Source: an uncultured Rubrobacteraceae bacterium
GTDB taxonomy: Bacteria; Actinomycetota; Rubrobacteria; Rubrobacterales; Rubrobacteraceae
NCBI GenBank assembly: GCA_902805975.1
Contig: CADCUT010000066.1
Coordinates: forward strand, 1-43,503
Length of the DNA stretch: 43,503 nucleotides
Reading direction: 5' to 3'
A model generated the notes under the pieces. That model saw only the letters and a program-made list of their open reading frames with translations, did no database searches and had not been told where the DNA came from. The translations under genes were made by a program, and so were the position numbers. Shown in pieces: positions 1-43,503 of this stretch (positions are counted from its first letter, which is position 1; each line of letters starts with the position of its first letter).

Positions 1-5
1 GGAAG

Positions 6-96
6 CGGAGGAGGAGGGATTCGAACCCTCGATACCCCGTTAGAGAGGTATAACACCTTAGCAGGGTGCCGCCTTCAACCACTCGGCCACTCCTCC
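6..96 (-). tRNA. tRNA-Ser (anticodon GCT)
   Basis: Reverse complement ggaggagtggccgagtggttgaaggcggcaccctgctaaggtg...gggttcgaatccctcctcctcc: 7-bp acceptor, long variable arm, T-loop ttcgaat. Confidence 0.95.
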
Positions 97-138
97 GAAC
101 GGCGCAAGTATACCAAAGACCTCTGCCGCGTTCGACGG

Positions 139-1164
139 CTACTTGCCGGCGTCCTGGATTTCCTCGATCGCCTCCTCGTCCAGGATGTCGGGCTTGGCGT
201 TGGCGGGCTCGGCGTCCAGGATGTGCTCGCCGGAGATCTCCTCTTTCATCCTTACGAGCGTGGCGTTGAGGGTCGCGCCGAAGAGGATGGTGAGGGAGGA
301 GATGTAGAGGTAGAGCAGCAGGATGATGACCGTGCCGATGGAGCCGTAGGTCTTGTTGTAGGAGTTGAAGTCGCTGCTGAGGTAAAGGTTGAAGGCCAGG
401 CTCGAGAGCACCCAGAGGACGATGCCCACGAACCCGCCCGGCGTGATCCAGCGAAACGGCTGCCCGACGTCGGGGGCGAAGTAGAAGAGCAGGGCGACCG
501 TCGCGACCATGAACAGCAGCGCCGCCGGCCACCGCACGATCTCCCAGACGAATATGAACTCGTCGTCGAGCGTGAAGACCTCGGCTATAGCCTCGCCGAT
601 GGAGGGGCCGGCGATCAGGAGCAGGGCGCCGCCGAGAACGAGCACCGAGATCCCGAGCGTCATCAGGATGGCGATGCCCTTGACCTTCCAGAACGGCCGC
701 GTCTCCTGCACGTCGTAGGCGCGGTTGAGGGCGTTTATGAGGGCGGAGAAGGCGCCCGAGGCGGCCCAGATCGTGCCGAGGATGCCCACCGAGAGCAGGC
801 CCGGCGCCGTGTCCTCGTTGCGCAAGGTCCGCTCGGTGTAGGTCTCGATGAGCTCGAAGACCTGCGCCGGCATTACCCTTCTCAGGTAGTCGAAGAGCTC
901 GTTGACGAACTGCGGGCTGGAGCTGCCGAAGGCGTCAAGGACGGCGACGAGGAAGAGGATGAAGGGGAAGATCGCCAGGATCAGGTAGTAGGCGAGCTGC
1001 GCGGCCAGCCCGAGCGCGTCGTCCCGCACGAACTCCTGGATGGTCGCCTTGAGCGTCTGGAACCGCACGAGGTCCCGCAGGTCGCCGAAAAAGTTCTTGA
1101 GCGACCCCTTCGCGGGCCGCCGCGCGACCGCCCTCAGCTCCTCCGGTGGCATGTCCGGTTCCAT
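139..1164 (-). CDS. YihY/BrkB-family inner membrane protein
   Basis: 341 aa; multiple hydrophobic segments; YihY-like motifs (LAAQLAYYLILAIFPFILFLVAVL, YGSIGTVIILLLYLYISSLTILFGA). Confidence 0.9.
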   Translation of the reverse strand: MEPDMPPEELRAVARRPAKGSLKNFFGDLRDLVRFQTLKATIQEFVRDDALGLAAQLAYYLILAIFPFILFLVAVLDAFGSSSPQFVNELFDYLRRVMPAQVFELIETYTERTLRNEDTAPGLLSVGILGTIWAASGAFSALINALNRAYDVQETRPFWKVKGIAILMTLGISVLVLGGALLLIAGPSIGEAIAEVFTLDDEFIFVWEIVRWPAALLFMVATVALLFYFAPDVGQPFRWITPGGFVGIVLWVLSSLAFNLYLSSDFNSYNKTYGSIGTVIILLLYLYISSLTILFGATLNATLVRMKEEISGEHILDAEPANAKPDILDEEAIEEIQDAGK

Positions 1165-1424
1165 CGGGGCCCCACCACCCTTCCTCTCAATAACCCTATA
1201 TTAACGCTTTCGCCGGTCGTCCGGCATCGTGGGGCGCGGATCGGAGCCCGCGGATAATCCGGCGGGATCGGCCGGTCGTATAAACCCTTGGATGAAGAAG
1301 AGAAGACACGAGAGCGGTTATTCTTGCCCGGCCGGGTTCCGGTACGCCCGGCCCGGCCGGGCTATCATCTGTACGGAGCGTGGGACCCTGTTATCCCACC
1401 CCGCCCGCGGACGGAGGGTTCCAG

Positions 1425-1970
1425 ATGTCCGGAGTGGAAGACGAGATCCTGGTGCGGCGCGTGGCGGCGGGGGACGAGCGGGCCATGGGCGGCCTCTACG
1501 ACCGCTACGCGGGCCTCGTCTACGGCACCGGGGTCAGCTACCTCGGGGACAGGGGGCAGGCAGAAGACCTGGTGCAGGACGTCTTCGTGTCCGTGTGGCG
1601 ATACGCGGGGCGCTTCGACCCCTCGCGGGCCCGTTTCTCTACCTGGATCTACCGCATAACCCGCAACCGGGCGACAGACCTGATCCGACGCCGCAAGGCC
1701 CGCGTGCGGACGGTTGGCATGGACCTGCCGCCGGAGCCCGAGGACCCGGACCCGTCTGGCTCCCTCTCCCGCGGCTTCGACGTCGCCGCCGCGCTCGCGC
1801 GACTCTCCCCGACCCACAGGGAGGTGCTCGTCCTCTCGTACTTCGAGGGCCTCTCCCAGAGGGAGATCTCCACCCGCACCGGCACGCCGCTCGGCACGGT
1901 CAAGAGCCGCACCACCGCCGCGATGCGCGCCCTGCGCGAGGCGATGTCGCCGGACCAGGACGAATGGTGA
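1425..1970 (+). CDS. ECF (sigma-70 family) RNA polymerase sigma factor
   Basis: Region 2 (AEDLVQDVFVSVWRYAGRFDPSRARFSTWIYRITRNRATDLIRRRK) and region 4 (LSPTHREVLVLSYFEGLSQREISTRTGTPLGTVKSRTTAAMRALRE). Confidence 0.95.
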   Translation: MSGVEDEILVRRVAAGDERAMGGLYDRYAGLVYGTGVSYLGDRGQAEDLVQDVFVSVWRYAGRFDPSRARFSTWIYRITRNRATDLIRRRKARVRTVGMDLPPEPEDPDPSGSLSRGFDVAAALARLSPTHREVLVLSYFEGLSQREISTRTGTPLGTVKSRTTAAMRALREAMSPDQDEW

Positions 1971-1974
1971 ACCC

Positions 1975-2643
1975 GTGAGCGAGCACCCCGAGACGCAGAA
2001 CCTCCTCGGCCCGTTCGTCATGGGCGACCTCGACCCGGCCGAAGAGCGCGCGGTCGAAGAGCACCTCGAAAACTGCGCCTCCTGCCGGCGAGAGGCCGAA
2101 TGCTTGCGGCTCGCCCACGAACGCCTGGTCGAGTTCGCCGCCTCATCGGAGGCTCCACCCTCGCACCTCAAAGACCGCGCCGTCTCCGGCCTGCCGCGTC
2201 CCGCCCCCCGGCGCACCGTACCCCCCTGGGCCGGCGCCGCCGCTGCCGTGCTGCTCCTGGCGCTCGGCCTGGCGTACGGCCCCTCGCTCCTCGGGAGCCG
2301 GGAGGTCGCGGCCGCCACCCTGGAGCCGATGGGCGGGGCGCCCGACGCCGGCGCAGAGGTGAACGTTCGGGGCGCCGGCGAGAACCTGGAGGTCAGCGTG
2401 GACGCCTGGGGCCTCCCGAAGTGCGAGCGCGAGGAGTACTACGAGCTCTGGTTTGTCGAAGAGAACGGCGAGCACGTCAGCGCCGGCAGCTTCACCGTCG
2501 ATGAGAGCGGCGACGCGGAGCTGGACCTGACCGCCCCCCAGTTCGCCACCTCCTACCAGCGTATAGGTGTCACCATGGAGAGGGACAAAGACCCGCGCCC
2601 GAGCGGCGTGATGATGATGGGCGGCGAACTGCGCGGGTCGTGA
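1975..2643 (+). CDS. Zinc-binding anti-sigma factor with RskA-like C-terminal domain
   Basis: GTG start; VSEHPETQNLLGPFVMGDLDPAEERAVEEHLENCASCRREAE (HxxxCxxC), one TM segment, then an anti-sigma-K type extracytoplasmic domain; directly downstream of the sigma gene. Confidence 0.88.
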   Translation: MSEHPETQNLLGPFVMGDLDPAEERAVEEHLENCASCRREAECLRLAHERLVEFAASSEAPPSHLKDRAVSGLPRPAPRRTVPPWAGAAAAVLLLALGLAYGPSLLGSREVAAATLEPMGGAPDAGAEVNVRGAGENLEVSVDAWGLPKCEREEYYELWFVEENGEHVSAGSFTVDESGDAELDLTAPQFATSYQRIGVTMERDKDPRPSGVMMMGGELRGS

Positions 2644-2710
2644 CGGAGAGACGACGCCCGCCGGGTAGACTCGCGGGAGAGCCTGCAGGACGACATCAGG
2701 AGGTAGAGGG

Positions 2711-2842
2711 ATGGCGAGGCCGGTAATCTTCAGCACGTCAACGTGCTCGTGGTGCCGCCGGGCGAAGCGTTATCTCAGAGAACAGCGTGTGCCGGTACGG
2801 GGGATGCCGCGACGCGGCACGAGAAGAGGGCCGGGGGGGTAA
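2711..2842 (+). pseudogene. Glutaredoxin N-terminal fragment (truncated)
   Basis: RBS (aggaggtaga) then ATG; MARPVIFSTSTCSWCRRAKRYLREQRVPV matches a glutaredoxin N-terminus with CxxC, then unrelated RGMPRRGTRRGPGG*. No thioredoxin-fold C-terminal half. Confidence 0.7.
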
Positions 2843-2853
2843 TCCCGGCCCTC
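2826..2853. terminator. Strong hairpin GAGGGCCGGG-8nt-CCCGGCCCTC
   Basis: 10-bp perfect inverted repeat downstream of the phasin-like gene (minus) and overlapping the end of the glutaredoxin fragment. Confidence 0.6.
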
Positions 2854-2880
2854 GACGTTTCGTTCTGAAGGGCTAGCGCC

Positions 2881-3726
2881 TTAGGAGTTGGCCCTTATCT
2901 TGCGGTCGATCTGCCCCACGAGGGTCTGGCGGTTCTTGTTGCTCTTCTCGAACTCGCGCACCTTCTTGAGCTGGTCGTCGGAAAGACCGTCTATCCTCTT
3001 TGAGATCTCGTCCACGCTCAGCGCGTCGTAGTCGGTGGTCCCAAGGGCACCGAAGACTGCGGTCCTCAGCTCGGCCTCGTGGGCGGCCTTCTCGGCCTCG
3101 CGGGTGGCCCTCTCGGTCTCGCGGAGAACGTCCTCGGTCCGCTCGGTGGCCTCCTCGACTACCTTGAGGCCCTGGTTGGTGGTCTCCTCGGCGACCCTAA
3201 GACCCTGCCGGGTGGTTTCCTCGGCGACCCTCAGGCCCTGGCGAGTTACCTGCTCGGTAACCTCCAGACCCTGCTTGGTGGCCTCCTGGAAGGCCCTCGT
3301 GGCCTGCCGGGCGTAGGCGAGGGGCGAGAAGAAGTCCGTGTAGGCCCCCACCCAGCCGCGGGTGAGCGAACGGAAGCTCTCCTGCTGCTTGTTCATAGCC
3401 CGCGCGAAGGCCTCTGCGGTGCGGGCGTTGTGCTCGGCCTGCTCGCGCACGACATCCACGGCGTCCCCCGTCCAGGACTGGACGAACTCGGCGTTCTTCT
3501 GCTGGCGCTGGAGAAGCTTGACGCCGGTAGCGAAGAACTCCTGTGCGGCCCTGGCGTTGTCCTCCTGGAGCTTCACGAACTCGAGGCCGCCCTCGGCGAG
3601 CCCCATGCTCCGACGCTGGGCGCTTGCAAAGTTCTCGGCAAGGGCCTCGAAGGAGGCGCGCTGGGCCTCGGCCATCTCGCGGGCCGTGCGGGCCGTCTTA
3701 TCGATGTTCTTGGCGGTGGCTTCCAC
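2881..3726 (-). CDS. Phasin-like / amphipathic coiled-coil protein
   Basis: GTG start (VEATAKNIDKTARTAREMAEAQRASFEALAENFASAQRRSMGLAEGG...), phasin-like helical N-terminus, then 11-aa repeats. The 548-aa track ORF is an over-extension through the divergent gene. Confidence 0.7.
   Translation of the reverse strand: MEATAKNIDKTARTAREMAEAQRASFEALAENFASAQRRSMGLAEGGLEFVKLQEDNARAAQEFFATGVKLLQRQQKNAEFVQSWTGDAVDVVREQAEHNARTAEAFARAMNKQQESFRSLTRGWVGAYTDFFSPLAYARQATRAFQEATKQGLEVTEQVTRQGLRVAEETTRQGLRVAEETTNQGLKVVEEATERTEDVLRETERATREAEKAAHEAELRTAVFGALGTTDYDALSVDEISKRIDGLSDDQLKKVREFEKSNKNRQTLVGQIDRKIRANS
3155..3290. repeat. 33-nt (11-aa) tandem repeats inside the phasin-like gene
   Basis: Encodes KQGLEVTEQVT/RQGLRVAEETT/RQGLRVAEETT/NQGLKVVEEAT on the minus strand. 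Confidence 0.85.
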
Positions 3727-3879
3727 GGTGTACCTCCGTGATAGTTTGTAAGTGCTTGCTACTATATTCTTATCACACATATGTCCGGTGTCAAACCTCG
3801 CGACCCCGGCCCGCGTAACCGGGCGCCGAGAAGGGTACCGAAGGCCCGTAAAGGCACAAAGCACGGGAGGCAAAGCCAA

Positions 3880-4755
3880 GTGGACGACCAACAGCGGCAG
3901 ATAAACAGGGCGGCCCAGGAGTTCACCGAAGCCCTGGTGGCGGCGTACAGGACGGCGTCCGACAACACCGCGGTGGCCCAGCAGCTGGGTGCTCAACAGC
4001 TCGAGTACTTCTTCGATGCCGTGATGGGAAACCTCCGCGCCCAGGCCGGGGGCGCCTCGCAGATGGCGCGGCAGTTGGCCGGCCAGCAGCGGCTCGCGCA
4101 GCAGACCACCCGGGACCTCGCGCGGGTGTCCACGGACAACTACATGGACCTGCTCGACTCCGTGTTCGCCTTCTACCAGGGGAGAGCCTCGAGGACCCAG
4201 AGGCGCGCCGAGGAGGCCCAGAGGCGGATCGAGGAGGCCGAAACGCGGGCAGAGCAAGCCGAGGCACGGGCCGAGCAGGCAGAACGGGCCAGGAGCGAGG
4301 CCGAGAGCCAGGCCGAGGAGGCGAAGAGGAGCACCAGCGTGGCCAAGAGGCGGGCCACGGAAGCCGAAAAAACGGCCAGCGAAGCCGAAAGCCGGGCCGA
4401 GGAGGCCGAGAAACAGGCCGAGCAGGCCCAGGAACAAGCTCAGGAAACGGAGAGGAGACTTCAGGAGGCGGAGAGCCGCGCCGAGGAGGCCCAGGGAGAA
4501 TCTCAGGAAACGCGTAGGAGCCTCCAAGAAGCCCAGAGCCGCGCCGAGGAGGCCGAGAGCCGCGCTGAGGAGGCCGAGAGGAGCGAAGCCGAGGGCCGGG
4601 GAGGCGCCGAAGAGGCCGACACGCAGGCCGACGCCTCAAGCCACCCGCTGGGCACATGGGTGCGGGCCTTGGAGGGAGGCCCAGGAGAAGGTAGGGTCGA
4701 GATCACCCCCGAAGATGACGAGGGCGCGGAGTCTGGCAGCCCGTCGCCTTCGTAA
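3880..4755 (+). CDS. Phasin-like N-terminus plus long Glu/Ala/Arg coiled coil
   Basis: GTG start with upstream gggagg; VDDQQRQINRAAQEFTEALVAAYRTASDNTAVAQQLGAQQLEYFFDAVMGNLRAQ..., then EEAESRAEEAE-type repeats. Confidence 0.7.
   Translation: MDDQQRQINRAAQEFTEALVAAYRTASDNTAVAQQLGAQQLEYFFDAVMGNLRAQAGGASQMARQLAGQQRLAQQTTRDLARVSTDNYMDLLDSVFAFYQGRASRTQRRAEEAQRRIEEAETRAEQAEARAEQAERARSEAESQAEEAKRSTSVAKRRATEAEKTASEAESRAEEAEKQAEQAQEQAQETERRLQEAESRAEEAQGESQETRRSLQEAQSRAEEAESRAEEAERSEAEGRGGAEEADTQADASSHPLGTWVRALEGGPGEGRVEITPEDDEGAESGSPSPS
4200..4610 (+). repeat. Repetitive coiled-coil coding region
   Basis: Recurrent RAEEA(E/Q)-type units (gccgaggaggcc...) throughout. Confidence 0.75.
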
Positions 4756-4912
4756 GACCACGTAACGACTGGGAGGCCAAGCCGGGCCACGCTACAGCGG
4801 CGACCACAACGTCTGGTGGGGGCGGTTCTGGGCGCCTACGCCAGCGCCACCTCCACACGAGGCTCCGGCCGCGCCTCCCCGAGCACGGCGGTGAAGGCCA
4901 GCCGGTTAGCGG

Positions 4913-5116
4913 AAGTGCAAGTATGTGAAGCGGTACTTCCGCGAGAAGGGGGTCTCGTTCAAAGAGATCAACATCGAGAGGGATCCCGCCGCCGCCCGCG
5001 ACATCGTCAGAAAGACCGGGCAGAGTGGGGTGCCGGTCATCAAGATCGGGGGCGCCTGGATCGTCGGCTTCGACAGGGACCGTATCGACAGGGAGCTAGC
5101 CCGTAGGGAGTCTTGA
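4913..5116 (+). pseudogene. Glutaredoxin C-terminal portion (5'-truncated)
   Basis: KCKYVKRYFREKGVSFKEINIERDPAAARDIVRKTGQSGVPVIKIGGAWIVGFDRDRIDRELARRES. In-frame TAG at 4907, three codons before the Cys; no N-terminal beta strand found in any frame. A GTG at 4925 could start a short ORF. Confidence 0.7.
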
Positions 5117-5212
5117 GGTTCTAGGCACGAGGTTCGAGGGGTGCCGCACGTGACCCGGCCGCGACCACGCACCCCTAGGGCCTAGAACCTAGAACCTGAA
5201 ACCTCCAACCTC
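5114..5212. repeat. Imperfect inverted repeat containing ggttctagg / cctagaacc units
   Basis: aggttctaggcacgaggttcgaggggtgc ... gcacccctagggcctagaacctagaacct; arms are near reverse complements. Confidence 0.7.
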
Positions 5213-5256
5213 CTTCCGCCGCTGTTTCGGCGGCGCTCTTCCGTATACTCCACTGC

Positions 5257-7365
5257 ATGAGGCTCATAGTCGCGGAGAAGCCGTCGGTCGGGCGGGACAT
5301 AGCGGGCGCCTTGGGCGGGGGACGCAAGGGGAAGGGCTCCGTCACGGGCGACGGTTGGACGGTCACGTGGGCGCTCGGTCACCTCGCGGAGCTCGCGCCG
5401 CCCGATGCCTACGGTGAGCAGTACAAGCGGTGGCGGCTCGAGACGCTGCCCATCCTGCCGGAGAGGTTCAAGGTGAGGGTGACGCCCAAGACCCGCGAGC
5501 AGTTCAACGTCGTCAAGGGGCTCATGAAGGACCCTTCGGTGACCGAGGTCGTCAACGCGTGCGACGCGGGGCGGGAGGGGGAGCTCATCTTCGCGTACCT
5601 CTACGGGCTCTCGGGGTGCCGCAAGCCTGTCCTCCGGCTCTGGATCTCCTCCCTCACCCACGAAGCGATAAGGTCGGGCTTTAACGCTTTGCGCGACGGG
5701 AGCCGCATGAAGCCCCTGGAAGACGCCGCCCGCAGCCGCGGCGAGGCGGACTGGGTCGTCGGCATGAACGCCACCCGCGCCTACTCCGTCCGCTTCGGGC
5801 GTCCCGGCAACGTCCTCTCCGTCGGCCGCGTCCAGACCCCTACCCTCAAGCTTCTCGTGGAGCGCGAGAGGCAGATAGAGGACTTCAAGCCGGAGAAGTT
5901 CTGGACCGTCCACGCCCGCTTCCGCCGCGACGGGAGCTCCTACGACGGCGTCTGGTTCAGGGGCAAGCAGAACCGCCTGGACAACCGGGAGGCCGCCGAG
6001 GAGATAGCGGAGAAGGTCCGGGGCGGGACGGGCGTCGTGAAGAAGGCGGATAAGAAGACCGCCACCGAGAAGCCGCCGCTCCTCTACGACCTGACGGAGC
6101 TCCAGCGCCACGCCAACTCCCGCTTCGGCTTTACCGCCGAGCGGACGTTGAAGGCTGCCCAGTCGCTCTACGAGGGCAAGAAGCTCATCACCTACCCGCG
6201 CACCTCGAGCCGCTACCTCTCGGCGGACATGGTCGGGGGCCTCAAGAAGCGCGTCGAGGCAGCCGGGGGCCTGCCGGAGCTCGCGCCCTTCGCCAGGGAG
6301 TTGCTGGAGCTTCCGAAGCTGCCGATCACACGCCGCATCGTGGACGACTCGAAGGTGACGGACCACCACGCCATCGTACCCACGAACAAGAGGCCCTCGG
6401 GGGACCTCTCCCCGGATGAGGCGAAGGTCTACGACCTGGTGGCGCGGCGCTTTCTGGCCGTGTTCTTCCCCGCGGCCCGCTTCGAGAACACGACCGTCGT
6501 CACGGAGGTCTCCAAGGAGACGTTCCTGAGCAAGGGCCGGGTCGTGCTCGAGGCCGGCTGGCGCGCGCTCTACCCCGGCGGCGTTGGTGGGAAGAAGGAG
6601 CAGGAGCCGCCCATCCTCCCCCCGATAGAGGCCGGGCAGGAGTGGCCCGTCGTCAAGACCGGCGTCAAGGAGGGGGAGACCAAGCCGCCGCCGCGCTACT
6701 CGGAGTCCGCCCTGCTGGGTGCTATGGAGACGGCCGGCAAGCTCGTCGAGGACGAGGAGCTGCGCCAGCAGATGAAGGACTCAGGGCTGGGCACCCCCGC
6801 CACGCGGGCCTCGACCATCGAGCGGCTCATAAGGGTCGGCTACGTCGAGCGCGAGAAGAAGTCCCTGGTACCCACGCAGAAGGGGCGGTCGCTCATCGCG
6901 CTCCTGGGCGACAGCCCGCTCGGATCGCCGGAGCTCACCGCCCGGTGGGAGGAGCGGCTGGCGAGGATGGAGCAGGGCGCCGAGAGACGACCGGACTTCA
7001 TGTCCGACATAACCCGCTTTGCGACCTCGCTCGTGGACGAAGTGCGTGAGATGCAGGGCGAGAAGGTGGCGGCGCCCTCCCGCGGCGACCGGGAGCCGCT
7101 CGGAACGTGCCCGAAGTGCGGCTCACCCGTGGTCGAGACGAAGAAGTCCTACGGCTGCTCGGCCTGGAAGACGAACCGCTGCGATTTCGCGATCTGGAAG
7201 CAGGTCTCAGGCAAGCGCTTGAGCCAGTCCCAGGCAAAACAACTCCTGACGCAGCGTCGCACCCCCCAGCTAAAAGGCTTCAGGAGCAGGGCCGGCAAGC
7301 CGTACTCGGCCGCGCTCAAGCTCGACGAGGAGCACAAGGTCAGGCTCGACTTCGAGGACCGCTGA
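5257..7365 (+). CDS. topB: DNA topoisomerase III (type IA), TopB-like
   Basis: 702 aa; MRLIVAEKPSVGRDIAGALGG, NACDAGREGELIFAYLY, LSVGRVQTPTLKLLVERE, LITYPRTSSRYL, GLGTPATRASTIERLI; Cys-containing C-terminal zinc-ribbon-like region. Confidence 0.95.
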   Translation: MRLIVAEKPSVGRDIAGALGGGRKGKGSVTGDGWTVTWALGHLAELAPPDAYGEQYKRWRLETLPILPERFKVRVTPKTREQFNVVKGLMKDPSVTEVVNACDAGREGELIFAYLYGLSGCRKPVLRLWISSLTHEAIRSGFNALRDGSRMKPLEDAARSRGEADWVVGMNATRAYSVRFGRPGNVLSVGRVQTPTLKLLVERERQIEDFKPEKFWTVHARFRRDGSSYDGVWFRGKQNRLDNREAAEEIAEKVRGGTGVVKKADKKTATEKPPLLYDLTELQRHANSRFGFTAERTLKAAQSLYEGKKLITYPRTSSRYLSADMVGGLKKRVEAAGGLPELAPFARELLELPKLPITRRIVDDSKVTDHHAIVPTNKRPSGDLSPDEAKVYDLVARRFLAVFFPAARFENTTVVTEVSKETFLSKGRVVLEAGWRALYPGGVGGKKEQEPPILPPIEAGQEWPVVKTGVKEGETKPPPRYSESALLGAMETAGKLVEDEELRQQMKDSGLGTPATRASTIERLIRVGYVEREKKSLVPTQKGRSLIALLGDSPLGSPELTARWEERLARMEQGAERRPDFMSDITRFATSLVDEVREMQGEKVAAPSRGDREPLGTCPKCGSPVVETKKSYGCSAWKTNRCDFAIWKQVSGKRLSQSQAKQLLTQRRTPQLKGFRSRAGKPYSAALKLDEEHKVRLDFEDR

Positions 7366-7495
7366 TCCCGGCTCTCCGGGCCTCCCAGAGACGCGACTAG
7401 CCCAAACGGGCTAGATAAAGTTCGTGAATACTCGGTATGCGCCCCCTCTCGGCTGGCTCCATTATCCGTGTGTCGGAGACGAGAGTGGAGGGGGC

Positions 7496-7897
7496 ATGAC
7501 TTTGTACAGGTTGACGGCGGTGCTGGTGTTTTCCCTGATGCTGGTGTTGTCCGGTCTTGTTGGCATCGCGCCCTCGGGCTCGTTGAGATCCGCGGCCGCG
7601 GCCTCCGGTGTGGCGGTGAAGGTGCAGTGTGACGGCAACCCCGAGGTCACGCGGGTGACGAACAACCGGTCGAGCGCGGTCAAGATCAAGAACGTCGGCT
7701 CCGTCTACAAGCCGCGCAGCAACGAGCCGTTTCGGGTGGACCGAAGGCTCGCCGCGGGCAAGACGATAGCTTTCGAGACGGGCTACGACGCGAACAGCAA
7801 CACCCTCACCCGGCAGTACATCTACAACAGCGACGTGGGCAACAAGGAAGGAACGGGGGTAAGGACCTCCGTCGGCTCTTTCGTGGATCGCTGCTAG
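7496..7897 (+). CDS. Hypothetical secreted protein
   Basis: Signal-peptide-like N-terminus MTLYRLTAVLVFSLMLVLSGLVGIAPSGSLRSAAAA, then a small globular domain. Confidence 0.6.
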   Translation: MTLYRLTAVLVFSLMLVLSGLVGIAPSGSLRSAAAASGVAVKVQCDGNPEVTRVTNNRSSAVKIKNVGSVYKPRSNEPFRVDRRLAAGKTIAFETGYDANSNTLTRQYIYNSDVGNKEGTGVRTSVGSFVDRC

Positions 7898-7926
7898 CCG
7901 GGCCGGTTCGAGGGAACGTTTCGGGA

Positions 7927-7952
7927 TAGGGGCGGTTCGCGAACCGCCCCTA
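7927..7952. repeat. 26-bp perfect palindrome TAGGGGCGGTTCGCGAACCGCCCCTA
   Basis: Exactly self-complementary; intergenic between convergent genes. Confidence 0.9.
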
Positions 7953-7998
7953 CAACCGTGGGGTTCGCGTCAGAGACCCAACAGGCCTTCCTTCGTGC

Positions 7999-8283
7999 TC
8001 ACCCTGCCTTGCTCAACAACATCTGGTCGACCGCGCTCCTCGGGTTGTCGGTCGTTCCGATGTAGATGCTGTGGTTCTTGCCATTCTTGACGAACTTGAA
8101 GTACCAGTACGGCCCGCGGCGCGTACCCTTCTCCGTGTAACGGTACTCCGACTGGAGCCAGCCGCTACGGTAGTTGATGCGCTGCTCAACCTTGCTGGCC
8201 GGGTTCAGCTTGTCATCTATGTACATCTTGAGTTCCGTCAACTGGTCCCGGTCCAGCTGGTCTACCTGCGCGCGAAGCTCCAT
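7999..8283 (-). CDS. Hypothetical small protein (RRGPYWYFKFVKNGKNHSIYIGT motif)
   Basis: 94 aa; GPYWYF...G....YIG pattern resembles a DUF seen in small bacterial/archaeal proteins. Confidence 0.6.
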   Translation of the reverse strand: MELRAQVDQLDRDQLTELKMYIDDKLNPASKVEQRINYRSGWLQSEYRYTEKGTRRGPYWYFKFVKNGKNHSIYIGTTDNPRSAVDQMLLSKAG

Positions 8284-8494
8284 ACGGGAGATCCCCTTCC
8301 TGACGTGTGCTGCACACAGTATACGTGTATCGAGCGGGCTGTCAAGAGGAGTTGGGGGCGAGCGTTGTCCTGCGCGCCGGGCAAACGCGGTGGTCCTCTT
8401 TGGCTGCTCGGTCGCCCGGCGGGACGTTCTGCGGAGATCGGGGTGTAGAAGCCTTAACGGTCGTCTTGGCCAGTTGCGCTACACTCTTGCGGGT

Positions 8495-9736
8495 ATGAGA
8501 GTTATCGTTGTCGGGGCCGGTCTCGCCGGCCTCACGTGCGCAAAGGTGTTAAGAGAACGTGGTGCCGAGGTCTCCGTCTTCGAGGCGTCCGACGGCGTCG
8601 GCGGTCGCGTGCGCACGGACGAGAAGGAAGGTTTCCTGCTCGACCGGGGCTTCCAGGTCTACTTCACCTCGTACCCGGTCTCCAGGCGGCACCTGGACCA
8701 CGACGCGCTCGACTTCCGCGTCTTTGACCCGGGAGCCATCGTGCACCGCGGGCCCGAGCGGAGCGTGCTCTCCGACCCGGTCAGGGACCCGAAGGCGCTG
8801 GTGCCGACCCTGCTCTCCGGGGACGCCACCTTCGCGGACAAGCTCCGCACGGTGGGCCTCGGGGCGAGGACGCTACCCGGGAGCGCGACGAGCGCGGGCC
8901 GGGAGAACGGCGGGGCCGACGTCTCGATACTCGAGTACCTGAGGTCTTCCGGGCTCTCGGAGCGGTACATCGACTCGTTCTACAGGCCTTTTTATGGTGG
9001 GATCACCCTCAACCGGGCGCTCACGACGAGCTCCCGCGTCCTGCGGTTCACGTTCAGGATGCTCGCCACGGGGAGGACCGTGGTGCCGGCGCTCGGGATG
9101 GGGGAGATCTCCAACCAGCTCGCCTCCCACCTGCCGGAGGGCGACGTCCACCTGAACACTGCCGTGCAGGCACTCTTGCGCGAGGATGGACGGGTGCGCG
9201 GTGTTGTGGCCGCAGGGCGGGAGCACGAGGCGGACGCCGTGGTCGTCGCCACGGACGCCCCGACGGCGGGCGACCTCACGGGGGAAGAGACCCCGAAGGA
9301 CTCGGTGGGGGAGGTCTGCCTGTACTACGAGACGAGCGGGCTGGACGACGGGAGGAAGATCCTGCTCAACGCCGATGACGCGCCCTTCGTGAACAACGCC
9401 TCAGAGATGAGCAACGTCTCCGAGAAGTACGCCCCCGAAGGCTGCCACATCCTCTACGCCGTGACCCTTGCGGGGTTGGACCTGCCGGACGACGAGCTCC
9501 TGCGCCGGGGTGTGGAGGACATCAGCCGGTGGTACCCGGACGCCGAGTTCCGGCCGCTCGGGCTCCGCCGCATCCCTTACGGCCAGTTCGCCCAGCCGCC
9601 TGGCATCCACGAGGGTCTGCCGGACAACCGGACGGGGACGCCGGGGCTCTTGCTGGCGGGCGAGTACACGGAGGACTCCTCCATCAACGGCTCGATGCTC
9701 TCGGGAGAGAAGGCCGCGCTTGAGGTGCTCGGGTGA
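8495..9736 (+). CDS. FAD-dependent oxidoreductase (amine oxidase / phytoene-desaturase-like)
   Basis: MRVIVVGAGLAGLTCAKVLRERGAEVSVFEASDGVGGRVRTD dinucleotide-binding motif; C-terminal LLLAGEYTEDSSINGSMLSGEKAA. Confidence 0.9.
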   Translation: MRVIVVGAGLAGLTCAKVLRERGAEVSVFEASDGVGGRVRTDEKEGFLLDRGFQVYFTSYPVSRRHLDHDALDFRVFDPGAIVHRGPERSVLSDPVRDPKALVPTLLSGDATFADKLRTVGLGARTLPGSATSAGRENGGADVSILEYLRSSGLSERYIDSFYRPFYGGITLNRALTTSSRVLRFTFRMLATGRTVVPALGMGEISNQLASHLPEGDVHLNTAVQALLREDGRVRGVVAAGREHEADAVVVATDAPTAGDLTGEETPKDSVGEVCLYYETSGLDDGRKILLNADDAPFVNNASEMSNVSEKYAPEGCHILYAVTLAGLDLPDDELLRRGVEDISRWYPDAEFRPLGLRRIPYGQFAQPPGIHEGLPDNRTGTPGLLLAGEYTEDSSINGSMLSGEKAALEVLG

Positions 9737-10491
9737 GCGGCGTCTACCACAGCGGCGTGCCGGCGCTGAAGATCGAGGGTCTCACGAAGACCTACAAGAA
9801 CGGGTTCCAGGCGCTCGGCGGGGTCTCTTTAGAGGTCGGAGGCGGGAAGTTCTTCGGGCTGCTGGGTCCCAATGGGGCGGGGAAGACGACGCTCATCAAC
9901 AGCGTGGTCAGCCTCGCGCGGCCGGACTCCGGTACGGTCGAGGTCTACGGGAAAGACGCCTTCACAGAGTTTCGGGAGGCGCGGCGCATGATCGGGGTCT
10001 CGCCCCAGGAGATCAACCTCGACAAGTTCCTGACCGTCGAGGAGGTCCTCGTCTTCCACGCCGGCTACTACGGCGTCCCGAAGAAGAAGGCCAAGGATAA
10101 GGCCGCCGAGCTCCTCGAACGCTTCGGCCTCGTCGAGAAGCGGGACCAGCGGACGAACACGCTCTCGGGCGGGATGAAGCGGCGCGTGATGTTCGCCCGC
10201 GCCCTCATGCACGACCCGAAGGTGCTGTTCCTGGACGAGCCGACCGCGGGCGTGGACGTCGAGCTCCGCTACAGCCTGTGGGGCTATGTAAGGGAGCTGA
10301 ACCGCGGCGGTATGACCATCCTGCTCACGACGCACTACCTCGAGGAGGCCGAGGCGCTCTGCGAGGAGATAGCGCTCATAGACGGCGGCGAGATCGTCGC
10401 GCAGGGGACGAACGCCGGGTTGAAGGAGCGGTACGACGCGGCCAACGTCGAGGAGGTCTACATGAAGGTCATAGGCGATGCTTCTAACTGA
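9733..10491 (+). CDS. ABC transporter ATP-binding protein
   Basis: Walker A GPNGAGKTT, signature LSGGMKRR, Walker B VLFLDEPTAGVD. Confidence 0.95.
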   Translation: MSGVYHSGVPALKIEGLTKTYKNGFQALGGVSLEVGGGKFFGLLGPNGAGKTTLINSVVSLARPDSGTVEVYGKDAFTEFREARRMIGVSPQEINLDKFLTVEEVLVFHAGYYGVPKKKAKDKAAELLERFGLVEKRDQRTNTLSGGMKRRVMFARALMHDPKVLFLDEPTAGVDVELRYSLWGYVRELNRGGMTILLTTHYLEEAEALCEEIALIDGGEIVAQGTNAGLKERYDAANVEEVYMKVIGDASN

Positions 10492-11245
10492 CCGGACCTT
10501 CAGGACGCTGCTCTCGCGCGAGGTCTTGCGCTTCACGAGGGTCTGGATGCAGACGATACTACCCCAGATACTTACCTCCCTGCTCTACCTCGTCGTCTTC
10601 GGCATAGCGCTGGGCTCGAGGATTCGCGAGATAGAGGGCGTTCCTTATCTCGAGTACATCCTGCCCGGTATAGCGCTCATGAGCCTCGTCACCAACTCGC
10701 AGATGAACTCATCGTGGTCCGTCTTCGACGCCAAGCGCGAGCGCTACATAGACGAGGTCCTCATAAGCCCCATGAGCGATCTGCAGATAGCGCTGGCGTA
10801 CTCTTTAGGCGGAACCCTGCGCGGGGTCGTGATGGGCGCATGCACCCTGCTCGTCGGCGTCCCGTTCGTCGGGATCTCCGTCCAGCACCCGTTGCTGCTG
10901 GCGGTGATCGGGGTCCTCGGCGCCTTCGCCTTCTCCGCCATAGGCACGATGGTCGGCGCTTTGGCGACGAGGATAGAGCACATCTCGTTTCTGACGAGCA
11001 TCGTCATCCAGCCGCTCACGTTCTTGGGCGGGGTCTTCTACTCCGTCGGGATGCTGCCGGATTCCCTGAGGGTGGCGACGTTCTTCAACCCGATCTTCTA
11101 CACCGTGGACGCCGCCCGCTTCGCCACGTTGGGCATCTCCGACCTCAACCCCTACCCGACGCTCGGGATGGTGTTCCTGATCTCCGTCCTCGCCTTCTGC
11201 GGCGCCTGGTGGGCCATCAGCCGTGGTCCGAACCTCCGCTACTAA
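10478..11245 (+). CDS. ABC-2 type transporter permease
   Basis: Overlaps the ATPase gene; ABC-2 membrane topology, FLGGVFYSVGMLPDSLR. Confidence 0.92.
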   Translation: MLLTDRTFRTLLSREVLRFTRVWMQTILPQILTSLLYLVVFGIALGSRIREIEGVPYLEYILPGIALMSLVTNSQMNSSWSVFDAKRERYIDEVLISPMSDLQIALAYSLGGTLRGVVMGACTLLVGVPFVGISVQHPLLLAVIGVLGAFAFSAIGTMVGALATRIEHISFLTSIVIQPLTFLGGVFYSVGMLPDSLRVATFFNPIFYTVDAARFATLGISDLNPYPTLGMVFLISVLAFCGAWWAISRGPNLRY

Positions 11246-12416
11246 GGGCGCCTCCGCCGGGTCCGCCTGGGCCTTTGTCCTCGTGGTTTTCGCGCTGTCG
11301 AGGCTGCTGTTCATGGGAACCGGCGCCGTGGCCGCGACCTTTCTTCCGCAGGCGGACCCGGCGGGGGACCCCCTGGGACCGACCGGCTTCCTGGGCTACT
11401 GGGCGCGCTGGGACGGGGCGTGGTACGCGGAGATAGCGACGGAGGGCTACGGGGAACGAGCCCCGGCCTCAACGGCTTTCTTTCCGCTTTACCCGGTGCT
11501 CGTCAAGCTGGGGGTCTTCTTCTGGGGTGGCCCGGCGCTCTGGGGGGTTCTGGTCTCGCTCTCGGCAACGGCTCTTGCGCTCTTCTTCCTTTACGGAATA
11601 GGCGAGCACCTCTTCGACGCCAGGGCCGCCCGCGCCGCCACGCTCTGCCTGGCGTTCTTCCCGACGGCCTTTTTCCTGAACGCCGCCTACACCGAGGCAC
11701 CTTTCCTCGCGCTGACGGCGGGAAGTGTCTGGGCGGCTCTCGTGCGGCGGGACTTCCTGATCGCGGGGCTGCTCGGGGCGCTGGCGGCGGCGACGCGCAA
11801 CGTGGGCGTCCTGCTTCTGGTGCCGCTCTTCTGGGAGTGGGCGCGGCACCGGCGGGAGTTGGGGTTGCGCGGCGTGGTCGGCATGGCGCTCGTGCCGGTG
11901 GGGCTCGCGGCTTACGCGGCCTACCTGTGGGCGAGGTTCGGGGACCCGCTTCTCTTCGCGCGGCAGCAGGGGGACTACTGGAACCGCGAGGTGTCCGGGC
12001 CTCTGGCGACGCTCGGCGACGCCTGGCGGGCCGCCGGGGTGGGGATGGAGTACGTCCTCGACCCGGCGACGCTCTTTCTCGGGGCTGACGCGACGCCGGC
12101 TTTAGAGGCTTCGAACGTGCTCAACCTGGGGTTTCTGGTGTTCTTTCTCGTGGTGGCGTTCGCGGGGCTCTTCGTGTTGCCGCCGGGGCTCTCGGTCTAC
12201 GCCGCCGTGCTGGTGCTGCTGCCGGTGCTAACGCCCTCGCCCCGGTTCCCGCTGATGAGCCTGCCGCGCTTCGTGCTCGGGGCGTTCCCGGTCTTTCTCG
12301 TGCTGGGATACTTCCTGTCGCGGTCCAGGTGGACGCGCACGGCCTGGCTCGCGGCGTCGGGTGGTCTCGGGGTGGCGCTGACGGCGTTGTTCGTCACCTG
12401 GCGGTGGGTGGCGTAG
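11223..12416 (+). CDS. PIG-V-like mannosyltransferase family membrane protein
   Basis: YWARWDGAWYAEIATEGY (GT-C luminal motif), FFPLYPVLVKL, many TM segments. Confidence 0.8.
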   Translation: MVRTSATKGASAGSAWAFVLVVFALSRLLFMGTGAVAATFLPQADPAGDPLGPTGFLGYWARWDGAWYAEIATEGYGERAPASTAFFPLYPVLVKLGVFFWGGPALWGVLVSLSATALALFFLYGIGEHLFDARAARAATLCLAFFPTAFFLNAAYTEAPFLALTAGSVWAALVRRDFLIAGLLGALAAATRNVGVLLLVPLFWEWARHRRELGLRGVVGMALVPVGLAAYAAYLWARFGDPLLFARQQGDYWNREVSGPLATLGDAWRAAGVGMEYVLDPATLFLGADATPALEASNVLNLGFLVFFLVVAFAGLFVLPPGLSVYAAVLVLLPVLTPSPRFPLMSLPRFVLGAFPVFLVLGYFLSRSRWTRTAWLAASGGLGVALTALFVTWRWVA

Positions 12417-12451
12417 TGGCTTTGGACGGTCAGCCTCCCGTTGGCGCGTAC

Positions 12452-12796
12452 CTACCTGTCAGCGCGGGCCTCCGCGACGAGCAGGATGATCAGCAGTAAC
12501 TCGACGACCTTGTCTATGTAGCCGGTGGCGTTGCTGGCGCCGCCGGTTATAAGGAGCCAGAGGACGATGGTCAGGACCGTATAGCCGATGAGCACCCATC
12601 TTATGGTTCTCTGGTAGGGGGCGAGCCGGGGGATGGGAAGGTAGAGGGCGGCGAGGAGTGCTAGGTAGCCGAGGCCGTTGAGGACGAAGAGTGGGAGGCC
12701 CCCAAAGCCCAGGTAAAGGTGGACGATCGCCGTCGCCACCGTCAGGAAGATGATGCCAAGCCGGATCGGGACGGCCCTTGAGGTCGCGGTCGTCAT
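12452..12796 (-). CDS. Small integral membrane protein
   Basis: 114 aa with four hydrophobic segments. Confidence 0.6.
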   Translation of the reverse strand: MTTATSRAVPIRLGIIFLTVATAIVHLYLGFGGLPLFVLNGLGYLALLAALYLPIPRLAPYQRTIRWVLIGYTVLTIVLWLLITGGASNATGYIDKVVELLLIILLVAEARADR

Positions 12797-12815
12797 GATG
12801 GAACTCCTTTCTCGC

Positions 12816-14042
12816 TCACGTCTTCTCTGGAGCCCCCGCGGGCACCCCGATGTCCGTCTCCCTCCCCGGCATGATGCGCCTTCCCGGCGAGGCCAACGCG
12901 ACGGCCGGCAGGGCTAGGGCCGCGAGGATCGCCCCGATAAAGTATGGCGCCGGGACGCCGAGCTCGTCGAAGGCGGCGCCGGCCACGAGCGGGCCTGAGA
13001 TGAGGGCGAGGCTGAGCACGGCCTGGACGCCACCCATGAGCCTGCCCTGCTCCCCCGCCGGGGCCCGCCGCGAGAGGAGCGCCGTCAGAGCCGGAATGGC
13101 GAGCCCGGCCCCGACCGCAAGCGCCCCCACGACCGGGTAGAGCATCCACCCCGAGGGTGAGGCCCCGACGAGCGCGAGGCACAGCGCCGTCGCGGCCAGC
13201 CCGCCGAGGGCCAGGGCGGGCTCGCCGAAACGCCTCTGCATCCTCCCGACGAGCAGGCCCTGGGTTAGCACGGCTCCCGCGCCCACGAAGGCGAAGAAGA
13301 AGGCGTTCTCGGAGGGCCCCCAGCCGAACCGGGCGCCGGAGAAGAGCGGGAAGTTGGTCAGGAGGCCCGCGAAGGCGAGGTTGAGGAGCAGGACGGCCAG
13401 AAGGAGGGTGCCGGTGCCACCCATCCGGATCGTCCTGACGAGCCCGGAGACGGGGTCCATGCGCAGGAGCGGCGTGCGGGAGCGGCGACGTTCCGGCAGC
13501 GACTCCGGTAGGACGAGGAGGCCGAAGGCGGCGTTCGCGAGCGCCAGACCAGAGGCGGCGAGGGCCGGGGCCTGGAGGGAGTAGAGGCTGAGGAGGCCGC
13601 CGAGCAGCGGACCGGCCATCAGCCCGAGCCCGAAGGCGGCGCCGATGATGCCGAGGCCCCTCGCCCGGTCTTCCGGCGGGGTGCTGTCGGCGATAAAGGC
13701 CTGGGCCGTGGCCTGGGTGCCGCCCGCCGCGCCCGCGAGTGCTATGGCCACGACGACTAGGGCGAGGGTCTCGGCGAGGCCGAGGAGCGCGTAGGCGAGC
13801 GAGGCGCCGAGCAGGCAGGCCACGAGCACCGGGCGGCGTCCCGTGCGGTCAGAGAGGCCGGCGAGGAAGGGGCCGCCAAAGAACTGCATCGCGGCGTAGA
13901 GGGAGCCCAAGGTGCCGACGAGGAGCGCCCCGTTCGCGAGGCCGCCTGCGTAGAAGGGGAGGAGGGGGACGACGAGGCCGTAGCCGAGCATGTCCACGAA
14001 GACCGTCACGAAGAGGAAGGCGGTCGCGGACGGCCGGCTCAC
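12816..14042 (-). CDS. MFS transporter
   Basis: 408 aa; GGPFLAGLSDRTGRRPVLVACLLGA, DRARGLGIIGAAFGLGLMAGPLLGG. Confidence 0.92.
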   Translation of the reverse strand: MSRPSATAFLFVTVFVDMLGYGLVVPLLPFYAGGLANGALLVGTLGSLYAAMQFFGGPFLAGLSDRTGRRPVLVACLLGASLAYALLGLAETLALVVVAIALAGAAGGTQATAQAFIADSTPPEDRARGLGIIGAAFGLGLMAGPLLGGLLSLYSLQAPALAASGLALANAAFGLLVLPESLPERRRSRTPLLRMDPVSGLVRTIRMGGTGTLLLAVLLLNLAFAGLLTNFPLFSGARFGWGPSENAFFFAFVGAGAVLTQGLLVGRMQRRFGEPALALGGLAATALCLALVGASPSGWMLYPVVGALAVGAGLAIPALTALLSRRAPAGEQGRLMGGVQAVLSLALISGPLVAGAAFDELGVPAPYFIGAILAALALPAVALASPGRRIMPGRETDIGVPAGAPEKT

Positions 14043-15013
14043 CGCGCTCCGGCGTGCAGGATCATCCGCCGCGCCTCATCGACGGTCCGGCGGCTCACCG
14101 GGTCCCCGCCGCCGGCGCGGAGGGGTGGGCCGAACTCGACGCGGGTCGTCACGTCCCTCAGGGCCGGCACGAGCATCTGGAGGGTCGCCGAGAGCCACCG
14201 GCGGTCCCGCGGGTCGCTGCGGACGAGGGCGAGCGGGTTACGGAGGGCGGAGGGTGAGATCACGCCGCTCACGACCGCCGGCACGACCGTAAGCCCCGGG
14301 ACGAGCCGGACGAAGAGGTCCACGCTCCCGGACCACTCGCCAAGCGCCTCGACGGCGCCCGGCAGCACCGCCGGGTCGGGCTCTATCCTGCCGCCCGGGA
14401 AAGTGATAACCGCGCCGCCGGCGCGGAGGTGCCGGGCCGCCGCCCTGGCCGCCTTCGACCGTCCGCCGGGCCTCTCGGGGACCGGGATCAGGGCCTTTGA
14501 GGTATTCGGGAGCGCAGAGAGGAAGGGCCGCTCCGCGGCGATGACTTTCAGGTCCTCGCGCGGCATGGCGGAGAAGAGGGCGACGGCGTCGGCGAGCCCC
14601 GGGTGATTTGATACGACGAGCAGCGGGCCCCCGCGCGGCACCCCCTCAGCACCCTCGACCGCGACCCGGCGGGCCATCTGTTCCATCGCCCAGGACCCGC
14701 CCGCGGGGAGCCCGGCCTCGCCCACGATCTCGTCGTAGGTCGCTATCTGCCGCGCGAGGCGCCGCGCCGGAAGGGACGAGAGGAGCCGCAGGAGGGCTCG
14801 CGCCGCGCCGGGTCCGAGGCCCCCGAGGCCGAAAGCGGAGATCAGGTCCTCCGCGCAGGCCCGCGCGAGGACCTCGACCCGTTCCTCTCTCCCGGGGAGA
14901 AGCCCGCGGACCGGGGCCGCGACCGGAAGCGTGTGCGTGTTCTCCAGGGTGATTCTCCTCGTGGCGCTCGCCGGCAACGGAAGTATGTACGCCCCGGGGC
15001 CCGGAATCATCAC
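14039..15013 (-). CDS. Lysophospholipid acyltransferase-like (PlsC superfamily) protein
   Basis: VVSNHPGLADAVALF (NHxxxxD-like) and ITFPGGRIEPDP; 4-nt overlap with the MFS gene. Exact start uncertain. Confidence 0.7.
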   Translation of the reverse strand: MMIPGPGAYILPLPASATRRITLENTHTLPVAAPVRGLLPGREERVEVLARACAEDLISAFGLGGLGPGAARALLRLLSSLPARRLARQIATYDEIVGEAGLPAGGSWAMEQMARRVAVEGAEGVPRGGPLLVVSNHPGLADAVALFSAMPREDLKVIAAERPFLSALPNTSKALIPVPERPGGRSKAARAAARHLRAGGAVITFPGGRIEPDPAVLPGAVEALGEWSGSVDLFVRLVPGLTVVPAVVSGVISPSALRNPLALVRSDPRDRRWLSATLQMLVPALRDVTTRVEFGPPLRAGGGDPVSRRTVDEARRMILHAGAR

Positions 15014-15157
15014 GCAAACGGGCTATCTTTGACGGGACGCTTCTAGAGGTAAATACGCAAAGTCAGACCAGCCGGTTCAAGGCTCACGGCGCGCTCCGAA
15101 GGGAGATCCGCCCCGCAAGCCGGCCAAAATCCTCACCTAGAACCTAGAACCTAGAAC

Positions 15158-15538
15158 CTACGGCCTGCGGCGTAGGATCTCGACCGCCGAGCCTTCGAGC
15201 ACGGTGTCGCCGAGCCTGACGTTGGGCTTTTTCACCTTCACGCGCACGATCTCCACGATGGGATGCTCTTCGAGGGTCGCGTTGGCTATGCGCTCTGCCA
15301 CGGTCTCCGTGAGGCCGGCCGGCTCCCCCTCGACGACCTGTTTGGCGAGGCGGTGGACCTCGCCGTAGTCAACGGTCTTCGCCAGTTCGTCTGAGAGGCC
15401 CGCGGGCCTGAGGTCCAGGCGGAGCTCCACGTCCACGACGAAGGGTTGGCCGAGCTCGCGCTCTGCCGGCAGGACGCCGTGGCGGCCGTGGAAGACCATG
15501 CCTTCGAGGATGATGCGGTCGTGTGTGTCCCCGTCCAT
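15158..15538 (-). CDS. folB: Dihydroneopterin aldolase
   Basis: MDGDTHDRIILEGMVFHGRHGVLPAERELGQPFVVDVELRLDL...VDYGEVHRLAKQVVEGEPAGLTETVAERIA. Confidence 0.93.
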   Translation of the reverse strand: MDGDTHDRIILEGMVFHGRHGVLPAERELGQPFVVDVELRLDLRPAGLSDELAKTVDYGEVHRLAKQVVEGEPAGLTETVAERIANATLEEHPIVEIVRVKVKKPNVRLGDTVLEGSAVEILRRRP

Positions 15539-15611
15539 CCGCCCCAGTATAGGGCCGGGCGTCGTCCCCGTGCCAGCCGGGTTCCGGCGGGCCGTGCTAA
15601 CCTTCGGGGCG

Positions 15612-16325
15612 GTGGAGCGAGAGGAGAGACGCATCGTGCGGCCGACGGTCACCGTAAGCTACGCCCAGACGCTCGACGGGCGCCTGGCGACGCTGGACGG
15701 GGGTTCGCAGTGGATCAGCGCCCCCGACTCCCTCTGCTTCTCCCACGAGCTGCGCGCCACCCACGACGCCATCATGGTCGGCGCCGGGACGGTCGCCAGG
15801 GACGACCCGCGCCTTACCGTCCGCCTCGCGCCGGGCGAGAGCCCCCTGCGCGTGGTCGTGGACAGCTCCCTGCGCATCCCCATGGACGCCGCCGTCCTGG
15901 CCCGGGGCGCCGCCGGCGGCACCGTGCTCGCCGTCAACGGCCGGGCCCCCGAGGACCGCTGCCGGGAGGCCGAGTCGCTCGGCGCCACGGTCCTCAGGCT
16001 CCCCCCTGAGCCACGGGGTGGCGTGGACCTCCGGTCGCTGCTCTTGAGCCTGGGCGACCGCGGGGTTGGCTCCGTGATGGTCGAGGGAGGGGCCGCCCTC
16101 ATCACCTCGCTCCTGCGCGGGAGGCTGGTGGACCGCCTGGCGGTCTGCATAGCGCCCAAGATCCTGGGCTCCGGCATAGAGGCCGTGGGCGACCTCGGCA
16201 TCCGCGACCTCGCTGAGTCCATTGCCCTCGCGGAGGCCGCGTTCACGCCGCGCGGCGGCGACCTGCTCCTGACCGCGCGCGTCGAGTACCCGGCGGGCCG
16301 CGATGCCGTCAGCCGCGCCGGTTAG
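15612..16325 (+). CDS. RibD C-terminal / DHFR-like pteridine (pyrimidine) reductase
   Basis: VTVSYAQTLDGRLATLDGGSQWISAPDSLCFSHELRATHDAIMVGAGTVARDDPRLTVRL; VMVEGGAALITSLL. Confidence 0.88.
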   Translation: MEREERRIVRPTVTVSYAQTLDGRLATLDGGSQWISAPDSLCFSHELRATHDAIMVGAGTVARDDPRLTVRLAPGESPLRVVVDSSLRIPMDAAVLARGAAGGTVLAVNGRAPEDRCREAESLGATVLRLPPEPRGGVDLRSLLLSLGDRGVGSVMVEGGAALITSLLRGRLVDRLAVCIAPKILGSGIEAVGDLGIRDLAESIALAEAAFTPRGGDLLLTARVEYPAGRDAVSRAG

Positions 16326-17337
16326 CGCGCGGGCCCTGTGGTTCGCCGGGCGGCGTCGCGCCGAACTCCGGCCCGACGAGGCCCCGGCCCCCGGCCCCGG
16401 CGAGGTGCGCGTGCGGGCGGTCTACTCCGCCGTCAGCCACGGCACGGAGATGCTCGTCTACAGGGGCGAGGTTCCGGAAGACCTCCCGCTCGACCTCCCG
16501 ACCTTGGCCGGGGGCTTCGGGTTCCCCATCAAGCACGGCTACGCCTCCGCCGGCCGCGTCCTGGATACGGGACCAGGCCCTAAGGGCCTCTCGCCCGGTG
16601 ACCCCGTCTTCGTCCATCACCCGCACCAGGACGTCTTTACCGTCCCGGCGGACTTTCCCGTCCGCCTGCCGCGCGACCTCGACCCCCTGCGCGCCGTCTT
16701 CTTCGCGAACATGGAGACGGCCCTGAACGTCGTCCACGACGCCCACGCGCGCCTCGGGGAGACGGCCCTGGTCTTCGGGCAGGGCGTGGTGGGGCTCCTG
16801 GTGACGCGCCTCCTCGCGATGTCCGGCGTCTCCGTCCTCGCCGTCGAGCCCGTCCCCGATCGCCGGAAGCTCGCCCTGAAGATGGGTGCTGGCGCCGCGT
16901 TCGAGCCGGGCGACGGCCTGAGGGAACGCATCGGCGGGGCGACGGACGGTCGCGGGGTGGACGTCGCGGTCGAGGCGAGCGGGTCCGGCGCGGCCCTGGC
17001 GGAGGCCGTGGAGTGCGTGGCGGCCGAGGGGACGGTAGTCGCGGCGTCCTGGTACGGGAAGGAGCCCGTCTCGCTCCCTCTGGGCGGCCACTTCCACCGG
17101 GGGAGGGTGAGGATAAAGTCATCGCAGGTCGGCCGGGTGGCGCCGGAGCTATCGGCGCGGTGGGACGGGAAGAGGAGGATGGGGGCCGTGATCTCACACC
17201 TGCAAGACCCCCGAATTCCGCTCGACTCCCTCGTCTCCCACCGGATACCGTTCGGGGAGGCACCGGGGGCGTACCGGATGCTCGATAAGACGCCGGACGC
17301 CGCCGTGCAGGTCGTCTTCGACTACGGGGAGGGGTGA
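16303..17337 (+). CDS. Zinc-binding (MDR) alcohol dehydrogenase family protein
   Basis: GEVRVRAVYSAVSHGTEMLVYRGEVP, ALVFGQGVVGLLVTRLLAMSGVSVLAVE; overlaps the upstream RibD-like gene. Confidence 0.88.
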   Translation: MPSAAPVSARALWFAGRRRAELRPDEAPAPGPGEVRVRAVYSAVSHGTEMLVYRGEVPEDLPLDLPTLAGGFGFPIKHGYASAGRVLDTGPGPKGLSPGDPVFVHHPHQDVFTVPADFPVRLPRDLDPLRAVFFANMETALNVVHDAHARLGETALVFGQGVVGLLVTRLLAMSGVSVLAVEPVPDRRKLALKMGAGAAFEPGDGLRERIGGATDGRGVDVAVEASGSGAALAEAVECVAAEGTVVAASWYGKEPVSLPLGGHFHRGRVRIKSSQVGRVAPELSARWDGKRRMGAVISHLQDPRIPLDSLVSHRIPFGEAPGAYRMLDKTPDAAVQVVFDYGEG

Positions 17338-17714
17338 TGTACGAGGTATACGTTGCGGCGGCCTTCGAGGCGGCCCACCGCCTCAAGGGGAACTTCGGGC
17401 CGGCCTCCCGGACCCACGGCCACACGTACAGGCTTGAGGTGCTCGTGCGCGGCGAGGAGCTCGCGGAGGACGGCACGCTTGTGGACATAGGAAAGCTCCG
17501 CGATACGGTGGACGGTATCGCCGCCTCCCTGAACTACCGCGACCTCGACGAGGTTTCGGGCCTCGCGGGCAAGAACACCACGGCCGAGGTCGTGGCGGGG
17601 TTCTGTTGGGATGGGATCTCACCTTCCCTGCAAGGGCGCGGCCTGGACTCCCTCACGGTGCGGGTCTGGGAATCGCCGCAGGTCTACGCCGCCCGCCAAG
17701 AGTCCCTCGACTGA
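17337..17714 (+). CDS. 6-pyruvoyl-tetrahydropterin synthase / QueD-like protein
   Basis: MYEVYVAAAFEAAHRLKGNFGPASRTHGHTYRLEVLVRG...LVDIGKLRDTV...LNYRDLDEV; Zn-His motifs kept, canonical catalytic Cys replaced. Confidence 0.88.
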   Translation: MYEVYVAAAFEAAHRLKGNFGPASRTHGHTYRLEVLVRGEELAEDGTLVDIGKLRDTVDGIAASLNYRDLDEVSGLAGKNTTAEVVAGFCWDGISPSLQGRGLDSLTVRVWESPQVYAARQESLD

Positions 17715-17716
17715 CC

Positions 17717-19633
17717 TTGCGCGCCGCCTTCGTCACGGCCGGGGACACGAAAAGGCTTACTGGCGGCTACCTGTACAACCGGCGTCTCCTGGAAGGGTTG
17801 GAGGAGAGCGGCGTGGAGGTGGAGGTCATGGTGCCCAGCGGCGCGGACCCGGCTGAGCAGGCCACGGCCGCGCCGGGCTTCGGCCGCGCCTTCGACCCGG
17901 CCCCATTCGACGTCGTGGTCGTGGACGCGCTCGCCCGCATCGTCGTCGCCCCGCATATGGACGCCTGGAGGTCCGTGAGGCCCGTCGTGACGCTCGTCCA
18001 CGAGCTTCCCGGCGCTGCCGACCCTTCCCTCGCGGACCGGGAGCGCCCGTTCGAGTTTCCCCTTCTCCGGTCGGGCCGGCTCGTCGCCGTGAGCAGGCAC
18101 GGAAAGGAAGTATTGCTGGACAGGGGCGTCCCGGCGGGCCGGGTGGCCGTGGTCCCGCCCGGTTTCGACGGGCTGGAGAGGCATCCGGAGCAGCCCCGTG
18201 CCGGAGGGGTTCTGCGCGTCGTGTGTGTGGCGCAGTGGATCCCACGCAAGGGCATCCTGGACCTCGTCCGGGCCTGGAGGACGGGAGACAGGTCCGGGGC
18301 CGTGCTAGACCTCGTCGGCGAGACGGACGCCGATGCGGGATACGCGGCGAGGGTCCGGGAGGCCGCGTCAGTCGATCCTTCCATCCTCGTCCACGGTCCG
18401 GTCGACGACGCCACCGTGGCCGGCCTCTACGCCTCCGCCGACCTCTTCGCGCTCCCTTCCCGCTACGAGGGCTACGGCATCGTCTACGCCGAGGCCCTCT
18501 CTTTCGGGCTGCCCGTCATCGCCTGCGCCGTCGGGCCGGTACCCGAGGTCTTGGGAGACGAGGCAGCCCTGCTCGTCCCGCCGGGGGATATCGACGCGCT
18601 CTCCGGGGCGCTGGGCCGGCTGCTCTCGGATGCCGGGCTCAGGGAGAAGCTGTCCGCCGCCGCGCGGCGGCGGGCCGCCGGCCTCCCGCGCTGGAGGGAG
18701 ACGGTCGAGGGGTTTCTGGGCGTGTTGCGGGACGTCGTCGAGGAGCGGGGGGGGATGAGCGTGCCGGACCCGGCAGGGCCGCGCGCCCAGAATCGCCGCT
18801 CGTGGAACGCCGTCGTGGGGGCCCACGACAGCCACCGCGGAGACCTCGCCGGGTTCCTCAAGGCCGGGGGCTCCACGCTCTTCCCCGAAGAAACCCGGCT
18901 GCTCGGAGACCTGTCGGGACGGACGGTGGCGCACCTGCAGTGCAACTCGGGGGGCGACACGTTGAGCCTCGCCGGCCTCGGGGCAGAGGTGACCGGCGTC
19001 GACCTCAGCGACGAGGCGATAAGCTCGGCACGTCGGCTCTCCGGGGAGAGCGGCCTTCCGGCCCGCTTCGTGCGGGCCGACGTGTACGACTGGCTCGCGG
19101 AGAGCGCGGAGGGCGGCGCGCGCTTCGACGCCGTCTTCGCCTCCTACGGCGTCGTGTGCTGGTTGGCGGACCTCGTCTCGTGGGCCCGCGGGATAGAGGC
19201 CATAATGGCGCCCGGCGGGCGCTTCGTGCTCGTGGACTTCCACCCCGCCGCCGACGTCTTCGACGCCCTCTGGAACGTCGCGAGCGACTACCCTTCCGGC
19301 GGGGAGCCGCTGCTGCTCGAAGAGGGCGTCGGCGACTACGTGGCGGATTCTGGAGGCGGGCTCACACCGGCCGGGTTCGCGGAGGGCGTCGACGGTTTCA
19401 GGAACCCCGAGCCGTGCCACCTGTTCCGGTGGGGCCTCGGGGAGGTCGTCACGGCCCTGGCCGGGGCGGGCCTGAAGATAACGGCCCTGGAGGAGTACCC
19501 GTACTCCAACGGCGAGCGCCACTTCTCCCGCATGCGCGAGTTGCCCGGACGCCGGATGGCCCCGCCGGAGAGCGTGCCCGCCGTACCCCTGATGTACGGT
19601 ATCAGGGCGGAGAAGGTCGAAGGCTCTCGGTAG
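17717..19633 (+). CDS. Fusion: GT4-type glycosyltransferase + class I SAM methyltransferase
   Basis: N-terminal GT4 (ADLFALPSRYEGYGIVYAEALSFGLPVIACAVGPVPEVLGDEA), then VAHLQCNSGGDTLSLAGLGAEVTGVDLSDEAISSARRL methyltransferase motif, with no stop between. Start codon (TTG 17717 or CTG 17711) uncertain. Confidence 0.85.
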   Translation: MRAAFVTAGDTKRLTGGYLYNRRLLEGLEESGVEVEVMVPSGADPAEQATAAPGFGRAFDPAPFDVVVVDALARIVVAPHMDAWRSVRPVVTLVHELPGAADPSLADRERPFEFPLLRSGRLVAVSRHGKEVLLDRGVPAGRVAVVPPGFDGLERHPEQPRAGGVLRVVCVAQWIPRKGILDLVRAWRTGDRSGAVLDLVGETDADAGYAARVREAASVDPSILVHGPVDDATVAGLYASADLFALPSRYEGYGIVYAEALSFGLPVIACAVGPVPEVLGDEAALLVPPGDIDALSGALGRLLSDAGLREKLSAAARRRAAGLPRWRETVEGFLGVLRDVVEERGGMSVPDPAGPRAQNRRSWNAVVGAHDSHRGDLAGFLKAGGSTLFPEETRLLGDLSGRTVAHLQCNSGGDTLSLAGLGAEVTGVDLSDEAISSARRLSGESGLPARFVRADVYDWLAESAEGGARFDAVFASYGVVCWLADLVSWARGIEAIMAPGGRFVLVDFHPAADVFDALWNVASDYPSGGEPLLLEEGVGDYVADSGGGLTPAGFAEGVDGFRNPEPCHLFRWGLGEVVTALAGAGLKITALEEYPYSNGERHFSRMRELPGRRMAPPESVPAVPLMYGIRAEKVEGSR

Positions 19634-19656
19634 ACGGAGACGCCTTCACGGGCACG

Positions 19657-20202
19657 TTATCTGCCCGGCGCCTCGCCCAGCGCCCGCCGCACGAAGTCCC
19701 CTTTTCTCTGCGCGTACTCGACCGAATCCTTCGTGCCGCCCTCGATGACGCGTCGCTTGCGGGCCACGTACGCCTGCAGCAGCCCGGGGTCGGAGCGCAG
19801 GCGGTCGCGGAAGGCGCGCAGCTCTTCGGGTTCGCCGGAGCCGGCGGGCACGATGTGGACGTGCAGTCTGAAGAGGTCGCCGTCGTGCTGCAGGGAGCCG
19901 ACCCGCATCGGGCGGTCCTCCGGGAAGGGGTCGCGGGAGCCCTGGCGCCCGAAACCGAGGTCTTCGAGCGCCTCTATCACCGGGGGAAGTTCGCCTTCGC
20001 GGTAGGGGATCGCGAGGTCCACCACGCCCTTGCCCGCGCACCCGGGTACCGCCGTGCTCCCGATGTGCTCCACGCTTACGCCGGGCACGCGTTCCCGGAC
20101 CATCCCCGAGACCCGTCGCGCCACCTCCGGCGTCCTGGGGTCGTAGGGCCGGCAGGCGGCCGGCAGGTCCACGTACGCGCCTATCGGCCGCCGGTGAATC
20201 AA
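19657..20202 (-). CDS. GrpB family protein (nucleotidyltransferase-like)
   Basis: VSVEHIGSTAVPGCAGKGVVDLAIPY; AFRDRLRSDPGLLQAYVARKRRV. Confidence 0.9.
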   Translation of the reverse strand: MIHRRPIGAYVDLPAACRPYDPRTPEVARRVSGMVRERVPGVSVEHIGSTAVPGCAGKGVVDLAIPYREGELPPVIEALEDLGFGRQGSRDPFPEDRPMRVGSLQHDGDLFRLHVHIVPAGSGEPEELRAFRDRLRSDPGLLQAYVARKRRVIEGGTKDSVEYAQRKGDFVRRALGEAPGR

Positions 20203-21233
20203 GGCGTGTAGAAGAACGCCAGGGCCGAGATTATGTAGACGCCGAGGAGCATCGCCCCTTCCAGCCAGTTCGACTTGCCGTCGAGGGCGATAAAGCCCGT
20301 GATGATCACGGAGGCCGCCAGGGCCCCAAGCTCCAGCGGGGTGAAGGTCAGCCTGAGGTCATGACCGAGGAGGGGGCCCAGGAAGACCAGGATCGGGGTG
20401 ACCAGCAGGGCGACCTGGATCGAGGAGCCGAGCGAGATGCTCATGGAGAAGTCCATCTGGTTCTTGTAGGCGATCTGGACCCCCACGATGTGCTCGGCGA
20501 TGTTGCCCACTACCGGCACGATGATAATGCCGACGAACAACTCGGAGAGGCCGACCTCTTCCGTCAGCGGCTCCAGCGCTCCCACGAACGCCTCCGAGAC
20601 GTAGGCGACCGCGGCCGTGGCGCCGAAGAGCACCACGAAGGAGGCTATCCTCCCGAACTGGGGCTCGTGCTCGGGTCCGCCCGCCTGACCCTCGGGGGAG
20701 CGGAAGATAAAGATCAGGTACAGGATGTAGATCACGAACATCACCACGGCCACCTCGACGCTCAGGAAGGTCGGGGGCGTCCCCGGGGTGGTGGCCGCGA
20801 AGATCGTGGGCAGGGCGAGGGCGACGGCGACGATGGCGAGCATCGAGGCGTTGATGCCGGCGATGGTCGAGGAGAAGGTCTGGGTGCCGTTCTTGAGGCC
20901 GCCGAGGAGCAGGCTCGCGCCCAGCACGAAGAGCACGTTGCCGATGATCGAGCCGATGATCGACGCCTTGACCACGGTCGTAAGGCCGGCCGAGAGGGCG
21001 AAGATGGTGATGATGAGCTCTGCGGCGTTGCCGAAGGTGGCGTTCAGGATGCCGCCGATGCGGGGGCCGGCGTGGGCGCCGAGGCTCTCCGTGGCCTGGC
21101 CGAGGACCCACGCGAGCCCGATCAGGGCGAGCGCCGTGAGCGCGAAGATGACGAGCGTGGGCGCGTGCAACAACTCCACGACCACGACCGCCGCGGCCAA
21201 CGCCGCCGTCACGCCGTAAGCGATGTTCCTCAA
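20199..21233 (-). CDS. cax: Calcium/proton exchanger (CaCA family)
   Basis: GGILNATFGNAAELIITIFAL and PVVGNIAEHIVGVQIAYKNQMDFSMSISLGSSIQVALLVTP alpha repeats. Confidence 0.93.
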   Translation of the reverse strand: MRNIAYGVTAALAAAVVVVELLHAPTLVIFALTALALIGLAWVLGQATESLGAHAGPRIGGILNATFGNAAELIITIFALSAGLTTVVKASIIGSIIGNVLFVLGASLLLGGLKNGTQTFSSTIAGINASMLAIVAVALALPTIFAATTPGTPPTFLSVEVAVVMFVIYILYLIFIFRSPEGQAGGPEHEPQFGRIASFVVLFGATAAVAYVSEAFVGALEPLTEEVGLSELFVGIIIVPVVGNIAEHIVGVQIAYKNQMDFSMSISLGSSIQVALLVTPILVFLGPLLGHDLRLTFTPLELGALAASVIITGFIALDGKSNWLEGAMLLGVYIISALAFFYTP

Positions 21234-21329
21234 CGTCCGCCCCTCTCAGCCGCCCGCAAAACGCCCCGCCCATCATATAAGATAGGATCGAACGCTCTTA
21301 TACCCGCAAACCTCCGGAGTGAGACACCC

Positions 21330-22088
21330 TTGATCGACTACCACCTCCACGTCATAGCCCACGACGACCGCCCGATGACGGTCGGGAACATCTTGAGCTA
21401 CTGCGAGGTGGCGAGGGCCAGGGGCATCCGCCAGATAGGAATAACGGAGCACGATCGTTACCTGGACAAGATAGACGTCGCCGCCTTCCAGGAGGCGAGG
21501 GAGAAGAGCGAGGGCGTCGGTCTCCGCCTCGGCATAGAGATAGACTTCGTCCCCGGCCAAGAGGAGCGGATGGACGCCGACGCAACGGCGCTCCCCTACG
21601 ACTACGTCATAGGCTCCGTCCACCGGGTGGACGGCGACGAGGTGGACCGGGCCACCGACCAGAGCGTCTACGAGCGCTACGAGACTTACGAGCTCTACGC
21701 CGCCTACTACCGCAACGTCCGTGAGGCCGCCCTCTCTGGCCGGTTCGAGGTCATCGGGCACCCGGACCTCATCAAGATCTTCCGCCACTACCCGGACCGG
21801 GACATCACCCCACTGCTCGAAGAGACCGCGGACGCCGTCGCCGAAGGCGGCGTGGTGGTGGACGTGAACGCGGCGGGGTTGCGCAAGCCGGTCGGTGAGA
21901 TCTACCCCTCCCGGAAGTTCCTGGAGATGTTTCATCGCCGCGGCGTCCCCATCATCCTCTCCTCCGACGCCCACGCCCCCGGCGAGGTCGCCGCCGGCTA
22001 CGACCAGAGCTTGAAGCTCGTCCACGACGTCGGCTACCGCGAGGTCGCCACCTTCGAGAACCACGAACGCGGCTCCCTCCCGCTGTGA
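21330..22088 (+). CDS. PHP-domain histidinol-phosphatase family protein
   Basis: TTG start; LIDYHLHVIAHDDRPMTVGNILSYCEVARARGIRQIGITEHDRYL, GIEIDFVPG, IILSSDAHAP. Confidence 0.88.
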   Translation: MIDYHLHVIAHDDRPMTVGNILSYCEVARARGIRQIGITEHDRYLDKIDVAAFQEAREKSEGVGLRLGIEIDFVPGQEERMDADATALPYDYVIGSVHRVDGDEVDRATDQSVYERYETYELYAAYYRNVREAALSGRFEVIGHPDLIKIFRHYPDRDITPLLEETADAVAEGGVVVDVNAAGLRKPVGEIYPSRKFLEMFHRRGVPIILSSDAHAPGEVAAGYDQSLKLVHDVGYREVATFENHERGSLPL

Positions 22089-22795
22089 CCAAAGAGCTCT
22101 TCCTACAGGATGCCTACCTCAAGGAGTTCCGGGCCGGTGTTACGAAGATCGACGGCCGGGAGGTCGTCCTGGAGGCGACCGCCTTCTACCCCGGCGGCGG
22201 CGGACAGCCGGCGGACAAGGGCTCTTTGGGCATAGGCCCCGTGAACGCGACCGTTGTCGACGCCCGCAGGGAGGGGGGCGGTATCGTCCACGTCCTCGAC
22301 CGGGCGATACCCGATACCGTCAAGGAGCTTAAGGGCGCGCTCGACTGGGACCGCCGGTACACCCACATGCGCTACCACACGGCGCTGCACGTCCTCTCCG
22401 GTGTGATCTGGAAGTCGTTCGACGCCAGGGTGACCGGCGGCCAGATGCGCCCCGACCGGGCCAGGATGGACTTCTCCTTCCCCGGCGAGTGGACGGCCGA
22501 GGTCGTCGGCGAGATAGAGCGCCTGACCAACGCGGCGCTCGCCGAGAATCGCCCGGTAAAGGTCTACGAGCTACCCCGCGAGGAGGCGCTCGGGAACCCC
22601 GACCTGATCCGAACCCAGGTCAACCTCGTACCCGAACGCGTGAGGACCATCCGCATAGTCGAGATAGAGGCCCTGGACACCCAGGCCGACGGCGGCACCC
22701 ACGTCGCCAACACGAGAGAGGTGGGGGAGATCGAGCTAACCGCCCACAAGAGCAAGGGCCGCCAGAACAAGCGTATAGAGTTCGTGCTGCGATGA
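22085..22795 (+). CDS. Alanyl-tRNA editing protein (AlaX-like)
   Basis: ATAFYPGGGGQPADKGSLG, MRYHTALHVLSGV, GGTHVANTREVGEIEL. Confidence 0.92.
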   Translation: MTKELFLQDAYLKEFRAGVTKIDGREVVLEATAFYPGGGGQPADKGSLGIGPVNATVVDARREGGGIVHVLDRAIPDTVKELKGALDWDRRYTHMRYHTALHVLSGVIWKSFDARVTGGQMRPDRARMDFSFPGEWTAEVVGEIERLTNAALAENRPVKVYELPREEALGNPDLIRTQVNLVPERVRTIRIVEIEALDTQADGGTHVANTREVGEIELTAHKSKGRQNKRIEFVLR

Positions 22796-23316
22796 AGCGG
22801 ACGATTGTCCTGTTGTTGCTAGTCTTCTGGATCGCCGGCTGCGGCGGGACGGAAGGGGGCGCCGAAGAGCCGGCGGAGGCCGGTGGTGGCGGCGGAGCGG
22901 ATGCCGGCGCGACGACAGGGGCGGCCTCCCAAGCTTCTTCCCCGGCCACCGGCACGGTACGCATCGCCTCCGGGGATGGGAGCGTCGAGGTCGAGGTGGA
23001 GGTCGCCGACGACACCGACGAGATGACCCGGGGGCTCATGGGCCGCACCGCCCTGGCCGAGGATGCGGGGATGCTCTTTGTGTACCCGAACGAGCGGGAG
23101 CTGTCGTTCTGGATGAGGGACACCCTGATACCGCTCTCCATAGCCTTTATGGACGCCGAGGGGCGCATCGTGGACATCCAGGACATGAAGGCTATGGACG
23201 ACGAACCGCCCCACTACACCTCGGCCGAGCCCGCGCGTTACGCCCTCGAGGTGAACGAGGGCTTCTTCGCGGAGCGCGGCGTCGAGGTGGGGGATATGGC
23301 CCGTCTGCCGGGGTAG
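22792..23316 (+). CDS. DUF192-domain lipoprotein
   Basis: Lipobox MKRTIVLLLLVFWIAGCGG; DEMTRGLMGRTALAEDAGMLFVYPNERELSFWMRDTLIPLSIAFMDAEGRIVDI. Confidence 0.92.
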   Translation: MKRTIVLLLLVFWIAGCGGTEGGAEEPAEAGGGGGADAGATTGAASQASSPATGTVRIASGDGSVEVEVEVADDTDEMTRGLMGRTALAEDAGMLFVYPNERELSFWMRDTLIPLSIAFMDAEGRIVDIQDMKAMDDEPPHYTSAEPARYALEVNEGFFAERGVEVGDMARLPG

Positions 23317-23389
23317 AGAGACCGGGCGCCGCGTTCGTCTCGGCGCCGACGGCGCGGACCCTTCTATCCCGGCTCTGGCCTGAGTCGTA

Positions 23390-24487
23390 TCATCTATCGT
23401 CCGCCATCTTGCTCCGCAGGACTTCTGCCACGCGGAAAGGGTCCGAGGCGACCACCGGGGCGGCGTACAGCTCCATCGCGCCGATGTCCGAGGTGCGGTT
23501 GGCCGGGTCTCCGCGGTCCACGATGCGGACGACCGCTGGGAAGCCCGTCCAGTCCTCGCTGGCGGGCGCAAGGGGAGGCATGTAGAAGGCGACGTTGAAG
23601 GCCCTGGCGCCGAGGTCGCGAACGAAGCCCTGAAGCAGGGCGCCCACCGTCCTGTGGAGCGCATCATCCTCCGGGCCGGCCCCGATCACGACGAGCTCCT
23701 TCTCCTTGACCGGGGTGAGGCTGGCGAACGCCCGGACGCCCTCCTCCGCCGGGACCCCGAGACCTAAGGCGTCGTGCACCCGGTGGAGGTCCCCGAAGTA
23801 GTCCGAGCCGTGTTCGGAGCGGTACCCGGCGGCGGCGCGGCGGAGGCGTTCCACCTTCGGGTAGTGGGCGTCGCGGGTGGCGGTCACCTGGGCGTGGCCG
23901 TGGATGATGGAGCCGCCGGCCCGCCATAGGCAGTTCCACATCAGGAACGGGTACTTGGCTTCCGGGTCCGCTTCGAGCGCCTTGGCGCACCACGCAAGGC
24001 CCGTGGAGACGTAGTCGGAGACCTTCTCCGGGGTCAGGCGGAGGGGGTTGTGGTCGTCGAAGACGACGACGCCGTGGAAGCCGTCGTACTTGGCGATGTT
24101 CGAGGCGGTCGTGGCGTAGGCGCCCTTCACGCGGCCGAAGACGTCGGCTGGGGTCCCTCCTTCCGGGCGGCAGAACGGGTCGCCCTCGGTGGCGGCTATC
24201 TCGCGGTCGAGGTCGACGCTGACGCCGGTGTCGAGCGGTCGGGAGGCGCGGAGCTCATTAAAGAGGGTGCCTTCGAGCGTGATCCTGTCCGTCACCTTGA
24301 CGATGCGCTGCTCGGTCACGGCGTCGACGGAGCCGAAGGACTTCTCGATCCAGGCCCGCATGCCCTCCGGCGGGTCGAGGCGGCCCGTGGTGGCTGAGAC
24401 GCCGAGGATGCGTTCGGCGAGGGCGCGGTCCTCTGGGGGGAGGCCCCCGATCAGGGCCGGAAGGTCGGTGATCTTGTGCTCTGGCAT
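23390..24487 (-). CDS. GalT-like / HIT-superfamily nucleotidyltransferase-related protein
   Basis: GFHGVVVFDDHNP, SIIHGHAQVTATRDAHYPKVERL (HxHxQ-type motif). Confidence 0.75.
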   Translation of the reverse strand: MPEHKITDLPALIGGLPPEDRALAERILGVSATTGRLDPPEGMRAWIEKSFGSVDAVTEQRIVKVTDRITLEGTLFNELRASRPLDTGVSVDLDREIAATEGDPFCRPEGGTPADVFGRVKGAYATTASNIAKYDGFHGVVVFDDHNPLRLTPEKVSDYVSTGLAWCAKALEADPEAKYPFLMWNCLWRAGGSIIHGHAQVTATRDAHYPKVERLRRAAAGYRSEHGSDYFGDLHRVHDALGLGVPAEEGVRAFASLTPVKEKELVVIGAGPEDDALHRTVGALLQGFVRDLGARAFNVAFYMPPLAPASEDWTGFPAVVRIVDRGDPANRTSDIGAMELYAAPVVASDPFRVAEVLRSKMADDR

Positions 24488-24600
24488 CTCTCTCCTACGA
24501 TCCTCGACGGGCGACGCGCCACATTATGGCAGGGCGACGGGCCCCATCGCCCGGATGAGTACGCATACGCCAATTCGGGTACGTTCTGGGACAGCAAGCG

Positions 24601-25338
24601 ATGGAAGGACGCGTGATGGACGCGATGAGCGCCGGCCTGACCACGGGTCAGCCGATACAAAACTTCGAGTTGCCCGACGAGGAGGGGAGGCCCTTCGACC
24701 TCTACGAGAGGTTGAGGCGGGAGCCGCTCGTCCTCGTATTCTACCGGGGCGACTGGTGACCGTACTGCAACGGGCAGCTGGTCAGCTATGCCAGGACGTA
24801 CGAAGAGTTCAAACGACGCGGTTTCGGGGTCGCGGGTGTAAGCATCGACCCGCCGGGCAGCAACGCGGCGATGGTCGAGAAGCTCGGCCTGCCGTTCCCG
24901 CTGCTCAGCGACCCGCGGGGGGATCTGATCAAGAGCCTCGATCTCTGGAACGAGGAGGAGGGGGTCTCTGAGCCGGCGATCCTGGTCCTCGACAGATCAG
25001 GCGCGGTGCGCCACCTCTACTCCGGCGGCTCGGACTTCTCGGACCGCCCCGCGAACGGGGACCTTATGGACATTCTCGATGGGATAGACCCCGGGGGCGA
25101 GCCCGGGAACGGCGAACCCGCGATCCGCATCTCAGCCGAGGAGGCTGAGGACGCGACGGTGCGCCCGGAGAAGCCCGCCATGACCCTCGACGCGCTACGT
25201 CCCTACTACCTGGGCGCCCACTTCACCGCGGTCGCGCTGCAGAAAAAGCTCGACGGCGGGGCGAGAGAGACGGTCGCTGCCTACCAGGGGCTCGTCGACG
25301 AGTACAACGAAGCCCTGCGCGAGACGGCCAGGCGCTAA
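24601..25338 (+). CDS. Peroxiredoxin-like (AhpC/TSA) protein with in-frame UGA at the peroxidatic Cys position; candidate selenoprotein
   Basis: ATG at 24601 (24625 also possible), in-frame TGA 24757-24759, same frame to TAA 25338: ...LRREPLVLVFYRGDW[U]PYCNGQLVSYARTYEEFKRRGFGVAGVSIDPPGSNAAMVEKLGLPFPLLSDPRGDLIKSLDL.... The track shows only the 3' part (24871-25338). Confidence 0.82.
24773..24792 (+). promoter_or_regulatory. Candidate bacterial SECIS stem-loop (peroxiredoxin-like mRNA)
   Basis: GGCAGCU-GGUC-AGCU(AU)GCC: 7 bp with a 2-nt bulge and GGUC tetraloop; loop starts after 20 intervening nt from the UGA. Confidence 0.7.
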
Positions 25339-25371
25339 CCGCAAGGCGAAGCCGCAAAACCGCGGAACCTT

Positions 25372-25396
25372 GACCCGGGGTGTCTAGCCCCGGGTC
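25372..25396. terminator. Hairpin GACCCGGGG-tgtctag-CCCCGGGTC
   Basis: 9-bp perfect stem, 7-nt loop, 33 nt downstream of the peroxiredoxin-like stop; no clear U-tract. Confidence 0.65.
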
Positions 25397-25458
25397 TTCG
25401 CGGTCGATCATGCGTTCTACGCGACCCTACACCCCGAGCTTGGGCGCGGCGGCTCGTG
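25396..25458 (-). pseudogene. Decayed duplicate of the 3' end of the adjacent GT-PfkB fusion gene
   Basis: cttcgcggtcgatcatgcgttctacgcgaccctacaccccgagcttgggcgcggcggctcgtg closely matches 25871-25934 (cttcgcggtcgatcatgcgctcgacgtggccttcgacaccgagcttgagcgcggcgacttcgtg). Confidence 0.75.
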
Positions 25459-25490
25459 TGCCCACGTGTGCCCCACGGGTCTTCCGGCGG

Positions 25491-25823
25491 TCACGGGCCC
25501 GGGAGGCCCCCGATCACCATCAGCGCGAAGCCGCAGACCACGAAGAGGCCGGCCCAGGCGCGCAGGATACCGGCGAGGGTCGTCTGCTCTTTTGGCATGA
25601 GTTCCGCCAGGGAGCCGAAGAGGGCGCCCATCCCTTCGAGGACGCCGAGGGGCGGCACAGACACGGAGCCTGCCGTGGGGGCCGCGGCGGAGAGGCCGAA
25701 GTAGATCATACCGAGCGAGGCGACAAGGCCCACCGGGCCCCACCAGCGGCGCGAGGGTGCGTGGAAGATAAGGGCTCTCCACTCTTCCTTCTGCCGGAGG
25801 AGGAAGCCCTTCTCCTCTTCCAC
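25491..25823 (-). CDS. Small membrane protein, hypothetical
   Basis: 110 aa with two hydrophobic segments; sits 3 nt downstream of the GT-PfkB stop in the same direction. Confidence 0.6.
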   Translation of the reverse strand: MEEEKGFLLRQKEEWRALIFHAPSRRWWGPVGLVASLGMIYFGLSAAAPTAGSVSVPPLGVLEGMGALFGSLAELMPKEQTTLAGILRAWAGLFVVCGFALMVIGGLPGP

Positions 25824-25826
25824 GGG

Positions 25827-28292
25827 CTACGTCCGCTGGCCGGCGCCCTCTTCCAGCCGGCGGTAGATGGCTTCGCGGTCGATCATGCGCTCGACGTGGC
25901 CTTCGACACCGAGCTTGAGCGCGGCGACTTCGTGGGCGAAGCGCACGCACGCGGGCCAGCCCTTGCCGTCGAGGTGAGCGACGAGCAGCGCCGACCAGAA
26001 CGCGTCGCGGGCGCCGGTGACGCTGTGCACCTCGACCTTCGGCAGGGGACCCACCCGCTCCACGGAGGTCCCGTCAGAGACGACGACCGCGCCGCCGCTA
26101 CGGGTCATGACGACGACGCCTGCCCCGAGGTCGTGGAAGGCGTCGAGGCAGGCCTCCTCGAGCGCGTCGTCGTCCATGTTCGGGTCGAAGAGGCGGCGGG
26201 CGTCTTCGAGGGAGGGCTTGACGACGGTGACGTAGGGGAGGACCTCAGCGAGCACCTCCCAGGCCTCCTCCCGGTCCGGCCAGACGCGCGGGTCGTAGTT
26301 GGGATCGAGGGAGACGACCTTCCCGAGCCTGGACCCCAGGCGCATCGCCCTTCTCACGGCGAGCCGCTGCGGGTCGCGGGAGAGGGCGAAGGCCGAGGTG
26401 TGGACGGCCCGCGCCCGCTCGACGAGCTCGTCGGGGACCTCCCTGATGCTCAGGTGCGCGTCGGCGCCCCGGTTGACCTGGAAGTCCGGCACGTTCACGG
26501 TCCTGGTGACGAAGGCGCTCGTGGTCGGCTCCCCCGGCGCGCGGTGGAGGCCCTCCGTGGAGACGCCGTGGCGCCCCAGCTGGTCCTCGACGAACTCGCC
26601 GAAGTAGTCCGCGCCTACCTTCGTGACGACCGCCGAGCGACCGCCCAGCTTGGCGACGTAGACGGCCACGTTGGCCGGCTGGCCGCCCAGGTAGCGCGAG
26701 AACCTGTTCGCCGTCCTGAGTGAGATCCTGAACTCGTGCGAGATAAAGTCCACGAGCGACTCCCCGACCGCGAGCACGTCGAGCCCGAAGTACAGCCCGT
26801 CCAACGTCTCGAGCGAGGCCCCGTCGTCCGAGCCGGGGTCGGTGAAGTACCTTGGGATCTCCAGCCTCGCCGAGGGCGTCGGAAACCCGTTCGGGGAGGC
26901 TGTCGCGTCCCGCCCGTTTCCGGCGATGGCCTCCAGGTACCCCTCGGCGGTCCGCTCCCAGGTGTACTTGGCGAGCACGCGCCCGTAGCCGGCCTCGGCG
27001 TAGCGGCGCCAGCGGCCGGCGTTGCCCGCCACGGAGTACAGGCCCGCCGCGACCTCCTCGGGATCTCCCGGGTCCACAAGCACCCCGTACTCCTCGTCTC
27101 CCTCGCGCAGCGACTCGCTCGGCCCTCCGTTCTTGGTGACGACCGCGGGCAGGCCCGCCGCCATCGCCTCCAGCGGGGCGAGCCCGAATGGCTCGTAGTT
27201 GGCCGTGAGCGCGAAGACCGAGCGCCGCTCGGAGAGGAAGCGGTAGGCGGCGGCCAATCGTCGCTGGCCCCTGACGGCGAACATGGAGACCATGCCGCGC
27301 ATCCCCGCCCGGTCTATCGTTCCCGTGATGCCGTCGAGCACGGCCCGCTCGCCCTCGTCGGCGTCCCTGTAGTCCACGAGCGGGTTCTCCATGTTGCCCG
27401 TGAGGATCACCAGGTTCGCCGCCTCGCGCAAGGTCGGGCTGCTGGCGAAGGCCTCGACGAGCGAGAGGTGGTTCTTTTTCGGGTCGAGCCGGCTGGAGGC
27501 GACGACGCACGGCAGGTCCCGCCGGTCGGCGGTGAGGTCGCGGGCCAGGCACGTGCTGACGTGCTCGCGGACGGCGTCCTCGTCGTCTGTGCGGGACTCC
27601 TTGTCGAAGATGTGCATGGCCACGCCCGGGGGCACGGCGGCGAAGCGGTCGCCGTCGGTCGGGTCCACGGCCCCGCGGTAGGCGTTGTGGGTGTACTGGA
27701 CGAAACGCTCCTGGCCCGTGCTGGTGACGTTGACCCGCGAGCGGTTCATCGCCAGCCGCTCGGCCACGATGCGCCGGGAGAAGTGGTACTTCTGGTCCGT
27801 ATTCGCGACGTCGCGGCGGCGCACGCCCATCTTGTCCATCTTCTGGGCGCCCAGGGAGTGGGCCGTGAAGCTGAACGGTATGCCGGTCCTCTCCTCGATA
27901 AGCGCGGCGCACAGCCCGCCGTCCCCGTAGTGCGCCGTGACGGCGTCCGGCAGAGAGCCCTCGCGCTCGTAGAAGGAGAGCAGGTTCGGCACGAACTCCG
28001 TGCCGAGGTAGGGCCAGAGCTCTTCTTTAGGCAGGAAGTGGTCCGGGCCGCAGGGGATGCGGAGTATGCGCACGTTGGGGGCGTCGGGGTAGGCGTCTGT
28101 TGGGGCCTCGAACTCGGGCCAGTTCGGATCGATGACCCGGCGGGTCACGATGTCCACGTGGTGTCCGAGGTTTCCCATCGCGAGCGCCAGCTCCTTGACG
28201 TAGACGAGCTGGCCGCCGAAGTCCGGGTGGGCGGTCCAGTAGGAGTCCTCAGGATCGAAGTTCCCCTGCGGGTTGATAAACGCTACGTGCAT
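25827..28292 (-). CDS. Fusion: sucrose-phosphate-synthase-like GT4 glycosyltransferase + PfkB-family sugar kinase
   Basis: N-term MHVAFINPQGNFDPEDSYWTAHPDFGGQLVYVKELALAMGNLGHHVDIVTRRVIDP, NYEPFGLAPLEAMAAGLPAVVTKNGGPSE; C-term DVLAVGESLVDFISHEFRI...GGQPANVAVYVAKLGGRSAVVTKVG...VHSVTGARDAFWSALL. Confidence 0.92.
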   Translation of the reverse strand: MHVAFINPQGNFDPEDSYWTAHPDFGGQLVYVKELALAMGNLGHHVDIVTRRVIDPNWPEFEAPTDAYPDAPNVRILRIPCGPDHFLPKEELWPYLGTEFVPNLLSFYEREGSLPDAVTAHYGDGGLCAALIEERTGIPFSFTAHSLGAQKMDKMGVRRRDVANTDQKYHFSRRIVAERLAMNRSRVNVTSTGQERFVQYTHNAYRGAVDPTDGDRFAAVPPGVAMHIFDKESRTDDEDAVREHVSTCLARDLTADRRDLPCVVASSRLDPKKNHLSLVEAFASSPTLREAANLVILTGNMENPLVDYRDADEGERAVLDGITGTIDRAGMRGMVSMFAVRGQRRLAAAYRFLSERRSVFALTANYEPFGLAPLEAMAAGLPAVVTKNGGPSESLREGDEEYGVLVDPGDPEEVAAGLYSVAGNAGRWRRYAEAGYGRVLAKYTWERTAEGYLEAIAGNGRDATASPNGFPTPSARLEIPRYFTDPGSDDGASLETLDGLYFGLDVLAVGESLVDFISHEFRISLRTANRFSRYLGGQPANVAVYVAKLGGRSAVVTKVGADYFGEFVEDQLGRHGVSTEGLHRAPGEPTTSAFVTRTVNVPDFQVNRGADAHLSIREVPDELVERARAVHTSAFALSRDPQRLAVRRAMRLGSRLGKVVSLDPNYDPRVWPDREEAWEVLAEVLPYVTVVKPSLEDARRLFDPNMDDDALEEACLDAFHDLGAGVVVMTRSGGAVVVSDGTSVERVGPLPKVEVHSVTGARDAFWSALLVAHLDGKGWPACVRFAHEVAALKLGVEGHVERMIDREAIYRRLEEGAGQRT

Positions 28293-28317
28293 CCGCCTAT
28301 CCTCTCTCTAGAAACGT

Positions 28318-29802
28318 TCACGGGTGCCCGGGACGGTCGGGCCAGCCCCGCAGGCGCGGCAGTGACGCCGGGGCCGGCCCCCGGGCGAAGTCCGGGATTG
28401 GAAAGGAGGGGTCCCCGGACCGCTCCCCCCGCGCGGCTTCGTCGGCCAGCCGCAGGTAGCCCTCCGCGGTGCGGTGCCAGTTGTACAGGTTGCGGGCCCT
28501 CTCGAGGGCCCGGCCGGCGTAGGCCTTCCAGACCTCCCCGTCGGAGAGAAGGCTGAGCAGCTTCGCGGCGATGTCCTCGGGGTCGTGGGGGTCGGCGAGG
28601 AGGCCGGCCCGGCCCTCGTCGGTGGTCTCGCGCGTGCCGCCGTTCTGGGTGGCGACCACGGGGAGGCCGGACGCCATGGCCTCGACGACCGTCATACCGA
28701 AGGGCTCGTACTCGGCCGGGAGGCAGAAGACGCCGCCCGTCTGGGCACCCCAGCGGTAGAGGGCGGCGAGCGCCGTCTGGCCCGAGAGGCCGAAGGCCGA
28801 GACGCCGCCCCACAGGTCTTCGCGGTCTACGGTTGGTATCAGGGCGTCGAGGACCGACCGCTCTTCCCCGGAGGCCTCATCGGGGTCGCGCAGCGGGTCG
28901 TCGAGGCCGCGGGTGATCATTACCAGGTTCGCCCGCTCCCTGAGCGCGTCGCTGCCGGCGAAGGCCTCGACGAGCGAGAGGTGGTTCTTTTTCGGGTCGA
29001 GCCGGCTCCAGGCGATGACCGCCGGAAGTCCCCGGCGGCCCGGATCTATGTCCCGCTCGTGGGCGGCCCGGATGGACTCGCGGGTCTCTTCCTCCTGCTC
29101 GCTACGCGCCTCGGGGTCGAAGATGCCGAAGTCCACGCCCGGCGGTACCACGGCGAAGCGCCCGTCGTCCGTCGGGTCCACGGCGCCCCGGTAGGCCGGG
29201 TGGTCGTACTGCTCCCGGCGCTCGGCGTCGCTGTTCGCCACGTTCGCCACCGAGCGGGCCATGGACGCGCGCTCGGCGGCGATCCTCGCCCCGAAGTTGT
29301 ACCGGGCGTCCGCCGCCGGGAGGTCGTCGGTTTCTCGCAGAAGCCCGTCGAGCTTCCAGGCGCCCAAAGAGTGTCCGGTGAAGGTGAAGGGGGCGCCCGA
29401 GGCCTCCGAGAGCAGCGCCGCCGCGAGGCCCCCGTCGGCGTAATGACCGGTCCAGAGCTCGGGCCACGAGCCCTCCTGCTCGTAGAGCGCGGCCACCCTC
29501 TCCGCCCACTCCCCAAGGTAGGGCCACAGCTCCTCTTTGGGAAGGAAGCGGTCGGGGCCGCACGGGACGCGGAGTACTCGGACGTTGTCTTGCCCAGGGT
29601 AGGCGTCGGTCTTACCGGCGAACTCCGGCCAGTCCGGGTCGATGACCTGGCGCGTGACGATGTCCGCGTGGTGGCCCATTTCGCCGAGCACGCGGGCTAC
29701 CTCCCTGACGTAGACGAGCTGGCCGCCGAAGTCCGGGTGGGAGGCGAGGTAGCTGTTGTGCGGGTCGAAGTTACCCTGCGGGTTTACGAAGGCGACGCGC
29801 AT
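28318..29802 (-). CDS. Sucrose-phosphate-synthase-like GT4 glycosyltransferase (unfused)
   Basis: MRVAFVNPQGNFDPHNSYLASHPDFGGQLVYVREVARVLGEMGHHADIVTRQVIDPDWPEF; EYEPFGMTVVEAMASGLPVVATQNGG. Confidence 0.92.
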   Translation of the reverse strand: MRVAFVNPQGNFDPHNSYLASHPDFGGQLVYVREVARVLGEMGHHADIVTRQVIDPDWPEFAGKTDAYPGQDNVRVLRVPCGPDRFLPKEELWPYLGEWAERVAALYEQEGSWPELWTGHYADGGLAAALLSEASGAPFTFTGHSLGAWKLDGLLRETDDLPAADARYNFGARIAAERASMARSVANVANSDAERREQYDHPAYRGAVDPTDDGRFAVVPPGVDFGIFDPEARSEQEEETRESIRAAHERDIDPGRRGLPAVIAWSRLDPKKNHLSLVEAFAGSDALRERANLVMITRGLDDPLRDPDEASGEERSVLDALIPTVDREDLWGGVSAFGLSGQTALAALYRWGAQTGGVFCLPAEYEPFGMTVVEAMASGLPVVATQNGGTRETTDEGRAGLLADPHDPEDIAAKLLSLLSDGEVWKAYAGRALERARNLYNWHRTAEGYLRLADEAARGERSGDPSFPIPDFARGPAPASLPRLRGWPDRPGHP

Positions 29803-29812
29803 AAGACCTTCC

Positions 29813-30790
29813 TCAGCCCTCCCGGGATCCGGCCGTCTCCCCGGCGTTCGCCAGGCTGGCGTAGATCTCCTCGCGGTCGATGTCCGCCGGGAGGGGGCCC
29901 TTGGTCGTGAGCTTGCGCTCGACGATCTCGCGGGCGAAGAGGACGGATCGCTCGGCCTCGTTGCCGTCTAGAAGCGCCGTCAGGAAGCCGGCCCAGAACG
30001 AGTCCCCGGCGCCGGTCGCGTCCACGACGTCCACCGGGCGGGCGGGGACGTGGGCCGTGATCTTGCCACCTTCGGAGACGAGGTTCCCCTCTGCGCCCAT
30101 CGTGAAGACGACGGTCTCGGGCCCTAAGTCGTGGAACATCTCGATGTACTGCTCGGGCTCGTAATCCGGGCCGAAGACCCTGCGGGCGTCGTCGGCGGAG
30201 GGCTTGGTGACGTTGACGTGCTTGTAGGCCTCGCGGATCACGCCCTGCGCCTCCTTGTAGTCGGGCCACACGCGCCGGCTGTAGTTCGGGTCGAGTGAGA
30301 CGATCTTGCCCATCTCCCGCGCCCTGCTGAAGGCACCTATGACGGCCGAGCGGCAGGGCTCGCGCGAGAGGGCGAAGGTGGAGGAGTGGACGACCTTGGC
30401 CCGTTCGATGGCCTCGTCGGGGATCTCCCTCGACTCGAGCAGGAAGTCGCCGATGCGGAACTCCTCGAAGTCCGGGGTGGTAGCGGTGGAGGAGACGAAG
30501 ATCACGGTGGTGTTGGTCCTGTGGTCCATCTGAAGATAATCGGTGACGACCCCGTGGCGCTGTAGCTCGCTCTTGAGGAACTTCCCGAAGGCCCCGATGC
30601 CGGTCTTGGAGATCACGGCCGACCGCCCCCCGAGCTTGGAGACGTACACCGCGATGTTGGCCGGCGACCCCCCGAGGTACCGCTTGAACGTTGTCGCGTT
30701 GCTTAAGGTGTCGGTCTTCTCCGCCGAGATAAAGTCGACCACCATCTCCCCGATGGTGAGGACGTCTAGTTGCCGCTCGGAGGAAGCCAT
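29813..30790 (-). CDS. PfkB-family carbohydrate kinase (fructokinase-like, unfused)
   Basis: DVLTIGEMVVDFISAEKTDTLSNATTFKRYLGGSPANIAVYVSKLGGRSAVISKTG; VDVVDATGAGDSFWAGFLTALL signature. Confidence 0.94.
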   Translation of the reverse strand: MASSERQLDVLTIGEMVVDFISAEKTDTLSNATTFKRYLGGSPANIAVYVSKLGGRSAVISKTGIGAFGKFLKSELQRHGVVTDYLQMDHRTNTTVIFVSSTATTPDFEEFRIGDFLLESREIPDEAIERAKVVHSSTFALSREPCRSAVIGAFSRAREMGKIVSLDPNYSRRVWPDYKEAQGVIREAYKHVNVTKPSADDARRVFGPDYEPEQYIEMFHDLGPETVVFTMGAEGNLVSEGGKITAHVPARPVDVVDATGAGDSFWAGFLTALLDGNEAERSVLFAREIVERKLTTKGPLPADIDREEIYASLANAGETAGSREG

Positions 30791-30857
30791 ACCGCGTAGG
30801 TTACTCTACCTGGCCCCCACGCACCGCCGGGACCCGCCGCCTCGCGCCGCGGGGCCG

Positions 30858-31340
30858 TCAGGTCCCGCAGACCCCGCCCTCGCCCCGCAGGCCCTCGCGC
30901 AGGAGCCCGAGCAGCCGCACGAGCTCGCGCCGGTCGTCCTCGGAGAGCCCGACGAAGAGCTCGGCCACGGCCCTGCGGTGCTTGTCGTAGAGGGTGTCCA
31001 TCGTCCTCCCGCCCTCGTCGGTCAGCTCTATGACGATCGCCCGCCGGTCGGTCGGGTGTGGGAGACGCCTGACGAGGTCCTCTTCCTCAAGCGCGTCCAC
31101 CAGCGCGGTGACGTTGCGCCGCGTAACCCCGAGCTCGTCGCTGATGCTGCTCATGATCTTGGGCCCCCCGCAATGCAAGGCCCCGAGCAACCGCATCCGC
31201 GCGTAACTCACGCCCGGCTCCTGCATCCGCGAACGGACCCACTTCATGTACGCCGGACCGAAAGCGGCGAACTCGTCCACCAGCCGCAGGGAGAGATCCC
31301 CCACAGCCCCCCCGCTTACCGTCTCCACGCCGCACCCCAC
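30858..31340 (-). CDS. MarR-family transcriptional regulator
   Basis: SYARMRLLGALHCGGPKIMSSISDELGVTRRNVTALVDALEEEDLVRRLPHPTDRRAIVIELTDEG. Confidence 0.92.
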   Translation of the reverse strand: MGCGVETVSGGAVGDLSLRLVDEFAAFGPAYMKWVRSRMQEPGVSYARMRLLGALHCGGPKIMSSISDELGVTRRNVTALVDALEEEDLVRRLPHPTDRRAIVIELTDEGGRTMDTLYDKHRRAVAELFVGLSEDDRRELVRLLGLLREGLRGEGGVCGT

Positions 31341-31470
31341 ACGAAACCCATAAGACCAACTCCTTTAGATAGCATCTTAGCCGTTGACGTTCACTGTTGT
31401 CAATGTTATTGTGAATAAATACATTATAACCGGGTGCACCGGGCAGCCGGTTCGGTGAGAGGAGGCGCGG

Positions 31471-31926
31471 GTGGCGGCTTTGTCGGGTGGCGGGGTAGCG
31501 GGTGGTGGGGTCTCGTTGGGTCGGCTGGCGCGGGTCGGGGCGCTCGCGGTCGCGTTGGCTGTGGTGGTGAACGTGGTGATCCGGACGGCCGCGGTGTCGG
31601 TCTTTGGGATCGGGGAGGGCTTCCTGCCGCTCGGCGTGGGGCCGACGGTGCTCTTTACCGCTGTCGGGATGGTCGGTGCTGTTGTCGTGTTCGGCCTGAT
31701 CTCGCGTTTCGCGCGGCGTCCGGTGCGGTTGTTTCGGAGGGTCGCTGTGGTGGTGCTCCTGATCTCACTGGTCCCTAACGTCCTGATGTTGTTCTCGGGC
31801 TCGATGCCGGGTACCACGGTCGCCGGCGTCGGAACGTTGATGGTCGAGCACGTCGCCTCCTGGGCCATCGCCGTCGGGGTGCTCACGACGCTCGCCGGTG
31901 AGGATGGGGCGGAACGCCGTGGCTGA
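31471..31926 (+). CDS. Four-TM membrane protein (DUF6069-like)
   Basis: VGPTVLFTAVGMVGAVVVFGLISRFARRPVRLFRRVAVVVLLISLVPNV. Confidence 0.7.
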   Translation: MAALSGGGVAGGGVSLGRLARVGALAVALAVVVNVVIRTAAVSVFGIGEGFLPLGVGPTVLFTAVGMVGAVVVFGLISRFARRPVRLFRRVAVVVLLISLVPNVLMLFSGSMPGTTVAGVGTLMVEHVASWAIAVGVLTTLAGEDGAERRG

Positions 31927-32395
31927 AGCCGCCGTGCAACAGAGAGAGCCGCCGCTGGCACTAATGCGCGCGATGAACGCGGTGCTGCGGGTGCTGCTGC
32001 GCTCGCCGCTGCACGGTTTGATGAGCGGGAAGACCCTTCTCCTCGGTTTTACCGGGCGCAGGAGCGGCAGGCGCTACGTCACGCCCATGAGCTACGTGCG
32101 CGTCGGGGACGAGGTCGTTATGTCCACCGAGGCGCCGTGGTGGAAGAACCTTATGGGCGGTGTGCCGGTGGAGATGCGGCTGCGCGGAGAGGTCCGCACC
32201 GGCGTCGCCGAGGCGGTCGCGGACGAGGACGGCGCCGCAGAGGTCTTGAAGACCATTTTGCGTCATTACCCGGAGTACCGCCGGTTCGTCGGCGTAACGG
32301 TGGACGGGGATGGGCGGCCCGACGAGGAGACCGTCATCGGCGCCGTGCGCAGGGGCAGGGTCGGCATCCGGGTTCGGTTGGACGGCGCCGCTTGA
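31898..32395 (+). CDS. Deazaflavin-dependent nitroreductase-family protein
   Basis: KTLLLGFTGRRSGRRYVTPMSYVRVGDEVVMSTEAPWWKNLMGGVPVEMRLRG. Confidence 0.82.
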   Translation: MRMGRNAVAEAAVQQREPPLALMRAMNAVLRVLLRSPLHGLMSGKTLLLGFTGRRSGRRYVTPMSYVRVGDEVVMSTEAPWWKNLMGGVPVEMRLRGEVRTGVAEAVADEDGAAEVLKTILRHYPEYRRFVGVTVDGDGRPDEETVIGAVRRGRVGIRVRLDGAA

Positions 32396-32512
32396 AGGGC
32401 CGAAGGTGGTCCCGCTTACGGACTTCCGGTGCTGTGGGATCGAGACTCTGTTCCGGCAGCCAGGGTATAGACTCTGGGCGTCCGCAGGCTTTCGATACGA
32501 AGAGGAGCAGGT

Positions 32513-33373
32513 TTGGCTGATCCCGGCATGGATGGGAAGGTCGCGCTGGTTACGGGTGGGACCTCCGGCATAGGGAAGGCGACGGCGACGGCGCTGGCCG
32601 CTATGGGGGCCGACGTCGTCATCATCGGGCGCGACCCGGAGCGGGGCGAGAGCACGGCGGCCGAGATACGGGCCCAGACCGGCGGACACGTGGATTTGGC
32701 GCTCACGGACCTCGCCTCGCAGGCGGAGGTGCGCGAGCTCGCCGAGGAGTTCCGCCGTCGCTACGACAGGCTCGACGTGCTCGTCAACAACGCCGGGCTC
32801 GTGCAGAGCAAGAGGATCGAGACCGAGGACGGCCTCGAATTTACCTTCGCCATAAACCACCTGGCGCCGTTCCTGCTCACGAACCTGCTCCAAGATCTCC
32901 TGGAGAAGAGCGCGCCGAGCAGGGTCGTCACCGTCTCTTCGGAAGCGGAGCGGTGGGGGAACATCGACTTTGATGACCTGCAATCCAAAAAGAGGTACAG
33001 GGGATTTCCCGTCTACGGGATGACCAAGCTCGCCAACATCATGTTCACCTACGAGCTCGCGGAGCGGCTGGAGGGAACCGGCGTCACGGCCACCTGCATG
33101 CACCCCGGGGCGGTCAATACCAGGTTCGGCACGAACAACGTGGGGCCGATGACGACTTTGTTCCGGCTCTTCAAGCCGTTTATGAGGAGTCCGGAGCAGG
33201 GGGCTGACACCGTAGTCTGGCTCGCCTCCTCGCCCGATGTGGAGGGTATCAGCGGCCGGTACTACGGAGACCGCAAGGCCATCGAGCCGAAGAAGATCGC
33301 CAACGACCCCGCCGCCCGCCGCAGGCTGTGGGAGGAGAGCGAGAGGCTGACGGGCCTCGGGGTGAGGGCGTAG
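32513..33373 (+). CDS. SDR-family NAD(P)-dependent oxidoreductase
   Basis: GKVALVTGGTSGIGKATATALA, LVNNAG, YGMTKLANIMFTYEL. Confidence 0.93.
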   Translation: MADPGMDGKVALVTGGTSGIGKATATALAAMGADVVIIGRDPERGESTAAEIRAQTGGHVDLALTDLASQAEVRELAEEFRRRYDRLDVLVNNAGLVQSKRIETEDGLEFTFAINHLAPFLLTNLLQDLLEKSAPSRVVTVSSEAERWGNIDFDDLQSKKRYRGFPVYGMTKLANIMFTYELAERLEGTGVTATCMHPGAVNTRFGTNNVGPMTTLFRLFKPFMRSPEQGADTVVWLASSPDVEGISGRYYGDRKAIEPKKIANDPAARRRLWEESERLTGLGVRA

Positions 33374-34362
33374 TGGGGCGGGACCGCGGGATCATCGTCG
33401 AGGGGCTCGTCCGGGAGTTCAAGAAAGGGCCTCGGGCCGTAGACGGTATCGACCTGCGCGTCGAGCCTGGTGAGGTCTACGGCTTTCTCGGTCCGAACGG
33501 GGCCGGCAAGTCGACCACGGTCCTGATGCTCACGACGCTCCTGCCGCCCACCGGCGGCACGGCGAGGGTCGCCGGCTACGACATCGTCAAGGAGGGGCCG
33601 CAGGTGCGGGGCTCTATCGGGGCGGCGCTGCAGGAGGCGGCGCTGGACCCCTTCCTGACCGGCCGGGAGCATCTGAACCTGCAGGCGGCGCTCCACGGCA
33701 TCTCGCGTTCGGAGCGCCGGAAGCGGGGGAACGCGCTGCTGGAGCGGGTCGGCTTGCAGGAGGCGGCAGATAGGCGGGTGCGCGGCTACTCCGGCGGGAT
33801 GAAGCGCAGGCTCGACCTCGCGCTCGCGCTCGTTCACGAGCCGCAGATACTCTTTCTCGACGAGCCGACGACCGGGCTCGACCCGCAGAGCCGCAGCGCG
33901 CTGTGGAGCGAGGTCAGCCGGCTCGCCAGGGACGAGGGCGTCACGGTTTTCCTGACAACGCAGTACCTCGAAGAGGCCGACGTTCTGGCCGACCGGGTCG
34001 GGATCATCGACCGGGGCAGGATCGTGGCCGAGGACACGCCGGAAGCGCTCAAGGCCGAGATCGGACGCCCCAGCGTCGAGGCGACGCCCGCCGGCCCCGA
34101 CGAGCGGGGCGCTGTGGTCGCCGTGCTCGGCCGGTTCGGGGAGGAGCTCCCGTCCCAGCCCGGCACGGTGGCCGTCCGCCTCTCCGGCGGCGCCTCGGGC
34201 CTGGCCGACGTTGTGCGCGCCCTGGACGCCGAGAACCTCAAAGTCTCGAACCTCCGCCTTGAAGAACCGAGCCTCGACGACGTGTTTCTCGCCAAGACCG
34301 GGCGTTCGCTCGAAGGGGCGGGGGACAGGGACAAGAACCAGGCCGAGGAGGCTCAGGCGTGA
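33373..34362 (+). CDS. ABC transporter ATP-binding protein (DrrA-like)
   Basis: GTG start overlapping the upstream stop; GPNGAGKST, YSGGMKRRLDLALALVHEPQILFLDEPTTGLDPQSR. Confidence 0.94.
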   Translation: MGRDRGIIVEGLVREFKKGPRAVDGIDLRVEPGEVYGFLGPNGAGKSTTVLMLTTLLPPTGGTARVAGYDIVKEGPQVRGSIGAALQEAALDPFLTGREHLNLQAALHGISRSERRKRGNALLERVGLQEAADRRVRGYSGGMKRRLDLALALVHEPQILFLDEPTTGLDPQSRSALWSEVSRLARDEGVTVFLTTQYLEEADVLADRVGIIDRGRIVAEDTPEALKAEIGRPSVEATPAGPDERGAVVAVLGRFGEELPSQPGTVAVRLSGGASGLADVVRALDAENLKVSNLRLEEPSLDDVFLAKTGRSLEGAGDRDKNQAEEAQA

Positions 34363-35135
34363 CGGGCTCCTCGTTTCTCGTGCAGGTCGTGGCGCTCGCG
34401 CGCCGCTCGACGGTGCGGACGCTGCGCCAGCCGGCGGTCCTTATCTCGGCGCTGCTCTTCCCGATGATGTTCTTCTCCATAAACGCCAGCGGGTTGGACG
34501 CGGCCTCGCGGCTGCCGGGGTTCCCGGACGCCCCGTACCTGGACTTCGCGTTCGCCTTTCCGCTCGTGCAGGCCTCGCTCTTCGGGGCGATCACGGCCGG
34601 CAGCGACCTCGCCCGCGACATCGAGAACGGCTTCTTCGACCGCCTCTCCCTGACCCCGATGCGACCCGCCGCCCTCCTGAGCGGGATGCTCACGGGCGTC
34701 GTGGCACTCGGCCTCATCCAGGGCGTCGTCTTTCTCGCCTTCGGGCTCTTGATGGGCGTGACCATCAGCAGCGGCATTCCCGGGATGCTCGTGATCGTGG
34801 CGCTCACGGTGCTGGTAGCCCTGGCCTTTGGCGGCCTCGGCGCGATGCTGGCGATACGAACCGGCTCCGTCGAGGCGGTCGAGAGCGCGTTCCCGCTCTT
34901 CTTCGTGGCGATCTTTATGTCCTCGATTAACCTGCCGAGGAATTTGATCGAGCAGGACTGGTTCCGGTTTATAGCCACGGTCAACCCGATCAGCTATCTA
35001 GTTGAAGGCATCCGTAGCCTGGTTATCACCGGCTGGGATGCGCAGGCTCTTCTACTAGGCTTCGGGTGCGCGGCGGCGATCGTGGTGCTCGCCATCAGTG
35101 GGGCGGCGGCCTCGATGCGGACGAGGGTGGCCTAG
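34359..35135 (+). CDS. ABC-2 type transporter permease
   Basis: Overlaps the ATPase gene; ENGFFDRLSLTPMRPAALLSGM; INPISYLVEGIRSLV-type C-terminus. Confidence 0.92.
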   Translation: MTGSSFLVQVVALARRSTVRTLRQPAVLISALLFPMMFFSINASGLDAASRLPGFPDAPYLDFAFAFPLVQASLFGAITAGSDLARDIENGFFDRLSLTPMRPAALLSGMLTGVVALGLIQGVVFLAFGLLMGVTISSGIPGMLVIVALTVLVALAFGGLGAMLAIRTGSVEAVESAFPLFFVAIFMSSINLPRNLIEQDWFRFIATVNPISYLVEGIRSLVITGWDAQALLLGFGCAAAIVVLAISGAAASMRTRVA

Positions 35136-35137
35136 TA

Positions 35138-35902
35138 ATGGGCAGCTTCTTTCAGGTTGCCTGGGCGGTCGCCGGCAGGCAGACGTACAAGTACTTCACC
35201 AACCCGGCGTTTCTAGCGCCGGCGCTCTTCCCTTTGTTCTTCTTCGTCGCGTTCGCGGGCGGGCTGACGAGGGTCGGGGACATACCCGGCTTCAACTACG
35301 CGGCCGGCTACATCGCGTTCCAGTACGTCTGGGCGCTCTTGCAGGCCGTCACGATGGGCGGGGCCTTCACGGGCTTCTCCATAGCCAGCGACTTCGAGAA
35401 CGGCTTCGCGAGGCGGCTTATGCTCGCAGCTTCCAACCGGTACGGGATCATCCTGGGCTACACGCTGGCCTCCATCGTGCGGGCGTTCATGACGGGGGCG
35501 CTCGTCACCGTGCTCGCGCTCGTAACCGGCATGCCCATAACCGGCGGCTTCGACTTCTTCGGCCTCATAGCCCTCGCCGTCCTGGCGAACATCGCGGCCA
35601 CGCTCTTCGGGGCCGGCATCGCGATGCTCTTGCGCACCCAGCAGGCCGGGCCGGTCATACGGACGCCGATCTTCCTCGTGCTGTTCCTGGCCCCCGTCTT
35701 CGTCCCGCTGAACCTGCTCACGGGCTGGATCGAGACGGTCGCCCGCCTCAACCCGTTCACCGCCATCCTCGACGCCTCGCGCGGCTTTCTGGCCGGCGAC
35801 CCGCAGAACGTACCTCAGGCCTTCGCGATAAGCGCGGCCCTGATCCTCATCCTCTCCTTCTGGGCCGTCTTCGGCCTCCGCCAGGCCGAGAAGGCAGGAT
35901 AA
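35138..35902 (+). CDS. ABC-2 type transporter permease (second)
   Basis: SDFENGFARRLMLAASNRYGIILGYTLASIVRAFMTGALV; LNPFTAILDASRGFLAG. Confidence 0.92.
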   Translation: MGSFFQVAWAVAGRQTYKYFTNPAFLAPALFPLFFFVAFAGGLTRVGDIPGFNYAAGYIAFQYVWALLQAVTMGGAFTGFSIASDFENGFARRLMLAASNRYGIILGYTLASIVRAFMTGALVTVLALVTGMPITGGFDFFGLIALAVLANIAATLFGAGIAMLLRTQQAGPVIRTPIFLVLFLAPVFVPLNLLTGWIETVARLNPFTAILDASRGFLAGDPQNVPQAFAISAALILILSFWAVFGLRQAEKAG

Positions 35903-35903
35903 G

Positions 35904-36353
35904 TTGGCCCGGGGCCGTCCCTACAACGCCGCCATCGCCGCGGGCCAGAAGTTGGCCACTAAGCTCCACGCCTCCCTGTTCCGCGCCACGAACGGCAGGG
36001 TCGGCGGCCGGATGCTCGGCAGCCCCGTCCTCCTGCTCGTCACCACCGGCCGCAAGAGCGGCCAGAGGAGGACCACGCCCCTGCTCTACCTCGAAGACGG
36101 GGACCGCCGCGTCATCGTCGCCTCCAACGGCGGCGCCCCGAAGCACCCCGTCTGGTGGCTCAACCTCCAGGCCAACCCGGAGGCGACCGTCGAGATCGGG
36201 GGCCGCAAGACCCACGTCCGCGCCACGCAGGCGCGGGGCGCGGAGAAGGCGCGCCTCTGGAAAAGGCTGGTCCAGATGTACGGACCTTACGAGAGCTACC
36301 GGAAGAGGACGGACCGCGAGATCCCGGTCGTCCTCCTCGAACCCGTCGGATGA
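35904..36353 (+). CDS. Deazaflavin-dependent nitroreductase-family protein
   Basis: GSPVLLLVTTGRKSGQRRTTPLLYLEDGDRRVIVASNGGAPKHPVWWLNLQANPEATVEIGG. Confidence 0.9.
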   Translation: MARGRPYNAAIAAGQKLATKLHASLFRATNGRVGGRMLGSPVLLLVTTGRKSGQRRTTPLLYLEDGDRRVIVASNGGAPKHPVWWLNLQANPEATVEIGGRKTHVRATQARGAEKARLWKRLVQMYGPYESYRKRTDREIPVVLLEPVG

Positions 36354-36400
36354 AGTAACCCGACACCCGTAGCCTGAAACCCATAGAGAGAGGCTCTATC

Positions 36401-36718
36401 TTGAAGACCATCGACCGCGAGGAGCTCAGAGCGAAGATAGACCGGGGGGACGACTTCCTCCTGCTCGAGGTGCTCGGAGAGGCGTCGTACAACCGGGGGC
36501 ATCTGCCCGGCGCGGTGCGCTACGAGGGGCGGGAACAGGTCGAGGGCCTGGTCCGGGATAAGAGCGCAGAGATCGTCGCCTACTGCTCGAGCTTTACCTG
36601 ACACTCCTCGACGCGGGTCGTCCGGGAGCTGACGGCCGAGGGTTACGAGAACGCCTCCGACTACGAGGGCGGCAAGCAGGACTGGATCGAGGCCGGCCTC
36701 CCAACGGAGACCGGTTAG
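36401..36718 (+). CDS. Rhodanese-like protein with in-frame UGA at a Cys position; candidate selenoprotein
   Basis: MKTIDREELRAKIDRGDDFLLLEVLGEASYNRGHLPGAVRYEGREQVEGLVRDKSAEIVAYCSSFT[U]HSSTRVVRELTAEGYENASDYEGGKQDWIEAGLPTETG*; TGA 36599-36601, same frame to TAG 36716-36718. The track stops at 36601. Confidence 0.8.
36616..36637 (+). promoter_or_regulatory. Candidate bacterial SECIS stem-loop (rhodanese-like mRNA)
   Basis: GGUCGUC-CGGGAGCU-GACGGCC: 7-bp stem with one G.U pair, 8-nt loop with G in position 2; 21 nt between UGA and loop. Confidence 0.6.
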
Positions 36719-36777
36719 TGGTCCGATCCCGCTCTCTCTTCTGCACGATCTCTCCCTGGATACGGTCCTAGAGACGT

Positions 36778-37524
36778 GTGGGTAGGTCGCGTGGCCGGTG
36801 TCTTGAGGTGAGCGGAAACGGCCGCGCAGCACGGGTCATAGAGGCGAAGGGGCTGACCAAAGTCTACGGCAAGGGAGAGGGACGGGTCGAGGCCCTGGCG
36901 GGTGTGAGCCTGGACGTTGCGCCCGGCGAGTGGGTCTCTGTGGTGGGCCCTTCCGGGAGCGGGAAGAGCACGCTGATGAACCTGCTCGGGCTCTTGGACC
37001 GGCCGACCTCGGGGCGTTACGTGCTTGACGGGCGCGAGGTGTCCGGTCTCAGGGGCGGGGACTTGGCAAGGGCGCGGCGGGAGTTGATCGGGTTCGTCTT
37101 TCAGTCCTACAACCTCCTGCCCCGCCAGAGCGCCCGCCGGAACGTGGAGCTTCCCCTGGTCTACGCGGGAGTGCGCGGGTCGGAGCGCAAAAAGCGGGCG
37201 CTCGAGGCGCTGGAGCAGGTCGAGCTCTCGGACCGGGCCGCCCACAAGCCGCCGGAGCTCTCGGGCGGGCAGAAGCAGCGGGTCGCGATAGCGCGGGCGC
37301 TGGTGGGCCGTCCGGCGATGCTGCTCGCCGACGAGCCGACGGGGAACCTCGACACGAAGTCCGGGGTGGGGATCCTGGACCTCTTCGGGGATCTCAACGC
37401 GGCCGGGGTGACGCTCATCGTGGTCACGCACGACCCGGAGGTCGCCGACAGGGGGGACAGGATCGTGGACATCAGGGACGGTTTGGTGTTTGCCGACGAG
37501 CGGTCGGGCGGGGTGAGGGAGTGA
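36778..37524 (+). CDS. ABC transporter ATP-binding protein (MacB/LolD-like)
   Basis: VVGPSGSGKSTLMNLLGLLDRPTSG, LSGGQKQRVAIARALVGRPAMLLADEPTGNLD. Start uncertain. Confidence 0.94.
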   Translation: MGRSRGRCLEVSGNGRAARVIEAKGLTKVYGKGEGRVEALAGVSLDVAPGEWVSVVGPSGSGKSTLMNLLGLLDRPTSGRYVLDGREVSGLRGGDLARARRELIGFVFQSYNLLPRQSARRNVELPLVYAGVRGSERKKRALEALEQVELSDRAAHKPPELSGGQKQRVAIARALVGRPAMLLADEPTGNLDTKSGVGILDLFGDLNAAGVTLIVVTHDPEVADRGDRIVDIRDGLVFADERSGGVRE

Positions 37525-38909
37525 TGCGGGCGTTCCGGATCGCCGGCATGGGCCTCTCCGGGCTGCTCGTCAACTGGGGGCGCACGATCCTCACGATGCT
37601 CGGCATCGTCATCGGGGTGGCCGCCGTCGTGCTGCTCGCCTCTTTAGGAAACGGCATACAGAAGAGCATCTCCGGCCAGATAAACGACCTCGGCCCGAAC
37701 CTGATCACGGTCAGCCCCGGCACGAGCGGCGAGCAGGACGGGGGAGACAATGGCCCGTTCGGCGCCGCAGCCGCAAGCACCCTCACCCCCGACGACACGC
37801 AACTGGTCGATGGCCTTCCCGGCGTCGCGGCGGCCTCCTCCAACGTCTCGACCGTGGCACCGGTGGGCCAGGAGAGCGTCTCGTTCAGCGGCGTGGACCC
37901 CTCGTACGACGAGATCCGGGCCGTCGAGCTCGCCGCCGGCCGTTTCGTGGAGGGACGCGGCGAGGTCGTGCTCTCCCAGGCCGACGCGAGGAGGCTCCTC
38001 AATTCGGGACCCGACGAGGCCGTCGGAGAGACCCTCTCCGTCGGGACCCCGCCCGAGGACGCGCCGGAACGGGACCCCGAGCAGGAAGGCCCCGCCCAGG
38101 GTCCTAACCGGCTCCCCGAACGGCTCCCCGAACGGCTCCGCGAACAGATCCCCGAAGGGTTCCCCCAGGACGCCGCACCCGAGCAGGAACCGCGGCAAGA
38201 GCCCACGCGGGAGCCCACGCAAGAGCCCGCACCCGAGCCTGTCAGGAAATACGAGGTGGTCGGGGTGGCCGAGGCGTCCGACGTGGAGTTCGGCCCGCCG
38301 ATCCCCGAGTCCTCCTACATGGCGACCGGGGACGCGCTCGAGGTCTCCGGCGTGAAGACCGTGGGGCAGATAGTGGTGCAGGCAGAGGGCGCTGGGGACG
38401 TGGACCGGGCGGTGGATGGGATCAGCAAGGAGTTGCGGGAGGCCCACGACGGGGCCAAAGATTTCTCCGTCATCACGCAGAGGGAGTTGCTCTCGACCTT
38501 CACGGAGATCACGGACCAGCTCAAGATCTTCCTCGCGGGTATTGCGGGGATCTCGCTGCTCGTCGGCGGTATAGGTGTCATGAACATCATGCTCGTCTCG
38601 GTGGCCGAGAGGACCCGCGAGATCGGCGTGCGCAAGGCTCTGGGCGCCACGAACGCGGACGTGCTCTTCCAATTTCTACTGGAGGCGATCCTGCTCTCCC
38701 TGATCGGGGGTGTGGTGGGCGTGGCGTTGGGCATAGCAGGATCGGCGGTTCTGCCCGAGATCCTGACGGACCTCCCCCCGGCCGTGGTGACGGGCAACGA
38801 GGTCGCCCTCGCCTTCGGGGTCTCCGCCCTGATAGGCGTCGTCTTCGGCGTCTTGCCCGCCTACCGCTCCGCCCGCCTCCAACCTGTCGAAGCTTTACGC
38901 AGGGAGTAA
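37521..38909 (+). CDS. MacB-like FtsX-domain ABC transporter permease
   Basis: TILTMLGIVIGVAAVVLLASLGNGIQKSI; GGIGVMNIMLVSVAERTREIGVRKALGATNADVLFQFLLEAILLSL; PVEALRRE end. Confidence 0.94.
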   Translation: MMRAFRIAGMGLSGLLVNWGRTILTMLGIVIGVAAVVLLASLGNGIQKSISGQINDLGPNLITVSPGTSGEQDGGDNGPFGAAAASTLTPDDTQLVDGLPGVAAASSNVSTVAPVGQESVSFSGVDPSYDEIRAVELAAGRFVEGRGEVVLSQADARRLLNSGPDEAVGETLSVGTPPEDAPERDPEQEGPAQGPNRLPERLPERLREQIPEGFPQDAAPEQEPRQEPTREPTQEPAPEPVRKYEVVGVAEASDVEFGPPIPESSYMATGDALEVSGVKTVGQIVVQAEGAGDVDRAVDGISKELREAHDGAKDFSVITQRELLSTFTEITDQLKIFLAGIAGISLLVGGIGVMNIMLVSVAERTREIGVRKALGATNADVLFQFLLEAILLSLIGGVVGVALGIAGSAVLPEILTDLPPAVVTGNEVALAFGVSALIGVVFGVLPAYRSARLQPVEALRRE

Positions 38910-39023
38910 GATCAGGCTCTCGCGCCGGAGGGTCGACACCGCCCGGCGACGTCCAGACACCCGAGAGGCAGCTTCGTGCAAAAGACCCCACACCGAACCC
39001 CCGAACCATCGTCCCACAACGCC

Positions 39024-39050
39024 TGTAGGGGCGGGTTCCAAACCCGCCCG
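39024..39050. repeat. Intergenic GC-rich inverted repeat (taggggcgggttccaaacccgcccg)
   Basis: GGGCGGGTT...AACCCGCCC arms; similar in style to the 7927-7952 palindrome. Confidence 0.7.
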
Positions 39051-39126
39051 CGCACCCGAAGACCTCCCAACACGGTTAAACAGGCGTTCCCGCCCGCCGC
39101 GCGCGGGACGGGCGAGACCCGCTAGC

Positions 39127-39690
39127 TTGGAGACCTACTCCCACGCCTTCTTTACCTGGGCGCTCGCCAAGCACGGCGTAAAGGCCGGCCGAGCCGCCGG
39201 CATCGCGGGCGCCGTGGGGGCGTCCTTCCCTGACCTGCCCTCCTTCGCCGGCACCGCCTACTACATAGGACCGGCCTACCTGCGGGAAGGGTGGTCCTCG
39301 ATGGACACCGAGGAAGTGCTGCAGGCCATCTACTTCACCGGCCCGTTCGGCGGAACGGGCAGCGCCCTTCACTCGGCCGTGCCCGTCCTGGCGCTGCTCG
39401 TCCTGTACCGGGTCCTCAAGCTGGGGAGCCGGGACCGCAGAAAGATACTCCTGTGGTTCCTCCTTGGCTGGTTCGGGCACACCCTGGCGGACTTCGTGAC
39501 CCACGTGGACGACGTGCGCCCGCTCTTCTGGCCCTTATCAGACTGGACCTGGGCGAGCCCCGTCTCCTACTACAACAGCGACTACTACGGCCGCGAGTTC
39601 TTTCTGGCCAACCACGGTCTCATCCTGGTCACGATGCTGGCGCTGCTCGTGGCGCGCCTGCGGCGGGGCGGGAAGCGTGAGGCGGGGTAA
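39127..39690 (+). CDS. Membrane-bound metal-dependent hydrolase-like protein
   Basis: TTG start; METYSHAFFTWALAKHGVKAG...GASFPDLPSF...WFGHTLADFVTHVDD (conserved His/Asp within membrane segments). Confidence 0.65.
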   Translation: METYSHAFFTWALAKHGVKAGRAAGIAGAVGASFPDLPSFAGTAYYIGPAYLREGWSSMDTEEVLQAIYFTGPFGGTGSALHSAVPVLALLVLYRVLKLGSRDRRKILLWFLLGWFGHTLADFVTHVDDVRPLFWPLSDWTWASPVSYYNSDYYGREFFLANHGLILVTMLALLVARLRRGGKREAG

Positions 39691-39738
39691 GTTCTATACT
39701 CGACGGACGATTTGGTACACTCGGGGCCGCGTCGCCTT

Positions 39739-39829
39739 GGAGAGGTGTCCGAGTTGGCCGAAGGAGCGCGATTGGAAATCGCGTAGGCGGTGTTAAGCCG
39801 TCTCGAGGGTTCGAATCCCTCCCTCTCCG
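39739..39829 (+). tRNA. tRNA-Ser (anticodon GGA)
   Basis: ggagaggtgtccgagttggccgaaggagcgcgattggaaatcgcgtaggcggtgttaagccgtctcgagggttcgaatccctccctctccg; 7-bp acceptor, long variable arm. Confidence 0.96.
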
Positions 39830-39966
39830 CTTTTTCCTCCCTTTTGCAGCAAAAACGTGGCGTGGCGATCGCGCGATTCGCGCGGTCGAACGCCGCGCCG
39901 GGGCGCGGGTTGCGGCGGCGAACCGGCAACCGACCAGCAACCCGGCCAAAAACCTGCCCGAAAAGG

Positions 39967-41160
39967 CTACTCGAGGGCCTCGTCTATGGCGTCGCCGAGG
40001 CCGCCCTCCATGCCCTCGATGACGTGGGAGTAGGTGTCCAGCGTTATAGAGATGGTGGCGTGGCCTAGAAGCTCCTGGACGTACTTGGGGTGCTTTCCGG
40101 CCCGCAGGAGGATGGTCGCGCAGGTATGGCGGAGGTCGTGGAAACGCACGTCGGGCAGCCCGGCGCGCCGCAGGAGCGGTTTGAAGCTGCGGGTGATGAC
40201 ATCCTGGCGCGACACGGGGTTGCCCCTGCGGTTGGCGAAGACGAGGTCGTTGTCCTGCCACAGCCCCGCGAGCCGTCTCCTCTCTTCCAGCTGAGCCCTG
40301 CGGTGGCGCTCGAGCGCGGCCAGGGTCAGGGCGGGCAGCTTGATGGAACGGCGGCTTCGGGCGGTCTTGGGCTCGCCGAAGGCGAACCCCTTCCCGTTTG
40401 CCGTCGAGAGGGTCCGCCTGACCTGCACCACGCCGCGCTCGATGTCGACGTCTTCCCATTTGAGGCCGAGCATCTCGCCCTGGCGCATCCCCGTTCCGAC
40501 GGCCACCGCGTACAGGGCCTCGAACCTGTCTCTGGCCTCACCCGCGGCCCGCAGCAGCTCTTTTGTCTGCTCGGCGGAGAGCGGGGTGATCTCCTTGCGC
40601 ACGACCTTCGGGGCCTTCACGGCCTCGGTCGCGTTGCGCGGTATCAGGCCGTCCATCACCGCCTGCTTGAGCGCCTTGTGCAGCGTCGTGTGGACGAGTT
40701 GCACCATGCGCGGCGCGAGCCCGGAGTCCAGCAGCTCCCGGTACAGCCCGCGGACGTGGGTCGGGGCGAGGCTCTTCAGCTTGATGGAACCGAGGGTCGG
40801 CTTGAGATGACGTCTGACGATCCGCTCGTAGCCCTGGTAGGTGGTGAGCCTCACGGTGTCCCGCACGGAGTCCGCGAGCCAGCGGTCCAGGTACCTGCCC
40901 ACGGTCAGCTTGCCCGCGTCGAACACCAGGCCGCCGTCCCTGTCGGCGATGGCCCTGGCGAGCTTCCCCGCCACCTCGGTGCGCGTCTTGCCCGACACCT
41001 CGCGGCGCTTCGTGCCGGTGGCCGTACGGACCGTGTAGACGCCGATCCAACGATCCTTCTTTCCGGTCTTGCGATTCTTGGCCTGGTAGATGCTGCCCTC
41101 GCCGTTGCCCCTCTTCGCCACGTGCTCGTCCTCCTCGTGGGTCGTTCTTGCCCTCCCCAA
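39967..41160 (-). CDS. Tyrosine recombinase/integrase
   Basis: GTGMRQGEMLGLKWEDVDIERG...LPDVRFHDLRHTCATILLRAGKHPKYVQELLGHATISITLDTYSHV (R...HxxR...H...Y catalytic set). Confidence 0.96.
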   Translation of the reverse strand: MGRARTTHEEDEHVAKRGNGEGSIYQAKNRKTGKKDRWIGVYTVRTATGTKRREVSGKTRTEVAGKLARAIADRDGGLVFDAGKLTVGRYLDRWLADSVRDTVRLTTYQGYERIVRRHLKPTLGSIKLKSLAPTHVRGLYRELLDSGLAPRMVQLVHTTLHKALKQAVMDGLIPRNATEAVKAPKVVRKEITPLSAEQTKELLRAAGEARDRFEALYAVAVGTGMRQGEMLGLKWEDVDIERGVVQVRRTLSTANGKGFAFGEPKTARSRRSIKLPALTLAALERHRRAQLEERRRLAGLWQDNDLVFANRRGNPVSRQDVITRSFKPLLRRAGLPDVRFHDLRHTCATILLRAGKHPKYVQELLGHATISITLDTYSHVIEGMEGGLGDAIDEALE

Positions 41161-41378
41161 GGAGCATACGGCCGTTCCGAATTATTTCGGCCCCAGGACG
41201 CCCGAAATCTTTGTCGACGGGATCGACGAGACGTAGCCGCGCCCGCCCGGTTCGAGAAATGCACCCTCCAAAAGCCAAAACCGGGACGGGGCAGCATATC
41301 CTTCCCGTAGGGACGAATGGCAGGCGGCGGTTGGACACGAACCGACGTCGCGTTTAAGGCACGCGAAAGGGGCCCAAC

Positions 41379-41606
41379 GTGGACATTTCGGAACAGGCAG
41401 CGCGGAAGCCCGCCGAGCCACCGATGACCGAATACATAACCATCCAGGAGCTGGCGGCCTGGTTGCGTATCAGCCGGGGCTCCGCCTGGAGCCTCGTCAT
41501 GGAGAAGGGGGAGATTCCCTACCTGCGTTTCGGGGACAGGATAGTTCGGCTGGCGCGGACGGACGTCGAGGACTACCTGCGGCGCTGCCGCTCCGACGTG
41601 GAGTAG
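41379..41606 (+). CDS. Excisionase-family helix-turn-helix protein
   Basis: MTEYITIQELAAWLRISRGSAWSLVMEKGEIPYLRFGDRIVRLARTDVEDYLRR. Confidence 0.88.
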   Translation: MDISEQAARKPAEPPMTEYITIQELAAWLRISRGSAWSLVMEKGEIPYLRFGDRIVRLARTDVEDYLRRCRSDVE

Positions 41607-41843
41607 GCAGACCGTCCTCGACGACGACTTCCGCGCGATCTCGGGTCCGGGAGGTACGGCGGCGGGCGAGATGGACGACACCTTGGATGCCGAGGAGGAG
41701 GGTGGGTGAACGAACCCTCTTTGCTAAAGACCATCACCTCTCTTTAGGGGACGAGCGGGATCGACGGCCACGTGGGAAAAACCCCGCAATTTGGGCGAGA
41801 AAAGCGACGCGCTGAGCCTTCTACGACGGCGCATTCGCCCATA

Positions 41844-41861
41844 CTTACCTATGTAGGCAAG
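41844..41861. promoter_or_regulatory. Candidate operator: inverted repeat CTTACCTA-TG-TAGGCAAG
   Basis: Near-perfect dyad 20 nt upstream of the small RHH-like ORF. Confidence 0.4.
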
Positions 41862-41881
41862 ACGATCCGAGAGGAGCAGAC

Positions 41882-42052
41882 GTGTCGGCAACACAAACTC
41901 GCCAGGCGCTGGTGCAGCTACGGGTGGAGGTGCCGGTAGCCCTCCGCCGCGCCGTGAAGATCCGCGTCGCGCAAAAAGAGATCACGGTCCGGGAGTTTGT
42001 CCAGCACGCCGTCGAGCGTGCACTGACGGAGGACGCAGAAACCGGAAAGTAA
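41882..42052 (+). CDS. Small RHH/Arc-like protein
   Basis: GTG start with upstream gaggag; VSATQTRQALVQLRVEVPVALRRAVKIRVAQKEITVREFVQHAVERALTEDAETGK* (beta strand-helix-helix pattern). Not in the supplied track (56 aa). Confidence 0.65.
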   Translation: MSATQTRQALVQLRVEVPVALRRAVKIRVAQKEITVREFVQHAVERALTEDAETGK

Positions 42053-42092
42053 GAGGTCGGCCCCCCGGCGGCGGCGACGCATCCACGCCCCG

Positions 42093-42443
42093 GTGAAACC
42101 GACCTGGACAGGAGCACGAATGGGCGACACCCCTGCCACAGGGTTGCTCGGAACCGCAGCCGGCAACCCGCGAGGGCACGATACAGCAGAGGGCTGTGTA
42201 GCGCCACGCTGCCACCGAACGGCGGTCGTCTGGGTGGCTACCCCGAACGAGGCCGGACGCGCCTACCCCGAACGCTCGAACTTCGGGCGCGTCAAAGAGG
42301 CGGTGGACGTTGCCGTTTACGCCGGGCGCTGTACCGACCTGCGCGTCTCCGGCAAAACCCTCCGGGGGCCGTGCCCCACGCACAGAGGCGATTGCAAGGG
42401 GCGCATCGAAGAGGGGTCGGACGCGGGCGCGAGGCTGGCGTGA
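42093..42443 (+). CDS. Short ORF with similarity to the N-terminus of a CHC2-type primase zinc finger
   Basis: FGRVKEAVDVAVYAGRCTDLRVSGKTLRGPCPTHRGDCKG resembles [31 protein letters not shown]-type sequence; ends early. Start uncertain. Confidence 0.4.
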   Translation: MKPTWTGARMGDTPATGLLGTAAGNPRGHDTAEGCVAPRCHRTAVVWVATPNEAGRAYPERSNFGRVKEAVDVAVYAGRCTDLRVSGKTLRGPCPTHRGDCKGRIEEGSDAGARLA

Positions 42444-43503
42444 TACCGGAGCTCCTCCCGAAAGCCGCCTTCGTGGTGGGGATGGCGGCGAAGGGACTGG
42501 AGACGGGGCCGCCCGAGCACCCCAGGGGCTCCGCTGGCGGAGCCGACCAGCGCCGCGGCGAGTACACGTGGGTGCCAAGCTGCGCGCCGTACGCCCTTCT
42601 GAGGCGCGCCGCCTCCATGCCGGACATGTTTTCCCTCCGGGGGGGCGATCCCTACCCGGTCGCCGTCGTGCCTCAGGCGAGGCTCACCGTGCGCGCGAGG
42701 ATGGAACCCCTCAAGGGCATCCTCGACGACGGGGAGATAGAGGTCTTGCGCGCCGCCCTCGACGGCTGGACGGCCGACGCCCTAGACGTCGTGGCGTCCA
42801 AGTGCCTAGCGTCGGGCCGCCGGGGCGCGCCCGTCGAGGTTTCCTACGCGGACGTCCTGCGGGCGCGAGGGATCGTCGAGAAGAAGGCGGGCAAAGAATG
42901 GGGCGGCAGGCGGGGCGGGTGGGAGAAGGGCCAGGTCTCGCGCGCCCGGCGCGCGCTCGCTCAGGTGGCCAGCTTCAGCCTGCGGGCGCAGGGGCGCGAC
43001 CACACCGGCAAGGAGATGCCCGACGCGCTTTCCGATACGTTTTCGCGCGCTTTCGAGTTCCGGGAGATCGGCGGCGGGCGCTACGAGGTCAGGATGGGCC
43101 GGGCGATACTGCACTTCCTCGGGGGCGGCGCCGGGAGCGACCAGCTGGAGATGCTCGACCGCCGGGTGCTCTCCCTTCGCCCGCGCCAGGACGAGATCGC
43201 CAAGAGGCTTGCCCGGTACCTCTCCGACCTCTGGCGCATAAGGGCGGACGAAGCCAGGGCCGGCTCCATGAGCGGGCCGTGGTGCGTGGCGACGCTGCTC
43301 TGCGTCGTAGGCCTAGAGGTCGACGGCGCGCCCAAGCCGAAAAGGAGCCTGGACAGTTTCCGCCGCGCGCTGCTGGCGCTCGGGGAGATCGGCGTCGTCG
43401 GCGAGGTCGCCTGCGAGTTCGTCGGGCCCACCAGGCGCAAGGGCTGGACGGAGGAGTGGCTGCGCTCGAACGTGACCGTCGCACCGCCACCGGCCATCGC
43501 CGC
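42440..43503 (+). CDS. Large open reading frame running off the window; possible replication-related protein of the element (partial)
   Basis: GTG 42440; no stop through 43503: VIPELLPKAAFVVGMAAKGLETGPPEHPRG...MEPLKGILDDGEIEVLRAALDGWTADALDVVASKCLASGRRGAPVEVSYADVLRARGIVEKKAG.... Absent from the track because it is not closed. Confidence 0.6.
   Translation, partial: MIPELLPKAAFVVGMAAKGLETGPPEHPRGSAGGADQRRGEYTWVPSCAPYALLRRAASMPDMFSLRGGDPYPVAVVPQARLTVRARMEPLKGILDDGEIEVLRAALDGWTADALDVVASKCLASGRRGAPVEVSYADVLRARGIVEKKAGKEWGGRRGGWEKGQVSRARRALAQVASFSLRAQGRDHTGKEMPDALSDTFSRAFEFREIGGGRYEVRMGRAILHFLGGGAGSDQLEMLDRRVLSLRPRQDEIAKRLARYLSDLWRIRADEARAGSMSGPWCVATLLCVVGLEVDGAPKPKRSLDSFRRALLALGEIGVVGEVACEFVGPTRRKGWTEEWLRSNVTVAPPPAIA

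Follow-up and report, generated by a model that had tools for sequence, protein, structure and literature searches.

The question raised by this locus is whether a TGA codon, lying inside an otherwise uninterrupted peroxiredoxin-like reading frame of an uncultured Rubrobacteraceae bacterium, ends translation or is read as selenocysteine (Sec). We conclude with high confidence that the frame 24601-25338 is a functional selenoprotein gene whose UGA is read as Sec. The window refers to the whole stretch of 43,503 nucleotides that was analyzed, and coordinates given without a locus name are those of the window.

The reading frame and its in-frame UGA

The translation of 24601-25338 on the forward strand reads MEGRVMDAMSAGL...LVLVFYRGDW, then TGA, then PYCNGQLVSYARTYEEF...ETARR followed by the stop codon. 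The TGA at 24757-24759 is the sole internal stop, as had been stated in a preliminary description made from the sequence alone. The features of the gene are presented in Table 1; 24616 or 24625 could be alternative start codons. The same description had expected automated callers to keep the C-terminal fragment, and the mechanical list of open reading frames indeed retains just 24871-25338 (155 aa).

Table 1. Features of the Prx-like selenoprotein gene in the window.
Feature	Position	Strand	Remarks
Selenoprotein gene, Prx-like (AhpC/TSA), UxxC	24601..25338	+	245 aa plus stop codon
UGA codon, read as Sec, residue 53, in GDW-U-PYC	24757..24759	+	TGA at the same codon across genomes
TGC codon, Cys56, second half of UxxC	24766..24768	+	Invariant in alignments; peroxidatic-Cys column of Bcp/AhpE
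Predicted bacterial SECIS apical hairpin	24773..24792	+	Fit to the model of PMC13188914; GGCAGCU 24773-24779, loop GGUC 24780-24783, AGCU 24784-24787, bulge AU 24788-24789, GCC 24790-24792
C-terminal helical extension, about residues 175-245	25123..25335	+	Family-conserved, beyond the AhpC-TSA domain

The read-through product was matched by Pfam AhpC-TSA (PF00578) with an E-value of 7.5e-32 over residues 16-138, spanning the TGA, and with a score of 110.3 bits, above the gathering score of 26; PF08534 also matched, less well than PF00578. The AlphaFold2 model, with Cys modelled for Sec, is confident (pLDDT 91) and has a Prx/Trx fold. None of the NCBIfam models reached its cut-off with the read-through protein. 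Since standard callers also split the gene, its annotation is probably wrong in many genomes. PADLOC gave no result.

Elsewhere in the window, an 821-aa reading frame on the minus strand (25827-28292) combines a sucrose-synthase-like GT-B glycosyltransferase with a PfkB sugar kinase, and adjoins two stand-alone genes of the same types, for a glycosyltransferase (28318-29802) and for a PfkB kinase (29813-30790).

Codon 53 in orthologs and homologs

A six-frame search of 60 relatives revealed, in many Rubrobacteraceae genera, orthologs with a single internal stop, a TGA at the variable codon of GDW-x-PYC. Full-length alignment of the TGA orthologs gave 47-90% identity, with conservation reaching the C-terminus; recurrence of the TGA at one codon of such orthologs excludes a chance origin. 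TGA at codon 53 was found in Rubrobacteraceae, Acidimicrobiia, Euzebyaceae, Chloroflexota and Thermomicrobiales, and a minority of Rubrobacteraceae copies had Cys, Ser or Asp instead. The alternative codons in this column were TGC as well as TCC (Ser) and GAC (Asp), the last two in one genome each. The comparison of this column suggested in the preliminary description thus revealed TGA in distant orthologs and Cys in homologs. The Ser copy (L037, genome G008) and the Asp copy (L035, genome G007) are close homologs from the window's own genus, and each retains the second Cys of the motif.

Named genomes were scanned with the post-TGA part alone as query, so that TGA was neither favoured nor excluded. 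Among the matches listed, 17 of the 18 loci with the motif had TGA; these came from records of Rubrobacter, Euzebyaceae, Acidimicrobiia, Chloroflexota and Thermomicrobiales, some labelled just "bacterium", and the remaining locus, with TCC, came from one Rubrobacteraceae MAG. Within the phylum, the exact TGA motif occurred in 26 of 396 genomes and the Cys form in six, all six of them Rubrobacteraceae.

The sequence downstream of the TGA behaves as coding sequence. Compared with a sister ortholog (L022), 29 of the 46 post-TGA nucleotide differences fall at third codon positions, and the proteins of the window gene and of its ortholog in G004, the closest relative, are 90% identical, with a third-position bias. 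Together with the 47-90% identity of the orthologs, these values agree with the earlier argument that conservation after the stop opposes a pseudogene.

The organism's own genome carries a second copy on the minus strand (L176, 1694-2422; G000:C113:5193-5921), which has GDWCPYC and is 46% identical to the window protein. Two homologs, L046 (G033:C75) and L044 (G030:C1:1780451-1781196), look damaged, perhaps through decay or through faulty assembly: one has several stops inside the match, and the other is split into two frames that overlap. A homolog in G006, for which a TAG was reported, was considered as a case of UAG-Sec recoding and rejected: its active-site codon is TGC, and the TAG is therefore placed elsewhere in that frame.

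The SECIS-like hairpin and the selenocysteine machinery

A search for a SECIS element after the UGA had been recommended, and the candidate hairpin found there, with 7 bp and a GGUC loop 20 nt downstream of the UGA, fits the published bacterial SECIS model (PMC13188914). The predicted folding energy is -10.6 kcal/mol for the 42 nt past the UGA and -7.1 for the apical hairpin alone. All hairpin pairs form in 14 of 14 Rubrobacteraceae sequences; seven pairs are invariant, and at the eighth, loop-closing pair (N1-N2) 11 sequences have G-C and three have A-U. Because the A-U sequences include one pair of sisters, about two covariation events can be counted. Controls with slid positions were at most 47% paired. 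Moreover, synonymous sites do not vary in codons +5, +6, +9, +11 and +12 but do so in codon +10, which contains the bulge, and the mean excess codon identity over codons +1 to +13 is 0.53, compared with 0.07 for the 40 codons upstream of the UGA and 0.13 farther downstream (p=0.0025). The hairpin was not unusually stable when compared with synonymous recodings, a test weakened by the fact that its background codon usage was drawn from the same sequences. RNAalifold recovered no common structure from the mixed-phyla set, and the hairpin claim thus rests on the Rubrobacteraceae set.

The preliminary description had asked for selA, selB, selC and selD in the genome and had regarded an absence of Sec machinery as decisive against the proposal. 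The outcome was divided. The organism's own assembly (G000; 82% complete, 238 contigs) contains a selD with an otherwise open frame, whose in-frame UGA occupies the position usual for Sec (KAGUASK); none of selA, selB and selC was detected in it or in the assembly of G004. Two selD-like sequences are present (L019, about 9303-10337, and L020, 3489-4076), one of full length with the Sec-type UGA and the other clipped by a contig end, with its active site missing. The best selB match proved to be EF-Tu, beside fusA, and the best matches to the tRNA-Sec model (RF01852) in this genome were ordinary tRNAs, namely tRNA-Ser, tRNA-Leu and others. The two tRNAs of the window at 5-96 (minus strand) and 39739-39830 (plus strand), with anticodons GCU and GGA, had weak scores with this model and are ordinary tRNA-Ser genes.

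In the family, selA was found in 32 of 39 genomes, including all 22 of high quality, and tRNA-Sec scored above the cut-off in 29 of 39; ARAGORN assigned a UCA anticodon to each of the 12 tRNA-Sec loci run. An intact cluster is located on the minus strand of L073 in G006 (selA 10059-11423, selB 8207-10066, selC 8090-8179). When the 20-kb G006 region around it was aligned to G004, one contig ended at query position 7005 and the next began at about 11775, so that the cluster coincides precisely with the break between these contigs, while both of its flanks are present. G000 is without the whole 20-kb region. On the basis of this synteny, the missing selABC genes are best explained by assembly gaps, a conclusion shown for G004 and extended by analogy to G000, and we infer that selA, selB and selC exist in this organism.

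The proposed candidate selenoprotein is thus supported by the conservation of TGA at one codon across genera, classes and phyla, with Cys in homologs; by coding conservation past the TGA, combined with a bSECIS-type hairpin having frozen synonymous sites and a covarying pair; by the genome's own selD with its Sec-type UGA, added to the selA, tRNA-Sec(UCA) and G006 selA-selB-selC of the family; and by the confident Prx/Trx-fold model. Counting against it are selA, selB and selC missing from the own assembly, the ordinary stability of the hairpin and its lack of a cross-phyla structure. The missing genes, and the intact Cys paralog in the same genome, speak for a rival view in which the TGA is a recent nonsense mutation or a sequencing error, that is, a real stop or no stop at all, in a remainder that is either decaying or intact Cys code. 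However, the same TGA recurs across many genera and several phyla in assemblies made independently, which leads us to reject both pseudogene and error; additionally, the gene has no further stop and no frameshift, its protein conservation and third-position bias continue past the TGA, and the codons directly downstream are under synonymous constraint. The chance of this explanation is very slim. A slim chance is left to the view that Sec is ancestral to the lineage and selABC were lately lost, which would make the UGA a stop codon today and the gene a new pseudogene. The absence of the three genes from both the MAG and G004, and of the entire 20-kb region from the former, would fit, but the cluster site in G004 is a gap between contig ends with flanks present, the MAG is only 82% complete, the selD frame is still open and retains its own UGA, and the G000 and G004 proteins keep their 90% identity with third-position bias. 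Decoding of UGA as Trp, Gly or Cys, through suppression or a variant code, has a negligible probability: Cys does work at codon 53 in homologs, but recoding is confined to this redox-active, Cys-equivalent codon and to the Sec site of selD, a SECIS-like hairpin follows the window UGA, and relatives possess selA, selB and a tRNA-Sec with UCA anticodon.

Within the Sec reading, the protein could still be a true peroxiredoxin with Sec in place of the peroxidatic Cys, as the preliminary description had it. The Prx fold, and the fact that the best matches in both sequence and structure are the AhpE and Bcp peroxiredoxins (target TM-score about 0.85-0.9, ~25% identity), speak for this view. In a profile alignment with solved Bcp/AhpE peroxiredoxins (2cx3, 4xih), however, Sec53 corresponds to the Thr/Ser of (T/S)xxC and Cys56 to the peroxidatic Cys, which indicates a thioredoxin-like UxxC site; the redox motif U53-P-Y-C56 replaces TxxC/TxxU. 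The Thr/Ser typical of peroxiredoxins, three residues before the peroxidatic Cys or Sec, is absent, this position being Sec53 itself if Cys56 is peroxidatic and Gly50 if Sec53 is. Moreover, position 53 is Ser or Asp in some homologs that retain Cys56, and Sec-Prx proper has TxxU where the Prx-like class has UxxC (PMC1088965). A true Sec-peroxiredoxin is therefore unlikely; of the earlier claim, the UxxC motif stands and, by the alignment, the peroxidatic position moves to Cys56.

Function, evolution and relation to known selenoproteins

Judged from its sequence, the protein is most likely a Prx-like (UxxC) thiol-dependent oxidoreductase or peroxidase. In the mechanism that we propose, SelB would bind the hairpin and bring Sec-tRNA(Sec) to the UGA, giving a product of 245 residues with a Trx/Prx fold and the U53-P-Y-C56 motif. 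The selenol of Sec53 would attack a peroxide or disulfide substrate, Cys56 would resolve the intermediate, most likely through a Sec53-Cys56 selenenylsulfide, and a thioredoxin-type electron donor may recycle the enzyme.

In trees built without and with Bcp-type outgroups, the Sec copies of Chloroflexota, Acidimicrobiia and Euzebyaceae lie outside, and the Cys, Ser and Asp copies sit among the Sec copies of Rubrobacteraceae. Sec thus looks ancestral in these sequence trees, and the Rubrobacteraceae Cys/Ser/Asp copies derived, with a root that is not firm owing to the long outgroup branch. Two Sec rows group with one Cys row with moderate support, so that the trees allow either two losses or a single loss plus a regain. 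This apparent direction is the most unusual feature of the case, as Sec-to-Cys replacement is described as rare in bacteria and chiefly documented for FdhA and SelD (PMC13188914). We tentatively suggest, at somewhat less than even odds, an unnamed Sec-dominated Prx-like subfamily of Actinomycetota and Chloroflexota, defined by GDWUPYCNGQL and the C-terminal helical extension, in which Rubrobacteraceae have exchanged an ancestral Sec for Cys and, in some copies, even for Ser or Asp. If so, the subfamily would supply a natural set of variants for studying what leads to the retention or loss of Sec; as Cys/Ser/Asp copies occur inside a Sec family and Sec and Cys copies in one genome, the Sec/Cys trade-off could be tested within one organism.

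The window gene belongs to an already known kind, the Prx-like UxxC selenoproteins, reported since at least 2005 (PMC1088965) and corresponding to "Prx-like" of the Sargasso Sea and "Prx-like 1" of the GOS selenoproteomes. Five selenoproteins were counted in Rubrobacter xylanophilus in 2006, unnamed in the main text of that report, and the parts of the selenoprotein literature covered here contained no naming of this gene for Rubrobacter.

Sec-peroxiredoxin TxxU (NCBIfam NF040737, PrxU) shares the AhpC/TSA fold and an active-site Sec with the window protein, but its Sec is at the opposite end of the motif, and the window protein scores 31.1 against a cut-off of 270. The AhpE and Bcp/PrxQ peroxiredoxins (4x0x, 5epf, 2cx3), the closest matches in sequence and structure, differ in having a TxxC active site, no Sec and no C-terminal extension. 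A UxxC selenoprotein described as Redoxin family protein (HEU0032618.1, PMC13188914) is alike in fold class and motif type; by description, the comparison made here, it differs in that the window protein fits PF00578 better than PF08534. The Prx-like thiol:disulfide oxidoreductase selenoproteins (PF00578, UxxC/UxxU, catalogue representative WP_010940744.1; PMC1088965, PMC2398784, PMC13188914) share the domain, UxxC in place of TxxC and a post-UGA bacterial SECIS. Compared with these, again by description, the window family is marked by a C-terminal helical extension that is conserved, and the hosts found here are Actinomycetota and Chloroflexota/Thermomicrobiota.
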